From positions 23,183 to 87,182 of the forward strand of contig NZ_JALHLX010000002.1 of the NCBI RefSeq assembly GCF_022844385.1: a DNA stretch of 64,000 nucleotides. Reading direction: 5' to 3'. Positions 1 to 64,000 of this stretch are shown piece by piece. The DNA is from Hydrogenophaga sp. (lineage in GTDB: Bacteria; Pseudomonadota; Gammaproteobacteria; Burkholderiales; Burkholderiaceae_C). Under the pieces are notes generated by a model that saw nothing but the letters and a program-made list of their open reading frames with translations, was not told the DNA's origin and did not search any database. Positions within the stretch are counted from its first letter, which is position 1. Every line of letters begins with the position of its first letter. The translations under genes were made by a program, and so were the position numbers.

Positions 1-122
1 TCGACCGTGGTGAGGTGACCGACAAGGGCTCGATCAACCAGCGCGCCGTGCTGGCCCACCGCGCCGAGACTGTCGACCTGCTGCACAGCGATGGCCTGCA
101 CGCCATCCTGAAACCCGAGTAA
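1..122 (+). CDS. fcs: Feruloyl-CoA synthetase-like acyl-CoA ligase, C-terminal end (partial)
   Basis: Only the last 39 codons are present, in the frame that starts at base 3 and stops with TAA at 120-122. The readable tail contains TDKGSINQRAVLAHRA, which matches the C-terminal end of feruloyl-CoA/hydroxycinnamoyl-CoA synthetases of the AMP-forming acyl-CoA ligase family. The full enzyme would activate a hydroxycinnamic acid with ATP and CoA in the cytoplasm. It lies 7 bp before a thiolase gene on the same strand, so the two are probably co-transcribed. The catalytic core is outside the window, so the substrate is inferred from this tail and from the neighbouring genes. Confidence 0.7.
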   Translation, partial: DRGEVTDKGSINQRAVLAHRAETVDLLHSDGLHAILKPE

Positions 123-129
123 ACACAAC

Positions 130-1377
130 ATGGCAACCCGCGGATTTTTCAACGCCTTCGACGACGTCTGGCTTCTCGCCGGCGTGCGCACACCCATGGT
201 CGACTACTGTGGCGCGCTGGGCCACCTCTCGCCCACCGATCTCGGCATCAAGGCCGCGCGCGAAGCGCTGGCCCGAGCCGGCGTGCCGGGTGAACACATC
301 GGCTCGGTGATCGCGGGCAACATGGCGCCTGGCGACTTCGACCAGTTTTTCCTGCCGCGCCACATCGGCCTGTACGCCGGTGTGCCGGTGGAGGTGCCGG
401 CGATCATGGCGCAGCGCATCTGCGGCACCGGCTTCGAGCTGTTCCGCCAGGCGGGTGAACACATCCAGGGCGGCGCGTGCGACGCCGCGCTGGTGGTGGG
501 CACCGAGAACATGACACGCAACCCGATCGCCGCCTTCGACCACCGCACCGGCTTCAAGCTCGGCGCGCCGGTCGGCTTCAAGGACTACATGTGGGAAGCG
601 CTGAAAGACCCGGCGGCGGGCATCAACATGATCCAGACCGCAGAGAACCTGGCGAAGAAGTACGGCATCACGCGCGAGGAAGTGGACGCGTTCGCCTCGG
701 CGTCGTTCGCAAAGGCCGTGGCCGCGCAGGAGAGCGGTTTCCTTGCCGGGGAAATCGTCTCGGTGATCAGCGAGAAGTTCGAACTCGCCGGCTACAAACC
801 ACGCGGCATCAAGCTTCAAGGCAAGGTGACCGAAGTGACTTCCGACACCCATCCGCGCGTCTCGCCAGTGGAGGTGCTGGCCAAGCTGCGCGCGGTGTTT
901 GAAGGCGGCGTGCAGACCGGTGGCAACAGCTCGGCGCTGGTGGACGCGGCCGCAGCCTGCGTGGTGGCCTCCGGCTCGTACGCCAAGGAACACGGCAAGC
1001 AACCGCTGGCCCGCGTGGTCGCAGCGTCGGCGGTGGGCGTGCCGCCCGAGATCATGGGCATCGGCCCGGCGCCGGCCATTCGCCTGCTGCTGGAGCGCAC
1101 CGGCCTCAAGCTCGCGGACATCGCCCGTTTCGAAGTGAACGAAGCCCAGGGCGCACAGACGCTGGCCGTGGCGCGCGAACTCGGCATGGACCTGGACCGC
1201 CTCAACGTCAACGGTGGCGCCATTGCACTCGGCCACCCGCTGGCCGCCACCGGCGTGCGCCTCACGCTCACGCTGGCGCGCGAACTGCAGCGCAGCGGCC
1301 AACGCTACGGCATCGCCAGCGCCTGCGTGGGCGGTGGCCAGGGCATGGCCCTCCTCATTGAAAACCCCTCGGCCTGA
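130..1377 (+). CDS. Thiolase family acetyl-CoA acyltransferase
   Basis: The 415-residue protein has the usual thiolase length. The nucleophilic cysteine sits in RICGTG (Cys98), the catalytic histidine in GHPLAATG (His369), and the second cysteine in ACVGGGQG (Cys399), so the active site is complete. Thiolases cleave 3-ketoacyl-CoA with CoA, or run in reverse. Next to an acyl-CoA ligase, an SDR, a hotdog thioesterase and an acyl-CoA dehydrogenase, the likely role is thiolytic release of acetyl-CoA from a 3-keto-3-arylpropionyl-CoA. A biosynthetic acetoacetyl-CoA thiolase is possible but fits the neighbours less well. The ATG at 130 follows the ligase stop directly. Confidence 0.88.
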   Translation: MATRGFFNAFDDVWLLAGVRTPMVDYCGALGHLSPTDLGIKAAREALARAGVPGEHIGSVIAGNMAPGDFDQFFLPRHIGLYAGVPVEVPAIMAQRICGTGFELFRQAGEHIQGGACDAALVVGTENMTRNPIAAFDHRTGFKLGAPVGFKDYMWEALKDPAAGINMIQTAENLAKKYGITREEVDAFASASFAKAVAAQESGFLAGEIVSVISEKFELAGYKPRGIKLQGKVTEVTSDTHPRVSPVEVLAKLRAVFEGGVQTGGNSSALVDAAAACVVASGSYAKEHGKQPLARVVAASAVGVPPEIMGIGPAPAIRLLLERTGLKLADIARFEVNEAQGAQTLAVARELGMDLDRLNVNGGAIALGHPLAATGVRLTLTLARELQRSGQRYGIASACVGGGQGMALLIENPSA

Positions 1378-1395
1378 AACAAGAAGGACAAGACC

Positions 1396-2160
1396 ATGAA
1401 CATTCAAGGACATGCCGCCCTCGTCACCGGCGGTGGCTCGGGCCTCGGTGAAGCCACCGCACGCGAACTCGCGCGCCTGGGCGCCAAGGTCGCCGTGCTC
1501 GACGTGAACCTGGACAACGCCAAGCGCGTGGCCAGCGAGATCAATGGCATCGCTTGCCACTGCGACATCACCAACACCGAGAGCCTGCAGGCCGCCATGG
1601 ACGCCGCCACGGCCGCTCATGGCCCGGCCCGCATCCTCATGAACATTGCCGGCATCGGCAGCGCCAGGCGCGTGGTCGGCAAGGACGGCTCGGCCGCGCC
1701 GCTGGAAGACTTTGCCAAGGTGGTCACGGTCAACCTGATCGGCACCTACAACGCCAGCCGCCTGTTTGCTGCGGCCTGCGCCAAGCTCGACCCACTGGAA
1801 GACGGCGAGCGCGGCGTGATGGTGTTCACCGCCAGCGTGGCCGCGTTCGACGGCCAGGTGGGCCAGCAGGCTTACAGCGCGTCCAAGGGTGGACTGGTGG
1901 GCATGACACTGCCGATGGCGCGCGACCTCGCTCAGCACGGCATCCGGGTCTGCACCATCGCGCCGGGCCTGTTCAGCACACCGCTCATGCGCACCCTGCC
2001 CGAGCCGGTGCAGGCCTCGCTGGCGGCCAGCATCCCGTTTCCGCCGCGCCTGGGCAAGCCCGAGGAGTTCGCATCGCTGGCCGCCTACATCGTGACCAAC
2101 ACGCACCTGAACGGTGAAGTGATCCGCCTGGATGGCGCCTTGAGGATGGCCCCAAGATGA
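1396..2160 (+). CDS. SDR-family 3-hydroxyacyl-CoA dehydrogenase-like oxidoreductase
   Basis: The 254-residue protein is a classical short-chain dehydrogenase. It has the cofactor motif TGGGSGLG at residues 11-18, an acidic residue (Asp37) after beta-strand 2 that favours NAD over NADP, Ser147, and the catalytic YSASK at Tyr160/Lys164. The sequence resembles type II 3-hydroxyacyl-CoA dehydrogenases (HSD17B10-like). In this operon it would oxidise a 3-hydroxyacyl-CoA to the 3-keto substrate of the upstream thiolase. An AAGAAGGA-like ribosome site lies just before the start. The stop overlaps the next ATG by four bases (2157-2160), indicating translational coupling. Confidence 0.85.
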   Translation: MNIQGHAALVTGGGSGLGEATARELARLGAKVAVLDVNLDNAKRVASEINGIACHCDITNTESLQAAMDAATAAHGPARILMNIAGIGSARRVVGKDGSAAPLEDFAKVVTVNLIGTYNASRLFAAACAKLDPLEDGERGVMVFTASVAAFDGQVGQQAYSASKGGLVGMTLPMARDLAQHGIRVCTIAPGLFSTPLMRTLPEPVQASLAASIPFPPRLGKPEEFASLAAYIVTNTHLNGEVIRLDGALRMAPR

Positions 2161-2576
2161 GCAAGGTTGTCGTCTACGAAGTGGAAGTGATGTTCGGCGA
2201 CTGCGACCCGGCCGGCATCGTGTTCTTCCCCAACTTCTCGAAGTGGATGGATGCGTCCTCGCTGAACTTCTTCGTGAAGTGCGGCGTGCCGCCCTGGCGC
2301 GAACTGGTGAAGACGCGCGGCATCGTCGGCACGCCGCTGCTGGAGATCCACACCAGGTTCATGCGCCCCGCCACCTACGGCGAACGCCTGCAGATCCACA
2401 CCAGCGTGACCGAGTGGCGCGAGAAGGTGTTCATGCACAGGCATGTGGTGAAACGCGGCGACGACGTGTTGTGCGAAGGCACCGAGACCCGCGCCTTCGT
2501 GATCCACCCGCCCGAAGCGCCCGACCGCATCAAGGCCATTCCCGTGCCCGAAGACATCAAGGCACTTTGCAGCTGA
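2157..2576 (+). CDS. Acyl-CoA thioesterase, 4-hydroxybenzoyl-CoA thioesterase family
   Basis: This 139-residue hotdog-fold protein begins with the family signature GDCDPAGIVFFPNF. Asp17 sits where the catalytic aspartate of Pseudomonas 4-hydroxybenzoyl-CoA thioesterase lies. The length is typical. It hydrolyses an acyl-CoA thioester to acid plus CoA. With the thiolase and dehydrogenase genes upstream, the natural inference is release of a 4-hydroxybenzoate-type product after side-chain shortening. Other YbgC/FcbC-like thioesterases share this motif, so the substrate is not certain. Confidence 0.82.
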   Translation: MSKVVVYEVEVMFGDCDPAGIVFFPNFSKWMDASSLNFFVKCGVPPWRELVKTRGIVGTPLLEIHTRFMRPATYGERLQIHTSVTEWREKVFMHRHVVKRGDDVLCEGTETRAFVIHPPEAPDRIKAIPVPEDIKALCS

Positions 2577-2621
2577 CCGTTTTTTTCCCCGCCTTTTCCA
2601 ACCACCCAGAAGGAGACAACC

Positions 2622-3614
2622 ATGAGCACACGCCGCCACTTCATCCAGGCCACCGCCGCCACCACTTTGCTGGGCTCGCTCGGCCTGCAGAGCGCCCACG
2701 CGCAAAACCTGGAGCAAGTCAAGATCGTCAACGGGTTTCCTGCCGGCGGCAGCGCCGATGTGACCAGCCGGCGCATTGGAGAGAAGCTGGGCGGCAGCGC
2801 CTACACAAAAAACGCCGCCGTGGTGGAAAACAAGACCGGCGCGGCCGGTCGCATTGCGGTGGAAACGGTGAAGAACGCTGCACCCGACGGTGCCACGCTG
2901 TTGCTCACGCCGTATTCCATGATGGCGATCTACCCGCACATCTACAAGCAGCTCAGCTACGACCCGTTCAAGGACCTCACCCCCGTGTGCATGGCGTCAC
3001 TGCTCACGCACGGTCTGGCGGTGGGTCCGATGGTGCCGGCCTCGGTGAAGACGGTGAAAGACTACCTCGCGTGGGCCAAGGCCAACCCGAAGGACGCCAA
3101 CTACGGCTCGCCGGCCGCAGGATCCACGCCCCATTTCCTGGGCGCGCTGCTCGGACTGGAGAGCGGTGTGGATCTCAAACACGTTCCCTACCGCGGTTCC
3201 ATCCCCGGCATCACCGACGTGATCGGTGGTCAGCTGGCCAGCATGGTGACGCCGCACGGCGACTTTCTGCCCAACCACCGCGCGGGCAAGCTGCGCATCA
3301 TCGCCACCTCGGGCAAGACGCGCTCGCCCTTTGTGCCCGAAGTACCCACCTTTGCCGAACAAGGGTTCTCCGACCTCGTGGTGGAAGAGTGGTTCGGCTT
3401 CTACGCCCCGGCCAAAACGCCCGCGGCTGTCGTGGCCAGCGCAAACACCGCGATCAATGCCGCGCTGAAGGAGAAGACGGTCATCGATTCGCTGGCCCTC
3501 TCGGGCATGGTGCCGATGGGTGGCAGCGCCGACGACATGGCCAAGAGCATGCAGCACTACTTCGAATTCTGGGGTCCGATTGTCAAGAAGATCGGTTTCA
3601 CCGCCGAATCCTGA
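2622..3614 (+). CDS. Bug-family tripartite tricarboxylate transporter substrate-binding protein
   Basis: The 330-residue protein starts with an export signal: TRRHFIQ, a hydrophobic stretch, and AHA before a likely cleavage near residue 27. The mature part follows the Bug pattern, with NGFPAGGSADVTSRRIGEKL near the N-terminus and HVPYRGSIPGITDVIGGQ in the middle. Bug proteins bind carboxylates in the periplasm for TctAB-type permeases. No TctA or TctB gene is in the window, as is common for these large families. Its place inside an aromatic CoA catabolism cluster suggests it captures the aromatic acid substrate. An AGAAGGAGA ribosome site precedes the ATG. Confidence 0.88.
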   Translation: MSTRRHFIQATAATTLLGSLGLQSAHAQNLEQVKIVNGFPAGGSADVTSRRIGEKLGGSAYTKNAAVVENKTGAAGRIAVETVKNAAPDGATLLLTPYSMMAIYPHIYKQLSYDPFKDLTPVCMASLLTHGLAVGPMVPASVKTVKDYLAWAKANPKDANYGSPAAGSTPHFLGALLGLESGVDLKHVPYRGSIPGITDVIGGQLASMVTPHGDFLPNHRAGKLRIIATSGKTRSPFVPEVPTFAEQGFSDLVVEEWFGFYAPAKTPAAVVASANTAINAALKEKTVIDSLALSGMVPMGGSADDMAKSMQHYFEFWGPIVKKIGFTAES

Positions 3615-3631
3615 ACCCGGGAACCGCGCCC

Positions 3632-5344
3632 ATGAGTGACTACCAACCGCAGCCCGAAGCCAGCCTGCGCATCCTCGACGGCGTGTTGAAGGTGAGCGAG
3701 CAACTTGCCGCCCTGCCGGCCTTCGCCGACTTTGACGCCGCGCTCTTGCAACAGGTGCTGGGGGAAGCCGGCAAGTTCGTGGGCGAGGTGGTTGCCCCGC
3801 TGAACCAGAGCGGCGATGCGGTGGGCGCGCAGTTCAAGGCGGGCGCGGTCATCATGCCGCCAGGGTTTCGCGATGCGTACCAGGCGTTCTGGCAAGCAGG
3901 CTGGCCTTCGCTGGCCTGCGCGGTGGAAGACGGCGGCCAGGGTTTGCCCACCGTGGTGGAGGCCGTTCTGCACGAGATGCTGAACGCCGCCAACCACGGC
4001 TGGACCATGGCGCCCGGCCTGCTGCACGGCGCCTACGAATGCATTCGCCACCACGGCAGCACCGAACTGAAAGCGCGCTACCTGTCCAAGCTGGCCAGCG
4101 GTGAGTGGCTGGCCACGATGTGCCTGACCGAGCCCCACGCCGGCAGCGACCTGGGCCTGGTGCAGACCAAGGCCGTGCCGCTGCCCGACGGGCGCTTTGC
4201 ACTCAGCGGCACCAAGATCTTCATCTCGGGCGGTGAGCACGACCTCACCGACAACATCGTGCATCTGGTGCTGGCCCGCTTGCCGGACGGACCGCCGGGG
4301 CCCAAAGGCCTGTCGCTGTTCCTCGTGCCGAAGTTTCACGAAGACGGCGTGCGGAGTTCAGTTCACTGCGAACGCATTGAGGAGAAGATGGGCATTCACG
4401 CCAGCCCGACCTGCGTGATGCGGTTTGACGAAGCCGCTGCGTCCATCGTGGGCGAGCCGGGCAAAGGGCTGAACGCCATGTTCGTGATGATGAACGCCGC
4501 GCGCCTGCTGGTCGGCCTGCAAGGCATTGGTCTGCTGGAGGCCGCGTGGCAGAAAGCCGATGCCTACGCGAAGGAGCGTCGGCAGATGCGCGCGCCAGGC
4601 AGCAGCAGCAAGGCGGGCGCGGCCGACGTGATCGCCATGCACCCGGCCATGCAGCGCATCCTCCAGACCCAGCGTGCCTGGATCGACGCCGGGCGCGTGA
4701 TCGCTTACCGCACCGCACTCGAACTTGACCTGCAGAAACACCACCCCGACACCGCACGCCGCGAAGCCGCCGCGCGCTGGTGCAGCCTGGTCACCCCGGT
4801 GCTCAAGTCGGCCTGGACCGAGCAGGCCTTCAGCGGTGCCAGCGCGTGCCTGCAGGTGTTCGGTGGCCACGGCTATGTCCGCGAATGGGGCATCGAACAG
4901 CATGTGCGCGACGCGCGCGTGGCCATGATTTACGAGGGCACGAACGAGATCCAGGCGATCGACCTGCTGGTGCGCAAGACCCTGCCCGATGGCGCCGCGG
5001 CCCTGCAAACCCTGCTTGCCGAGCTCGCCGCCGAACCCGGCCAAAACCCCCGCACCCGGCTGGCGCTGCACGCCTTCAGCGCCTTCGTGCGCGAACAGGT
5101 GCTGCCGCGCACCAGCGAGTCGGACGCAGCGCCGGACCAGCCCTTCTGGCTCGCCGACGATTTCCTGCGCGCGCTCGCCCTGCTGCTCATGGCCTGGGCC
5201 TGGGACCGCCTGGCCACCGCACCCCACGCTGATGCCACCGCACACGCCGCGTTCTGGCGCTGGGTATGGCCCGAATTCGACATGCGCATGGGCATGATGA
5301 ACACCACCTTGACGGCCGGGCAGAGCGCCCCGGCTATGCTCTGA
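3632..5344 (+). CDS. Acyl-CoA dehydrogenase (long form with C-terminal extension)
   Basis: The 570-residue FAD enzyme contains the ACAD substrate/FAD motif [19 protein letters not shown] and the C-terminal catalytic segment [16 protein letters not shown], whose glutamate is residue 435. A further domain of about 130 residues follows, as in the ACAD group that includes methylmercaptopropionyl-CoA dehydrogenase (DmdC). It introduces a 2,3 double bond into an acyl-CoA. In this operon it could convert a phenylpropionyl-CoA into the cinnamoyl-CoA intermediate. The frame stays open upstream to 2243, but that part lies over the thioesterase and Bug genes; the ATG at 3632, 17 bp after the Bug stop, gives the normal N-terminus. 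Confidence 0.85.
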
Positions 5345-5348
5345 CGCC

Positions 5349-5912
5349 ATGCCCGAGACTTCCACGCCCACCTCAACCGCCAATGCCATGCGCCGCCCCC
5401 GCGGTCCGCGCAAGAACGACACCAGCGAGAGCCTGCTGGTCGATGGCGCCACCGGCAGCGGGGCGGGCGATGCCCCCGAGGTCGACACCTCGTACCTGGA
5501 AACCCTGCTGGGCTACAACGCGCGCCGCGCCGCGCTGACCATCATTGCGCTCTTCCTGCGACGCATGGCGCCCTACGATCTGCGCCCGGTCGACTTTTCG
5601 GTGCTCACCGTGGTGGCGCACAACCCTGGCGTGACCTCGCGCCAGATCTGCGTCGCGCTGGACATCCTGCCGCCCAACCTGGTGGGCATGGTCAAGGCGC
5701 TGCACAAGCGCGGCCTGATCGAACGCCAGCCCCACCCCACCGACCGCCGCGCGCAAGGCCTGCACCTCACGCTGGCCGGCCAGCGACTGCACATCCAGGC
5801 CCAAAAGACGGCCACCGAACTGGAGCAGGAAGCCACGCACGCCCTCACGCCGGCCGAGCTGCACACGCTCAGCACCTTGCTGCGCAAGGTCTACCGCCGC
5901 CCGAGCGCCTGA
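5349..5912 (+). CDS. MarR-family transcriptional regulator
   Basis: The 187-residue protein has a winged-helix core: recognition region SRQICVALDILPPNLVGMVK (about 97-116) and the MarR wing PTDRRAQGLHL (about 130-140). A low-complexity arm of about 45 residues precedes the fold, longer than in most MarR proteins. It starts 4 bp after the acyl-CoA dehydrogenase stop and is the last gene of the catabolic operon. MarR regulators of hydroxycinnamate operons (CouR, FerR types) are released by aromatic CoA thioesters, so a similar local role is likely. The effector is inferred from context only. Confidence 0.85.
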   Translation: MPETSTPTSTANAMRRPRGPRKNDTSESLLVDGATGSGAGDAPEVDTSYLETLLGYNARRAALTIIALFLRRMAPYDLRPVDFSVLTVVAHNPGVTSRQICVALDILPPNLVGMVKALHKRGLIERQPHPTDRRAQGLHLTLAGQRLHIQAQKTATELEQEATHALTPAELHTLSTLLRKVYRRPSA

Positions 5913-5969
5913 CAATCCGGGTAAATCCGTAGCGTCGTTCTTTGCGCCACATTGCTGCAGCGCACGCAG

Positions 5970-6007
5970 CTAGCAAACTGGTAGCAGCTCGCCTTCGTCT
6001 CTATAGT
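5970..6007 (+). promoter_or_regulatory. Possible promoter/operator of the HxlR-type gene
   Basis: TATAGT at 6002-6007 resembles a -10 box about 40 bp before the start codon. The stretch TAGCAAACTGGTAGCA at 5971-5986 just upstream contains a direct repeat of TAGCA and would cover the -35 area. The -35 itself is poor. An activator- or autoregulator-dependent promoter is a reasonable guess, no more. Confidence 0.3.
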
Positions 6008-6015
6008 TCTCTTTC

Positions 6016-6032
6016 GGGCCTTCGAAAGGCCC
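6016..6032 (+). repeat. Short perfect hairpin in the 5' leader of the HxlR-type gene
   Basis: GGGCCTT and AAGGCCC form a perfect 7-bp inverted repeat with a 3-base loop (CGA). It ends two bases before the AGGAGA ribosome site at 6035-6040. It could be a leader hairpin that affects translation or a protein site. No T-run follows, so it is not a terminator. Confidence 0.5.
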
Positions 6033-6046
6033 CCAGGAGAATCCGC

Positions 6047-6385
6047 ATGAGTGCCAAAGACAACGCTGCCGTGATCCAGCTCTTCGACCTGCTGGAATCG
6101 CGCTACGCCATGCGGGTGATCTGGGCGCTCTCCGACGGCCACCCCCAGACCTTCCGCCTGCTGCAGGACAGCGTGGGCGGCGTCACACCCAACACCCTGA
6201 ACACCCGCATCAAGGAACTGCGCGCAGCCCGCCTGGTGGACCACAGCGGCCACGGCTACCGCCTCACCACCCAGGGGGCCGAGCTGGCGCGCCGCCTGAG
6301 CGAAGTGCAACAGTTCGCGGGCAAATGGGCGCACCAGCAGGCCCGGGTGGCGGCCAGCGCCGCGCCGCAACAGCCCGGCGCCTGA
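6047..6385 (+). CDS. HxlR-like winged-helix transcriptional regulator
   Basis: The chosen start gives 112 residues and has AGGAGA seven bases upstream. The sequence shows the HxlR/MarR-type layout: LLESRYAMRVIWALSDG, then VGGVTPNTLNTRIKELRAARLVD (recognition helix region) and a wing at GYRLTTQGAELARRL. HxlR proteins are small DNA-binding regulators, often sensing aldehydes, thiols or oxidants, or controlling a neighbouring gene. The two HxlR cysteines used for sensing are absent; there is no cysteine at all. The stop directly abuts the stop of the convergent FAH hydrolase gene. Its target is unknown. Confidence 0.72.
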   Translation: MSAKDNAAVIQLFDLLESRYAMRVIWALSDGHPQTFRLLQDSVGGVTPNTLNTRIKELRAARLVDHSGHGYRLTTQGAELARRLSEVQQFAGKWAHQQARVAASAAPQQPGA

Positions 6386-7237
6386 TCAGGCGCCGGGGCT
6401 CGCCACCACCACCTGGCGCTGCTCACCCAGGCCTCGCGCGCCCAAGGTCATCACGTCCCCCACCTTGAGGTACGTCGGCGGCTTGTGGCCCATGCCCACG
6501 CCCGGCGGCGTGCCGGTGGGAATCACGTCGCCGGGCTGCAGCGCCATGAATCGGCTGAGGTAGCTCACGATGGTCTTCACGCCGAAGATCATGGTGCGGG
6601 TGTTGCCGGTCTGACGTCGCTCCCCGTTCACTTCAAGCCACAGGTCCACGTCTTGCGGATCGCCCAGTTCGTCGGGCGTGACCAGCCAGGGACCGATGGG
6701 GCAGTGTGTGGGGTAGCTCTTTCCCTTGGCCCACTGGCCTTCATATTCCATCTGGTAAGCGCGCTCGGACACGTCGTTGACCAGGCAGAAGCCGGCCACG
6801 CAGTCCAGCGCATCGTCTTCGCTCACGTGGAAGGCGCGCCGGCCGATCACGATGCCCAGTTCCACCTCCCAGTCCAGCTTCTGCGCGCCCGGCGGCAGCC
6901 AGACGTCGTCGTTCGGACCACAGATGGCGCCACTGTGTTTGTTGAACACGATGGGCTGGCCTGGCGGCTTCAGTCCGGCTTCGGCCGCGTGGTCGGCGTA
7001 GTTCAGGCCGATCCCGATCACGTTGCCCACACCGCCCACGCAGGGGCCCAAACGCGTGCCTGGCGGCACGGCGGGCAGGCCGGTCGGGTCGAGCGCGGCC
7101 AGCCGGGCCATAGAATCACGCCCCAGGGTGGCCGGGTGGATGTCGGGCACCACACCCGAGAGATCGCGCAGCGTGCCGCTGGCGTCAATCAGACCGGGTT
7201 TCTCGGCACCCGCGGGTCCATGGCGAAAGAGTTTCAT
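6386..7237 (-). CDS. Fumarylacetoacetate hydrolase family protein
   Basis: With the ATG at 7237 (MKLFRHG) the protein has 283 residues, normal for the FAH/HpcE/ureidoglycolate lyase-like family. Diagnostic parts are NVIGIGLNYADHAAEAG, the metal-ligand region WEVELGIVIGR, and the C-terminal GDVIPTGTPPGVGMG. Members use a divalent metal to cleave C-C bonds of diketo acids, decarboxylate or hydrate. The substrate is open, because family members with this architecture include FAHD1-like oxaloacetate decarboxylases and 2-hydroxyhepta-2,4-diene-dioate isomerases. An in-frame extension to 7309 is open but lacks conservation. It is convergent with the HxlR gene. Confidence 0.85.
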   Translation of the reverse strand: MKLFRHGPAGAEKPGLIDASGTLRDLSGVVPDIHPATLGRDSMARLAALDPTGLPAVPPGTRLGPCVGGVGNVIGIGLNYADHAAEAGLKPPGQPIVFNKHSGAICGPNDDVWLPPGAQKLDWEVELGIVIGRRAFHVSEDDALDCVAGFCLVNDVSERAYQMEYEGQWAKGKSYPTHCPIGPWLVTPDELGDPQDVDLWLEVNGERRQTGNTRTMIFGVKTIVSYLSRFMALQPGDVIPTGTPPGVGMGHKPPTYLKVGDVMTLGARGLGEQRQVVVASPGA

Positions 7238-7323
7238 GGGTTCAACCTGTTGAGTCGTCTGTTGGGGGCCTGTTGGAAGAGGGCCGATTGTGGGGCCCCG
7301 GCCCGCCAATCGCCTGTCGCCTC

Positions 7324-7351
7324 CTTGAAACCGGGCCCACCGCCCCCATGT
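7324..7351 (+). promoter_or_regulatory. Sigma-32 (heat-shock) promoter upstream of grpE
   Basis: CTTGAAA at 7324-7330 and CCCCATGT at 7344-7351 are separated by 13 bp. This is a near-perfect match to the RpoH consensus (CTTGAAA, 11-16 bp, CCCCATnT). It lies 55 bp before the grpE ATG and explains heat induction of the grpE-dnaK-dnaJ set. Confidence 0.75.
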
Positions 7352-7406
7352 GACCGCCTACGGCCTGCGTTGCCGACCCTTTTCACGAACTTTTCCATTC
7401 ACTTCC

Positions 7407-7973
7407 ATGAGCCAAGACAACCAGCCCGCTGACAACGCCTCCCCGGACACCAGTGCGCCCATGAGCCCCGAAGAGGCGATGGCGGCCGCCGCAGTGGCCG
7501 AGGCGGAAGCCATGAATGCCCTGAGCCACGAAGTCGCCACCCTCAAGGCACAAAACGCCGATCTGGCCGAGCAGTTCCTGCGCGCCAAGGCCGAGGCCGA
7601 GAACACCCGCCGCCGCGCCGAGGAAGAAATCAGCAAGTCGCGCAAGTTCGCCGTGGAGAGTTTTGCCGAAAGCCTGCTGCCGGTGGCCGACAGCCTGGAA
7701 GCTGGCCTCGCCATCACCGAGGCCACGCGCGAGCAACTGCGCGAAGGGTCCGAGGCCACGCTCAAGCAGCTCAAGAGCGCACTGGAGCGCCACCGCGTGC
7801 TGGAGATCAACCCGGCCGGTTCCACCAAGTTCGATCCGCACCAGCACCAGGCCATCAGCATGGTGCCGGCCGATCAGGAACCCAACACCGTGGTGAGCGT
7901 CCTGCAAAAGGGCTACTCCATCGCCGACCGCGTGTTGCGCCCGGCCCTGGTCACGGTCACCGCGCCCAAATAA
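7407..7973 (+). CDS. grpE: Nucleotide exchange factor GrpE
   Basis: The 188-residue protein has an acidic, low-complexity N-terminus and a long coiled-coil segment (about 30-90, e.g. [22 protein letters not shown]). The GrpE head signature follows, ending [16 protein letters not shown]. GrpE dimers release ADP from DnaK and reset the chaperone cycle. The ATG at 7407 gives the expected start [10 protein letters not shown]; the in-frame extension to 7350 overlaps the promoter. Gene order grpE-dnaK-dnaJ is the classical heat-shock arrangement. Confidence 0.95.
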
Positions 7974-7993
7974 GTTTTCGGTGCGGTCGCGCT

Positions 7994-8000
7994 CTTGAAA
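7994..8000 (+). promoter_or_regulatory. Possible second heat-shock -35 element before dnaK
   Basis: CTTGAAA occurs again between grpE and dnaK, 68 bp before the dnaK start. It is the exact sigma-32 -35 heptamer and part of the small palindrome CTCTT-GAA-AAGAG. No convincing CCCCAT-type -10 sits at the right distance, so this is only a candidate. Confidence 0.35.
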
Positions 8001-8068
8001 AGAGCCCGACTTATCCACACCTCATCCACATCGTTTTCAACAATCTTTTTTCTACACGGAGTCACAAC

Positions 8069-10000
<1,932 letters not shown>

Positions 10001-10092
10001 TCGGCTGAGCCTTTCGATCATCCGCCGCGTCAGGGCAACCTGCCGCGGCGTTTGTGTTCCAACCGAACCCCGGGGACCGTTCCCCAAAGACC

Positions 10093-11226
10093 ATGGCTAA
10101 ACGCGATTTTTACGAAGTGCTGGGCGTGCCCAAGAACGCCGGCGACGACGAGATCAAGAAGGCGTATCGCAAGCTGGCGATGAAGCACCACCCCGACCGC
10201 AACCAGGGCGATGCGGCCAAGGCAGCGGAAGAGCGCTTCAAGGAGGCCAAAGAGGCCTACGAGATGCTGTCCGACCCGCAGAAGAAAGCGGCTTACGACC
10301 AATACGGCCACGCCGGCGTGGACCCCAACCTGCGCGGTGGTGCGGCCGGCGCAGAAGGCTTTGGCGGCTTCTCCGAGTCGTTCGGCGACATCTTTGGCGA
10401 CATCTTCGGTGGCGCGCGCGGTCAGCGCAACGGTCGCCAGGTCTACCGCGGCGCCGACCTGTCGTACGCGATGGAAATCTCGCTCGAGGAAGCGGCTGGC
10501 GGCAAGGACACGCAGATCCGGATTCCGAGCTGGGACGACTGCGAAACCTGCACCGGCACCGGCGCCAAACCCGGCACCAGCGTCAAGACCTGCAGCACCT
10601 GCCACGGCCAGGGCTCGGTGCAGATGCGCCAGGGATTCTTCAGCGTGCAGCAGACCTGCCCGCAGTGCAGCGGCACCGGCAAGATCATTCCCGAGCCCTG
10701 CCCCACCTGCCACGGCCAGGGCAAGATCAAGAAGCAGAAAACGCTGGAGATCAAGATCCCCGCCGGCATCGACGACGGCCAGCGCATCCGCAGCACCGGC
10801 AACGGTGAGCCCGGCCAGAACGGCGGCCCGTCGGGCGACCTCTACATCGAAGTGCGCCTGCGCAAGCACGACATCTTCGAGCGCGACGGCGACGACCTGC
10901 ATTGCACCGTGCCCGTGCCCATGACCACCGCGGCCCTGGGTGGCGAGATCGACGTGCCCACCCTGCAAGGCAAGGCCACCATCGACCTGCCCGAAGGCAC
11001 CCAGAGCGGCAAGACCTTCCGCCTGCGCGGCAAGGGTGTCAAAGGCGTGCGCAGCAGCTACCCCGGCGACCTGTACTGCCACGTGGCGGTGGAAACGCCC
11101 ATCAAGCTCACGGAGCACCAGCGCAAGCTGCTCAAGGAGCTGGACGAGTCGTTCAAGAAGGGTGGCCACAAGCACAGCCCGAACGACAAGGGATGGTTCG
11201 AAAAAGCGAAGTCGTTCTTCAGCTGA
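10093..11226 (+). CDS. dnaJ: Co-chaperone DnaJ (Hsp40, class A)
   Basis: The 377-residue protein is a full type I Hsp40. It has a J domain with HPD at residues 34-36 (MKHHPDRNQ), a Gly/Phe-rich linker, and four CxxCxGxG zinc repeats ([32 protein letters not shown]). The C-terminal substrate-binding domain contains DLYIEV and DLYCHV. It delivers clients to DnaK and stimulates its ATPase. The ATG at 10093 is chosen because [12 protein letters not shown] is the conserved DnaJ start. A strong terminator follows. Confidence 0.97.
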
Positions 11227-11249
11227 AGACCGGCTTCATGAACGCATCG

Positions 11250-11280
11250 GGGGCGCCGCTTGAGCGGCGCCCCTTTTTTT
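11250..11280 (+). terminator. Rho-independent terminator after dnaJ
   Basis: GGGCGCCGCT (11251-11260) pairs with AGCGGCGCCC (11263-11272), giving a very GC-rich stem, and seven T follow directly at 11274-11280. It lies 24 bp past the dnaJ stop and ends the heat-shock transcription unit. Confidence 0.92.
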
Positions 11281-11305
11281 CTGCTGCGCATCTATGCGCC
11301 TCATT

Positions 11306-11321
11306 GCCAATATCGATTGGC
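11306..11321. promoter_or_regulatory. Palindrome upstream of the ZIP transporter, candidate operator
   Basis: GCCAAT and ATTGGC form a perfect 6-bp inverted repeat around ATCG, 62 bp before the ZIP gene start and after the dnaJ terminator. A metal-responsive repressor site is plausible because the gene moves metals. The sequence does not match a consensus I can name. Confidence 0.4.
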
Positions 11322-11382
11322 TTATGTCGATAGATTTTGTCAAACTGACGGCCGTGTCTGTTTTTCCGTTTGTGAGGTTTCC

Positions 11383-12399
11383 ATGGCCGCCCTGATCCGA
11401 CAAGTCCGACCCGTCTGGGCCCAGTTGCAGGAATTCGATCTGCAGGTGCCCGCCCACGCGCTGCGCAACGCGCTGTTGGCCTTGGGTGCCGGCCTGCTGG
11501 TGATGGCGGGCTTGGCCGCGCTCAGCACCTTCTGGGCGCCCACCCGCGCCTGGTGGACGGCCGCCGACAACGGCAGCGCCATGGCCGCCGGTGTGCAGGC
11601 CTCGCTGCTCGCAGCGGTGGCCACGGCCGTGGGCGCGCTGCCGGTGTTTCTGGTACAGCGGGTGAGCAAGTTGCAGGAGGCCGCGTTGATGTCTTTCTCG
11701 GCCGGGATCATGCTGGCCGCGGCCATCTTCGCGCTGCTGTTGCCCTCACTCGATGCCGGGCGCACCCTGTTTGCCGGCATGACCGGTGGGGCCACCGGCG
11801 CGGCGGCCCTCAGCGGTGTGGGCCTGGCACTCGGCATGGGCCTGATGTTGGCGATCGACCGCTTCACGCCCCACGAACACGCGGTGCTGCCACCAGCGGC
11901 ACTCGGTCATACCGGCGCCTGGGGAGCACGGAACGACAGCGCCGCTGTGCAGCGCGCGAAGCTCATGGTGCTGGCCATCCTGATCCACAACGTGCCCGAA
12001 GGTCTTGCCGTCGGCGCGGCTTACGCGGGTGTTGGAGAGCCAGGCGGTGCGCAGGCCGGTGCGTCGGTGGCGTTGGCCATCGGGCTGCAGAACATGCCCG
12101 AAGGCCTGATCGTGGCCATGGCGCTGCGCACGCTGGGCCGCAGCGCGGCGCAGGCGTGGGGCGTGGCAGCGCTCACGGGCCTGGCCGAACCGCTGGGCGC
12201 CATCGTCGGTCTGGTGGTGCTGGGCAGCGTGCCGGTGTTCTATCCGCTGGGTCTCGCACTGGCGGCGGGCGCCATGCTGTTTGTGGTGAGCCACGAGATC
12301 ATTCCCGAGACGCACCGCAACGGCTTCGAGACCATGGCCACAGCGACGCTGCTCGCAGGCTTCATCTTCATGTTGCTGTTGGATGCGGTTTTGAGTTGA
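11383..12399 (+). CDS. ZIP-family divalent metal transporter (ZupT-like)
   Basis: The 338-residue inner-membrane protein has about eight hydrophobic segments. The ZIP metal-site helices read LIHNVPEGLAVG and GLQNMPEGLIVAMAL, carrying the paired His/Asn/Glu ligands of the transport pathway. ZIP proteins bring Zn, Fe or Mn into the cytoplasm. The ATG at 11383 has TGAGG upstream and follows the dnaJ terminator; the frame is open further up (11260) but that part overlaps the terminator. The gene is monocistronic and preceded by a palindrome. Its stop is followed at once by a dispersed repeat. Confidence 0.88.
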   Translation: MAALIRQVRPVWAQLQEFDLQVPAHALRNALLALGAGLLVMAGLAALSTFWAPTRAWWTAADNGSAMAAGVQASLLAAVATAVGALPVFLVQRVSKLQEAALMSFSAGIMLAAAIFALLLPSLDAGRTLFAGMTGGATGAAALSGVGLALGMGLMLAIDRFTPHEHAVLPPAALGHTGAWGARNDSAAVQRAKLMVLAILIHNVPEGLAVGAAYAGVGEPGGAQAGASVALAIGLQNMPEGLIVAMALRTLGRSAAQAWGVAALTGLAEPLGAIVGLVVLGSVPVFYPLGLALAAGAMLFVVSHEIIPETHRNGFETMATATLLAGFIFMLLLDAVLS

Positions 12400-12490
12400 C
12401 CCCCACGCTCCGTCGCTGCGTGGGTCGCTGCCCCCGAGGGGCGCGGCCTTGTTTGGGAGCGGCCCGGCACGGCGGCCCTCTGAAGCCGAG
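12400..12490 (+). repeat. Dispersed intergenic repeat, copy A
   Basis: The segment starts directly after the ZIP stop codon with CCCCACGCTC, then has TCGCTGCCCCCGAGGGG and a GC-rich tail. The same blocks, in the opposite orientation, fill the gap after the DUF2818 gene at 31886-31972. Elements with this sequence are, to my knowledge, frequent at gene ends in Comamonadaceae. CCCC/GGGG blocks give it hairpin potential. Its function is unknown. Confidence 0.6.
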
Positions 12491-12504
12491 AGGCGGGGCG
12501 TAAG

Positions 12505-13878
12505 ATGACCTGCATGAGCGTACACATCCGATTTCTTGGCGGCGCCGGCACGGTCACCGGCTCCAAATACCTGGTTGAGCACGAGGGCCAGAGCCTGCTG
12601 GTCGACTGCGGCTTGTTCCAGGGCTACAAGCAGCTGCGGCTGCGCAACCGCGACCCGCTGCCGGTGATGCCCAACCACATCGGTGCCGTGCTGCTCACCC
12701 ACGCGCACCTGGACCACAGTGGCTACTTGCCACTGCTGGCCAAGGAGGGCTTTCACGGCAAGGTGTGGTCCACACCGGCCACGCGGGATCTGGCACAGAT
12801 CCTGTTGCCGGACAGCGGCCACATCCAGGAAGAAGACGCGGCCTTCGCCAACCGCAAAGGCTTTTCCAAACACTCACCAGCGCTGCCGCTCTACACGGAG
12901 AGTGACGCGATTCAAAGCCTCAAGCTGTTTCGCACCGTGCCCATGCACCAGGCCTTTGAACCGCTCAAGGGCTGGACCGCGCAATTCTCGGGCGCGGGCC
13001 ACATCCTGGGCGCAGCGAGCCTGCTGCTGGAGGTGGGCGGGCGGCGCATCCTGTTCTCGGGCGACCTTGGCCGCCCCGACGACGCGCTGATGCTCGCGCC
13101 CGACGCGCCGCCCGTGGCCGACGTGGTGGTGTGTGAGTCCACCTACGGCGACCGCGACCACCCCGACGAAGACGTGCTGGCCGAACTCGGCCCCGCCTTG
13201 ACACGCGTGGCTGCGCGCGGTGGCTCGGCCGTGGTGCCGGTGTTTGCGGTCGGCCGCGCGCAGGCCCTGCTGCACGCCATCGCACAGCTCAAGGCTTCGG
13301 GCCAGCTGCCGCACAGCCTGCCGGTCTACCTCGACAGCCCCATGGCCATCCACAGCACCGAGCTGTTTGCGCGCCATCCGGGCGAGCACCGGTTGAACGC
13401 AGCGCAGTGCCACGCCATGTCGCAGGTCGCGAAGATGACGCGCACGGCCGACGAGTCCAAGGCCATCGCTCGCCAGCACGGCCCCAAGGTGATCCTGGCC
13501 GCCAGCGGCATGGCCACCGGCGGGCGTGTGTTGCACCACCTGGTGCAGTACCTGGGCGACCACCGCAACATGGTGCTGCTCACCGGCTACCAGGCCCCCG
13601 GCACGCGCGGGGCCACGCTGGCCAACGGCGGCACGAAGCTGCGCATCCACGGGCAAGACCTGCCGGTGCGCGCTGAAATCGTGCAGCTCCAGTCGGCCTC
13701 GGCGCACGCCGACGCCGGGCAGCTCATGGCCTGGCTGCGCGCCCTGCCCCAGCCGCCACGTCGCGTGTTCGTCACCCACGGTGACATGGAAGCCTCCGAC
13801 CGGCTGCGCCACCGCATCGAAACCGAACTGCGCTGGCAGGCGCTGGTGCCCGAGCACGGCAGCACCTGGGCGGCCTGA
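12505..13878 (+). CDS. Beta-CASP metallo-beta-lactamase fold RNA/nucleic acid hydrolase
   Basis: The 457-residue protein carries the MBL metal motif LLTHAHLDHSGYLP, FSGDLG and the beta-CASP/RMMBL features: CESTYGDRDH, AVGRAQALLHAI, SGMATGGRVLHHL, and the C-terminal SASAHADAGQL plus VFVTHGD. This is the CPSF/YciFH-like group of predicted exonucleases or endonucleases acting on RNA with two zinc ions. It stands alone downstream of the repeat. The ATG at 12505 has GAGGCGGGG upstream; the ATG at 12514 (MSVHIRFLGGAG) is an equally reasonable start. Confidence 0.88.
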   Translation: MTCMSVHIRFLGGAGTVTGSKYLVEHEGQSLLVDCGLFQGYKQLRLRNRDPLPVMPNHIGAVLLTHAHLDHSGYLPLLAKEGFHGKVWSTPATRDLAQILLPDSGHIQEEDAAFANRKGFSKHSPALPLYTESDAIQSLKLFRTVPMHQAFEPLKGWTAQFSGAGHILGAASLLLEVGGRRILFSGDLGRPDDALMLAPDAPPVADVVVCESTYGDRDHPDEDVLAELGPALTRVAARGGSAVVPVFAVGRAQALLHAIAQLKASGQLPHSLPVYLDSPMAIHSTELFARHPGEHRLNAAQCHAMSQVAKMTRTADESKAIARQHGPKVILAASGMATGGRVLHHLVQYLGDHRNMVLLTGYQAPGTRGATLANGGTKLRIHGQDLPVRAEIVQLQSASAHADAGQLMAWLRALPQPPRRVFVTHGDMEASDRLRHRIETELRWQALVPEHGSTWAA

Positions 13879-13945
13879 CACTGCCGCATTCACACCTGCA
13901 CACACGGCCCATGGAACGCGGCCGCTTCTCCCCACTCTCACCCCG

Positions 13946-15148
13946 ATGAATCTCCAACCTTCCCTCATCCTGGGCGCTGCCCTGCTGTCCTCTGCGGCCT
14001 GGGCCCAGCCCCCCACGCCAGCCGCCAACCCCGAATTCGACACCTGCCTGAACACGCTGCGCGCGCCCGCGCGTGCCGCCGGCGTGCGCGACGAGACCTT
14101 TGCCCTGCACACGCAGAACCTCGCGCCCGACATGAGCGTGATCGACAAGCTCAACTTTCAACCCGAGTTCCGCACTGCGATCTGGGACTACCTGGCCGGC
14201 CTGGTGGACGAAGAGCGCGTGGCCGAGGGCCGCGCCATGCTGGAGCGCCACGCCGAAACGCTCGCGAGGGTGAACGACAAGTACGGCGTGGATCCGGCCA
14301 CGGTGGTGGCGGTCTGGGGTGTGGAGAGCAACTTTGGCCAGACCTTCGGCAAGTCGCCGCTGGTGCAGTCGCTGGGCACGCTGTCGTGCTTCGGGCGAAG
14401 GCAGGCCTACTTCCGCACCGAGTTCTACGCCACGCTGCGCATCCTGCAGGCCGGACACATCGCACCCGAGCGTCTTGTCGGCTCGTGGGCCGGCGCCTTT
14501 GGCCACACGCAGTTCATGCCCAGCACCTTCGAGCGCCTCGCAGTGGACTTCGACGGCGACGGCAAGGCAGACCTGATGGACAGCACCAGCGACGCGCTCG
14601 CGTCCACCGCCAACTTTCTGGCCAAGGCCGGCTGGCAAAGTGGTCAGCCCTGGGGCTTTGAAGTGAAGCTGCCCCAGGGCTTCAGCACCACCGGCGAAGG
14701 CCGCCGCACCAAGCGCGCCATGGGCGAATGGGCAGCGCGCGGCCTCAAACGGGTCGACGGCTCGCCACTGCCTGCCAGCGGCAGCGCCGGCCTCATGACC
14801 CCCGCAGGGGCGCAGGGCCCGGCCTTTCTGGTGCTGCGCAACTTCGACGCGATCTACAGCTACAACGCGGCCGAAAGCTACGGTCTGGCCATCGCCCACC
14901 TGGCCGACCGGCTGCGCGGCGGCGGCGTGTTCTCCACGCCCTGGCCCACCGACGACCCGGGCATTTCACGCGCCGAGCGTCGCGAAGTGCAAACCCTCTT
15001 GATCGCGCGCGGCCACGACATTGGCGCGGTGGACGGCATGCTGGGCGACAAGAGCCGCGCTGCGATCCGCGTGGAGCAGGAGCGGCTGGGGCACGAGGCG
15101 AGCGGGCGCGCCGGGCAGAAGCTGTTGAAGGCCTTGCGGGGGGGCTGA
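13946..15148 (+). CDS. Lytic murein transglycosylase, MltB family
   Basis: The 400-residue exported protein begins with a Sec signal peptide ending in AWA (residues 18-20). The SLT_2/MltB domain shows VWGVESNFGQTFGKSP with catalytic Glu127, then AGAFGHTQFMPSTF and DFDGDGKADL. A peptidoglycan-binding type 1 domain lies at the C-terminus (VQTLLIARGHDIGAVDGMLG). It cleaves the glycan strand with formation of 1,6-anhydro-MurNAc, in the periplasm. There is no lipobox cysteine, so this is a soluble MltB-like form rather than a lipoprotein. Confidence 0.92.
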   Translation: MNLQPSLILGAALLSSAAWAQPPTPAANPEFDTCLNTLRAPARAAGVRDETFALHTQNLAPDMSVIDKLNFQPEFRTAIWDYLAGLVDEERVAEGRAMLERHAETLARVNDKYGVDPATVVAVWGVESNFGQTFGKSPLVQSLGTLSCFGRRQAYFRTEFYATLRILQAGHIAPERLVGSWAGAFGHTQFMPSTFERLAVDFDGDGKADLMDSTSDALASTANFLAKAGWQSGQPWGFEVKLPQGFSTTGEGRRTKRAMGEWAARGLKRVDGSPLPASGSAGLMTPAGAQGPAFLVLRNFDAIYSYNAAESYGLAIAHLADRLRGGGVFSTPWPTDDPGISRAERREVQTLLIARGHDIGAVDGMLGDKSRAAIRVEQERLGHEASGRAGQKLLKALRGG

Positions 15149-15163
15149 GGCTCACCCGGATCC

Positions 15164-15511
15164 TCACCCCAGCTTCACCGCGGTGCCGCTCACCGCGACC
15201 ATCATCATCCCGTTGGTCTCACCCAGCACCTCGTAGTCGAAGTCGATGCCGATGACGGCGTTGGCGCCCATTTCGCGCGCCGCTTCGATGAGGTCTTCCA
15301 CGGCAGCGTCGCGCGCGCCGGAGAGGGCGCGCTCGTAGCCGCCGGCGCGCCCGCCCACCACGTCGCGCACTGAAGAGAACATGTCGCGAAAGATGTTGGC
15401 GCCAATGATGGCTTCGCCGTTGACCACGCCCAGGTACTGCGAGCGGTCGATGCCCTCGGGCGTCGTGGTGCTGAGGAAAAAGCCGTCTTTCGCTTTGGAA
15501 AACCATCCCAT
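15164..15511 (-). CDS. YbjQ family (heavy-metal-binding domain) protein
   Basis: The 115-residue protein starts MGWFSKAKDGFFLSTT. It contains the YbjQ/UPF0145 core: EGIDRSQYLGVVNGEAIIGAN, a conserved arginine-rich loop, and AVIGIDFDYEVLG near the C-terminus. The family forms pentamers of unproven function; the metal-binding label is historical. It is divergent from the methyltransferase gene and convergent with the transglycosylase gene. AGGAGATG upstream of the ATG at 15511 supports this start over the in-frame extension to 15568. Confidence 0.85.
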   Translation of the reverse strand: MGWFSKAKDGFFLSTTTPEGIDRSQYLGVVNGEAIIGANIFRDMFSSVRDVVGGRAGGYERALSGARDAAVEDLIEAAREMGANAVIGIDFDYEVLGETNGMMMVAVSGTAVKLG

Positions 15512-15605
15512 GTGACATCTCCTGTTGGTTTTGCGCGTGGCGCATCGCACGGACATTGTGCAGCGCACGTGCTAGGGTCGGACACAGCCACTTCGGGAAC
15601 ATCCC

Positions 15606-16268
15606 ATGCCAGGCTACCAGGTCAAGACCGAGACCCTGTCGCTCGGCGGCACCGACTGGCACATCCGCTGCCTGATCGACGACCAGCAATTCAACGACAC
15701 CCACCATGCCGCGGCCGACATCGGTCTGCCTTCGGCGGGCTGGTCGCATTTTGGCCAGGTGTGGCCTTCTTCGCGCGTGCTCGCGCTGGCCATGCTCACG
15801 CACCCGCTGGCGGGGCTGCGCGTGCTGGAGATCGGTGCGGGACTGGCGCTGGCCAGCCTGGTGATGCACCGGCGCGGTGCCGATGTGACGGTGAGCGACT
15901 GGCACCCGCTGACGGAAGAATTCCTGCGCCACAACCTGATTTTGAACGACCTGGGGCCGCTGCCCTACCAGGCCGGCAACTGGGAGAGCGTGGCGGCCAC
16001 CGACAACCCCGCGCTGGGCCGCTTTGATCTCATCGTGGGTAGCGACCTGCTCTACGAACGCCAGCAACCGGCGCAACTCGCCGCCTTCATCCACCGCCAC
16101 GCGGCGGTGGGCGCGCAGATCGTGATCGTCGACCCCGACCGCGGCAACCGCGCCGCCTTTGGCCGCGACATGGGCATGCTGGGGTTCGTGCTCACGATGC
16201 AGGCAGCCGGGCGCCAGCTGGAGGACGGCACGGCCTACAAAGGGCGCTTTCTCAGCTTCACACGCTGA
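15606..16268 (+). CDS. SAM-dependent methyltransferase (METTL21/family 16-like)
   Basis: The 220-residue protein shows a Rossmann methyltransferase fold. Motif I is VLEIGAGLALASL (73-85), followed by DVTVSDWHPL and FDLIVGSDLLYE. The GQVWPSSRVLA stretch before motif I resembles the family-16 lysine methyltransferase group, which modifies proteins. The target is unknown. No partner gene lies beside it. The gene ends 3 bp before a perfect 14-bp hairpin. Confidence 0.72.
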   Translation: MPGYQVKTETLSLGGTDWHIRCLIDDQQFNDTHHAAADIGLPSAGWSHFGQVWPSSRVLALAMLTHPLAGLRVLEIGAGLALASLVMHRRGADVTVSDWHPLTEEFLRHNLILNDLGPLPYQAGNWESVAATDNPALGRFDLIVGSDLLYERQQPAQLAAFIHRHAAVGAQIVIVDPDRGNRAAFGRDMGMLGFVLTMQAAGRQLEDGTAYKGRFLSFTR

Positions 16269-16270
16269 AA

Positions 16271-16301
16271 TGCAAACAGCCCGCGGTGCGGGCTGTTTGC
16301 A
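16271..16301. terminator. Probable bidirectional terminator between convergent genes
   Basis: TGCAAACAGCCCGC and GCGGGCTGTTTGCA form a perfect 14-bp stem with a GGT loop. It sits between the ends of the methyltransferase gene (+) and the 56-codon gene (-). T-rich tracts are part of the stem rather than long free runs, so termination is probable but not classical. Confidence 0.7.
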
Positions 16302-16334
16302 TTGCAACAAGTCCGGCCATCTCGGCCGAACCGG

Positions 16335-16505
16335 TCAGCCGCCCTTTTTGGAGCGCTTGCCGGGGTTCTTCTTGCTGCGGGTGGCCACGCCACGCTCCAG
16401 GCTCACGCGCTGACCACGGCCAGGGGAGGTCAGGGACACGCCCGCGACGGGCGTGGGGCGTGGGGTGGCTTTGCGGTCGGCTTCGGTGACGATTTTGTTG
16501 CCCAT
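16335..16505 (-). CDS. Small basic conserved-type protein, 56 residues
   Basis: Reading from the ATG at 16505, 56 codons encode MGNKIVTEADRKATPRP, then VAGVSLTSPGRGQRV, and end in SKKNPGKRSKKGG. The protein is strongly basic, has no cysteine or membrane segment, and its Lys/Arg/Gly tail suggests contact with nucleic acid or ribosomes. I do not recognise the family by name. Support for coding comes from strong GC3 codon bias in this frame, a free-standing position, and a hairpin terminator 34 bp past its stop. It is convergent with the methyltransferase gene. Confidence 0.65.
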   Translation of the reverse strand: MGNKIVTEADRKATPRPTPVAGVSLTSPGRGQRVSLERGVATRSKKNPGKRSKKGG

Positions 16506-16571
16506 GACTGGATCCTGAGAAAGTTGCGAAAGTGACGGAACCCGCTATTAGGCCACAAGGCCCCGTGCGGG

Positions 16572-17465
16572 TCAGGTGGCGTTGCCGGCGTTCCAGGTGA
16601 ACGACGCGTCGGTGGACAGCGCCTCCGGGCGGCGCACGGGCATCAGCCAGCCGTGGGCGGGGTTGGTCTGCGCGGAGATGTCGATGCGCGGCGCCTGGGC
16701 CGACACCGGACCGAAGATGGTGGCGAACGACGCGTCGGCCGCGTCGCGCCCCGTGCCGATGCGCACAAAGCCCATGGGAATGGCGGTGCCCGAGGGATCA
16801 AACAGGTACCAGCGGTGGCCCAGGTAGACCTCGACATAAGCATGGAAATCGGTCGGACCCAGGGCCGGGTCGGCGCCGAAGTCGATCGCGGTGGTGAAGC
16901 GCGCCGGTATGTTGAGCGCGCGACAGAAGGTGATCATGAGGTGCGCAAAGTCGCGGCACACACCTTTGCGGTCGTTGAGCGTGTCCATGGCCGAGGTCAT
17001 GGAGTTGCTGGTGTTGGACTCGAACGTCACCTGGCTCTGCACCCACTTCTGGATCGCCTCCACGCGCCGGTAGCCCTGTGGCATCTGGCCAAACAACTCG
17101 TTGGCCATGGCGGTCACACAGTCGGACTGGCAGTAGCGGCTGGGGTAGATGTAGGTGAGCACATCGGTGGGCAGCTGGTTGATGGGGGTTTCAAACACAC
17201 TGTCGGGCTGGTCCACGTGGTGCACGATGTCGAGCGTGGCGCGGTAGCGCAGTTGCAACGGGCCGGGATTGGCGGTCAGTCGCAGGATGCGCGTGCGCGT
17301 GGCGGCGTCGGTGTACGACACCAGGGGCACCGGCTGGCTGACCTGCAGTTCTTCCCACACCACGGTCTGCTGTGGGGAATGCGCGGCCTGCACGTTGAAG
17401 ATGAAGTCGGCGCTGGGCTGGTTGACCTGGTACTGCAGGTCGATGGCGAGGTGGATGCGAACCAT
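16572..17465 (-). CDS. Transglutaminase-like domain protein
   Basis: The 297-residue protein starts MVRIHLAIDLQYQVNQPSADF, a bacterial transglutaminase N-terminal beta-domain. It continues into a papain-like core with DRKGVCRDFAHLMI (Cys170), TDFHAYVEVYLG (His) and RWYLFDPSG (Asp), so the Cys-His-Asp triad is intact. There is no signal peptide. Such proteins are thought to be cysteine proteases or amidases rather than true cross-linkers. It is divergent from the FtsX-type permease gene, with 181 bp between the two starts. Confidence 0.87.
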   Translation of the reverse strand: MVRIHLAIDLQYQVNQPSADFIFNVQAAHSPQQTVVWEELQVSQPVPLVSYTDAATRTRILRLTANPGPLQLRYRATLDIVHHVDQPDSVFETPINQLPTDVLTYIYPSRYCQSDCVTAMANELFGQMPQGYRRVEAIQKWVQSQVTFESNTSNSMTSAMDTLNDRKGVCRDFAHLMITFCRALNIPARFTTAIDFGADPALGPTDFHAYVEVYLGHRWYLFDPSGTAIPMGFVRIGTGRDAADASFATIFGPVSAQAPRIDISAQTNPAHGWLMPVRRPEALSTDASFTWNAGNAT

Positions 17466-17646
17466 GGGGTCACCGTGAAAAAGAAATGGACCGGCCTGGG
17501 GGCCAGTGGAAGCGGGGATACCCGCCGGGAGACGGTGAGACAAAGATCGATTGATGGTACGCGTGCGCTGTGCTGCCGTCTGTGCGCCAAGGCACCTTGC
17601 CCCGCCGCTGCGGCAGGGCAAGGGCTTGGGCGTAAGCTCAAACACC

Positions 17647-20217
17647 ATGCGCGCGCTGCTCTCAACCTTCTCCTTGCAAGAGTTGCGCCACCACCCGTGG
17701 CGCAACGCTTCGGCCGTGGTGGCCGTCATGCTGGGCGTGGCGCTGGCGTTTGCGGTGCATCTCATCAACGCGTCGGCACTCGCCGAATTCTCCAGCGCGG
17801 TCAGCTCGGTCAATGGCCAGCCCGATGTGGAGCTGCGCGCCCGGCAGGGTCTGCTGCCCGACACCCTGCTCGACCGCGTGGCCGCCCACCCTGACGTGGC
17901 ACTGGCCAGCCCCGTGCTGGATCTGCCCACCCAGGCGGTGCTGCCCGGTGGTGAGCGCGTGGCGGTGAAGCTGTTGGGTGTGGACGCGCTGGTGGTGGCC
18001 GGCTTGTCACCCGCACTGATGCCGGTGCCCGCGGCTGCGCCCGACAACACCGCAGCGCGGCGCTTCGACCTGTTTGCACCCGACGCGGTGTTTCTCAACG
18101 CAGCCGCGTCCCAAGCGCTGGGCAACAGCACCACGCTGCAGCTGCAAAGCGGTCTGACGCTGCGAACGGTGCGCGTGGCTGGCCGGGTGAATGCACCGGG
18201 GGCGCCGCTGCTGGTGATGGACGTGGCCGCTGCGCAAGACCTCATGAACCGTGCAGGCCAACTGAGCCGGCTCGACCTGCGACTGGCGCCCGGCGCGCGG
18301 CTCGATACGGTACTGGCCTCGCTCGACCTGCCGGCGCAAGTCATCGCGCAGCGACCCGAACAGTCGGGCGAACGGGTGAGCAACCTTTCTCGCGCCTACC
18401 GGGTGAACCTCACCGTGCTTGCGCTCGTGGCGCTGTTCACCGGTGCCTTCCTTGTTTTTTCGGTGCTCTCGCTCTCGGTGGCCCGGCGCCAGCCACAGTT
18501 CGCGCTGCTCGGTGTGCTCGGTCTCTCGGGCAACGAGCGCCTGCGCCTGGTGCTGGCCGAATCGGCTTTGCTCGGTCTGCTCGGCAGCCTGCTGGGCATC
18601 GCGCTGGGCACGGCGCTGGCGGCACTCGCGCTCAAGCTGCTGGGCGGTGATCTCGGAGGCGGCTACTTTTCGGGTGTGGCACCGCCCCTGCAATGGAGCG
18701 CCTGGGCTGCGCTGGTGTACGGGCTGCTGGGTGTGGCAGCCTCGGTGGTGGGTGGCTGGTGGCCCGCACGCGCCACGGCCCGCATGGCGCCGGCCCTGGC
18801 TTTGAAGGGACTGGGCGCACCCGCTCCCGCCGGTGCGCGCCGCCACACGCTGGCTCTGGCGCTGGTGGCACTTGCTGCAGCCCTGGCCTGGGCACCGCCC
18901 GTGGCCGGCATTCCACTCGCGGCCTACCTGTCGGTGGGCCTGCTGCTGGTGGGCGGCATCGCGGCACTGCCGCTGGCGGTGGGCTGGCTGCTGGACCGCA
19001 TTGCGCCCCACATCACACGGCATGCGCTGCCGGTGCTCGCGGTGGAGCGCGCGCGCCGCCTGCGCGAAACAGCCGCCGTGGCCACCAGCGGTGTGGTCGC
19101 CAGTCTGGCGCTGTCGGTGGCGCTCACGGTGATGGTGGCGAGCTTTCGGGACTCGGTCACGCAGTGGCTCGACGCCGTGCTGCCCGCGCAGCTGTACGTG
19201 CGCAGCACTGGGGGCAGCGGCAACGACACGGCCCACCTGCCGCCCGATTTCGTGGTGGCGGTCGCGCGCGTGGAGGGTGTCGGGCGCGTGGACACCCTGC
19301 GCGCCACACCGGTGCAGTTCGACCCGGTGCGCCCGGCCGTGGTGCTGCTCACACGCCCGCTCGACATGGTGCCGGGCTCGGCGCTGAGCCTGCCGCTGGT
19401 GGGCAACCCGCTGCCGGCCCCGGCTGCGGCCGAAGGCGAGAGCGTGATTGCTGTGTATGTGAGCGAAGCCATGGTGGACTTGTATGGCGCCGAACCCGGC
19501 GGCTGGCTGCCGAGCCTCGCGCAAGCCTTTGCCGAACCGAACGTGCGCAGCGTTCGTTTTTTTGTGGCGGGCGTTTGGCGCGACTACGCCCGCCAGCACG
19601 GCAGCGTGGCCATGGACCGCGCCGACTTTGTGCGCCTCACGGGCGATGCGCGCGTGAACGACCTGGCGCTGCACCTGCAGGAGGGTTCCGACGAAGAGGC
19701 GGTGCGTGAACGCATCCGCGCTCTGGCCGAAGAGCGAGGTGCACGTGACCTGATCGAGTTCGCGTCATCCGGCCAGATCCGCGCGGTCTCGCTGCGCATC
19801 TTCGACCGCAGCTTCGCTGTCACCGTGTGGCTGCAGGCCGTGGCCATCGGCATCGGGCTGTTTGGCGTGGCGGCGAGTTTCAGCGCGCAGGTGCTGGCGC
19901 GCAAACGCGAGTTCGGCCTGCTCGCACACCTGGGCCTCACGCGGCAGCAGATCCTGGGCGTGGTGGCGCTCGAAGGCCTGGCCTGGACGCTGCTCGGCGC
20001 CATCGCCGGTCTGGCGCTTGGTCTGGCGGTGAGCCTGGTGCTGGTGCACGTGGTCAACCCGCAAAGCTTTCACTGGACCATGGACCTGGTGCTGCCCTGG
20101 GCGCGGTTGCTGGCGCTGTGTGCGGCGGTGGTGGTGGCCGGCACGCTCACCGCGTGGCTGGCCGGGCAGGCCGCGGCGAGCCGCGACGCGGTACGCGCTG
20201 TGAAGGAGGACTGGTGA
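17647..20217 (+). CDS. FtsX-like ABC transporter permease (two-repeat, about 10 TM)
   Basis: The 856-residue membrane protein has an N-terminal TM, a large periplasmic domain, and FtsX-domain TM bundles at about 245-400 and 730-850, with further TMs between. This is the YbbP/LolC-E/MacB-like MFS-free architecture in which two FtsX modules are fused. It has no ATP-binding domain and needs a separate ATPase, which is not encoded next to it. It is followed with TGA/ATG 3 bp apart by an AttH-like gene, a known partner of such permeases. The likely role is extraction or export of a lipid or lipoprotein-like substrate across the envelope. Confidence 0.85.
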   Translation: MRALLSTFSLQELRHHPWRNASAVVAVMLGVALAFAVHLINASALAEFSSAVSSVNGQPDVELRARQGLLPDTLLDRVAAHPDVALASPVLDLPTQAVLPGGERVAVKLLGVDALVVAGLSPALMPVPAAAPDNTAARRFDLFAPDAVFLNAAASQALGNSTTLQLQSGLTLRTVRVAGRVNAPGAPLLVMDVAAAQDLMNRAGQLSRLDLRLAPGARLDTVLASLDLPAQVIAQRPEQSGERVSNLSRAYRVNLTVLALVALFTGAFLVFSVLSLSVARRQPQFALLGVLGLSGNERLRLVLAESALLGLLGSLLGIALGTALAALALKLLGGDLGGGYFSGVAPPLQWSAWAALVYGLLGVAASVVGGWWPARATARMAPALALKGLGAPAPAGARRHTLALALVALAAALAWAPPVAGIPLAAYLSVGLLLVGGIAALPLAVGWLLDRIAPHITRHALPVLAVERARRLRETAAVATSGVVASLALSVALTVMVASFRDSVTQWLDAVLPAQLYVRSTGGSGNDTAHLPPDFVVAVARVEGVGRVDTLRATPVQFDPVRPAVVLLTRPLDMVPGSALSLPLVGNPLPAPAAAEGESVIAVYVSEAMVDLYGAEPGGWLPSLAQAFAEPNVRSVRFFVAGVWRDYARQHGSVAMDRADFVRLTGDARVNDLALHLQEGSDEEAVRERIRALAEERGARDLIEFASSGQIRAVSLRIFDRSFAVTVWLQAVAIGIGLFGVAASFSAQVLARKREFGLLAHLGLTRQQILGVVALEGLAWTLLGAIAGLALGLAVSLVLVHVVNPQSFHWTMDLVLPWARLLALCAAVVVAGTLTAWLAGQAAASRDAVRAVKEDW

Positions 20218-20219
20218 AC

Positions 20220-21389
20220 ATGACCACAAGCACACAACCAACCGTTCGGGCTGAGCCTGTCGAAGCCCATACCAGCCGCCGCCAGCTGTTGATCGCATCG
20301 GCGGGCGCCCTCGCCTTTCCCGGCCTCCACGCACAAGCCCCGCACCGCCCCGGCGACGCGCTCCAACCCCGTCCCCTCGTGTTCCCGCGCGACCACGGCA
20401 CCCACAACGACACCCGCACCGAGTGGTGGTACCTCACAGGCCACGCGAAAGACCAGAAGGGCCGGGAGTTCGGCTTCCAGGTCACCTTCTTCCGCAGCCG
20501 CGTCGATGGCACACAGGCCCTGCAAAGCCGACTGGCCGCAAAACACCTGCTGTTCGCGCACGCCGCCATCACCGATGTGAACAGCGGCAAACTTCTGCAC
20601 GACCAGCGCATGGCGCGCTGGAACGGCGAGCTGCCGATGCAAACCGAACGCGGCGTGTTCGCCAGCGAAGCCGACACGCGCGTGGTGCTGCGCGACTGGC
20701 ACATCGAGCGCGCAGCGGATGGTCACTACAAGACACGCATCGGCGGTGACACGCTGAGCATCGATCTCACTGCGCAACCGCAACAGGCCTGGCTGCTGCA
20801 GGGTGACAAGGGCTTTTCGCGCAAAGGCCCCGACGCCTCACAAGCAAGCTTCTACGTATCGCATCCCCACCTCGCAGTACAGGGCACGCTGGGCATCGGC
20901 CAACAGCGCTTCGAAGTGACCGGCACCGCCTGGCTCGACCACGAGTGGAGCGAGGCGCTGCTGCATCCCGAGGCGGTGGGCTGGGACTGGATCGGCATGA
21001 ACCTGTTTGACGGCCACAGCCTGACCGCGTTTCAGCTGCGCCGTGCCGACGGCAGCAAGGTCTGGGCGGGGGGATCGTTTCGGGCCGGTGTCAGTGCGCA
21101 AAGCCCCACCGACATCGTCCCCTTTCGCCCCGGCGAGGTTGACTTCAAACCGCAACGCCACTGGACCAGTCCACTCACCCGGGCGAAGTACCCGGTGCAA
21201 TGGTTGATCAGCACGCCGGCCGATGTCTACACGGTCAAGGCCGTGATCGACCCGCAGGAACTCGATGGCCGCCAGGGCACCGGCACGGTGTATTGGGAAG
21301 GTCTGTCCGACCTGTTCGGGAGCAACGGCCAGCGCGTGGGCCGTGGCTACCTGGAGATGACGGGGTACGCGCAGCGGCTGGTGTTGTGA
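20220..21389 (+). CDS. AttH/CrtC-like lipocalin-domain protein (carotenoid 1,2-hydratase family)
   Basis: The 389-residue protein starts with a leader containing TSRRQLLIASAGALAFPGLHA, a Tat-like signal. The mature protein has FPRDHGTHNDTRTEWWYLTG, GFQVTFFRS and WLDHEWSE, all typical of the AttH/CrtC double-lipocalin fold. It should act in the periplasm together with the upstream permease. Residues 9-16 (VRAEPVEA) are encoded by a copy of a common bacterial repeat, lengthening the part before the twin arginines. AAGGAGGA at 20203-20210 fits the ATG at 20220; a GTG at 20214 is an alternative. Confidence 0.85.
   Translation: MTTSTQPTVRAEPVEAHTSRRQLLIASAGALAFPGLHAQAPHRPGDALQPRPLVFPRDHGTHNDTRTEWWYLTGHAKDQKGREFGFQVTFFRSRVDGTQALQSRLAAKHLLFAHAAITDVNSGKLLHDQRMARWNGELPMQTERGVFASEADTRVVLRDWHIERAADGHYKTRIGGDTLSIDLTAQPQQAWLLQGDKGFSRKGPDASQASFYVSHPHLAVQGTLGIGQQRFEVTGTAWLDHEWSEALLHPEAVGWDWIGMNLFDGHSLTAFQLRRADGSKVWAGGSFRAGVSAQSPTDIVPFRPGEVDFKPQRHWTSPLTRAKYPVQWLISTPADVYTVKAVIDPQELDGRQGTGTVYWEGLSDLFGSNGQRVGRGYLEMTGYAQRLVL
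20244..20267 (+). repeat. REP-like dispersed element inside the attH-like leader
   Basis: The 24 bases run GTTCGGGCTGAGCCTGTCGA and then AGCC. This sequence is a frequent short repeat in many GC-rich proteobacteria and is recognised by the peptide RQAQPER on its other strand. Here it is in frame and encodes VRAEPVEA. Confidence 0.75.
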
Positions 21390-21408
21390 GGCGCCGCTGC
21401 GCAGCAGA

Positions 21409-21681
21409 TCAGCGTTGCGGGACGACGATCACGGTGCCGCCGCTCGAAGGCAACGAAGTGCTGCCGGTGGCACCCGTGGCGCCGGTGTAGCCGGTGCTGC
21501 CCGTGGCGCCCGTGCTGCCCGTCGCACCTGCGCCGCCAGTGGCTCCGGTGGCACCCGTGTCACCGGTGTAGCCCGTGGCACCGGTGGCTCCGGTGGGGCC
21601 TGCGGGGCCCATGGGTGCCGAAATGCAACCGGCGAGCGCGAGCGACAGGGCGCCGGCCAACAGCAGTTTTGAATGGTTCAT
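21409..21681 (-). CDS. Small collagen-like repeat lipoprotein
   Basis: The 90-residue protein has a lipoprotein signal with lipobox LAGC (Cys19). From Gly25 to residue 75 it consists of 17 uninterrupted Gly-X-Y triplets, mostly GAT, GST, GYT and GDT, with proline only in the first two. A short non-repetitive tail [15 protein letters not shown] follows. Such Gly-X-Thr repeats can form a collagen-like triple helix. The protein would be lipid-anchored, so it could be a trimeric spacer or stalk. No neighbour suggests a pathway. The repeat number is likely to vary between strains. Confidence 0.8.
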
Positions 21682-21782
21682 GGTGATTCCTTTGTGTCAT
21701 CCACCGAAGGGTGGTGTGAAGGCAGCTTAGGCAGGCCATTCACCTGCGTCGGTGCGTTGACCGACATAGACCAACGGCGCGT

Positions 21783-22856
21783 TCAGGGGCGCGCGGGCTC
21801 GGTCTTCCACTCGCGGAAAAAACGGATGCGCTCGTCGTGGTCGGGGTGGCTGGAGATGGCGATCGGCAGCGCGGCGCTGTCATCGCCGTCATCGCCGTCA
21901 TCGTCCTGGTCGGCCTGTTCCTGTTGTCGGATGCGCTCGAAGAACGCCACCATGACCGATGGGGACACACCGCTTCGATCGAGCAGCTGCGCAGCGAAGG
22001 CATCGGCCAAGCGCTCGGCATCGCGCGAATAGGCCTGCGTGGCCAGGGTGGCGGGCACGGTGGCCAGGAAGCCGCTGGCGTCGCCCAGCACCACGCCCAC
22101 CAGCGCACTGATCAGGCTGGCGCGCACCATCAAATCCAGGCCGTGGCGGTGGTGCACATGACCGAGCTCGTGCGCCAGCACACCAACAATGGCATCGGGC
22201 TGGTCGGCCAGCAGCTTCACCAGGTCGTCGGTGATCACGATGTACCCGCCGGGCAAGGCGAACGCGTTCGCGCCCAAGGCTTTGGACTGGTGGAACGAAA
22301 GCTGCCAGACCGGCGCGTCGCCCTGGGGATGGGCGCGCTGCACGGCCGAGGCGAAACGCTCGCGCAAGGCTTGCTGTTGCTGCGCGGGCAGCATGCTCGG
22401 CTGCAGAAACAAGCGGTCCAGTTGCTGCATGCCTTGTTCACCCAGGCGCGCCTCCAGCGAGTGCGGCACCTGCTGCGCCAGCGCCCGACTCAGCCACGGC
22501 ACACCCCAGACCCACGCGGCACCGAGAAACACCACGCTGGCCCCCATGGCCACCAGCGTGGCGCGCCAGCTCTGCATCCAGCCCACCACCGCGGCCTCGC
22601 GCGGGCCACTGGCCTGCCGCCAAGCGTCCCACGCCCCTGCATCGGCGTGCTGGATCAGGCTGCCGTCGGGCAGCTCGGTCTGGCGCTGACCGTGCGAGCG
22701 GCGTTCGGCCCAGCGCACCTGGCGCACCGGGTAGCGGCGCTCGCCGCTCACCAGCGTGAGCACAAGCTCGTTGCCTTCGATGCAGAGCTCGCAGACCTGC
22801 GCACGCGGGCTCTGACCGTCGAACCAGGTGCTGAGCAGGCGCGGCGCTGTGCTCAT
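21783..22856 (-). CDS. M48-family metallopeptidase, membrane-anchored
   Basis: The 357-residue protein has the zinc motif HELGH at 229-233 (LAHELGHVHHRHG) and the downstream EADRLAD-like ERLADAFA helix that carries the third ligand. A TM segment lies near 100-120 (VAMGASVVFLGAAWVWGV), so the protease domain probably faces the periplasm. M48 enzymes of this kind (BepA/LoiP-like) act in outer-membrane protein quality control. An Asp-rich loop (DDDGDDGDD) is encoded by a 9-bp tandem repeat. Its start overlaps the stop of the yjgN-like gene by one base, so the two are coupled. Confidence 0.87.
   Translation of the reverse strand: MSTAPRLLSTWFDGQSPRAQVCELCIEGNELVLTLVSGERRYPVRQVRWAERRSHGQRQTELPDGSLIQHADAGAWDAWRQASGPREAAVVGWMQSWRATLVAMGASVVFLGAAWVWGVPWLSRALAQQVPHSLEARLGEQGMQQLDRLFLQPSMLPAQQQQALRERFASAVQRAHPQGDAPVWQLSFHQSKALGANAFALPGGYIVITDDLVKLLADQPDAIVGVLAHELGHVHHRHGLDLMVRASLISALVGVVLGDASGFLATVPATLATQAYSRDAERLADAFAAQLLDRSGVSPSVMVAFFERIRQQEQADQDDDGDDGDDSAALPIAISSHPDHDERIRFFREWKTEPARP
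21879..21905 (-). repeat. Nine-base tandem repeat in the M48 gene
   Basis: GTCATCGCC occurs twice, followed by GTCATCGTC, in register with the reading frame. On the coding strand it yields the acidic DDGDDGDD loop. Slippage here would add or remove three residues without a frameshift. Confidence 0.7.
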
Positions 22857-24046
22857 CACAAGCCCATGTCGATGCCGAAGAAGTCGCCCGCCGCGTCGCC
22901 CAGAATGCCTTTGTCGCCGCCCTGCGCCTTGGCAAGCCAGGCGTTCACGTCGCCCTGCACCGAAACGCCCATGGCCTCCAGCCGCAGGCGTGCGGTGTTG
23001 ACCTTGGCAAACGGCCAGTACAGACCCAGCGTGAGTGCAATGAGCAGCCAGTTCTTCGCTGTCAGCAGCATCAGGGGAACAAACCTCAGTTGGCTGTCGA
23101 AACGGATGCGTCGGCTGCGGGTCTGCCCCCACAGCAGGTTCTGCAGGCGCGATGTGGTGTAAGGCATGAGCACCAGCGGGAACACCAGGTAAGCCAGGGC
23201 CAGCAGAAAGGGCAACATGATCACGGCCGCACCCGAGGAAGCACCCATGACCGCCGCCACGATAACGCCCACCCCGGCGAGCAAGGCCGAACACAGCAAG
23301 GACACGCCCATCACGCGGAACGAAAACCCATAGAAAGCCCCCAGGCCGGCGTCCAGCCGCGTGCGCTGTTGCGCGAACACGTAGCCGCCGTGCTGGTAGC
23401 GCTTGATGCGCGCCAGCAGCCAGGGCGACAGCGCGGCCATGGCCAGCACCATCAGGCCGGTGGCCGCAGCAAACACGGCGCCGGCTGCGCCTTCGTCCGC
23501 GCCCTGCGTGGCCGATGCCGCAAAACCGATCACGAATCCGACCAGCACCACCGGGATGAAGAACGGCAGCATGCACAGGTAAGCACCCTTGAGGTCGCCT
23601 TCGAAAGACATGCGCACGCCACGCCAGCTGGTGTTGCGCAGGCGGAACTGCAGCGATGCGCGCCACAGCGCGGGCCACAGCACCGCGAGCAGGAGCAAGG
23701 GCAGCCATGCAAAGGCTGGCGCAAAGTTCGACACGGCCCAGTACGACACACCGAACAGCAGCATGAGCAGGTAGCCGCGGAACATCTTCCAGGGGTCGCC
23801 GTGAAACCCCAGCGGGTCGCGGCCCACCAGCGTGTTGTTCTGGAAATAAGCGAGTCGACGCGCGCGGGCAAACGGCCAATACAGCGTGAGGGTGACCAGG
23901 GTCAACAGCAGGTTGACGATCCAGATGCGGAAATACTCGCTGCCCGAGCCGGTGAAGCGGATGTCGAGCGGGTGGGCCGGTTCGCTGCTGGGCAATCGGC
24001 TGTCGGGCAGGACCTCGGTTGCTTCAAACTCGCTGTGTTGTGCCAT
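22856..24046 (-). CDS. YjgN family (DUF898) inner-membrane protein
   Basis: The 396-residue protein is very hydrophobic with about eight TM segments. It shows the YjgN repeat twice: LTLYWPFARARRLAYFQNN near residue 55 and LGLYWPFAKVNTARLRLE near 350, each following RFTGSGSEYF or similar. Function is unknown; in many proteobacteria yjgN is paired with an M48 peptidase gene, as here. The ATG at 24046 has GGAGGGA directly upstream, which decides against the longer frame to 24232. The TGATG overlap with the peptidase gene shows a two-gene operon. Confidence 0.85.
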   Translation of the reverse strand: MAQHSEFEATEVLPDSRLPSSEPAHPLDIRFTGSGSEYFRIWIVNLLLTLVTLTLYWPFARARRLAYFQNNTLVGRDPLGFHGDPWKMFRGYLLMLLFGVSYWAVSNFAPAFAWLPLLLLAVLWPALWRASLQFRLRNTSWRGVRMSFEGDLKGAYLCMLPFFIPVVLVGFVIGFAASATQGADEGAAGAVFAAATGLMVLAMAALSPWLLARIKRYQHGGYVFAQQRTRLDAGLGAFYGFSFRVMGVSLLCSALLAGVGVIVAAVMGASSGAAVIMLPFLLALAYLVFPLVLMPYTTSRLQNLLWGQTRSRRIRFDSQLRFVPLMLLTAKNWLLIALTLGLYWPFAKVNTARLRLEAMGVSVQGDVNAWLAKAQGGDKGILGDAAGDFFGIDMGL

Positions 24047-24185
24047 CCCATCCCTCCTGGTGGTTGAAAATTTGGCCGCGATCCTAGCATCAAAAATTCG
24101 TACCAATGACCTACCCCCGGCAGATGTACCCCATGCCGCTGGCCGCACAAAACCGGTGTCCACAAAACCCGGCACACTCACCCGC

Positions 24186-25973
24186 ATGAGTTCCCCCTCC
24201 CCCTCCGACCGCCCCAAAGCCACCACCCCCACCTCACTCAGCGGCCTGCTGCCGTTTCTGCGGCCCTACCGCCTGCAGATCGGTCTGGCCATCCTGTTCC
24301 TGGTGCTGGCCGCTGCGGCCACGCTGGCGTTTCCGCTGGCCTTGCGCTTTCTCATCGACAGTGGCCTCGCACCAGCCGGGCGAGGCGAGCAGGCGCTGGC
24401 GCTGCGCGGCCACTTCGCAGCCTTGTTCGGCGTGGCCGTGGCGCTCGGCTTCTTCTCGGCCATGCGTTTTTACCTGGTGAGCTGGCTGGGTGAACGCGTC
24501 ACCGCCGATTTGCGCAACGCGGTCTACAGCCATGTGCTGCGGCAAAGCCCGCAGTTCTTCGAGACCACACAAACCGGCGAAGTGCTCTCGCGCCTGACCA
24601 CCGACACCACGCTGGTGCAGACGGTGGTGGGCTCCTCGCTCTCCATGGGCCTGCGCAACGCGGTCATGGGCATCGGCGCATTGATCATGCTGGTGTGGAC
24701 CAATCCCTATGTGATGCTGCAGGTGCTGCTGATCATCGTGCTGGTGGTGCTGCCGAGCATGTGGTTTGGCAAACGCGTGCGCAAGCTCTCGCGCGCCAGC
24801 CAGGACCGCGTGGCCGACTCCAGCGCGATCGCCGCCGAGGTGCTGAACGCAATTCCAGTGGTGCAGAGCTACACGGCTGAGGACCGCGAGGCAGCTCGCT
24901 TCAACGAGTCGACCCAGTTCGCCTTCGACACCGCGATCAAGCGCACGCGAGCCCGCTCGGTGCTGGTGGCCTTCATCATCATCACCACCGCCGGCCTGTT
25001 GCTGTGGGGCCTGTACCAGGGCACGCAGGCGGTGCTGGCAGGCACCATCACGCCCGGTCACCTGGGGCAGACCGTGCTTTACATCATCATCCTGGCCGGT
25101 GCGGTGGCCGTGCTGGGTGAAGTCTATGGCGACCTGCTGCGCGCCGCGGGCGCCAGCGAGCGCCTGATGGAGCTGCTGGCCAGCGCCTCGCCGGTGCAGT
25201 CACCCGCACAACCGTTGAAAGCGGCCACGCCGCAAGGCGGCAGCGCGCTGGTGTTCGACGACATCACCTTCCATTACCCCTCGCGCCCGGCGCAGGCCGC
25301 GTTGGCGGGTTTCAATCTGGCGGTGCAACCCGGGCAGACGGTGGCGCTGGTGGGGCCCAGTGGCGCCGGCAAAACCACTGTGTTTGGTCTGCTGCTGCGC
25401 TACTACGACCCCGCCCTGGGCACGATCCGGCTGGACGGAGTGCCCATCCACCAGATGAGCCTGCACGAGCTGCGCAACCGCGTGGGCATCGTGCCGCAGG
25501 ACCCGGTGATCTTCTCCAGCAGCGCGATGGAAAACATCCGCTACGGCAAGCCCGGCGCGAGCGACGCCGAGGTCCGCGCCGCCGCCGCAGCGGCCTTTGC
25601 CGACGAGTTCATCGACCAGTTGCCCGAGGGCTACGACACCTTCCTGGGCGAACGCGGTGTGCGCCTCTCGGGCGGCCAGCGCCAGCGCATTGCCATTGCA
25701 CGCGCCATGCTCAAGAACCCACCGCTGCTGCTGCTGGACGAAGCCACCAGCGCGCTGGATGCACAGAGCGAGCGCATGGTGCAGGCCGCGCTGGAATCGG
25801 CCATGAAGGACCGCACCACGCTGGTGATTGCGCACCGCCTGGCCACCGTGCAGCAAGCCGACCTGATCGTGGTGCTGGACCACGGCCGGCTGGTGGAACA
25901 GGGCACGCACACCGAGCTGGTGGCGCAAGGCGGCGTGTACGCCGGCCTCGCCGCTCTGCAATTTCAAGTCTGA
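24186..25973 (+). CDS. MsbA-like ABC exporter (fused permease and ATPase)
   Basis: The 595-residue protein has six TM segments (about 20-330) and a C-terminal nucleotide-binding domain. The ABC motifs are Walker A GPSGAGKT (390-397), signature LSGGQRQR and Walker B LLLLDEATSALD, so it is a complete half-transporter working as a homodimer. It resembles the MsbA-related bacterial exporter subgroup rather than MsbA itself, so the substrate (lipid, drug or peptide) is open. The start is ATG 24186. The gene ends 4 bp from the stop of the convergent glutamate dehydrogenase gene. Confidence 0.85.
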   Translation: MSSPSPSDRPKATTPTSLSGLLPFLRPYRLQIGLAILFLVLAAAATLAFPLALRFLIDSGLAPAGRGEQALALRGHFAALFGVAVALGFFSAMRFYLVSWLGERVTADLRNAVYSHVLRQSPQFFETTQTGEVLSRLTTDTTLVQTVVGSSLSMGLRNAVMGIGALIMLVWTNPYVMLQVLLIIVLVVLPSMWFGKRVRKLSRASQDRVADSSAIAAEVLNAIPVVQSYTAEDREAARFNESTQFAFDTAIKRTRARSVLVAFIIITTAGLLLWGLYQGTQAVLAGTITPGHLGQTVLYIIILAGAVAVLGEVYGDLLRAAGASERLMELLASASPVQSPAQPLKAATPQGGSALVFDDITFHYPSRPAQAALAGFNLAVQPGQTVALVGPSGAGKTTVFGLLLRYYDPALGTIRLDGVPIHQMSLHELRNRVGIVPQDPVIFSSSAMENIRYGKPGASDAEVRAAAAAAFADEFIDQLPEGYDTFLGERGVRLSGGQRQRIAIARAMLKNPPLLLLDEATSALDAQSERMVQAALESAMKDRTTLVIAHRLATVQQADLIVVLDHGRLVEQGTHTELVAQGGVYAGLAALQFQV

Positions 25974-25977
25974 TCAG

Positions 25978-28900
25978 CTAGCCGAGCTGGCGCAGCTCGC
26001 GCAGCGCAACCGAGACAGGCGCCAGATCGGGCGCCAGACTCGCGATGCTCTCGTGCATGTCGTTGATGCGCGCGATCGCCTTCGCATGTTGCTCCTGCCA
26101 CTCGGCCAGCGTCTGCTGGCTGCTGAGCAGCGAGTGCACCAGCTGACCGGCAATCGAATACACGTCGTCGCGCGCACTGGCGCGGGCCTGCGACTGCCAC
26201 AGCGAATCGGTCGGCAGTTGGCCGATGCGCTGACGCCAGCGGTCCAGGCCCAGCGTGTTCTCGATCGCAAAGTAGGTGCGCGCCGCCTGCTCCAGCGTGC
26301 TGCCGGCCTTGGCCGCCACGTCCACCAGGTCGAGCACCGGGTACAGGTGGTCCAGCACGGTGAGGTCCTCAGCGAGTTGGGCGTCCACCCCGGCCTGCAC
26401 CAGGCGGGCGCTGGCGGCTTGCCATGAGGCCAGCGCGGTTGCGGGCAGCCACTGCTCGACGTGCTCTCGCAGCATGCGGGCCGCAGGTCGGTACTTGGCA
26501 ATCAAGGTGGGCAGGTCGCCCTGGCCGCGGTGGCGCAGCATCCAGCGGCTGGCGCGCTGCGCGATGGTGGCCAGCTGCGTGAGCAGGCTCAGCTGCAGCT
26601 CGGTCGTGACCTTGTTGTCCAGCGCGTCGATCTGGTCCCAGATCGGCTCCAGCGCAAACACCTCACGCGCCAGCGTGTAGGCGCTGACCACCTCGGCTGC
26701 GGTGCACGATGCCTCATTGGCCAGGAAGTTGACGAAGGTCGCGCCCACCCGGTTGACCACGGTGTTGGTCATGAAGGTGGCAATGATTTCGCGCTTGAGC
26801 GGGTGTTGCGCAATGGCGTCCGCATGGCGCTCGCCCAGCACCGCGGGGAAATACATCTTGAGAACACGCGCGAAGAACGGGTCGTCGGGCAGGCTGCTCG
26901 CGCACAGCTCGTCAAACAGGTTCATCTTGGCGTACGCCATGAGCACGGCATTCTCGGGACGGGTCAGGCCCTTCCCTTCGCGCTTGCGTTTGGCCAGTTC
27001 CTCGTCGACGGGCAGGAACTCGATGGCGCGCTTGAGCAGGCCGATGTGTTCGAGCCAGCGCATCAGGTTTTGCTGTCCATCGAGCAGGTACACGGGCCGG
27101 GTGGCGGCCAGCTCGATCTGCTGCGTCTGGTAGTAGTTGTCCTGCAGCACGAGCAGCCCAACCTCGTCGGTCATGCTCGCCAGCAGGTCGTTGCGGCTCT
27201 CCAGCGTGAGCCCACCGGCTTCCTGCACGGCGCCCAGCAGGATCTTGATGTTGACCTCGTGGTCGGAGCAGTCCACGCCGGCGGAGTTGTCGATGGCGTC
27301 GGTGTAGATCAGGCCGCCGGCCTGGGCGAATTCGATGCGGCCGTTCTGCGTGCAGCCGAGGTTGCCGCCTTCGCCGAACACCTTGCAGCGCAGCTCGTTG
27401 CCGTTGACGCGGAAGGCGTCACCCGCCTTGTCGCCCACCTGGGCGTGGCTCTCGTAGCTGGCCTTCACATAGGTGCCGATGCCGCCGTTGTAGAGCAGAT
27501 CCACCGGCGCCTTGAGGATGGCGTTGAGCAGCTCGTTGGGCGCCATGGCGGTGGCCTCGGTGCCGATCGCGGCGCGCGCCTGCGGGCTCAAGGGGATGGA
27601 CTTGGCGCTGCGCGGGAAGACGCCACCGCCCTCGCTGATGAGCCCCTTGTCGTAGTCGTCCCAGCTCGAACGCGGCAGTTTGAACAGGCGCTCGCGCTCG
27701 GCAAAGCTGGCCGCAACGTCGGGGCTCGGGTCGATGAAGACGTGGCGGTGGTCGAAGGCCAGCACCAGCTTGATTTGGGTGGACAACAGCATGCCGTTGC
27801 CGAACACGTCGCCCGACATGTCGCCGATGCCGGCCACGGTGAAGGGCTGGGTCTGTGTGTCCACGCCGAGGCCGCGGAAATGGCGCTTGACCGACTCCCA
27901 GGCGCCGCGCGCGGTGATGCCCATCTTCTTGTGGTCGTAGCCCACCGAGCCGCCGGAGGCGAAGGCGTCGCCCAGCCAGAAGCCGTAGGCGGCGCTCACG
28001 CTGTTGGCGATGTCGCTGAAAGTGGCCGTGCCCTTGTCGGCGGCGACCACCAGGTAGGGGTCGTCCTCGTCGTGTCGCACCACATCGGTTGGCGGCACCA
28101 CCGCCCCCTGGACCATGTTGTCGGTGATGTCGAGCAGACCCGACAGGAAGGTCTTGTAGCAAGTCACGCCTTCGGCCAGAAAAGCCTCTCGATCGCTGGC
28201 GAGTGGCGCCTTCTTCAGCACGAAGCCGCCCTTGGAGCCCACCGGCACGATCACCGTGTTCTTCACCATCTGCGCCTTCACCAAACCCAGGATCTCGGTG
28301 CGGAAATCTTCGCGCCGGTCGGACCAGCGCAGGCCACCGCGTGCGACCTTGCCGCCACGCAGGTGCACACCCTCGACGCGCGGGGAGTACACCCAGATCT
28401 CGAACAAGGGTTTGGGTTCTGGCACGTTGGGAATGTCGCGCGGGCTGAGCTTGAAGCTCATGCACTCTTTGCCGAGCTGGTAGGCGTTGGTGCGCAGCGT
28501 GGCCTGGAGGGTGCTGAGGAACTGGCGCAGCACGCGGTCTTCTTCCAGACTGGCCACCTCGGCGAGTTGGGCTTCCAGCACTTGCACTTTGGCATTGATG
28601 CGCTCCGCGCGCGCGTCGGCCTTCGCCGGGTCGAAGCGCGTCGCGAACAACTCGGCCAGGCCTTGCGCGATCGCCGGGTTTTTGTTCAGCGTGTCTTCGA
28701 TGTAGCTCTGGCTGAACGCGAAGCCCAGTTGCTTGAAGTAGCGCACATAGGCGCGCAGCACGGAAATGGCGCGGGCATCGAGTTCGGTGGAGAGCACCAG
28801 GCGGTTGAGGGCATCGCTCTCCACCTCCTGACGCCAGACCGCGTGGAACAGTTCCTCGAAACGGAACTTGAGGCGATCCACGTCCAGCGGCTGGGCAAAC

Positions 28901-30606
28901 TGCAGGCCCCAGTCGTGGATCCAGTAGCCGGGTGCAGCGAGGTGGTAAGGGTGCTCATCGAGGACACGAGCCCCCATGGACTCCATCACCGGCATGGCGT
29001 CCGACAGGGTGATCTTCTGCGTGGCGTAGGTCTTCAAGCGCACCTGCCCCTGGCGCTCGTAGAGCTTGAGCGCGAGGGGGTGCTGTTCGCTCAGTCCGCA
29101 GAGCACGGCCGCGTCACTGGCGGCGGTGTCGGCGTCGAAGTGCTCGCGGTAGGCGGTCGGGAACGCGGCCACCACCGCCTCCAGCCCGCTGGCGTTGCGA
29201 CCGTTGTGGGCGACGAGCAGCACGGCGTTCACACCGTCCACCCAGCGCTTGCAGGCCTCGGCCACACGGGCTTCGAGCGCGGCCAGGTCCACCTGCGCCG
29301 GCAGCCTGTCGTTGGCGCGCACGATGTAGTGGATGCGCGCGAGCGCGCTGTCGGTGAGCATGGGCGTGAACTCGACCGACGCCGCGTCGAAGGCCTCGGT
29401 GAAAATCGCCCCGAGCTTCACCCGCAGCTCGGTGGTGTACACATCGCGCGGCACGTACACCAGCAGCGACGCCAGGCGGCCGAAGGCGCCGCGGCGCATG
29501 AAGAGACGCACACGTTGGCGCTCCTGCAAGCGCAGGATGCCCATGGCGTGTTGCTCCAGCGTGGCGGCGTCGATCTGCAGCATCTCGTCGCGCGGGTAGG
29601 TCTCCAGGATGGCCTGCAAGGCCTTGTGCGCATGGCTGCCCGTGACCACGCCGGCATGGGCCATCACCTGTGCCACATGCTGGCGCACCACCGGGATCTG
29701 CTCCACCGACGCGGCATACGCCGCCGAGGTATACAGGCCCATGAAACGGCTTTCGCCCACCAGCTGGCCGCTGGCGTCCAGGCGCTTGACGCTGATGACA
29801 TCCAGCCAGGCCGGGCGGTGCACGGTGGAGCGGCTCATCGCCTTGGTGGACAGCACCAGACCGGGGTCGGACACAAACTGCTCTGCGGGCTGGGCCGGCA
29901 GAACCTGGGTGCCAGGGGCCTTGAGCAAGCCCAGCGCCGTGCCCGGCACAGGCACCAGCACCTTGCCCTTGAGCTCGTAGTCTTCGGCCGCCAGAAACGT
30001 GAAGTGGCCTTGTTCGAGCCAGGTCAGAAAGGACTTGGCTTCGTCGGCCACCGAAGCGTCCAGTGCGGTGAAGCTGGCGTTGAGCACCTGCACGCGAGAG
30101 AGCATGGCGCGCCAGTCCTGCACGGCCAGGCGGACATCCTGCAAGGTGTCCTCAATGGTTTTGCGCAGCGCAAGCGCCTCGGGGTCGGAGGCAAGCCGGT
30201 CGCACTCGACCAGGATGCACGAGACCACCTGCCCCTCGCCAGCGCCGGCCTGTGCAGCGCCGATGATCTCCACGACATGGCCGGCCGCGTCGCGCGTGAC
30301 GCGCAACAAGGGATGGACGATCCAGTGCAAGGTGCGCCCGCTTCGGTTGACCGCCATGCCCACCGAGTCCACCAGAAACGGCAGGTCGGGGTGCACGATC
30401 TGCAACACGTGCGTGCCGCTCTCGGGTGCCTGCTCCCGGGACAGATCCAGGATCTGAACGCGCACCTCGCCCGCTGCCGAGGCGCTCAGCAACGCCTGGT
30501 GGGCAGCGGCCATGGTCTGCAGCAGGGCGGGGTCGCGACTGCGCAGCTCCTCGGGATCGGCGGCGGCAAAGTACAGGTCCTGGAAACTCGGGTTCATGGT
30601 CGGCAT
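25978..30606 (-). CDS. gdhB: NAD-glutamate dehydrogenase, 180-kDa class
   Basis: About 1542 residues; members of this class run to about 1600. The N-terminal half holds ACT-like regulatory regions and a long helical part. The catalytic domain in the second half shows GGKVARGGLRWSDRREDFRTE, VPVGSKGGFVLKK, the NAD fold near GIGDMSGDVFGNGML, and FGEGGNLGCTQ. It deaminates glutamate to 2-oxoglutarate with NAD and serves catabolism. The gene is transcribed alone. The start is uncertain: ATG 30606 or ATG 30597 (MNPSFQDLY); the frame also reaches a TTG at 30618. None has a clear ribosome site. Confidence 0.9.
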   Translation of the reverse strand: MPTMNPSFQDLYFAAADPEELRSRDPALLQTMAAAHQALLSASAAGEVRVQILDLSREQAPESGTHVLQIVHPDLPFLVDSVGMAVNRSGRTLHWIVHPLLRVTRDAAGHVVEIIGAAQAGAGEGQVVSCILVECDRLASDPEALALRKTIEDTLQDVRLAVQDWRAMLSRVQVLNASFTALDASVADEAKSFLTWLEQGHFTFLAAEDYELKGKVLVPVPGTALGLLKAPGTQVLPAQPAEQFVSDPGLVLSTKAMSRSTVHRPAWLDVISVKRLDASGQLVGESRFMGLYTSAAYAASVEQIPVVRQHVAQVMAHAGVVTGSHAHKALQAILETYPRDEMLQIDAATLEQHAMGILRLQERQRVRLFMRRGAFGRLASLLVYVPRDVYTTELRVKLGAIFTEAFDAASVEFTPMLTDSALARIHYIVRANDRLPAQVDLAALEARVAEACKRWVDGVNAVLLVAHNGRNASGLEAVVAAFPTAYREHFDADTAASDAAVLCGLSEQHPLALKLYERQGQVRLKTYATQKITLSDAMPVMESMGARVLDEHPYHLAAPGYWIHDWGLQFAQPLDVDRLKFRFEELFHAVWRQEVESDALNRLVLSTELDARAISVLRAYVRYFKQLGFAFSQSYIEDTLNKNPAIAQGLAELFATRFDPAKADARAERINAKVQVLEAQLAEVASLEEDRVLRQFLSTLQATLRTNAYQLGKECMSFKLSPRDIPNVPEPKPLFEIWVYSPRVEGVHLRGGKVARGGLRWSDRREDFRTEILGLVKAQMVKNTVIVPVGSKGGFVLKKAPLASDREAFLAEGVTCYKTFLSGLLDITDNMVQGAVVPPTDVVRHDEDDPYLVVAADKGTATFSDIANSVSAAYGFWLGDAFASGGSVGYDHKKMGITARGAWESVKRHFRGLGVDTQTQPFTVAGIGDMSGDVFGNGMLLSTQIKLVLAFDHRHVFIDPSPDVAASFAERERLFKLPRSSWDDYDKGLISEGGGVFPRSAKSIPLSPQARAAIGTEATAMAPNELLNAILKAPVDLLYNGGIGTYVKASYESHAQVGDKAGDAFRVNGNELRCKVFGEGGNLGCTQNGRIEFAQAGGLIYTDAIDNSAGVDCSDHEVNIKILLGAVQEAGGLTLESRNDLLASMTDEVGLLVLQDNYYQTQQIELAATRPVYLLDGQQNLMRWLEHIGLLKRAIEFLPVDEELAKRKREGKGLTRPENAVLMAYAKMNLFDELCASSLPDDPFFARVLKMYFPAVLGERHADAIAQHPLKREIIATFMTNTVVNRVGATFVNFLANEASCTAAEVVSAYTLAREVFALEPIWDQIDALDNKVTTELQLSLLTQLATIAQRASRWMLRHRGQGDLPTLIAKYRPAARMLREHVEQWLPATALASWQAASARLVQAGVDAQLAEDLTVLDHLYPVLDLVDVAAKAGSTLEQAARTYFAIENTLGLDRWRQRIGQLPTDSLWQSQARASARDDVYSIAGQLVHSLLSSQQTLAEWQEQHAKAIARINDMHESIASLAPDLAPVSVALRELRQLG

Positions 30607-30750
30607 CCGGTCAAGCAAAGGGTGGGCAGGCTGAGCGCGATTCTAGGATTGCCCCAGCGGGCAAAACTGCCCCAGACAAGGATTGCATGGCCCCATGCCA
30701 TGGCTTCATGCGACAAACGCATGATGCGCCTGCGCGCGTGACTTCGCCAT

Positions 30751-30775
30751 GAAAAAAACCCCGCAGGGCGGGGTT
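30751..30775 (-). terminator. Terminator after the DUF1178 gene
   Basis: Read on the minus strand, AACCCCGC pairs with GCGGGGTT around a 3-base loop and is followed by a run of seven T (plus-strand A at 30752-30758). It lies about 30 bp past the DUF1178 stop and closes the long minus-strand run that contains the nuo genes. Confidence 0.9.
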
Positions 30776-30806
30776 GGATGGAGTCTGGATGGCGGCTACA
30801 AAAGCG

Positions 30807-31280
30807 CTACTGAAGGGTTTCCTTGACCGCTGGCACCAGGGGGAGCGCGATCACCTCGATGCCCTCCTCCAGCATGGCCAGGGCTTCCTGGGGACTGGCC
30901 TCGCCCCGGATGTTGCGATGCTCGGTCTCGCCGCTGTGCATCGCGCGGGCCTCGTCGGCAAAACGCTCGCCCACATCCTCGGTGTTCGCCACCACCTCGC
31001 GCAGCGCCCTGAGCATGCGGGCCTGCAGGGCAGCGAGCTCGGAACTCGTGGCGTGGTTGCTCATCGCCACGGACGTGCCGGTCGGCATGGACGGTAGGGG
31101 CTCATCTCGCCCGGAACGCAGGTTCAGGCGCGGCGCCGAGAGCTTCTTGTGGATGTGCGCATCGCCACACAGCGGGCACGTGACCAGGCCACGACCCAGC
31201 TGGCTCACGAAGTCGTCTTCGGAGCCAAACCAGCCTTCAAATTCGTGCTGGTGAGCGCATTGGAGGTTGAGAACCTTCAT
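30807..31280 (-). CDS. DUF1178 family protein with zinc-ribbon-like N-terminus
   Basis: The 157-residue protein starts MKVLNLQCAHQHEFEGWFGS, followed by TCPLCGDAHIHKKLSAPRLN. The cysteines C8, and CPLC near residue 43 may bind a metal, as the DUF1178 N-terminal region resembles FmdB-type ribbons. The rest is helical. Function is unknown. Its ATG overlaps the NUDIX stop by four bases, so it is the last gene of that coupled pair. Confidence 0.85.
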   Translation of the reverse strand: MKVLNLQCAHQHEFEGWFGSEDDFVSQLGRGLVTCPLCGDAHIHKKLSAPRLNLRSGRDEPLPSMPTGTSVAMSNHATSSELAALQARMLRALREVVANTEDVGERFADEARAMHSGETEHRNIRGEASPQEALAMLEEGIEVIALPLVPAVKETLQ

Positions 31281-31885
31281 GAGCTGGATTGTCCCGCCAA
31301 AAGCGAGGTCGCTGCATCCTTCCATGCCAGCGGCCATTCGCCGCTCTGCACGTTCTGCAGCCACATCGACCCGATGAGCGTCTTGCTGTCGATCACCTCA
31401 CCGCTGAAACACCAGGCCCGAAGCTCGGCAGGCGTGGCGGTGAACACGTCGAGAAACTCGCCGTCGTCAAGCTGTCGCTCGCCGAGCGAGAGACCACGTG
31501 CGAACCAGATGTCGATGGTCTCGTCGGAGTACGCCACGGTGGGCGCCAGGCGGCCGGCACAGGCCCACTCGCGCGCGCTGTAGCCGGTTTCCTCCAGGAG
31601 TTCTCGCTGCGCGCACATGAGGCTGTCCTCGCCTTCGTCGAGCTTGCCGGCGGGGAATTCGATCATCACCGACTGCATGGGGTGGCGAAACTGGCGCTCC
31701 AGCACCACACGGCCATCGTCGAGCAGGCCGATGACCATGACCGCACCGGGGTGCAACACGTATTCGCGTGTGGCCTCGGCGCCATTGGGCAGGCGCACCG
31801 TGTCGCGCACCACGTGAAGGAAGTTGCCGCGCAACAGCTCGGTGCGCAAGAGCGGCGTTTCGATCAGGTGGCTGTCGTCGTTCAT
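31277..31885 (-). CDS. NUDIX hydrolase, ADP-ribose pyrophosphatase-like
   Basis: The 202-residue protein has a complete Nudix box: GKLDEGEDSLMCAQRELLEE then TGY, matching GX5EX7REUXEEXGU. The upstream VVLERQFRHP and EFPAGKL are typical of ADP-ribose/ADP-sugar pyrophosphatases. It would cleave ADP-ribose to AMP and ribose 5-phosphate with Mg. Its position after the complex I genes, between DUF2818 and DUF1178 genes, is conserved in Burkholderiales as far as I recall. It overlaps the DUF1178 start by four bases. Confidence 0.88.
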   Translation of the reverse strand: MNDDSHLIETPLLRTELLRGNFLHVVRDTVRLPNGAEATREYVLHPGAVMVIGLLDDGRVVLERQFRHPMQSVMIEFPAGKLDEGEDSLMCAQRELLEETGYSAREWACAGRLAPTVAYSDETIDIWFARGLSLGERQLDDGEFLDVFTATPAELRAWCFSGEVIDSKTLIGSMWLQNVQSGEWPLAWKDAATSLLAGQSSS

Positions 31886-31972
31886 GTCAGTGCCGCACGG
31901 CCGCCCGAAGGCAATGACTCGCCCCCTCGGGGGGCAGCGATAAGTGAAACGATGAGCGTGGGGGTGAGCAAC
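31886..31972 (-). repeat. Dispersed intergenic repeat, copy B
   Basis: The gap between the DUF2818 and NUDIX genes is filled by this element. On the minus strand it starts after the DUF2818 stop with CACCCCCACGCTC, contains TCGCTGCCCCCCGAGGGGG, and ends with the complement of GGCCGCCCGAAGGCAAT. It shares the first two blocks with copy A at 12400-12490 and the last block with copy C at 59783-59843. The GC-rich palindromic core could form a hairpin. Confidence 0.6.
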
Positions 31973-32275
31973 TCAACCCCGGTGGCGGTAGAGGTAGCGG
32001 TAGACGAAGCCGGGAAAGGCCAGCGTGATGAAGAGTGCGCCGGTGGTCGCGTAGAACTCCCAGCCCTGGGGTGCGATCTGCCCGGCGCGCTGCTCCAGCC
32101 CAAGGCCAATGGCACCCACGATGAAATACATCAGCACCAGCTCGGCCAGCCGGATCCACAGCGTCTTGGGCAAGCTGCGCGGAATCACGGCGAGCCACCG
32201 TTCGTTGACAAAGGGCAGGTTGGCCGCCACCAGTGCGGCGATCAACACCAGCCAGACAGAAAAGCTTTGGTTCAT
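31973..32275 (-). CDS. DUF2818 family small membrane protein
   Basis: The 100-residue protein begins MNQSFSVWLVLIAALVAANLPF and has three hydrophobic segments (about 6-22, 46-66, 76-92). A conserved NLPFVNERWL stretch links the first two. It follows nuoN by 56 bp, a placement typical of betaproteobacteria, so it may be an accessory or assembly factor linked with complex I. No activity is known. The start is ATG 32275 rather than the upstream in-frame codon at 32299. Confidence 0.85.
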   Translation of the reverse strand: MNQSFSVWLVLIAALVAANLPFVNERWLAVIPRSLPKTLWIRLAELVLMYFIVGAIGLGLEQRAGQIAPQGWEFYATTGALFITLAFPGFVYRYLYRHRG

Positions 32276-32331
32276 GGTGAAGGTGTGAGCCGGCCCCACC
32301 GGTGAAGTTCACCGCTGCGGGCCCAGAGGTT

Positions 32332-33828
32332 TCAGGCGAGCAGCGCGGCCACCGCCTGTGCGCACAAGGCCATGAGGCCACCGGGCAATATGCCCAGCAA
32401 CAGCACCAGCGCACCGTTGACCGACAGCACCGAGCGCGCGTCCAGTCCGGCCTCGATCTCCGCGGTCTGCGTGGGCGCGTCGAAGTACATGACCTTGACC
32501 AGGCGCAGGTAGTAAAAGGCACCGATCAACGACATGATCACGGCGAACACAGCAAGACCCACGTAGAACACGCCGCTGGAAGCCAGCAGGGCCTGCAGCA
32601 CCGAGAGCTTGGCGTAAAAGCCCACGAGAGGCGGCACACCGGCCAGCGAGAACATGCAGATAGCCATGACGCCGGCGTAGAGCGGGCTGCGCTGGTTCAG
32701 GCCGGCCAGGTCGCTGATGTTCTCCGATTCAAAGCCACTGCGGGAGAGCAGCAGGATCACGCCGAAGGTGCCCAGCGTGGTCAGCACATAGGTGATGACG
32801 TAGAACATGGACGAGCTGTAGGCGTTGGCCATGTTGCCGGTATCACCGTTCACCACGCCGGCCAGCAGGCCGAGCAGCATGAAGCCCATCTGCGCAATGG
32901 TGGAAAACGCGAGCATGCGTTTGAGGTTGGTCTGGGCAATGGCAGCAAAGTTGCCGACCAGCAGCGACATGACGGCGAGCACACCCAGCATCTGCTGCCA
33001 GTCGAAGGCGAGCGGTTGAAGGCCTTCGACCAACAGGCGAATGACAATGGCGAACGCCGCCAGCTTGGGCGCGCCGCCGATCATGAGCGTGACGGCCGTG
33101 GGTGCACCGTGGTACACGTCGGGCACCCACATGTGGAAGGGCACCACGCCGAGCTTGAAGGCCAGACCGGCCACCACAAACACCAGACCGAGCGTGAGCA
33201 CCTGGGCCGAGCCCTTGAGGGTGGCTTCACCGCCGGCAATGGCCTGCATCACCTCGGGCAGCGCCAACGAGCCGGTGGCGCCGTACACCATGGACAGGCC
33301 ATAGAGCAGGAATCCGCTGGCCAAGGCGCCCAGCACAAAGTACTTCATGGCCGCCTCGGTGGCCTGCACATCGTCGCGGCGCAGCGCCACGAGGGCGTAG
33401 CTGGAAAGCGTGAGCAGTTCCAGGCCGAGGTAGATCACCAGAAAGTTGTGGCCCGAGATCATGACGAACATGCCCAGCAACGCGAACATGGACAGCGTGA
33501 ACATCTCACCGCCGCGCAGCATGTCGCGCTGGCCAGCGTAGCCACGGCCGTAGACCAGCGTGACCATCATGGCGATTGTGGCAAAACACTTGAGCCAGTT
33601 GCCCAAGGGGTCGCTGACGATCATGCCGCCGAAGCCAGGGGTGGTGGTGCCCGAGACCGCAGCCATGGCAAGCAGCAACGCAACCGCGCCCAGCGACAGC
33701 AAGGTGAGCGCATAGGTCGCAGTGCGCAGAGCCGACTTCACCGACAGGTCGGCCAGCGCAATCACGCAGGCCATCGTCAGCAGAAGGATTTCAGGGTAGG
33801 CCGCGACCCAGCTGAGCTTGTCAATCAT
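32332..33828 (-). CDS. nuoN: NADH-quinone oxidoreductase subunit N
   Basis: The 498-residue protein has about fourteen TM helices and the antiporter-like fold of proton-pumping subunits. Landmarks are LGLELLTLSSYALVAL (the conserved glutamate helix) and FKLGVVPFHMWVPDVYHGAP. It is one of three pump modules of the complex I membrane arm. It is the last nuo gene of the set, with nuoM 34 bp upstream. Confidence 0.97.
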   Translation of the reverse strand: MIDKLSWVAAYPEILLLTMACVIALADLSVKSALRTATYALTLLSLGAVALLLAMAAVSGTTTPGFGGMIVSDPLGNWLKCFATIAMMVTLVYGRGYAGQRDMLRGGEMFTLSMFALLGMFVMISGHNFLVIYLGLELLTLSSYALVALRRDDVQATEAAMKYFVLGALASGFLLYGLSMVYGATGSLALPEVMQAIAGGEATLKGSAQVLTLGLVFVVAGLAFKLGVVPFHMWVPDVYHGAPTAVTLMIGGAPKLAAFAIVIRLLVEGLQPLAFDWQQMLGVLAVMSLLVGNFAAIAQTNLKRMLAFSTIAQMGFMLLGLLAGVVNGDTGNMANAYSSSMFYVITYVLTTLGTFGVILLLSRSGFESENISDLAGLNQRSPLYAGVMAICMFSLAGVPPLVGFYAKLSVLQALLASSGVFYVGLAVFAVIMSLIGAFYYLRLVKVMYFDAPTQTAEIEAGLDARSVLSVNGALVLLLGILPGGLMALCAQAVAALLA

Positions 33829-33862
33829 TGTTCGTTCTCTTGTGTCGTGTGGCGGGCCGGGC

Positions 33863-35341
33863 TCACTGGGGCAGCTTGGAAACCGCCACGTGGCGCAGCA
33901 ACTCCGCCACGGAAGCGTCCATCACGTCGGTGAAAGGCTTGGGGTACACGCCCATGAAGAGCACCGCCACCGCCAGCACCGCCATCACGAGGAATTCGCG
34001 CGCATTGAGGTCGACCAGGTTCTTCACGTTGTCGTTGCCCACCGCACCCAGGTAGACGCGCTTGTACATCCACAGCGAGTAAGCGGCGCCAAAGATCAGC
34101 GCCGAGGCGGCGAGCAGACCAATCCAGAAGTTGGCTTTCACCGCCGCCAGAATCACCATCCACTCGCCCACGAAACCGGCCGTGCCCGGCAGGCCGCAGT
34201 TGGCCATGGTGAACAGCAGCGCAAACGCCGCGAACTTGGGCATGGTGTTGACCACGCCGCCGTAGTCGGCGATCTCGCGCGAATGCACGCGGTCGTACAG
34301 CACGCCGATGCCCAGGAACATGGCAGCCGACACAAAGCCGTGCGCGATCATCTGCACGATGCCGCCCGACACGCCGAGATCGCTGAACACGAAGAAGCCC
34401 AGCGTGACGAAACCCATGTGCGCCACCGACGAATAAGCCACCAGCTTCTTCATGTCCTGCTGGACCATGGCCACCAGGCCCACGTAAATCACGGCCACGA
34501 GCGACAGCGCGATCATGAGCCATGCCCATTCTTGCGAGGCGTCGGGCAGGATGGGCAGTGAGAAGCGCAGGAAGCCATAGGCACCGAGCTTGAGCATGAT
34601 CGCCGCCAGCACGGCGGAGCCACCGGTGGGGGCTTCCACGTGCACGTCGGGCAACCAGGTGTGCACAGGCCACATCGGCACCTTCACCGCGAAGGCCGCG
34701 AAGAAGGCAAAGAACAGCAGGGTCTGGGCGGTGCCGCTCAGCGGCAGCTGGTACCAGTCGGCCAGTGCAAAACTACCGCCGGACACGGTGTAGAGGTAAA
34801 TCAAAGCCACCAGCATCAGGAGCGAGCCGAGCAGCGTGTACAGGAAGAACTTGAAGGCCGCGTAGATCTTGTTCGGGCCGCCCCAGATGCCGATGATCAG
34901 GTACATCGGGATCAGTGTGGCTTCGAAGAATACGTAGAACAGCATCGCGTCCTGCGCGCTGAAGACACCGATCATCAGACCCGAGAGGATCAGGAAGGCG
35001 CCCATGTACTGGTTCACGCGTGTGGTGATCGACTCCCAGCTGGCCACGATCACCACCACGTTGATGAACGCGGTCAGCAGGACCAGCCACAGCGAGATGC
35101 CGTCCACACCCAGGTGGTAGTGGATGTTGAAGTTCTCGATCCAGGGGGCCTTTTCAACGAACTGCAGCGCAGCCGAGCCCACCTCGAAGCCGGTGTAGAG
35201 CGGCACCGTGACCGCCAGGCCCACCACCGCACCCACCAGCGCGATCCAGCGCACCATGGGTGCCTGGTCGTCACGGCCCAGGGCCAGCAGCACGACGCCA
35301 AAAGCGATGGGCGTCCAGATGGCAAGGCTCAGCAAACCCAT
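33863..35341 (-). CDS. nuoM: NADH-quinone oxidoreductase subunit M
   Basis: The 492-residue membrane protein shows the pump-subunit motifs FEATLIPMYLIIGIWGG (conserved Glu) and KVPMWPVHTWLPDVHVEAPT (conserved Lys and His region). It forms a proton channel in the membrane arm of complex I. The start at 35341 (MGLLSLAIW) is 21 bp after the nuoL stop. Genes nuoL, nuoM and nuoN lie in the order usual for the operon. Confidence 0.97.
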   Translation of the reverse strand: MGLLSLAIWTPIAFGVVLLALGRDDQAPMVRWIALVGAVVGLAVTVPLYTGFEVGSAALQFVEKAPWIENFNIHYHLGVDGISLWLVLLTAFINVVVIVASWESITTRVNQYMGAFLILSGLMIGVFSAQDAMLFYVFFEATLIPMYLIIGIWGGPNKIYAAFKFFLYTLLGSLLMLVALIYLYTVSGGSFALADWYQLPLSGTAQTLLFFAFFAAFAVKVPMWPVHTWLPDVHVEAPTGGSAVLAAIMLKLGAYGFLRFSLPILPDASQEWAWLMIALSLVAVIYVGLVAMVQQDMKKLVAYSSVAHMGFVTLGFFVFSDLGVSGGIVQMIAHGFVSAAMFLGIGVLYDRVHSREIADYGGVVNTMPKFAAFALLFTMANCGLPGTAGFVGEWMVILAAVKANFWIGLLAASALIFGAAYSLWMYKRVYLGAVGNDNVKNLVDLNAREFLVMAVLAVAVLFMGVYPKPFTDVMDASVAELLRHVAVSKLPQ

Positions 35342-35362
35342 GATGTTCTTCTTCCTCTTGTT

Positions 35363-37393
35363 TTATTTGGCGAGCCAGACGAAGTACGTCATGAACAGCA
35401 GCACACCCACGATCATCATCAGCGCGTAGTGGTACAGGTACCCGGTCTGCGCGCGGCGCACCACGCCGGAGACCAGGCCCACCAGCTTCCAGCTGGCGTT
35501 GACCACGCCGCCCTCGATCACCCCCCGATCGCCGCCCTTCCACAGACCGATGCCCAGACCGCGCGCGCCTTTGGCGAGCACGTTCTCGTTGAACCAGTCC
35601 AGGTAGTACTTGTTCTCCAGCACCACGACCAGCGGACGCAAGGCGCGCCCGATGGCCGCCGGCACGGCCGGGTTGATCAGGTACATGTACCACGCGCTCA
35701 CCGCACCGGCCAGGGCCAGGTACAGCGGCGGCGTGAACAAGGCATGGGAGACCATGGCCAACGGGCCGTGGAATATCTCGGCGAACTTAGCCATGGCGGG
35801 GTGGGCCGCGGCGTTGATGAAGATCGCGTCCTTGAAGAAGTCACCGAACAGCATGGGCTGGATGGTCATGAAGCCGATCACCACCGAAGGGATGGCCAAC
35901 AGCACCAGCGGCACCGTGACGACCCAGGGAGACTCGTGCGGCTTGCTGTCATGGCCATGCCCGTGGTCATCATGGTGACCATGGTCGTCGTGGTGGGCGT
36001 CCGGGTTCTGGTCGTAACGCTCCTTCCCGTGGAACACCAGGAAGTAGAGGCGGAACGAATAGAAGGAGGTGACGAACACACCGGCGAGCACCGCAAAGTA
36101 GGCGAAACCCGACGCCGGCAGGTTGCTGAAGTGCACCGCCTCGATGATGGAATCTTTCGAGTAGAAGCCCGAAAAGAAGGGTGTGCCGATGAGTGCGAGC
36201 GTGCCCAGCAAGGACGTGATCCAGGTGATGGGCATGTACTTGCGCACGGCACCCATCCAGCGGATGTCCTGGTTGTGGTGCAGACCCATGATCACCGAGC
36301 CAGCCGCCAGGAACAGCAGCGCCTTGAAGAAGGCGTGGGTCATGAGGTGGAACACCGCGACCGAGTAGGCCGATGCGCCGAGCGCCACCGTCATGTAGCC
36401 CAGCTGCGAAAGTGTGGAGTAGGCCACGATGCGCTTGATGTCGTTCTGGATGATGCCCAGGAAGCCCATGAACAACGCGGTGATGGCGCCGATGATCATG
36501 ATGAAGTTCAGCGCCGTGTCGGACAGCTCGAACAGCGGCGACATGCGCGCCACCATGAAGATGCCGGCCGTGACCATGGTGGCCGCGTGGATCAGCGCCG
36601 AGATGGGCGTGGGGCCTTCCATGGAGTCGGGCAGCCACACGTGCAGTGGGAACTGCGCGCTCTTGCCCATGGCGCCGATGAACAGGCAGATGCAGATGAC
36701 GGTGATCAGCAGCCAGTCGGTGCCGGGGAAGCCCATGGCGCCGAGTTCGGGTGCCTTGGCAAACACCTCGGTGTAGTTCAGCGTGCCGGCATAAGCCACG
36801 ATCAGTCCGATGCCCAGGATGAAGCCGAAGTCGCCCACACGGTTGACCAGGAAGGCCTTCATGTTGGCGAAGATCGCCGTGGGCTTGTTGAACCAGAAAC
36901 CGATCAGCAGGTAGGACACCAGGCCCACCGCTTCCCAGCCAAAGAACAGCTGCAGCAGGTTGTTGCTCATGACCAGCATGAGCATGGAGAAGGTGAACAG
37001 CGAGATGTAGGCGAAGAAGCGGTTGTAGCCCTTGTCTTCTTCCATGTAGCCGATGGTGTAGAGGTGCACCATGAGCGAGACGAAGGTGACCACCACCATC
37101 ATCATGGCGGTCAGGCCATCGACCAGGAAGCCGATTTCCATCTTCAGACCACCAACCACCATCCAGGTGTAGAGCGTCTCGTTGAAGCGGGCACCGTCCA
37201 TGGCCACGCTCTTGAGCGTCATCGCCGACAGGATGAAAGCGATCAACACACCCAGGATGGTGATCGTGTGCGAGGCGCGGCGGCCAATGACGTTGCCGCC
37301 GAAGGTGGTCCCGAGGATGCCGGCGAGGGCCGCGCCGATCAGCGGCGCCATGGGGACGGCGAGCAGGGTGCTGGCAGAGAGGGTGGTGCTCAT
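35363..37393 (-). CDS. nuoL: NADH-quinone oxidoreductase subunit L
   Basis: The 676-residue protein carries the distal proton-pump fold plus the long lateral C-terminal helix. Motifs include LFFGWEAVGLVSYLLIGFW and KSAQFPLHVWLPDSMEGPTP. Residues 467-482 form a His/Asp-rich loop (8 His, 5 Asp) facing out of the membrane, which is not part of the core fold. The ATG at 37393 (MSTTLSAST) is chosen; an open frame to 37483 overlaps nuoK. Confidence 0.97.
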   Translation of the reverse strand: MSTTLSASTLLAVPMAPLIGAALAGILGTTFGGNVIGRRASHTITILGVLIAFILSAMTLKSVAMDGARFNETLYTWMVVGGLKMEIGFLVDGLTAMMMVVVTFVSLMVHLYTIGYMEEDKGYNRFFAYISLFTFSMLMLVMSNNLLQLFFGWEAVGLVSYLLIGFWFNKPTAIFANMKAFLVNRVGDFGFILGIGLIVAYAGTLNYTEVFAKAPELGAMGFPGTDWLLITVICICLFIGAMGKSAQFPLHVWLPDSMEGPTPISALIHAATMVTAGIFMVARMSPLFELSDTALNFIMIIGAITALFMGFLGIIQNDIKRIVAYSTLSQLGYMTVALGASAYSVAVFHLMTHAFFKALLFLAAGSVIMGLHHNQDIRWMGAVRKYMPITWITSLLGTLALIGTPFFSGFYSKDSIIEAVHFSNLPASGFAYFAVLAGVFVTSFYSFRLYFLVFHGKERYDQNPDAHHDDHGHHDDHGHGHDSKPHESPWVVTVPLVLLAIPSVVIGFMTIQPMLFGDFFKDAIFINAAAHPAMAKFAEIFHGPLAMVSHALFTPPLYLALAGAVSAWYMYLINPAVPAAIGRALRPLVVVLENKYYLDWFNENVLAKGARGLGIGLWKGGDRGVIEGGVVNASWKLVGLVSGVVRRAQTGYLYHYALMMIVGVLLFMTYFVWLAK

Positions 37394-37418
37394 GGTGTTC
37401 TTGTCCTGGGGCTGGGGC

Positions 37419-37727
37419 TCAGCCTTTGAGCGTGTTGAGCTCTTCGACGCTGATCGAATTCTTGTTGCGGAACAGCAGCACAAGGATGGCCAGACCGATC
37501 GCCGATTCGGCAGCGGCCACGGTCAGGATGAAGAACACGAACACCTGGCCGTGCATGTCACCCAGGTAGTGCGAGAACGCCACGAAATTCATGTTGACCG
37601 CGAGCAGCATCAGCTCGATGGCCATGAGCAGCACGATCAGGTTCTTGCGGTTAAGGAAAATGCCGACCACCGACAGCGCGAACAGGATCGCGCCGACAGC
37701 GAGGAAATGGCCCAGGGACACGCTCAT
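37419..37727 (-). CDS. nuoK: NADH-quinone oxidoreductase subunit K
   Basis: The 102-residue protein has three TM helices with the conserved membrane glutamates in [15 protein letters not shown] and [11 protein letters not shown]. It links the proton-translocation path between NuoJ/H and the antiporter-like subunits. Its ATG overlaps the nuoJ stop by four bases. Confidence 0.97.
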
Positions 37728-38383
37728 GATGGTTTCCCCTCCTCGGTGTTCACCGCAACGACCGCGGGTGCGGCTTTCTGCGTGGCGTTCATCGGCAGCA
37801 CCACCAGACGGTCCCGGGCGCGCACATGCACCTGAAGGCCGGGGTTGATGGCCTTGCTGTCCTTGCGCTGGCGCAGGGTGAGCGCAATGGCGGCGATCAT
37901 GGCCACCAGCAGGATCACGGCGGCCACTTCGATGGGGTACAGGTACTCGGTGTAGAGCAGCAGGCCAAGTTCACGCGTGTTGGAGTAGTTGGCCGCGTTG
38001 ATGCCGGTGTTCACTGCATCGGGGTTGGCCGCAAGACTCGGGAAGCCGACAAACAGCACGGCGATGAGCTCGGCCGCCACAAAACCGCCGAGGATGGCAG
38101 CGAGCGGAAAGTGCTTCCAGAAACCCTTGCGTACACCGTCCATGTTGATGTCGAGCATCATCACGACGAACAGGAACAGCACCATCACCGCACCCAGGTA
38201 CACCAGCACCAGGGTGATGCCGAGGAACTCCGCCTTCAGCAGCAACCACAACGCAGACGCCTGCGAAAAAGCCAGCATCAGGAACAACACAGCGTGCACA
38301 GGATTGCGCGCGGTGATGACGCGGAAGGCTGCAAACAGCAGCACCGCGGCAAAGAGGTAAAAAAAGCCGGTCTGGTAATCCAT
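37724..38383 (-). CDS. nuoJ: NADH-quinone oxidoreductase subunit J
   Basis: The 219-residue subunit has five TM helices, among them the conserved [18 protein letters not shown] helix that bends during turnover. The C-terminal cytosolic tail of about 50 residues ([15 protein letters not shown] and beyond) is longer than in E. coli. It belongs to the membrane arm near the quinone chamber. The stop overlaps the nuoK start. Confidence 0.96.
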
Positions 38384-38433
38384 GGCGTTGTTCTTGTGTC
38401 GTCTGTTCCGGGCAGTTCCGGACTCAGAACGGA

Positions 38434-38970
38434 TCAGCGGTAAGGGGCGTCGGCGGCCCGGGCAGCGGCAATCTCGGTCTCGTAGCGGTCGCCCACGGCC
38501 AGCAGCATCTCTTTGGTGAAGTACAGGTCACCGCGCTTTTCGCCGTGGTACTCGAAGATGTGCGTCTCGACGATGGAGTCCACCGGGCAGCTCTCTTCGC
38601 AGAAGCCGCAGAAGATGCACTTGGTCAGGTCGATGTCGTAGCGGGTGGTGCGGCGCGAACCGTCGTCGCGCACGTCCGACTCGATGGTGATGGCCATGGC
38701 CGGGCAGACCGCTTCACACAGCTTGCACGCGATGCAGCGCTCTTCGCCATTTTCGTAGCGGCGAAGTGCATGCAATCCGCGGAAACGCGGCGACAGCGGC
38801 GTCTTTTCTTCGGGAAACTGCACCGTGATCTTGCGCTTGAAGGCGTAGCGACCGGTCAGGGCCATGCCCTTGAACAACTCCACCAGCAGGAAGCTGTTGA
38901 GGAAGTCGCGGAACGAAAACGGTGCCACGACCGCAGGGGATGCGACGGGGTTGGCAGTGATGGTGGACAT
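38434..38970 (-). CDS. nuoI: NADH-quinone oxidoreductase subunit I
   Basis: The 178-residue protein carries two [4Fe-4S] ferredoxin motifs, [12 protein letters not shown] and [12 protein letters not shown], which hold clusters N6a and N6b and pass electrons to NuoB. The N-terminal amphipathic helix ([17 protein letters not shown]) lies on the membrane. The ATG at 38970 (MSTITANP) is preferred over an in-frame TTG at 38976. It lies 15 bp after nuoH. Confidence 0.97.
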
Positions 38971-38985
38971 GGTCAATCGCCCTCT

Positions 38986-40068
38986 TTATTTCCAGAGGTT
39001 CCACGACGTCTGCATCAGACCGCCGACGAGCAGCAGGTAGATGAGCGTGACGGGAATGAAGATCTTCCAGCCCAGACGCATGATCTGGTCGTAGCGGAAG
39101 CGCGGAAAGGTGGCGCGGATCCAGATGAACATGGACACCACGACGAAGGTTTTCAGGCCCAGCCAGATCCAGCCGGGAATCCAGTTGAACAGCGCACTGT
39201 CAATGGGTGGCAACCAGCCACCGAGGAACATCAACACCGCCAGCACCGAGATCAGCCACATGCTGGCGTACTCAGCCAGGAAGAAGATGGCGAAGCCCAT
39301 GCCCGAGTACTCGACCATGTGACCCGCCACGATCTCGGCCTCGCCTTCGACCACGTCGAACGGATGGCGGTTGGTTTCGGCCACGCCCGAGATGATGTAG
39401 ACGAAGAAGATGGGCAGCAGCGGCAGCCAGTTCCACGACAGGAAGTTCAGGCCTTGCGAGGCGGCCATGCCGCGCGCCTGGGAGTTCACGATCTCGACCA
39501 GGTTCAGACTGCCTGCAGTCATCACCACGATCAAGAAGCAGAAGCCGATGGCGATCTCGTAGCTCACCATCTGGGCCGACGCGCGCAGCGCACCGAGGAA
39601 GGCGTATTTCGAGTTCGAAGCCCAGCCCGCGATGATCACGCCATAGACCTCGATCGAGGTGATGGCCAGGATCACCAGCAGACCCGCGTTCACATTGGCC
39701 AGCACGGCTTCGGGGCCGAAGGGCACCGCCACCCAGGCGGCCAGCGCGGGCATGATGGCCATGATGGGACCGAGGCGGAACAGCCCGTTGCTCGCAGCGC
39801 TCGGACGGATCAGTTCTTTGGTCAGCAGCTTGAGCGCATCGGCAATCGGCTGCAGCAGACCGAAGGGGCCCACGCGGTTGGGTCCGTGACGCACCTGGAT
39901 CCAGCCGAGCAGCTTGCGCTCCCACAGCGTGAGGTAGGCCACTGCGCCCATCAGCGGCGCCAGCACGGCCACGATCTTGATCAGGTTCCACAAAACGGGC
40001 CAGGCCGCCGTGGTCCACCATGGGGCGGCAATCAGACCCAGGCCGCCGTTGTACATCGCGTCGATCAT
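38986..40068 (-). CDS. nuoH: NADH-quinone oxidoreductase subunit H
   Basis: The 360-residue membrane subunit has eight TM helices and forms the quinone chamber with NuoB and NuoD. Recognised parts are [21 protein letters not shown] and [18 protein letters not shown], with the acidic E-channel residues. The start overlaps the nuoG stop by four bases. Confidence 0.97.
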
Positions 40069-42197
40069 GCGTGCACCTCGTCAGCGATCAGGGTGGCGCG
40101 AGCGTCGGCGGTCAGTTGCAGCGCAGGAGCGCGGCGCACCAGACCATCGAGCTGGTAGATGCTGGCCACGCAGGGTTCTGCCACGGCAGGAGAAAGATCG
40201 ATCGATGCGGCGCTGGCGTTGTTCAGGCGGGCAGCGTCCACAACGGCGCCACTGGCCACACCCGGCAACGCGCTGGCCAACACAGCCTGCGACGAGTCGG
40301 CATCAAATCCGGCCAGGCCCAGCAGGTTGCCCAGCACGCGGATCACTTTCCAGGCCGGGCGCGTTTCCCCCAAGGGGCGCACGACCGCGTGGAAGCTCTG
40401 CAGCCGGCCTTCGGCGTTGACGAAGGAACCCGAGGTTTCGGTGAAGGGAGCGACCGGCAGCAACACGTCGCTGATGTCGAGGTTGGTCTTGAACGGGCTG
40501 AGCGTGACAACCATGCCAGCCGAGGCCAGACCTTGGGTGCCCGCAGCGCTGTCGTGCCCGGGTTCGGTGTTCAGCAGAACCAGCGCCTTCAGAGCACTGC
40601 CCAGCATCTGGCCGGCGTTCAAGCCGCCCTGCCCCGGCACGGCGTTCACAAGTTGTGCGCCCACGGTGTTGGCGGCTTCGCTCAGGTAACCCACGCTGGC
40701 GCCGGTCTGCTGAGCAATCCAATTGGCCAGCGACAGCAAGCTGGCTGCTTTTTCGTGGTGTGCGGCGGCGTTGCCGAGCAGGATGGCCTTGTGCTCGCCA
40801 CCCAGCAGCGACTTGGCCACGGCACGGTGTGCGTCGGTCGCGTCGGCTTTCACCGGCGCACTCGCACCGGTCTCGGCGGCGATGGCCGCAGCAATACCCG
40901 CCAGCGCCGACACCCAGACGTCACAGTCGGCCAGCACCACGTTCTTGAGCGGCATGGCCCAGTCCTGCGCCACGGCGTTGAGCACGTTGACCTGCGCACC
41001 CTTGCGCTGTGCCTGACGGATGCGCTGCGCGAACAGCGGGTGGTCCTTGCGCAAGTTGGAGCCGACCACCAGCACACGCTGGAGGTTGGAGAGTGATGCA
41101 ACGGGCAAGCCGAGCCAGCGCGCCGCACCCGCAGGGGCGGCGTTGGAAAAATCGGCGTGGCGCAGACGCGCGTCGATGTTCTGGCTGCCCAGACCGCGCA
41201 CCAGCGCGCCGGCCAGGGCCAGCTCTTCGAGCGTGCTGTGCGGGCTGGCCAGCAGGCCGATGGAAGCGGCGCCGTGTTCGTTCTTGACCTGCTTCAGGCC
41301 ATTGGCCACGTATTCGAGCGCGGTCTGCCAGTCGACCGTCTTCCATTCACCGCCCTGCTTGATCATGGGCGCGGTCAGGCGGTCTTCGCTGTTGACGGCT
41401 TCGTATGAGAAGCGGTCGCGGTCGGCGATCCAGCATTCGTTGACGGCTTCGTTTTCCAACGGCACCACGCGCATGACCTTGTGGTTCTTCACCTGAACGA
41501 TCAGGTTGGCGCCAGTGGAATCGTGCGGGCTCACGCTCTTGCGGCGGGAGAGCTCCCAGGTACGTGCGCTGTAGCGGAACGGCTTGCTGGTGAGCGCGCC
41601 GACCGGGCAGATGTCGATCATGTTGCCCGAAAGCTCCGAGTCGACCGTGTCGCCCAGCACCGTGGTGATCTCGGCGTGTTCGCCGCGGTGGATCATGCCG
41701 AGCTCCATCACGCCGGCCACTTCCTGGCCAAAGCGGACGCATCGGGTGCAGTGGATGCAACGGCTCATCTCCTGCATGGAAATGAGTGGGCCCACGTCCT
41801 TGTGAAAGACGACGCGCTTCTCTTCTTCGTATCGCGAACCCGAACTGCCATAGCCCACGGCCAGATCCTGCAACTGGCACTCGCCGCCCTGATCGCAGAT
41901 GGGGCAGTCCAGTGGGTGGTTGATGAGCAGGAACTCCATCACCGACTGTTGCGCCTTGATGGCCTTGTCGCTCTTGGTGCGCACGATCATGCCTTGCGTG
42001 ACCGGCGTGGCGCAAGCCGGCATGGGCTTGGGTGCCTTCTCCACGTCCACCAGGCACATGCGGCAGTTGGCCGCGATGGACAGTTTCTTGTGATAGCAGA
42101 AATGCGGAATGTAGGTGCCGGCCTTTTCGGCCGCATGCATGACCATGCTGCCCGGGGGCACTTCCACCTTCTTGCCGTCGAGTTCGATTTCAACCAT
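40065..42197 (-). CDS. nuoG: NADH-quinone oxidoreductase subunit G
   Basis: The 710-residue peripheral subunit starts with a [2Fe-2S] domain ([16 protein letters not shown]1b). It continues with [14 protein letters not shown] and [11 protein letters not shown] for further [4Fe-4S] clusters, then a molybdopterin-enzyme-like domain without cofactor. It conducts electrons from NuoE/F to NuoI. The true start is ATG 42197 ([16 protein letters not shown]); the frame open up to 43289 lies over nuoF. nuoF ends 14 bp upstream. Confidence 0.97.
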
Positions 42198-42211
42198 GGT
42201 GTTGCTTTTCT

Positions 42212-43582
42212 TCAAGCTTGGGCCGGTGCGTTGGCCGATGCGATCTTGGCCTCGAACTCGTGCCGGAAATGTTTGATCATGGCGCGCACCGGCATGGCCG
42301 CAGCATCGCCCAGGGCGCAGATGGTGCGGCCCATGATGTTTTCGGCCACGTTGTCCAGCAGCGCCATGTCGGCCGGGCGGCCTTCGCCCTCGTCGATGCG
42401 ACTGACCATGCGCCAGAGCCAGCCCGTGCCTTCGCGGCACGGGGTGCACTGGCCACACGACTCGTGCATGTAGAAGTAGGACAGGCGCTTGAGCGACTCG
42501 ACCATGCACCGGCTGTCGTCCATCACAATCACCGCGCCCGAGCCCAGCATGGAACCGGCCTTGGCGATCGAGTCGTAGTCCATGGTGCAGTCCATCATGA
42601 TGGACGCCGGCAACACCGGCGACGAGGAACCACCGGGGATCACAGCCTTGAGCGTGCGGCCCTTGCGCACGCCACCGGCGAGCTCGAGCAGCTTGCTGAA
42701 AGGTGTACCCATCGGCACTTCGTAGTTGCCCGGCATCTCCACATCGCCGCTGACCGAGAAGATCTTGGTGCCGCCGTTGTTGGGCTTGCCGCAAGCGAGG
42801 TACGCCGCGCCGCCGTTGCGGATGATCCAGGGCACCGCCGCGAAGGTCTCGGTGTTGTTGATCGTGGTGGGCTTGCCGTACAGGCCGAAGCTGGCGGGGA
42901 ACGGTGGCTTGAAGCGGGGCTGGCCTTTTTTGCCTTCGAGCGATTCGAGCAGCGCGGTTTCTTCGCCGCAGATGTAGGCACCGAAGCCGTGAAACGCGTG
43001 CAGCTGGAAGTTGAAGCCGCTGTCCAGGATGTTGTCGCCCAGCAGGCCGGCGGCCCGGGCCTCTTCCAGCGCAGCTTCGAAGCGGTCGTATGCCTCGAAG
43101 ATCTCGCCGTGGATGTAGTTGTAGCCCACGCTGATGCCCATCGCGAAGGCGGCAATGGCCATGCCTTCGATCACGATGTGCGGGTTGTACATGAGGATGT
43201 CGCGGTCCTTGCAGGTGCCCGGTTCGCCCTCGTCGGAGTTGCACACCAGGTACTTCTGTCCCGGGAACTGGCGCGGCATGAAGCTCCACTTCAGTCCGGT
43301 GGGGAAACCAGCACCACCGCGACCGCGCAAGGCCGATTCCTTCAGGGTGGCGATCACCTGGTCCTGCGTCATACCCACCACCGGTGGGTCACCCGCCGGC
43401 TCGGCGCCGTCCTTGCCCAGCACCTTGCGCAAGGCCTGATACCCGCCGCGCGCCACGTAGTCCTTGAGCGACCAGTTGCCGCCATCGAGGTCGGCGTAGA
43501 TCTGGGGATTGATGTGACGGCCGTGGAAGCAGGTTTGCACGCCGTTGGCACGGAACTGCGAAAGGATCTGTTCGGCGTTCAT
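42212..43582 (-). CDS. nuoF: NADH-quinone oxidoreductase subunit F (NADH/FMN subunit)
   Basis: The 456-residue protein binds NADH and FMN at [17 protein letters not shown] and the [14 protein letters not shown] region. It holds [4Fe-4S] cluster N3 at [12 protein letters not shown]. It is the electron entry point of complex I. Its ATG overlaps the nuoE stop by four bases. Confidence 0.98.
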
Positions 43583-44100
43583 GACTGTCCCTCTGAAGCA
43601 CGCAGGCCGTCAATCAACTGGTCCAGCTTGTCGTTGCTCATGAAACTGCACATGTGGCGGTCGTTGACCAGCATCACCGGCGAGTCGGCGCAGGCGCCGA
43701 GGCATTCACTTTGTTGCAGGGTGAACAAGCCGTCTGCGGTGGTGCCGCCCATGGTGATGCCGAGCTTGTGTTCAAGATGGTGCAGCGCGTTCTGGCCGTC
43801 GCGCAGCTGGCACGGCAGGTTGGTGCAGACGTTGAGCTTGAACTTGCCCACCGGCTGCTGGTTGTACATGTTGTAGAAAGTCGTCACCTCGTGCACGGCG
43901 ATCGGCTCCATGCCCAGGTAGGCGGCCAGCGAGGCTTCGGCCCCCGCGCTCACAAAACCCATCTCTTGCTGGATGATGGACAGGCAGGCCATCACAGCCG
44001 ACTGCGCCTGATCGGCCGGGTATTTGGCGACTTCGCGCGCGAAGCGCTCCTGGGTGGCGCTGCCGAATTCAACTGCGACAACTGCGTGGCCGGTGCTCAT
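43579..44100 (-). CDS. nuoE: NADH-quinone oxidoreductase subunit E
   Basis: The 173-residue protein is a thioredoxin-like [2Fe-2S] subunit (N1a). The cluster cysteines are in [11 protein letters not shown] and CLGACADSP. It partners with NuoF in the NADH dehydrogenase module. Both its ends overlap neighbours by four bases (nuoD and nuoF), so nuoD-E-F are translationally coupled. Confidence 0.97.
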
Positions 44101-45350
44101 CGGTCGATCTCCCCGAAAACAATGTCCATGGTGCCAATGATGGCCACCGCGTCGGCCAGCATGTGGCCGCGCGCCATCTCGTCCATCGTGGCCAGGTGCG
44201 CAAAACCAGGTGCGCGGATCTTCAGACGGTAAGGCTTGTTGGCGCCGTCACTCACCAGGTAGATGCCGAACTCACCCTTGGGGTGCTCGACCGCTGCGTA
44301 GGCTTCGCCTTCGGGCACGTGGAAGCCTTCGGTGAACAGCTTGAAGTGGTGGATCAGCTCTTCCATGTTGGCCTTCATGGCCTCGCGGGCGGGTGCTGCC
44401 ACCTTGTGGTTGTCGGTGATCACCGGGCCGGGATTGGCGCGCAGCCACTTCGAGCACTGTTCGATGATGCGATTGGACTGCTTCATCTCTTCCATGCGCA
44501 CGAGGTAGCGGTCGTAACAGTCACCGGTCTTGCCCACGGGAATGTCGAAGTCCATCTCACCGTACACGTCGTACGGCTGCTTCTTGCGCAGGTCCCAAGC
44601 GATGCCGGAGCCGCGCAGCATGGGACCGGTCATGCCCAGGTTGAGAGCACGTTCAGGCGTGACCACGCCAATGCCCACGGTGCGCTGCTTCCAGATGCGG
44701 TTGTCGGTCAGCAGCGTGTGGTACTCGGCGAGATACGTGGGGAAGCGCTTCGTGAAGTCGTCGATGAAGTCGAGCAGCGAACCCTGGCGGTTCGTGTTCA
44801 TCTGCTCCATGGCGCGCGCATTGCGGATCTTGCTGTGCTTGTACTGCGGCATGCTGTCCGGCAGATCGCGGTACACACCACCCGGACGGAAGTAGGCCGC
44901 GTGCATGCGCGCACCCGACACCGCCTCGTACATGTCGAACAGGTCTTCGCGTTCGCGGAACGCGTAGATCAGGATGGTGGAGCTGCCGCAATCGTTGCCG
45001 TGCGAGCCCAACCACATCAGGTGGTTGAGCAGGCGCGTGATCTCGCTGAACATCACACGGATGTACTGCGCGCGGATCGGCACCTCGATGCCCAGCAGCT
45101 TCTCGATCGCCAGACAGTAGGCGTGCTCGTTGCACATCATCGACACATAGTCCAGCCGGTCCATGTAGGGCAGCGACTGGATGTAGGTCTTGTGCTCGGC
45201 CAATTTTTCGGTGGCGCGGTGCAGCAGGCCGATGTGCGGATCGGCGCGTTGCACAACCTCGCCGTCAAGCTCGAGCACCAGGCGCAGCACGCCGTGAGCG
45301 GCCGGGTGCTGCGGACCGAAGTTGAGGGTGTAGTTCTTGATTTCAGCCAT
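44097..45350 (-). CDS. nuoD: NADH-quinone oxidoreductase subunit D
   Basis: The 417-residue 49-kDa-type subunit starts [26 protein letters not shown] carries the quinone-chamber histidine. It continues with [16 protein letters not shown] and ends with [12 protein letters not shown]. With NuoB it forms the quinone reduction site. It is a separate gene from nuoC, unlike E. coli, where C and D are fused. Confidence 0.98.
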
Positions 45351-45377
45351 GACGATGTCGCAGGAAGGCCAGAGCCC

Positions 45378-46001
45378 TCAGTGCAGGCCCCCGTAGTTGT
45401 CTTCGCGGATGATGCGCGGCGTGATTTCGCGGGGCTCGATGCTCACCGGCTCGTAAATCACGCGCTGGCGCTCGGCGTCGTAGCGCATCTCGACGTGGCC
45501 GGACAGCGGGAAGTCTTTGCGGAAAGGATGGCCGATGAAACCGTAGTCGGTGAGGATGCGTCGCAGGTCGTCGTGACCTTCGAACACGATGCCAAACAGA
45601 TCAAAGGCTTCGCGTTCGTACCAGTTGGCTGCTGCCCACAGCGGCGTGACCGAAGCCAACACAGGAAAATCGTCCTCGGGGCAGAACACCCGCACACGAA
45701 CGCGGTGGTTGTGGGTGATCGACAGCAGGTGCACGACGGCGGCAAAACGCTGGCCCTCCCAACGACCTTCGCCGTAAGTCTGGTAGTCGATGCCACACAG
45801 GTCGATGAGCTGCTCGAACGCTGCAACAGGTGCATCGCGCAGGGTCTTCATGACATCAAGATAGTCGGACGCCTTGACGACCAGCGTGAGCTCTTCGCGC
45901 ACCACCTCCAGCGACACAACACGATCACCGAGCAACTCGGCCAGAGCGAGTTTCAGGGCTTCCGGTGCAACTGCGTAGGAGGTCGTTGGGGTGTCGGTCA
46001 T
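45378..46001 (-). CDS. nuoC: NADH-quinone oxidoreductase subunit C
   Basis: The 207-residue 30-kDa-type subunit has the family signature [20 protein letters not shown]-like region, here [20 protein letters not shown], followed by [20 protein letters not shown]. It is a structural part of the hydrophilic arm. The start is ATG 46001 (MTDTPTTSY); the longer open frame lies over nuoB. Confidence 0.97.
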
Positions 46002-46045
46002 GGGTGCGTCTCTGGGGACTCGTTTCGCCGTGAAGCAGCCAGCGC

Positions 46046-46525
46046 TCAGGCGCGGGCAATGGTCTGGGTGCGGCGGATCTTCTGCTGCAGCTGGATGATT
46101 CCGTACAACAGCGCTTCGGCCGTGGGCGGGCAGCCGGGCACATACACGTCCACCGGCACGATGCGGTCGCAACCGCGCACCACCGAGTAGCTGTAGTGGT
46201 AGTAGCCGCCACCGTTGGCACACGAGCCCATGGAGAGCACCCAGCGCGGCTCGGCCATCTGGTCGTAGACCTTGCGCAGGGCGGGTGCCATCTTGTTGCA
46301 CAAGGTGCCGGCCACGATCATCAGGTCGGACTGGCGCGGGCTGGCGCGAAACACCTCGGAGCCGAAGCGCCCGATGTCGTAGCGCGCGGCGGCCGCGTGC
46401 ATCATCTCGACCGCACAGCAGGCCAGACCAAAGGTCATGGGCCACAACGAGCCGGTCTTGGCCCAGTTCACCACCGAGTCGTAGCTGGTGGTGACAAAAC
46501 CTTCCTTGAATACGCCTTCAATCAT
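46046..46525 (-). CDS. nuoB: NADH-quinone oxidoreductase subunit B
   Basis: The 159-residue protein holds terminal cluster N2. The ligands are the tandem cysteines in [12 protein letters not shown], then [10 protein letters not shown] and [14 protein letters not shown]. It hands electrons to quinone next to NuoD. Spacing to nuoA is 36 bp. Confidence 0.98.
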
Positions 46526-46561
46526 GAGCCGCTCCGGTGCATTCGTGTGTGTGCAAGTCGT

Positions 46562-46921
46562 TCATTCCCAGTCCAGTGCGCCCTTCTTCCACTCGTAGGC
46601 AAAGCCCACGGTGAGGATGGCCAGAAACACAACGCCCGCGAGGAAACCAGTCATGCCGATGTCGGAGAAGGCCACGGCCCATGGAATGAGGAAAGCGATT
46701 TCGAGATCGAACAGGATGAACAGGATGGCCACGAGGTAGTAGCGCACGTCGAACTTCATGCGGGCATCTTCGAAGGCTTCGAAGCCGCATTCGTACGGGG
46801 AGTTCTTTTCTGCGTCCGGGAGGTTGGGGCCGAGGATGTAGCCCAACACCTGGGGGATGATCCCGATGGCAATACCCACCAAGATGAACAGGAGCACAGG
46901 TAGGTATTGTTCGAGACTCAT
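46562..46921 (-). CDS. nuoA: NADH-quinone oxidoreductase subunit A
   Basis: The 119-residue protein has three TM helices and the conserved loop [20 protein letters not shown] between the first two, whose cysteine marks the quinone entrance. It is the first gene of the nuo set. The ATG at 46921 ([12 protein letters not shown]) is preferred over an in-frame GTG at 46942. A tRNA-Leu gene ends 47 bp upstream. Confidence 0.96.
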
Positions 46922-46968
46922 CTTGGTCGATTCCACTGACACGGCATGGGGCCGTGTTGTCCAAAGAT

Positions 46969-47053
46969 TGGTGCCGACGGCGAGACTCGAACTCGCACAG
47001 CTTTCGCCACTACCCCCTCAAGATAGCGTGTCTACCAATTTCACCACGTCGGC
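46969..47053 (-). tRNA. tRNA-Leu (anticodon GAG)
   Basis: Read on the minus strand the gene starts GCCGACGTGGTGAAATTGG and ends in CGTCGGCACCA, so the acceptor stem pairs fully and CCA is encoded. The anticodon stem CTATC/GGTAG surrounds the loop TTGAGGG with anticodon GAG. A class II variable arm is present and the total length is 85. It reads CUU/CUC leucine codons. It lies between secG and nuoA; the secG-tRNA-Leu(GAG) linkage also exists in E. coli (leuU). Confidence 0.96.
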
Positions 47054-47208
47054 TGGTCTGCGTTGCTGGCTCACGAGGTCTGTGTGAGCCTTGCTGACAA
47101 GCATCAGAGTTTACCCTGAAACCACCCCCCTTTTGAGAGGCAGCGGGGCTTTTTCAACTCGAATGGAAGATGGCTCGGCATGCACAGTGCGATGGCATGC
47201 CTTTGCGG

Positions 47209-47610
47209 TCATTTCGCCGGGATCTGAGCCGGGCCGGTTGGGGCTGGCGCTGCGTCAGGTGCAGGCGCAACCGAGGGGCCAGCTCCTGGAATCTGCTGCG
47301 AGGGATCGGCGGGCTGCGCAGGCGCTGCGACACCTTCGAGCACGCTGCCCGAACTCGGCGCCTCGCGCAGGTTGCCGAAGTAGGCCAGTCCCAGCGTGCA
47401 ACCCAGGAACACAGCCGCCAACACCGCAGTGGAACGCGACATGAAGTTGGCACCGCCAGAGGCACCGAACAGGCTGGCCGAACCGGCGCCACCGCCGCCG
47501 AAGGCTGCGCCCGCATCGGCGCCCTTGCCGTGCTGCATGAGGATCAGGCCGATCATGGTCAGGGCCGAGAGGATCTGCACGGCCAGCAGGATGGTCAACA
47601 CAACATTCAT
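47209..47610 (-). CDS. secG: Preprotein translocase subunit SecG
   Basis: The 133-residue protein has two TM segments (about 3-22 and 57-78) around the conserved LILMQHGKGADAGAAFGGG loop. It continues into a Pro/Ala-rich C-terminal tail of about 45 residues, which is longer than the E. coli protein. SecG binds SecYE and aids protein export. It lies 52 bp after tpiA and before tRNA-Leu, a conserved order. The 155 bp between its stop and the tRNA hold the inverted repeat GGCATGC/GCATGCC (47177-47201) and nothing else I can name. Confidence 0.93.
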   Translation of the reverse strand: MNVVLTILLAVQILSALTMIGLILMQHGKGADAGAAFGGGGAGSASLFGASGGANFMSRSTAVLAAVFLGCTLGLAYFGNLREAPSSGSVLEGVAAPAQPADPSQQIPGAGPSVAPAPDAAPAPTGPAQIPAK

Positions 47611-47662
47611 TTTTTACTCCGGGATCACGGTTGTCGATGTGCCCTTGAAGACACGAGAAAGG

Positions 47663-48409
47663 TCAACGGGAAGAGGCCACGATTTGAAGGAAGTCGGCCG
47701 CCTTGAGCGACGCGCCGCCAATCAGGCCGCCATCGATGTCGGGCTGGGCCAGCAGGCTGGCGGCGTTCGCTGCGTTCATGCTGCCGCCATAGAGGATGTG
47801 CACACGCTCGGGGTGCTGCGTGGCGGCGGCCAGTTGGGCCCGCAGCACCGCGTGCACCTGCTGCGCTTGTTCGGGCGACGCGGTCTTGCCGGTGCCGATG
47901 GCCCAGACGGGCTCGTAGGCCACCACGATCTCGCTGGTGCAATGTGCCACCGCGTGAATGACCGCGGCCAGCTGTCGCTTGACGACAACTTCGGTCTGCC
48001 CTGCTTCACGCTCGGCCAGCGTTTCACCCACACAAACAATAGGCGTGATGCCGTGGGCCAGTGCCACCTTGGCCTTGTCGGCCACCAACGCGTCGGTCTC
48101 GCCGTGGTATTGACGTCGTTCGGAGTGGCCCACGATTGCATAGCGGCAGGCGAAGTCCTTGAGCATGGTGGCAGACACCTCACCGGTGTATGCCCCCTGC
48201 TCGTGGCTGGACAGGTCCTGCGCACCCCAGGCAATCGTGCTGCCGGTCAACAGCGACTGCAGTTGCGACAGGTAAGGCGCGGGTACACACAGCGCCATGT
48301 CGGTTGCGGCCGTCTGGCCGCCCAGGCCGTCGAGCATGGCTTTCACCAGCGCCTCGTTGGCGGCCAGCGAGCCGTTCATTTTCCAGTTGCCTGCGATCAG
48401 TGGTTTCAT
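47663..48409 (-). CDS. tpiA: Triosephosphate isomerase
   Basis: The 248-residue TIM barrel has GNWKMNGS with the catalytic lysine, IVGHSERRQ with the catalytic histidine, [14 protein letters not shown] with the catalytic glutamate, and [11 protein letters not shown] for phosphate binding. It interconverts dihydroxyacetone phosphate and glyceraldehyde 3-phosphate. It sits 13 bp downstream of the quinone oxidoreductase gene and is followed by secG. Confidence 0.98.
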
Positions 48410-48422
48410 GTCTAGGGTGCCG

Positions 48423-49412
48423 TCATGCCCAGGTCAGGACGAGCTTGCCGATGTGGCGGTTGGATTCCATGAGCGTGTGCGCAGCCGCGGCTTCGCTGGC
48501 GGGAAACACCTGGTGGATCACGGGCTTGATCTGCCCCTGAACCAGCAGCGGCCAGACGCGTTCGCGCAGTGCTTGAGCAATGGCGGCCTTGAAGGCGATC
48601 GGGCGCGGGCGCAGGGTCGAGCCGGTGATGGTGAGGCGCTTGCGCAGCACCATGCCGGCATTGAACTCGGCCTTCACACCACCCTGCACCGCGATGATGA
48701 CCAGCCGGCCATCTTCGGCCAGGCAGTCGATCTCGCGCGCCACGTAAGCGCCCGCCACCATGTCGAGCACGACGTTGACGCCCTGCCCGCCCGTGAGGTC
48801 GGCCACGGCGGCCACGAAGTCCTGCGTCTTGTAGTTGATGGCGTGATCGGCACCCAGCTCAAGGCAAGCCGCGCACTTGTCGTCGCTGCCTGCCGTGGCG
48901 ATGACCCGAGCGCCCAAGGCCTTGGCCATCTGGATCGCGGTCACGCCGATGCCGCTGGTGCCGCCCTGGATCAACAGCGTTTCGCCCGCTTGCAGGCGCG
49001 CGCGGTCGAACACATTGCTCCACACGGTGAAGAAGGTCTCGGGCAGGGATGCGGCGGCGATGTCGTCCAGGCCTTCGGGCACCGGCAGGCACTGGCCCAC
49101 AGGCGCCACGCACCATTGCGCATAACCACCACCGGCCACCAGCGCACACACGCGGTCGCCCACCTTCAGGCCTGCGGCAGCCATGGCTGCTGCGTCGCCC
49201 GAGGCGATCACGCCCGCCACTTCAAGGCCGGGAATGTCGGACGCGCCGGGTGGCACGGGGTAGTTGCCGGTGCGCTGCAGCACATCGGGGCGGTTCACGC
49301 CCGACGCACTGACGCGAATCAGCACCTCGCCCGCGGCCGCCACCGGCACCGGGCGCTCACCGAGGCGCAACACCTCGGGCGCACCGAAGCTGCTGATCTC
49401 GACCGCTTGCAT
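48423..49412 (-). CDS. NAD(P)H quinone oxidoreductase-like, zinc-free MDR family
   Basis: The 329-residue protein is an MDR enzyme of the PIG3/QOR group. It starts [15 protein letters not shown], contains the nucleotide fold [21 protein letters not shown], and lacks the catalytic zinc cysteine. It should reduce quinones or enals with NADPH. Two starts compete. ATG 49412 gives the conserved N-terminus and lies 11 bp after pnp; GTG 49427 overlaps the pnp stop as GTGA, the usual coupling pattern. Neither has a clear ribosome site. Confidence 0.86.
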
Positions 49413-49423
49413 CACCGACGGGA

Positions 49424-51550
49424 TCACGACTGGGGCTGCTGCTGCGGCTCAACCGCGTTGCGATCGGCCAGCGCCTTCATCGACAGCTTGACGCGGCCTT
49501 TTTCGTCGGTCTCGAGCACCTTCACGCGAACGATCTGGCCTTCGGTCAAATAGTCGGTGACGCGCTCGACACGCTCGTGCGCGATCTGGCTGATGTGCAG
49601 CAGGCCGTCCTTGCCAGGCAGCAGGTTGATCAGGGCACCGAAGTCGAGGATCTTGGTGACAGGGCCTTCGTAGACCTTGCCCACTTCCACTTCCGCCGTG
49701 ATCTGCTCGATGCGGCGCTTGGCTTCGTCGGCCTTGGCCGAGTCGGTCGAAGCGATGGTGATGGTGCCGTCTTCGTCGATGTTGATCTGCGTGCCGGTCT
49801 CTTCGGTCAGTGCACGAATGACGGCGCCGCCCTTGCCGATCACGTCGCGGATCTTCTCGGGGTTGATCTTCATGGTGAAGAGCTTGGGCGCGAAGTTGGA
49901 GACTTCGGTCTTGGCTTCGCCCATGGCTTCCTGCATCTTGCCCAGGATGTGCATGCGGGCTTCCTTGGCCTGGGCCAGTGCGACCTGCATGATCTCCTTG
50001 GTGATGCCCTGGATCTTGATGTCCATCTGCAGCGCCGAGATGCCGTTGGTGGTGCCGGCGACCTTGAAGTCCATGTCGCCCAGGTGATCTTCGTCACCCA
50101 GGATGTCGGTCAGCACCGCGAAGCGGTTGCCGTCCTTGATCAGACCCATGGCGATGCCGGCCACGTGGGCTTTCATCGGAACGCCGGCGTCCATCAGCGC
50201 CAGGCAGCCGCCACAGACCGAAGCCATCGACGAAGAGCCGTTGGACTCGGTGATTTCCGAAACCACACGCATGGTGTAGGGGAAGTCTTCCTTGCTCGGC
50301 AGCGCGGCGATCAACGCGCGCTTGGCCAGGCGGCCGTGGCCGATTTCGCGGCGCTTCGGGGTGCCGAAACGGCCGGCTTCGCCGGTGGCGAAGGGAGGCA
50401 TGTTGTAGTGCAGCATGAAGCGGTCTTCGAACTCGCCGGCCAGCGCGTCGATGCGCTGTGCGTCGCGGTCGGTGCCCAGGGTGGCCACGACCAGCGCCTG
50501 CGTTTCACCGCGGGTGAACAGGGCCGAGCCGTGGGTGCGGGGCAGCACGCCGTTGCGGATTTCGATGGCGCGCACGGTGCGGGTGTCGCGGCCGTCGATG
50601 CGGGGCTCGCCGGCCAGGATCTGGCCACGCACGATCTTCGCTTCGATCTCGAACAGCAGGGCTTCGATGGCCACGCTGTCGAAGGCCACGCCTTCGGCTT
50701 TGAGAGCGGCGAACACGTCGGCATAGGCCGAGCGGCAAGCCTGGGTGCGGGCCTGCTTGTTGCGGATCTGGTAAGCGGCTTCGAGCTTGGCCTTGGCCAG
50801 GCCGTCGATCTTGGCGATCAGTGGCTCGTCCTTGGCAGGCGCTTGCCAGTCCCAGGCCGGCTTGCCGGCGTCACGCACCAGGTCGTTGATGGCGGCAATG
50901 GCGATGTTGCCCTGCTCATGGCCGAACACCACGGCGCCCAGCATGATCTCTTCGGACAGCTGGTCGGCTTCGGATTCCACCATCAGCACGGCGGATTCGG
51001 TGCCGGCGACCACGAGGTCCAGCTGGCTGTCCTTCAACTGGGTCTGGCCCGGGTTGAGCACGTACTGGCCATTGACGTAACCCACGCGGGCAGCGCCGAT
51101 GGGGCCGTTGAACGGGATGCCGCTGACCGACAGGGCGGCCGAGGTGGCGATCATGGCGGCGATGTCGGCCTGCACTTCGGGGTTCAGGCTCACCACGTGC
51201 ACGATCACCTGGACTTCGTTGTAGAAGCCTTCGGGGAACAGGGGACGGATCGGGCGGTCGATCAGGCGGCAGGTCAGGGTTTCGAGTTCGCTCGGGCGGC
51301 CTTCGCGCTTGAAGAAGCTGCCGGGGATCTTGCCGGCGGCGTACGACTTCTCGGTGTAGTCCACGGTCAGCGGGAAGAAATCCTGGCCGGCCTTGGCTTC
51401 GGTCTTGGCGACCACGGTGGCGAGCACCACGGTGTCGTCGATGTTGACCAGCACGGCGCCGGTGGCCTGGCGCGCGATTTCGCCGGTTTCCATGGTGACC
51501 GTGTGGGGGCCCCACTGGAAGGTCTTGGTGACTTTGTTGAACATGGTCAT
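49424..51550 (-). CDS. pnp: Polynucleotide phosphorylase
   Basis: The 708-residue enzyme has two RNase PH domains ([21 protein letters not shown] in the first; [13 protein letters not shown] in the second), a helical linker, a KH domain with [18 protein letters not shown] and a C-terminal S1 domain. It degrades RNA 3'-5' with phosphate and takes part in the degradosome. AGGAGAT seven bases before ATG 51550 fixes the start. It follows rpsO, the conserved order. Confidence 0.98.
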
Positions 51551-51750
51551 GGTTTATCTCCTGGAATTTTTTCCGCCACCCGGCGGAAATCACAGCGTGC
51601 GGCAAACCCGCACAAAACCCGGAAACACAACCCAGAACACGATGCCATTCCAGATGGATTGAGTGGCTCGCCGATGGCGCTCAACCCGCTTGGAATGACA
51701 CAGCTTCGCTCTGTGATCAATGCTCCGGAATCAAAAAAGGTTCAAAAAAG

Positions 51751-51786
51751 CAAAAAACGCCCGAGCCAGCGAACCAACTCAGGCGT
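51751..51786 (-). terminator. Terminator/attenuator between rpsO and pnp
   Basis: On the minus strand ACGCCTGAG pairs with CTCGGGCGT (one T-G pair) around a 12-base loop. A run of six T and, three bases later, another T-run follow. It lies just after the rpsO stop and probably ends most rpsO transcripts with read-through into pnp. The rest of the 259-bp gap shows no other clear feature. Confidence 0.85.
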
Positions 51787-51809
51787 CTTCTGTGTCAACC
51801 CGTGCTCAA

Positions 51810-52076
51810 TTACTTGCGCAGGCCCAGTTTGGCGATCAGCGCAACGTAACGCTGGGCGTCTTTGGATTTCAGGTAGTCCAGCAGCTTGCGGCGGCGGCTC
51901 ACCATGCGCAGCAGGCCGCGACGACCGTGGTGGTCTTTGGCGTGCGTCTTGAAGTGGGGGGTCAGTTCGTTGATGCGTGCGGTCAGGATGGCGACCTGCA
52001 CTTCGGGGCTGCCGGTGTCATTGGCGGCACGGGCGTTGGCCGCGACGACTTCGGCTTTGATGGCTTGGGGAATCAT
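51810..52076 (-). CDS. rpsO: 30S ribosomal protein S15
   Basis: The 88-residue protein ends in [20 protein letters not shown] and contains [19 protein letters not shown], the S15 signature that binds 16S rRNA at the central domain. The length is exactly that of bacterial S15. It is followed by its terminator and pnp. Confidence 0.98.
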
Positions 52077-52209
52077 GGATTTTCCTTGGGGTTACATGCG
52101 TCCCGGCGCAGCCAGTCGGTCTGAGGAGTTGCTCCAAAGCCGGCCGCCGCATCGGGCGTGGGTATGCTGTCCTTTCGAACGGCAACTGCGGATTATAGGG
52201 CAGAAGGCG

Positions 52210-53433
52210 TCAAGTGCCACCACCCGGCTGGGTGGCGATCCAGCGGCGCAGGCGCGAGACGCCCTCTTCCAGCCGGTGGGTGTCGCGGCTGGCGAAGCAC
52301 CAGCGCAGCCAGCCGGCCGCTTCCGGGCTGAAGGCACTGCCCGGCGCGAGGCCAATGCCGGCCTCGCGCACCAGCCTCTTGGCCACGTCCAGACAATCGT
52401 TGTGGCCTTGCAGCGTGAAGAAGGCGTACATGCCGCCCAGCGGCTCAGCCAGCGTCACGCCGGGCACCGCGCGCAACAGCGGCACCAGCGTGTCGCGGCA
52501 GGTTTTCAGGTGGGCCACCAGGGCGGGCGTGACCTCCGCGCCACGCTGCAGCGCCACCGTGGCTCCACGCTGCACGAACACCGGTGCGCACGAGGTGTTG
52601 AACTCGATCAGCTTGCCCATGGCCGCGGTCAGCGCAGGGGGCATCACCAGCCAGCCCAGGCGCCAGCCGGTCATGAGGAAACTCTTGGAAAAGCTGTGCG
52701 CCACGATGACGCGGTCGTCAGGCTCTGCCACGTCAAGGAAGCTGCTGGCCGCGCCATTGGGCGTGTCGCCAGCGTAGTACAGCCGCTCGTAGACCTCGTC
52801 GGCCAGGATCCAGCTGCCGGTGCGTCGGCAATGCGCCAGGATGGTGGCCTGCTCGTCGCGGGTCAGCGTCCAGCCGGTGGGGTTGTTGGGCGCGTTGACG
52901 ATGAGCATTCGCGTGGCCGGCGTGATGGCCGACAGCAAGGCGTCCATGTCCAGCGCCCAGGCGCCAGCACGCGGTCCGTCAGTGAGCACGTGCAGCGGCA
53001 CGCTCTTGACGTTCGCACCCATGATCTGCGGCTGCGCCACCAGGTTGGGCCAGGCGGGCGTGACCACCACCACCTCGTCGCCCGCCTCCACCAGCGCCTG
53101 CGACGCCAGCATCAGACCGTTCACACCGCCCGAGGTGACGGCCAGCCGGTCCATCCAGTGGGCTGCACCGCGCCCGGGGTGCAGGCCATCGGTGTAGTTG
53201 GCGATCGCCTCGCGCAGTTCGGGCAGGCCGAGGTTGTGCGCGTAGAAGGTTTCGCCCGACTGCAGCGAGGCGATGGCGGCTTCGCGGATGAAACCAGGCG
53301 TGACCTCGTCGCTCTCGCCAAACCAGAACTTGAGCACGTTGTCGCGGCCCAGGCCTTCGTTGGCCACCTCGCGGATGCGGGAGGCTTCGAGGCTTTCTAC
53401 AACGGGGCGCATGAAGGGAGCGTTTTGAGACAT
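52210..53433 (-). CDS. PLP-dependent aminotransferase, class I/II
   Basis: The 407-residue fold-type I enzyme has NAPNNPTGW, ILADEVYERLYY and the PLP lysine in HSFSKSFLMTGWRLGW (Lys250). The C-terminal substrate arginine region is LRWCFA. Members include aspartate/aromatic and branched-chain amino acid transaminases, so the substrate is open. The start overlaps the stop of the ABC-type binding protein gene by one base (TGATG), which points to amino acid use as a shared theme. Confidence 0.87.
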   Translation of the reverse strand: MSQNAPFMRPVVESLEASRIREVANEGLGRDNVLKFWFGESDEVTPGFIREAAIASLQSGETFYAHNLGLPELREAIANYTDGLHPGRGAAHWMDRLAVTSGGVNGLMLASQALVEAGDEVVVVTPAWPNLVAQPQIMGANVKSVPLHVLTDGPRAGAWALDMDALLSAITPATRMLIVNAPNNPTGWTLTRDEQATILAHCRRTGSWILADEVYERLYYAGDTPNGAASSFLDVAEPDDRVIVAHSFSKSFLMTGWRLGWLVMPPALTAAMGKLIEFNTSCAPVFVQRGATVALQRGAEVTPALVAHLKTCRDTLVPLLRAVPGVTLAEPLGGMYAFFTLQGHNDCLDVAKRLVREAGIGLAPGSAFSPEAAGWLRWCFASRDTHRLEEGVSRLRRWIATQPGGGT

Positions 53434-54728
53434 CAGGGACGGATCATGTTGCAGCGGTGGGGCTGTTCGGCTTGTTGGGGCGCGAGGTTGCGGATGACGC
53501 GAAAGCCGTAGCCCGAGCCTTCGACGTCGAACTTCACGCCGGGCGCGCCCTGGCGGTCCATCACGGCCACCGCCAGCGGCTGCTGGAACTGGTGGTCGGC
53601 GGCTCGCATGCGGGCGGTCTGGCCGGCCAGGGTGACTTCTGCTTTCTCCAGCTGGGAGGCGATGGTGGCGGCATTGACCGGGCCGGCGGCACCCGCGCGT
53701 TCGATGGCTTGCGCCAGCGACTCAACCATGAGCTGCATGCGCATGTGCACGTAGTCGTCGGCCGGGTTGGGGAAACGCTGGCGGAACGATTGGTAGAAGG
53801 CTTCGGACTCGCGCGTGGGCACGTTGGGGAACCAATCGGCCACCGCGATCACCTTGCCGATGCCGGCCTCGCCCATGGCGGCCGGGGCACCCAGGGCGTT
53901 GCCATAGAAGGTGTAGAAAGTGCCGTCAAAGCCCACCTCGCGCGCAGCCTTCACCAGCAGCGTGAGGTCGTTGCCCCAGTTGCCGGTGAGCACGGCCTGC
54001 GCGCCGCTGGCCTTGATCTTGGCGGCGTAGGGCAGGAAATCTTTCACGCGGGCCATGGGGTGCAGCTCTTCCCCCACGATCCGGATGTCGGGCCGCTGGG
54101 CTGCCAGCTGGCTGCGCCCTTCGCGCAGCACGGCCTGGCCAAAGCTGTAGTCCTGGCCGATCAGGTAGATGTTCTTGAGTTGCTTGTCCTCGCGCAGCAC
54201 GCTCATGAGTGCGGTCATGCGCATGTCGGCGTGGGCGTCAAAACGAAAGTGCCAGTAGCTGCACTTCTCGTTGGTCAACGCCGGATCCACCGCCGAATAG
54301 TTGAGGAACAGCATCTGGCGCGCAGGCTCGCGCTCGTTGTGCTTGTTGATCGCCTCGATCAAGCCGCTGGCGGCAGCCGACGAGTTGCCCTGGGTGACGA
54401 TGGAGATGCCGCGGTCCACCGCCGAGCGCAGCGCCGACAAGGCCTCTTCGGTCTGGCCCTTGCTGTCGAAACGTTCGATCAGCAGCGGGCGGTTGCCGCC
54501 GGGCAGTTTCACACCGCCGCGCGCATTCACGCGCTCGGTGGCCCAGACGAGGTTGCGATACACGGCCTCGCCGGTGTTGGCGATCGGGCCGGAGAGGCCT
54601 TCGATCATGGCGATGCGGATGGGCGCAGGCGCCTGGGCGAGCACCGCCGGGGCCACGAGGGCAGCGCCCAGGGCGGCAACGAGCACGCGCCGGCGCGCGG
54701 AAATCAGGGAAGCAAGCATGTTTTTCAT
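53433..54728 (-). CDS. Branched-chain amino acid-type ABC transporter substrate-binding protein
   Basis: The 431-residue protein starts with a signal peptide (RRRVLVAALGAALVAPAVLAQA) and continues IRIAMIEGLSGPIANTGEAVYRN, the typical LivJ/Peripla_BP_6 beginning. NIYLIGQDYSFGQAV and AVLTGNWGNDLTLLVKAA follow. It binds an amino acid or aromatic acid in the periplasm. No permease or ATPase genes are beside it. It sits between tsaD (26 bp upstream) and an aminotransferase with a one-base overlap. A second in-frame ATG is at 54719. Confidence 0.86.
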   Translation of the reverse strand: MKNMLASLISARRRVLVAALGAALVAPAVLAQAPAPIRIAMIEGLSGPIANTGEAVYRNLVWATERVNARGGVKLPGGNRPLLIERFDSKGQTEEALSALRSAVDRGISIVTQGNSSAAASGLIEAINKHNEREPARQMLFLNYSAVDPALTNEKCSYWHFRFDAHADMRMTALMSVLREDKQLKNIYLIGQDYSFGQAVLREGRSQLAAQRPDIRIVGEELHPMARVKDFLPYAAKIKASGAQAVLTGNWGNDLTLLVKAAREVGFDGTFYTFYGNALGAPAAMGEAGIGKVIAVADWFPNVPTRESEAFYQSFRQRFPNPADDYVHMRMQLMVESLAQAIERAGAAGPVNAATIASQLEKAEVTLAGQTARMRAADHQFQQPLAVAVMDRQGAPGVKFDVEGSGYGFRVIRNLAPQQAEQPHRCNMIRP

Positions 54729-54754
54729 GAGAGGAATGTGTTCGGCCAAGGCCG

Positions 54755-55849
54755 TCAGGAAGCCATGGCCAGATCGGCCAGGGGCCAGCGTGGCTTCACA
54801 TCGAAGCTGTAGCCCTGGCCCTCGGCCGCATCCAGTTGAACCAGGCCGGCCTGCACCCGCATGCCACCGGCCAGCGCGATCATGGCGCCGTTGTCGGTGC
54901 ACAGGTGCAGCTCGGGGTAGTGCACGCGAACACCCGCCTTGGCGCAGGCAGCGCCCAGCTGTTCACGCAGCAACGTGTTGGCGCCCACGCCGCCCGCCAC
55001 CACGAGGCGGCGAAGGCCGCTCTGGCGCACCGCCGCCATGGACTTTTTCACCAGCACCTCGACGATGGCGGCCTGCACGCTGGCGGCCACATCGGCCTTT
55101 TGCTGCAAAGTGAGCGGGTCGGCCAGGTGCAGCGTGGCCGGGCCGTCCAGGCTGGCATGGGCCAGCCGTTTCACCTGGGTCAACACCGCCGTCTTGAGGC
55201 CGGCAAAGGAAAAGTCGAGATCGCCGCTGTGCATCAGCGGACGCGGGAATTTGAACGCCTGGGCGTCACCCTGCAACGCCAGCCGCGCCAGCGCCGGTCC
55301 GCCCGGATACCCCAGCCCGAGCAGCTTGGCCGATTTGTCGAAGGCCTCGCCGGCCGCGTCGTCGATGGTTTCCCCCAGCAAGGTGTAGCGGCCCACGCCG
55401 TCCACCCGCATCAGCTGGCTGTGGCCGCCCGAGACGAGCAAGGCCACAAACGGAAACTCGGGCGGGTCGGCGCTCAGAAAAGGCGACAACAGGTGGCCTT
55501 CCAGATGGTGCACGCCGATCACCGGCTTGCCCAGCGCAAAGCCCAGCGCACACGCCACGCCCGACCCCACCAGCAGCGCGCCGGCCAGGCCCGGGCCGCG
55601 GGTGTAGGCCACCGCGTCCACGGCCGAGAGCGGCAGGCCGGCCTGGGCCAGCACCGCGTCGGTGAGCGGCAACACGCGGCGGATGTGGTCGCGGCTGGCG
55701 AGTTCGGGCACCACGCCACCAAAGGCGCGGTGCATCTCGATCTGGCTGTGCAGCGCATCGCCCAGCAGCCTCGGTGTCTGGCCGCCGCTGGCGTCGACCA
55801 GGGCGACGCCGGTTTCGTCGCAAGACGACTCAATTCCCAAAATCAGCAT
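54755..55849 (-). CDS. tsaD: tRNA N6-adenosine threonylcarbamoyltransferase TsaD
   Basis: The 364-residue protein starts [19 protein letters not shown] and shows the metal motif [25 protein letters not shown] and [16 protein letters not shown]. Together with TsaB/E/C it adds the threonylcarbamoyl group to A37 of ANN-decoding tRNAs. It is divergent from the nasR-like gene, 67 bp between starts. Frame extension to 56188 lies over that gene and is discarded. Confidence 0.96.
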
Positions 55850-55916
55850 GGTTCGAGTGTACGGGCGGCATGTTTGTTGCTCCTGCTCGCGGGATGCTTG
55901 CAACGACCACACGGAC

Positions 55917-57185
55917 ATGAAATCGGGCCTGAACTTTCTGGTGGCGGCCAAACGCTGCGAAATCGCCGAGCTGCAGCAGCTCGCGCTCACCAGCGCCCTG
56001 GTGAACGTGACGGGGCGTCTGGTGCACGGCCTGCAGCGCGAGCGGGGTCTGTCCAACCTGTTTCTTGGTTCACAAGGCGTGCAGTTCGGCGAGGTGCGCA
56101 AGCACCAAATCGCCGAGTGCCGGCAGATCGAGGCCGAACTGCGCGCCTGCTTTGACGAGCTGGACACCGAGTCGGCGCGGCTGGGCAACGGCGCGCGCCT
56201 GTTCAGCCGAATCGCCTATGTGCTCCACGGACTGGACGCGCTGGACGGGCTGCGCGCGCGCGTCCAGGCGCTGGAATGGACGCCGCAGCAGGCCACCGAG
56301 GCCTATGTGAGGTTGATCGCCGGTCTGCTGGCAGTGGTGTTCGAGGCCGCCGACAGCGCCAGCGACCCGGAAATCTCGCGCCTGCTGGTGGCCTTGTTCA
56401 ATTTCATGCAGGGCAAGGAGTTCGCGGGGCAAGAGCGCGCGGCCGGCTCGGCCCTGTTTGCCGCTGGCCGTGCCGTGGCCGAAGAGCAGCAGCGCCTGCT
56501 GCACCTGATCGAATCGCAAGAACGCTGCCTGGAGGTGTTTGCCGAGTTCTCGAGCCCACACGTGGTGGAGCTGTGGAACAGCACCCAGGCCAGCGCCATG
56601 CTGGCCGAGCTGGAACGTTTGCGCCGCGTGCTGTGCACGGCACCGCACGGCTCACCGCTCAATGCCCAGATGAGCCAGGCCTGGTTTGACTGCTGCAGCC
56701 GGCGCATGGACCGCATGAAGGCGGTGGAAGACCGCCTCGCGCTCGACCTGCTGCAAGCCTGCGAACAGAAAATTGCCGCCGCCAACGCCGAGCTGGACAG
56801 TTTTCACGCACTGCACACCGTGCCGGCCACCGAGGCAGACGTGTTGTCGTTCTTCCGTGCACCCGAGTCGCAAGGCGCGGCGGCGTTTGGCACCAACACC
56901 CAGGGCTACGGGCTGCACCTGGAGCGCTCGATCCTGGAGCTGGTGCAGGAACAGGCGCGGCGCCTGCAGACCATGAGCGAAGAGCTCGACACCGTGCGAG
57001 CCAGCCTCAACGAACGCAAGCTGATCGAGCGCGCCAAGGGCCTGCTGATGGCGCACCGCCACCTGAGCGAAGAAGAAGCCCACAAGACCATGCGCCAGAT
57101 GGCCATGAACCAGAACCGCCGGCTGATCGAGGTAGCCGAAGCGGTGCTGGCCATGGCCGACGTGCTGCCCGAGCGGCCGCGCTGA
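55917..57185 (+). CDS. nasR: NasR-like nitrate-responsive antiterminator (NIT + ANTAR domains)
   Basis: The 422-residue protein has an N-terminal all-helical NIT sensor (about 30-290; e.g. [21 protein letters not shown], the arginine-rich region that binds nitrate/nitrite). A short linker follows, then an ANTAR domain at about 366-415 ([24 protein letters not shown]). ANTAR domains bind RNA with two hexaloop hairpins and prevent termination. The leader of the downstream nrtA gene can form exactly such hairpins. So this protein should allow nitrate-dependent expression of nrt-nir-nas genes. It replaces the two-protein NasS-NasT system used by other proteobacteria. Confidence 0.9.
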
Positions 57186-57204
57186 GGTTGCACTTTGTTG
57201 CGGC

Positions 57205-57220
57205 GCACCAATACCGGTGC
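57205..57220. promoter_or_regulatory. NtrC-type enhancer site
   Basis: GCACC (57205-57209), six bases, then GGTGC (57216-57220) matches the NtrC dyad TGCACC-N5-GGTGCA in sequence and spacing. A second half-conserved copy, GCACC at 57234-57238, follows 24 bp later. The site is about 175 bp upstream of the sigma-54 start, a normal enhancer distance. Confidence 0.7.
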
Positions 57221-57367
57221 CAAGAACCGTTGCGCACCAGCTTGATGCCCCGAAAACGACCACGGCCACAAGCAGACCTCACGGTACAAAAGCCGGGACA
57301 ACAGAAAATCCCCTGTAAATCAAGGGCTTTCCGAAAAAACCCGCCATCCTTCGACTCCAGTTTGACG

Positions 57368-57384
57368 CTGGCACACAACCTGCT
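57368..57384 (+). promoter_or_regulatory. Sigma-54 (-24/-12) promoter of the nrt-nir-nas operon
   Basis: CTGGCACACAACCTGCT has GG at 57370-57371 and GC at 57382-57383, exactly 10 bp apart, with TGGCAC as the full -24 element. Transcription should start near 57395, leaving a leader of about 150 bases before nrtA. The promoter fits with the NtrC-like site upstream and means control by nitrogen limitation. Confidence 0.75.
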
Positions 57385-57404
57385 TTGAACAAGACAAAGG
57401 AAAT

Positions 57405-57463
57405 TGGGCCAATGGCGGTCCGGCTTCCGACAGTCACCCCCCGACACTGGACAACGGCGTCCA
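57405..57463 (+). promoter_or_regulatory. Two-hexaloop ANTAR-binding RNA leader of nrtA
   Basis: Hairpin P1 has stem GGGCC/GGTCC (57406-57410 with 57417-57421, one G-T pair) closing the hexaloop AATGGC. Hairpin P2 has stem TGGAC/GTCCA (57448-57452 with 57459-57463) closing the hexaloop AACGGC. Both loops have A at position 1 and G at position 4, the hallmark of ANTAR targets, and differ at one base. They are 25 bases apart and lie in the predicted leader downstream of the NasR-like gene. Confidence 0.75.
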
Positions 57464-57527
57464 TTTCCGGTTTGCGTTTCGCAGGCCTGGAGATGGGCGC
57501 CGTTGTGCTTTGGGGATCCGGTTTTTT
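57420..57527 (+). terminator. Alternative terminator-like fold competing with the ANTAR hairpins
   Basis: Bases 57451-57470 pair with 57487-57506 over 20 positions (three wobble pairs), with a small inner hairpin TGCG/CGCA. Outside it 57420-57428 can pair with 57513-57521 (one mismatch, one wobble), and six T follow immediately at 57522-57527. Forming this fold destroys P2 and part of P1. It is therefore a good candidate for the structure NasR prevents. The internal loop of 22 and 6 bases makes it unusual for an intrinsic terminator. Confidence 0.5.
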
Positions 57528-57546
57528 CATCAGCAAGGAGTTGGAC

Positions 57547-58845
57547 ATGAACGCAGACACCACCGGCGCCACCGTTCCCCAGGCTTTGGCCGACACGACC
57601 ACCGAATCCGCCGCAGCTTCGCGGCGCGACTTCATCAAGAAGAGCACCGCCGTCGGCGCTGCCACCTTCTTCTCCACGCTGGGCCACAGCGGCGTGTGGG
57701 CGGCCGGCTCCGACGCACCTGAAAAAACCGAGGTCAAGATCGGCTTCATTCCGCTGACCGACTGCGCCAGCGTGGTGATGGCCGCCGAGTTGGGCATCGA
57801 CAAGAAGTACGGCGTGAAGATCGTCCCCACCAAGGAAGCCAGCTGGGCCGGTGTGCGCGACAAGCTGGTCAACGGTGAGCTGGACATGGCCCACGTGCTC
57901 TACGGCCTGATCTACGGCCTGCAGCTCGGCACATCGGGGCCGAAGAAAGACATGGCCATCCTGATGAACCTGAACCAGAACGGCCAGGCCATCACGCTGT
58001 CCAGAAAGCTGGCCGAAAAAGGCGCGGTGGACGGCCCTTCGCTGGCCAAGCTCATGGCCACCGAAAAGCGCGAATACACCTTCGCCCAGACCTTCCCCAC
58101 CGGCACGCACGCCATGTGGCTTTACTACTGGCTGGCCAGCGCCGGCATCGACCCGATGAAGGACGCGCGCGCCATCGTGGTGCCACCGCCGCAGATGGTG
58201 GCCAACATGCGCGTGGGCAACATGGACGGCTTCTGCGTGGGTGAACCCTGGAACCACCGCGCCATCATGGACGGCATCGGCATCACGGCCAACACCACGC
58301 AGGACATCTGGAAAGACCACCCCGAGAAGGTGCTGGGCACCACGGCCGAGTTCGTGCAGAAAAATCCGAACACCGCGCGTGCGGTGACCGCCGCCATCCT
58401 GGAAGCGGGCAAGTGGATCGACGCCGGTCTGCAGAACAAAAACAAGATGGCCGAAACCATCGCCCAGCGCTCGTATGTGAACACCAGCGTGGACGCGATC
58501 AACCAGCGCATCCTGGGCCGCTACCAGAACGGCATGGGCAAGACCTGGGACGACCCCAACCACATGAAGTTCTACAACGACGGCGCGGCGAACTTCCCCT
58601 ACCTGAGCGACGGCATGTGGTTCCTCACGCAGCACAAGCGCTGGGGCTTGCTCAAGTCGCACCCCGACTACTTGGCCGTGGCCAGGCAGGTCAACCGCAT
58701 CGACATCTTCAAACAGGCCGCCACGGCCAGCAAGACCTCGCTGCCCAAGTCCGAGATGCGCAGTGCGAAGTTCATCGACGGTGTGGTGTGGGACGGCAAG
58801 GACCCCGCCAAGTACGCGGATTCGTTCAAGATCAACGCGGCCTGA
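57547..58845 (+). CDS. nrtA: Nitrate ABC transporter substrate-binding protein NrtA
   Basis: The 432-residue protein has a Tat-type signal (SRRDFIKKSTAVGAATFF, about residues 24-41). The mature part is NrtA/CmpA-like: KIGFIPLTDCASVVMAAELG and GNMDGFCVGEPWNHRAI. It binds nitrate (or a related oxyanion) in the periplasm for NrtBC. AAGGAG at 57535-57540 fixes ATG 57547; upstream codons in frame lie inside the RNA leader. It is the first gene of the operon. Confidence 0.93.
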   Translation: MNADTTGATVPQALADTTTESAAASRRDFIKKSTAVGAATFFSTLGHSGVWAAGSDAPEKTEVKIGFIPLTDCASVVMAAELGIDKKYGVKIVPTKEASWAGVRDKLVNGELDMAHVLYGLIYGLQLGTSGPKKDMAILMNLNQNGQAITLSRKLAEKGAVDGPSLAKLMATEKREYTFAQTFPTGTHAMWLYYWLASAGIDPMKDARAIVVPPPQMVANMRVGNMDGFCVGEPWNHRAIMDGIGITANTTQDIWKDHPEKVLGTTAEFVQKNPNTARAVTAAILEAGKWIDAGLQNKNKMAETIAQRSYVNTSVDAINQRILGRYQNGMGKTWDDPNHMKFYNDGAANFPYLSDGMWFLTQHKRWGLLKSHPDYLAVARQVNRIDIFKQAATASKTSLPKSEMRSAKFIDGVVWDGKDPAKYADSFKINAA

Positions 58846-58871
58846 TCAGGCCGCCGCAAGGGAGAAACACC

Positions 58872-59786
58872 ATGGTCAGCGCCGTTTTTCACTCGCCTCT
58901 GGAGGTGGCTCCCACCACCAAGGCCGAGACGCTATCCGCAACCTCAGTGGCTGCGGTGCCTCGACCGGCGCCCGCGCCGCCGGTGCAGGTCAGACGCGGC
59001 TGGGATCTTCGATTCCTCTGGACCAACGTAACGCCGCCTGTGCTGGGCCTGGTGTTCCTCGTCACCGTGTGGGCGGTGGTGGCAGGCACCGGTGAGAGCG
59101 GCATTCCCACCCCGCTGGAAACCTGGAGGCAGGCCCTGGAGGTGTTCTCCGATCCGTTCTACCAGGTCGGCCCGAACGACCAGGGTGTGGGCTGGAACGT
59201 GCTGATGTCGCTGCAGCGCGTGGCCATCGGCTTCGGTCTGGCCGCAGCGGTCGGCATTCCGGCGGGCTTTGCCATCGGCCGCTTCGAATTTCTGAGCCGC
59301 ATGTTCAACCCGCTCATCAGCCTGCTGCGCCCGGTGTCGCCACTGGCCTGGCTGCCGATCGGCCTGTTGGTCTTCAAGGGCGCCAACCCGGCCGCCATCT
59401 GGACCATCTTCATCTGTTCCATCTGGCCCATGATCATCAACACCGCGGTGGGCGTGCAGCGTGTGCCGCAGGACTACATGAACGTGGCGCGTGTGCTCAA
59501 CCTGAGCGAGTGGAAGATCTTCACCAAGATCCTGTTCCCCGCCGTGCTGCCCTACCTGCTGACCGGCGTGCGCCTGGCGGTGGGCACGGCCTGGCTGGTG
59601 ATCGTGGCCGCCGAGATGCTGACCGGGGGCGTGGGCATCGGCTTCTGGATCTGGGATGAGTGGAACAACCTCAACGTGGCCAGCATCATCATCGCCATCT
59701 TCGTGATCGGCATCGTCGGCCTGGTGCTCGAATTCGGCCTCATCAAGCTCGCCACCCTGTTTACGTTCGAAGAGGTGAAGTCATGA
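58872..59786 (+). CDS. nrtB: Nitrate ABC transporter permease NrtB
   Basis: The 304-residue protein has a Pro/Ala-rich N-terminal region, then six TM helices of the BPD_transp_1 type. The coupling loop is near VARVLNLSEWKIFTKILFPA, the EAA motif for the ATPase. It is the inner-membrane channel for nitrate. AAGGGAGAAA precedes the ATG. Its stop overlaps, as ATGA, the start of a 21-codon ORF. Confidence 0.93.
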   Translation: MVSAVFHSPLEVAPTTKAETLSATSVAAVPRPAPAPPVQVRRGWDLRFLWTNVTPPVLGLVFLVTVWAVVAGTGESGIPTPLETWRQALEVFSDPFYQVGPNDQGVGWNVLMSLQRVAIGFGLAAAVGIPAGFAIGRFEFLSRMFNPLISLLRPVSPLAWLPIGLLVFKGANPAAIWTIFICSIWPMIINTAVGVQRVPQDYMNVARVLNLSEWKIFTKILFPAVLPYLLTGVRLAVGTAWLVIVAAEMLTGGVGIGFWIWDEWNNLNVASIIIAIFVIGIVGLVLEFGLIKLATLFTFEEVKS

Positions 59787-59848
59787 GCGCCGCCCGGCCG
59801 CCCGAAGGCGATCGCACCGCAATGCGCAGCATGGAGGTATCAGCATGA
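59783..59848 (+). CDS. 21-codon coupled mini-ORF from a dispersed repeat (copy C)
   Basis: ATG at 59783 overlaps the nrtB stop, and the TGA at 59846-59848 overlaps the nrtC start, both as ATGA. The 21 codons encode MSAARPPEGDRTAMRSMEVS and a final Ala. Bases 59784-59808 closely match the block GGCCGCCCGAAGGC of repeat copy B at 31886-31972. So a repeat seems to have been inserted or retained in frame between two transporter genes. The peptide itself probably has no function; its translation may pass ribosomes from nrtB to nrtC. Confidence 0.45.
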   Translation: MSAARPPEGDRTAMRSMEVSA

Positions 59849-60651
59849 GCGATCTGTCCAAATACATCGAGATCCAGGGCGTCGAGCAGACCTTCAAAAC
59901 GAAGAAGGGCAACTTCCCCGCGCTGCGCGACATCAACCTGACCGTGGCCAAGGGTGAGTTCGTCACCCTCATCGGTCACTCGGGTTGCGGCAAGTCCACC
60001 TTGCTCAACCTCATCGCCGGCCTGACCGTGCCCACCGAAGGCGTGCTGCTGTGTGCCGACCGGGAAATCGCCGGCCCCGGCCCTGAGCGCGCGGTGGTGT
60101 TCCAGAACCACTCGCTGCTGCCCTGGCTCACCTGTTTCGAGAACGTCTACCTCGCGGTCGAGCGGGTGTTCTCGGCCACCGAGACCAAGGCACAACTCAA
60201 GGCCCGCACCGACGCAGCGCTGGCCATGGTGGGCCTCACACCCGCCGCGCAAAAACGCCCCGGTGAAATCTCCGGCGGCATGAAACAGCGCGTGGGCATT
60301 GCCCGCGCCCTTTCAATGGAACCCAAGGTGCTGCTCATGGACGAACCCTTCGGCGCGCTCGACGCGCTCACCCGCGCCAAGCTGCAGGACGAACTGCTGG
60401 ACATCGTGGCGCGCACCCACAGCACGGTGGTCATGGTGACGCACGACGTGGACGAAGCCGTGCTGCTGAGCGACCGCATCGTGATGCTCACCAACGGTCC
60501 GGCCGCCACCATCGGCGAGGTGTTGACGGTGGACCTGCCACGCCCGCGCAACCGGGTGGCCCTGGCCGACGAGCTCCGGTACCAGCAATGCCGCAAGGCG
60601 GTGATCGACTTCCTCTACACCCGGCAAGCGCACGTCGAAAAAGTGGCTTGA
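59845..60651 (+). CDS. nrtC: Nitrate ABC transporter ATP-binding protein (NrtC/NrtD-like)
   Basis: The 268-residue ATPase has Walker A LIGHSGCGKSTLLN, Q-loop FQNHSLLPWL, signature EISGGMKQRVGIARAL, Walker B VLLMDEPFGALDALTR and the switch histidine in VMVTHDVDEA. It lacks the C-terminal NrtA-like domain of cyanobacterial NrtC, so it is a NrtD-type single-domain ATPase, two copies per transporter. The ribosome site GGAGG (59833-59837) lies inside the preceding mini-ORF. Confidence 0.92.
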   Translation: MSDLSKYIEIQGVEQTFKTKKGNFPALRDINLTVAKGEFVTLIGHSGCGKSTLLNLIAGLTVPTEGVLLCADREIAGPGPERAVVFQNHSLLPWLTCFENVYLAVERVFSATETKAQLKARTDAALAMVGLTPAAQKRPGEISGGMKQRVGIARALSMEPKVLLMDEPFGALDALTRAKLQDELLDIVARTHSTVVMVTHDVDEAVLLSDRIVMLTNGPAATIGEVLTVDLPRPRNRVALADELRYQQCRKAVIDFLYTRQAHVEKVA

Positions 60652-60661
60652 GGAGAACACC

Positions 60662-63151
60662 ATGGACATGCGCGTCAACCCCAAGGCGAAACTGAAACTG
60701 GTGATGGTGGGCAACGGCATGGCCGGTGTGCGCACGATCGAGGAGTTGCTCAAGCTCGCCCCTGATCTCTACGACATCACCGTCTTCGGCGCCGAGCCCC
60801 ACCCCAACTACAACCGCATCCTGCTCTCGCCGGTGCTCGCCGGTGAGCAGACGCTGGACGAGATCGTGCTCAACGACTGGGCCTGGTACTCCGACAACGG
60901 CATCACCCTGCACGCCGGCAAGACCGTGACCGAGGTGGACCGCGTCAGGCGCGTGGTGCGCGCCACCGATGCCGACGGCAGCGCGATCGAAGCGCCATAC
61001 GACCGCCTGATCATGGCCACCGGCTCCAATCCATTCATGCTGCCCATTCCGGGCAAGGACCTGGCCGGCGTGCTGGCCTACCGTGACATCGCCGACACAC
61101 AGGCCATGATCGACGCGGCCACGCGCTACACCCATGCGGTGGTCATTGGTGGTGGCTTGCTCGGCCTGGAAGCGGCCAACGGTTTGATGAAACGCGGCAT
61201 GACGGTGAGCGTGGTGCACGTGGGCCCGTGGCTCATGGAACGGCAGCTCGACGAGGTGGCGGGCCAGCTGCTGCAGGCCTCGCTGGAAGAGCGCGGCATG
61301 ACCTTCCTGATGGGCGCGCAGACCCAGGAGCTGGTCGGTGGGGATGACGGACGGGTGAAGGTGATCCGCTTCAAGGACGGAACCGAAGTGCCGGCCGATC
61401 TGGTGGTGATGGCCGTGGGCATCCGCCCCAACACGGCGCTGGCCGAGTCCATGAACCTGCACGTGAACAAGGGCATCGTGGTCAGCGACACCTTGCAGAC
61501 CGTGACCGACCCGCGCATCTACGCGGTGGGCGAATGCGCGGCGCACCGCGGCATCGCCTACGGCCTGGTGGCGCCGCTCTTCGAGCAGGGCAAGGTGCTG
61601 GCCACGCACCTGGCCGAGTTCGGCATTGGCCGCTACGTGGGCTCGCTCACCTCAACCAAACTCAAGGTCACCGGCATCGACCTGTTTTCCGCTGGCAATT
61701 TCACTGGCGGCGCCAACACCGAAGAAATCGTGATGAGCGACCCCTCGGGCGGCGTCTACAAAAAGCTGGTGATTCAGGACGACAAGCTGGTGGGTGCCTG
61801 CCTGTACGGCGACACGGTGGACGGCTCGTGGTACTTCAAGCTGCTGCGCGACGGCCGCAGCGTGGCCGACATCCGCGACAAGCTGATGTTCGGCGAATCC
61901 AACATCGGCGACGTGGGCCACCAGGGCCAGAGCAAGGCCTCGGCCATGGCCGACACCGACGAAGTCTGCGGCTGCAACGGCGTGACCAAGGGCACCATCT
62001 GCAAGGCCATCAAGGACAAGGGCCTGTTCACGCTCGAAGAAGTGCGCAAGCAGACCAAGGCCAGCGCGAGCTGCGGTTCGTGCACCGGTCTGGTCGAGCA
62101 GATCCTGATGTTCACCGCCGGCGGCGACTACTCGGCCACGCCCAAACTCAAGGCCATGTGCGCCTGCACCGACCACGGTCACCAGGCGGTGCGCGATGCG
62201 ATCCGCCACAGCAAATACACCAACACCTCTGCAGTGTTCGCCGGCATGGGCTGGCGCACGCCGAACGGCTGCGCGAGTTGCCGCCCGGCTGTGAACTACT
62301 ACCTGATCAGCACCTGGCCGAAAGAGGCCAAGGACGATCCGCAGAGCCGCTTCATCAACGAGCGGATGCACGCCAACATCCAGAAAGACGGCACCTACAG
62401 CGTGATCCCGCGCATGTGGGGCGGCGAGACCACGGCCGACGAATTGCGCCGCATCGCCGACGCGGTGGACAAGTACAAGATCCCCACGGTGAAGGTCACG
62501 GGCGGCCAGCGCATCGACCTGCTGGGCGTGAAGAAGGAAGACCTGCAGGCGGTGTGGAACGACATCGGCATGCCCAGCGGCCATGCGTACGCAAAGGCCT
62601 TGCGCACGGTCAAAACCTGCGTGGGCAGCGAGTGGTGCCGCATGGGCACGCAGGACAGCACGCAGATGGGCAAGGACCTGGAGCGCGCGATGTGGCGCAT
62701 GTACGCGCCGCACAAGGTGAAGTTCGCCGTGTCGGGCTGCCCGCGCAATTGCGCCGAGGCCGGCATCAAGGACGTGGGCATCATCGGCGTGGACTCGGGC
62801 TGGGAGATGTACGTGGCCGGCAACGGCGGCATCAAGACCGAGGTGGCGCACTTCTTCACCAAGCTCAAGACCGCCGAAGAAGTACTGGAGTACACCGGTG
62901 CCTTCATGCAGCTCTACCGCCTGGAGGGCTGGTACCTGGAGCGGACGGTGCACTACGTGAACCGCGTGGGCCTGGACTACGTGAAGAAAAAGATCCTGGA
63001 CGACCACGAAGGCCGCCAGGCGCTGTGGGCCGAGCTGCAGTTCGCGCTCGACGGTGAACCCGATCCGTGGTTCGAGCACCAGAAGGCTGCCGTGGACACG
63101 CGCCAGTTCATTCCGATCAAGGCTGTTGCGATGGAAGGAAGTGCTGTATGA
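60662..63151 (+). CDS. nirB: Assimilatory nitrite reductase large subunit NirB
   Basis: The 829-residue enzyme has an N-terminal FAD/NAD(P)H reductase part (VMVGNGMAGVRTIEEL; VVIGGGLLGLEAANGL) and a [2Fe-2S] BFD-like domain (CGCNGVTKGTICKAI ... SCGSCTGLVEQ). The siroheme/[4Fe-4S] half carries CVGSEWCRMG and GCPRNCAEAGIKD. It reduces nitrite to ammonium with NADH in the cytoplasm. AGGAG precedes the ATG. The stop overlaps nirD by four bases. Confidence 0.96.
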   Translation: MDMRVNPKAKLKLVMVGNGMAGVRTIEELLKLAPDLYDITVFGAEPHPNYNRILLSPVLAGEQTLDEIVLNDWAWYSDNGITLHAGKTVTEVDRVRRVVRATDADGSAIEAPYDRLIMATGSNPFMLPIPGKDLAGVLAYRDIADTQAMIDAATRYTHAVVIGGGLLGLEAANGLMKRGMTVSVVHVGPWLMERQLDEVAGQLLQASLEERGMTFLMGAQTQELVGGDDGRVKVIRFKDGTEVPADLVVMAVGIRPNTALAESMNLHVNKGIVVSDTLQTVTDPRIYAVGECAAHRGIAYGLVAPLFEQGKVLATHLAEFGIGRYVGSLTSTKLKVTGIDLFSAGNFTGGANTEEIVMSDPSGGVYKKLVIQDDKLVGACLYGDTVDGSWYFKLLRDGRSVADIRDKLMFGESNIGDVGHQGQSKASAMADTDEVCGCNGVTKGTICKAIKDKGLFTLEEVRKQTKASASCGSCTGLVEQILMFTAGGDYSATPKLKAMCACTDHGHQAVRDAIRHSKYTNTSAVFAGMGWRTPNGCASCRPAVNYYLISTWPKEAKDDPQSRFINERMHANIQKDGTYSVIPRMWGGETTADELRRIADAVDKYKIPTVKVTGGQRIDLLGVKKEDLQAVWNDIGMPSGHAYAKALRTVKTCVGSEWCRMGTQDSTQMGKDLERAMWRMYAPHKVKFAVSGCPRNCAEAGIKDVGIIGVDSGWEMYVAGNGGIKTEVAHFFTKLKTAEEVLEYTGAFMQLYRLEGWYLERTVHYVNRVGLDYVKKKILDDHEGRQALWAELQFALDGEPDPWFEHQKAAVDTRQFIPIKAVAMEGSAV

Positions 63152-63573
63152 CTTCGTGGATTCCCATCGCCCGTGTGGACGACATCCCCGTGCTCGGTTC
63201 GCGCTGCGTGCAACGCGAACACGGCCTGGACGTGGCGGTGTTCCGCAACGCCCAGGACGAGGTGTTCGCCCTGCTCGACCGCTGCCCGCACAAGGGTGGC
63301 CCGCTCAGCCAGGGCATCGTCTTCGGCACCAGCGTGGCCTGCCCGCTGCACAACTGGACCATCGGTCTGGACAGCGGCTGCGCGAAGGCGCCCGACGAGG
63401 GCTGCACACCGCGGTTTGCGGTGAAGGTGGAGGACGGCGTGGTGCACCTGGATGCACAGGAACTCTCAACCCACGCCACCGACCTCACCCGCCCGCTCGC
63501 CGGCCCGGCGAGACGTGACTTGTCCCCTCTCCCTCTGGCGGTCTTGTCCCCTCTCCCCCTGGGAGAGGGCTAG
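63148..63573 (+). CDS. nirD: Nitrite reductase small subunit NirD, with repeat-derived tail
   Basis: The 141-residue protein has a Rieske-type fold with CPHKGGPLSQG and CPLHNWTIGLDSG, the two Cys-X-His pairs. It partners NirB. Normal NirD proteins end near the VEDGVVHLD strand. Here about 35 residues follow, and the last 18 or so (LSPLPLAVLSPLPLGEG) are encoded by a tandem copy of a palindromic intergenic repeat that also provides the TAG stop. The tail is unlikely to be needed for activity. Confidence 0.92.
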   Translation: MTSWIPIARVDDIPVLGSRCVQREHGLDVAVFRNAQDEVFALLDRCPHKGGPLSQGIVFGTSVACPLHNWTIGLDSGCAKAPDEGCTPRFAVKVEDGVVHLDAQELSTHATDLTRPLAGPARRDLSPLPLAVLSPLPLGEG

Positions 63574-63588
63574 GGTGAGGGCTCTCCC
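63519..63588 (+). repeat. CCCTCTCCC/GGGAGAGGG palindromic repeat at the nirD-nasA junction
   Basis: CTTGTCCCCTCTCCC occurs at 63519-63533 and 63543-63557. The second copy continues into a perfect hairpin, CCCTCTCCC (63549-63557) with GGGAGAGGG (63561-63569), then CTAGGGTGAGGG. Units of this kind are widespread in bacterial intergenic regions. The nirD stop lies within it, and the possible nasA start codon GTG 63575 is part of its GGGTGAGGG end. Confidence 0.75.
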
Positions 63589-64000
63589 CGTGCAGGTGAA
63601 GTCCATGTGCCCCTACTGCGGCGTCGGCTGCGGCGTGATCATCGAAACCGAGGGCAGCCAGATCACCGGCGTGCGCGGCGACCCGGACCACCCGGCGAAC
63701 TTCGGCAAGCTGTGTACCAAAGGCCAGACGCTGCATCTCACCGCCTCTCCCGCGATCACGCAGCAGACGCGGTTGCTGCAGCCCCTGCGGCGCCTGGAAC
63801 GCGGCGGCCTTGCGGCGCCCGTGAGTTGGGACGCCGCACTCGATCTCGCCACCGACCGCTTCGCCTCCACCATCGAACAACACGGACCCGACGCGGTCGG
63901 CTTCTACATCAGCGGCCAGTTGCTCACCGAGGACTACTACGTCTTCAACAAGCTGGCCAAGGGCCTGATCGGCACCAACAACGTCGACACCAACTCCCGC
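63575..64000 (+). CDS. nasA: Assimilatory nitrate reductase catalytic subunit NasA, N-terminal part (partial)
   Basis: The frame runs off the right edge. The readable 142 codons include the [4Fe-4S] motif CPYCGVGCGV and LCTKGQTLH with the fourth cysteine, then SWDAALDLATDRFAS and GFYISGQLLTEDYYVFNKLAK, all typical of the bis-MGD nitrate reductase NasA/NarB. It reduces nitrate to nitrite ahead of NirBD. Starts are uncertain: GTG 63575 (inside the repeat), GTG 63590, GTG 63596 or ATG 63605; the ATG would leave only one residue before the cluster cysteines, so a GTG is more likely. Confidence 0.9.
   Translation, partial: MRALPVQVKSMCPYCGVGCGVIIETEGSQITGVRGDPDHPANFGKLCTKGQTLHLTASPAITQQTRLLQPLRRLERGGLAAPVSWDAALDLATDRFASTIEQHGPDAVGFYISGQLLTEDYYVFNKLAKGLIGTNNVDTNSR

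Follow-up and report, generated by a model that had tools for sequence, protein, structure and literature searches.

A putative nitrate-responsive NasR/ANTAR leader with a partly structured hexaloop linker ahead of nrtA in Hydrogenophaga

The DNA between a homologue of the nitrate regulator NasR and an nrtA-type gene in Hydrogenophaga sp. raises the question of whether the RNA made from it acts as a switch for the genes that follow and, if so, how an ANTAR protein could span the long linker between its two loops. The window, that is, the whole stretch analysed, comprises 64,000 nucleotides of contig NZ_JALHLX010000002.1. The leader within it very probably attenuates transcription in response to nitrate, in the manner of NasR/ANTAR leaders, with the on/off mechanism proposed below. 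Antitermination by NasR/ANTAR proteins is an already known kind of regulation; the modest new part is the structured linker, which is clearer in relatives than in the window. The leader sits between two genes:

55917-57185, + strand: nasR-like gene with NIT (nitrate/nitrite sensing; Pfam NIT, 6.2e-58) and ANTAR (RNA binding; 1.1e-19) domains
57547-58845, + strand: gene for an nrtA-type nitrate-binding protein (NMT1_2, 1.4e-102), the first of an nrt-nir operon

The start codon at 55917 was placed by alignment, an MKSGL-type start being common to most aligned relatives, and K. oxytoca NasR (4akk) was matched at 4.7e-51 across both domains of the homologue. A cognate NIT-ANTAR protein, as expected for the NasR/nasF class, is encoded by the adjacent gene over the Pfam cut-off, and the closest named sequences to the regulator, judged from the top 80 of at least 490 relatives, are Hydrogenophaga. 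The SD motif AAGGAG (57536-57541) precedes nrtA, and transporter genes and a nirB-type gene lie downstream of it. Within its own genome (94% complete), the regulator is the only ANTAR match and the exact P2/terminator pattern described below occurs once, so that neither search yielded a second target there. RNA-contact residues of EutV, according to the portion of PMC8934654 available, include Arg142, Lys149, Glu160, Met172 and Tyr164; matched by eye, with the chain numbering taken as 2 ahead, the first four are identical at the aligned places in the window's ANTAR domain, and Tyr164, which stacks on loop G4, aligns with His. The residue at this place is His in nine of 11 compared proteins (window included), Tyr in the other two, and Trp in K. 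oxytoca NasR.

Promoters recognised by sigma-54 (RpoN) carry the motif GG-N10-GC, and the consensus of the NtrC dyad is GCACC-N5-GGTGC. Sequences resembling both were found ahead of the leader:

57234-57248, + strand: NtrC-like dyad, GCACCAGCTTGATGC, with one mismatch to the consensus
57369-57384, + strand: putative sigma-54-type promoter TGGCAC-N5-CTGCT (GG-N10-GC), TGGCACACAACCTGCT
57395-57546, + strand: transcribed leader, its predicted start about 12 nt past the -12 GC

The sigma-54-type element, GG-N10-GC included, recurs 40-42 nt upstream of the P1 loop in all 26 leaders of the alignment described below. In the same 26, a dyad with at most two mismatches precedes the promoter by 85-171 nt, at a shuffle frequency of at least 0.12 in ten of them. 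Judged from the position of the promoter element, transcription would begin upstream of 57411, the first base of the P1 loop, in keeping with the premise of the initial annotation that the RNA starts ahead of this loop.

Homologous leaders were sought by blastn, with no motif requirement, in 60 genomes (the window's own, 35 congeners and 24 from other families of the order), and 26 were found. These make up the 26-leader alignment, consisting of the window's own sequence and 25 congeners, and blastn favours similar sequences. A family-wide search found the leader in 24 of 299 genomes and in 16 of 141 genera, own included. A full NasR is present in 26 of the 35 congeneric genomes and the leader accompanies it in every one, being recovered by blastn in 25 and by eye in the last (G007); by blastn, none of the nine congeners without NasR has the leader (Fisher p 1.4e-8 for co-occurrence), eight of these nine genomes being under 90% complete and one at least 90%. 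In each of the 26 aligned leaders, the promoter is preceded on the same strand by an ANTAR-bearing frame that ends 102-206 nt from it, and this NIT-ANTAR gene immediately upstream supports NasR-type ANTAR antitermination, the reading first offered in the initial annotation. An Rfam scan of the whole window returned only a tRNA over the gathering threshold and no match at the leader.

A broader catalogue of relatives was also compiled. Out of at least 490 relatives, drawn from more than 594 matches to the pattern, the top 80 were retained, and the named loci accordingly lean to close relatives. Five entries that were duplicates or other regions (L001, L028, L029, L030 and L037) were left out, and leaders with the same sequence across the compared stretch entered the count a single time. 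In L066, L103 and L113, P1 was assigned anew by hand; no P1/P2 was found by rule in L040, L043, L045, L050, L096 and L105; and the U-tract counts exclude L010 and L070, which could not be parsed. The 102 distinct leaders catalogued presuppose A1/G4 and C-G closing pairs at P1 together with a near-match to the P2 core. Since the catalogue was thus built on the loop pattern, evidence for A1/G4 and the closing pairs was taken from the 26-leader alignment alone.

Two hairpins with the loop features expected of an ANTAR target were recognised by folding:

57399-57428, + strand: P1, with hexaloop AATGGC (57411-57416), core stem 57406-57410/57417-57421 and a lower helix
57448-57463, + strand: P2, the candidate antiterminator hairpin, with hexaloop AACGGC (57453-57458) and stem 57448-57452/57459-57463

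Sequence and folding bear out the initial description of these loops as A1/G4 hexaloops on 5-bp stems; the stem of P1 in fact runs to seven contiguous pairs from 57404/57423, with its lower helix at 57399-57402/57425-57428. The region 57391-57546 folds with a z of -6.16, and none of 200 shuffles folded equally well. All 26 aligned leaders possess two tandem six-base loops with A1 and G4, positions 1, 2, 4, 5 and 6 of the P1 loop and the whole P2 loop being invariant, so the conservation among related nrtA leaders on which the original reading depended is present throughout. Both loops are closed by C-G pairs in all 26, as in the NasR SELEX consensus given in the accessible part of PMC7496416. 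The G007 leader that blastn missed has the loops AACGAC and AACGGC and retains A1/G4. Across the alignment, P1 is paired in 92.3% of cells, with compensatory changes at four of its six pairs, the outer ones; P2 is paired in 100% of cells and provides no covariation because it hardly varies. When either these hairpins or the terminator stem described below were slid by 1-3 columns, pairing fell to 25.6-48.8% of cells.

How these hairpins could control transcription depends on the sequences that follow P2:

57451-57506, + strand: T, a terminator hairpin (-44.5 kcal/mol) whose 5' arm holds most of P2
57503-57511, + strand: proximal U-rich tract, UUGUGCUUU, with exactly six T in nine, the likely termination zone
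57522-57527, + strand: T6 run named in the initial annotation, one of the late T5+ runs counted below

The initial annotation had proposed a long fold in which 57451-57470 pairs with 57487-57506 and a second helix, 57420-57428/57513-57521, adjoins the T run. The former was recovered by folding as the helix 57451-57468/57489-57506 of T, which extends to 57476/57480 past one bulge, is paired in 94.4% of cells and shows compensatory changes at three of 18 pairs among the 26 leaders; the T-adjacent helix was rejected. Although it can be drawn if one mismatch is allowed, pairing in its columns reaches 52.9% of cells (55.3% when shuffled), a count that is weak alone given the indels in the 3' tail; cognate partners have no pairing advantage over swapped ones (p 0.38, in a test that ignores kinship); and a fold in which it is forced reaches -64.3 as against -75.5 kcal/mol, about 11 kcal/mol worse. 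The minimum-energy fold instead combines P1 with T, and the off state is thus better described as one that retains P1 than as the unusual long fold, interrupted by a 22/6 internal loop, from which P1 is excluded.

T includes 57451-57463 of P2, and through these shared bases the two structures would exclude each other, an exclusion that the initial annotation had anticipated for a NasR-type dual-hexaloop leader and that both the folds and the adjacent NIT-ANTAR gene support. Folding under constraints, which had been suggested as a check, favours this part of the proposal and disfavours the forced long fold: with P1 and P2 imposed, the energy is -55.4 rather than the -75.5 kcal/mol obtained with T, about 20 kcal/mol worse, and T is therefore taken as the default, with protein needed to depart from it. 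In these models P2 alone competes with the terminator, and P1 is compatible with T. P2 would accordingly have to be trapped during transcription; such folding describes equilibrium, and whether P2 forms in time lies outside it.

The terminator had been called unlike a compact hairpin and its termination tract placed at TTTTTT (57522), and the relatives favour neither description. A 9-nt stretch with at least six T, starting no more than 8 nt after the stem's GNCGC, was found in 98 of 100 parsable leaders, which makes the terminator look compact, as against a late T5+ run in 53 of 100 (19 of the 25 parsable leaders of the genus); 45 of the 47 leaders that have no late run possess the proximal tract. 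For example, leaders of the Variovorax type often end in GGACGCCTTTTTTGTTTT, a textbook terminator arrangement. On these counts, the stretch right after the stem (57503-57511) is more likely to be the U-tract than TTTTTT, even though the window's own proximal tract is imperfect.

Between P1 and P2 lies a linker within which two further pairings can be drawn, one reaching the 3' tail and one local, the latter a hairpin that the initial annotation had not noticed:

57433-57445, + strand: PX, a linker hairpin (GUC/GAC) of 3 bp in the window
57439-57515, + strand: TX, a possible extension of T in the minimum-energy fold of the full leader, pairing CCCCGA (57439-57444) with UUGGGG (57510-57515)

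In the window the linker measures 26 nt from the 5-bp stem of P1 to that of P2, or 19 nt from the extended P1, and loop-to-loop spacing among the first 24 leaders measured was 39-42 nt. The 102 catalogued leaders fall into 74 with a loop distance of 34-44 and 28 with one of 27-31, the latter consisting of Variovorax and its neighbours plus one Curvibacter; leaders of the Variovorax type are 11-12 nt shorter and have no PX. Most relatives with a long linker have a PX of 4-7 bp, usually close to P2, with arms that differ by lineage (GUCU/AGAC, GUCC/GGAC, GUCA/UGAC, GGCU/AGCC, AAGUC/GACUU and CAGGUC/GGCCUG). Within the genus, PX is paired in 92.3% of cells, with one of four pairs covarying, in a count that includes two rows, L007 and L027, whose alignment at PX is faulty and was not corrected. 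In the window itself, the fourth pair of PX is mismatched, and the hairpin fails a rule that asks for at least four pairs, no more than one of them G-U and at least two G-C, a loop of 3-9 nt and an end no more than 8 nt from P2.

Counted after five P1 pairs in both classes, the unpaired nucleotides outside PX number 12.3 in long linkers (sd 1.8, range 4-15; the 58 of 74 leaders with PX), and short linkers measure 13.9 nt as a whole (sd 0.7, 28 leaders); the two classes therefore differ by about one small hairpin. We infer from these lengths that PX may be a length-compensating spacer, which would bring the unpaired distance between hexaloops to about 12 nt, similar to the roughly 14 nt of short-linker relatives. 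Short linkers, which have no such fold, average -0.2 kcal/mol (Z -0.7). A tree of NasR (FastTree only, 104 proteins), in which branches are long and L135 is a partial protein covering 28% of columns, requires about three changes of linker type, so that independent evidence for PX is limited. On this tree, the NasR of the Curvibacter locus L074 groups with the long-linker proteins (support 82), yet its leader has a short linker like that of Variovorax, and either an exchange of leaders or a second loss of PX would account for this.

Three other readings of these data have to be weighed. The one with the greatest claim, although still unlikely, is that PX has no function: the linker would just happen to be longer in a single lineage, and chance would account for the folding of short GC-rich stretches. 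Consistent with this, long linkers have unremarkable energies singly (median z -0.6), the window's PX is only 3 bp long, linker type changes only about three times on the NasR tree, no hairpin is found by rule in 14 of 68 distinct long linkers or in seven of 16 dissimilar representatives, and L012 and L081 pass the rule with a hairpin other than the usual one. Against it stand the 54 of 68 linkers that do have a hairpin of at least 4 bp, compared with 18.7 when shuffled (sd 3.5, maximum 28 in 300 sets), and an aggregate energy Z of -4.3, although the shuffle tests for PX and for energies both treat related leaders as independent. The 16 representatives escape this limit, and nine of them have the hairpin as against 4.3 shuffled (p 0.007). 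A functionless PX also fits poorly with the differing arm sequences between lineages and with the bigger linker folds seen in NasR leaders from other families.

A role for PX of another sort is contemplated by the second reading, which we consider improbable. Since the window's proximal tract is imperfect, the later T6 run and a contribution from TX were retained as a rival, in which the functional terminator would be T plus TX, ending at TTTTTT (57522-57527), and PX would act chiefly as a switching element, lending its 3' arm to the terminator; TX would indeed use up this arm. TX is present in the minimum-energy fold of the full leader, a T5+ run occupies the late position in 19 of 25 genus leaders, and CCGGA/UCCGG in L011, L014 and L019, where pairs like CCAGA/UUUGG occur elsewhere, looks compensatory. 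Partner swapping, which ignores kinship, gave no sign of coevolution between the PX arm and the tail, pairing among cognates not exceeding that of swapped partners (p 0.21); moreover, TX is separated from T6 by 6 nt, and in the 47 of 100 leaders that have no late T run the proximal tract is present in 45. Finally, the conserved stretch might be coding, with an open frame beginning at TTG 57385 and running into nrtA, a reading with practically no remaining likelihood. The list of open reading frames does contain one uninterrupted frame through the leader (57385-58845, +), but the length from promoter to ATG ranges from 178 to 201 nt in 24 leaders (own included), with single-base differences, and the frame is not kept; variation in the leader follows base pairs instead. 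The coding reading was rejected and the open frame is attributed to chance.

The NasR/ANTAR attenuator thus remains the preferred account, and its steps can be proposed as follows. A nitrogen-limitation promoter of the sigma-54/NtrC type would start the RNA just before P1. If nitrate and nitrite were absent, NasR would stay off the RNA, T would form while emerging, and the polymerase would stop in the adjoining U-rich tract. If either were present, a NasR dimer would hold the A1/G4 hexaloops of P1 and P2, and P2, once held, would keep the 5' arm of T from the terminator and permit read-through into nrtA and the later genes. The long linker between P1 and P2 would be folded away by PX. The sequences themselves show the anatomy of the leader, its conservation, the pairings of P1 and T, and the adjacent NIT-ANTAR gene that co-occurs with it; binding, nitrate dependence, the start site and the point of termination we infer.

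Comparison with these systems draws on excerpts of the published reports. According to those on K. oxytoca (PMC7496416, PMC3369936), NasR binds only with nitrate or nitrite, requires both hairpins for full affinity and blocks the terminator, a model that the present leader fits. K. oxytoca NasR/nasF and the window share a NIT-ANTAR regulator, A1/G4 hexaloops, C-G closing pairs, a P2 inside the 5' arm of the terminator and a nitrate assimilation operon downstream (PMC7496416, PMC3369936); the window differs in its long linker with a hairpin, nasF being known here by description rather than by sequence. Part of the nasF linker is described as essential in the excerpt of PMC3369936. The eutP, eutG, eutS and eutA leaders of E. 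faecalis, as excerpted, likewise possess dual A1/G4 hexaloops and a P2 that overlaps an intrinsic terminator (PMC3369931, PMC8934654), but EutV, unlike the window's NasR, is a phosphorylated response regulator, and the eut linker is 5-12 nt long and length-sensitive. For example, induction fell drastically when the eutP linker was set to 3 or 14 nt (PMC3369931, in part), and adding 20 nt to a eut linker abolished antitermination in vitro (PMC8934654, in part). NasS-NasT leaders, such as Bradyrhizobium nosR and Paracoccus nasA, resemble the window in their ANTAR protein, leader hairpins and response to nitrate, as far as the excerpts of PMC6759348 and PMC5424462 extend, and differ in that NasS senses nitrate and the antiterminator has no NIT domain. 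Finally, AmiR/amiE of P. aeruginosa, the founding ANTAR system, also has two A1/G4 hexaloops (PMC3369931, in part), although AmiR responds to amides via AmiC and has no NIT domain (PMC3369936, in part).

Several points speak against the preferred reading: the proximal U-tract has six T in nine; the window's PX has just 3 bp, linker energies are unremarkable singly and a single PX pair covaries within the genus; the residue aligned with the one that stacks on G4 in EutV is His in most of the compared proteins; eight of the nine genomes without NasR are under 90% complete; and the linker, at 26 or 19 nt, is longer than the 5-12 nt of eut leaders. A published screen for ANTAR targets accepted 2-25 nt (PMC8164766, in part), and PX may shorten the effective distance. 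ANTAR targets have been predicted for Burkholderia and Pseudomonas too, according to the excerpt of PMC3369931. The present case would extend the nitrate switch to Hydrogenophaga and its relatives as a pair of one regulator and one leader that is simple to test, and a comparison of Hydrogenophaga with Variovorax, in which the switch exists naturally with a long and a short linker, could reveal how one ANTAR dimer bridges both loops. Should structured linkers prove common, genuine ANTAR leaders would escape any search with a length limit on the linker, such as the 2-25 nt given in the available part of PMC8164766. In the literature listings and excerpts searched, no mention of a linker hairpin or of a three-hexaloop ANTAR leader was found.

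Larger folded linkers were found in NasR leaders of three other families: 44 nt in L137/L253, 76 nt with two hairpins in L140/L254, and a further one, by eye, in L142; the linker of L135/L136 is short. In L142 (genome G374), the NasR-like gene is split between two frames, with NIT in one and ANTAR in another, and looks broken or mis-sequenced; its leader keeps P1, P2 and the large folded linker despite this.

Class- and order-level searches matched the P2/terminator pattern in 32 of 369 and 63 of 300 genomes, respectively, as against 12 of 369 and 22 of 300 for the pattern read backward, so that part of the matches are chance. Of the 58 loci obtained (L163-L220), which have the core GGACAA[A/C]GGCGTCC, three belonging to the same family as the window were set aside, and the others gave 46 matches, in 45 loci, with a U-tract. 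Of these 46, 35 have at least one further AANGNN hexaloop on a stem of 5 bp or more in the 100 nt upstream, compared with 0.46 shuffled (maximum 3), and 11 have at least two such loops upstream of P2, compared with none in 300 shuffled sets, related leaders again being treated as independent. Three tandem A1/G4 hexaloops can accordingly be seen in L170, L171, L176, L193, L198-L201, L203, L205 and L215. An ANTAR frame without NIT is present in 24 of the 58 loci (three cut by the locus end), among them five of the 11 three-hexaloop loci (one cut); a sixth, L200, has one in a larger fetch (L251). Such loci are probably targets of NasT.

It is tempting to suggest that the dual-hexaloop definition of ANTAR targets is too narrow and that the space between the loops is a built element, namely a PX spacer with 12-14 unpaired nt in Comamonadaceae and, elsewhere, folds of 44 or 76 nt or a third A1/G4 hexaloop, from which a dimer could choose loop pairs; we regard this generalisation as tentative and somewhat closer to doubtful than to probable.

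Several minor observations were made in the same searches. Exact copies of the 14-nt P2 core GGACAA[A/C]GGCGTCC (57449-57462 in the window) occur both in NasR-adjacent leaders and near NIT-less ANTAR genes (L135-L220), and span families of the class, part of the pattern matches being chance. In L143, L175 and L192, the P2/terminator core and a U-tract are present with no recognisable P1 upstream, and L143 and L192 come from the same genome. Finally, six Hydrogenophaga genomes (G001, G024, G026, G027, G032 and G034) encode a second ANTAR match besides NasR, in an open frame of 431-1199 aa (e.g., L246-L249), and G011, G014 and G032 possess an ANTAR match in a frame of 225-228 aa.
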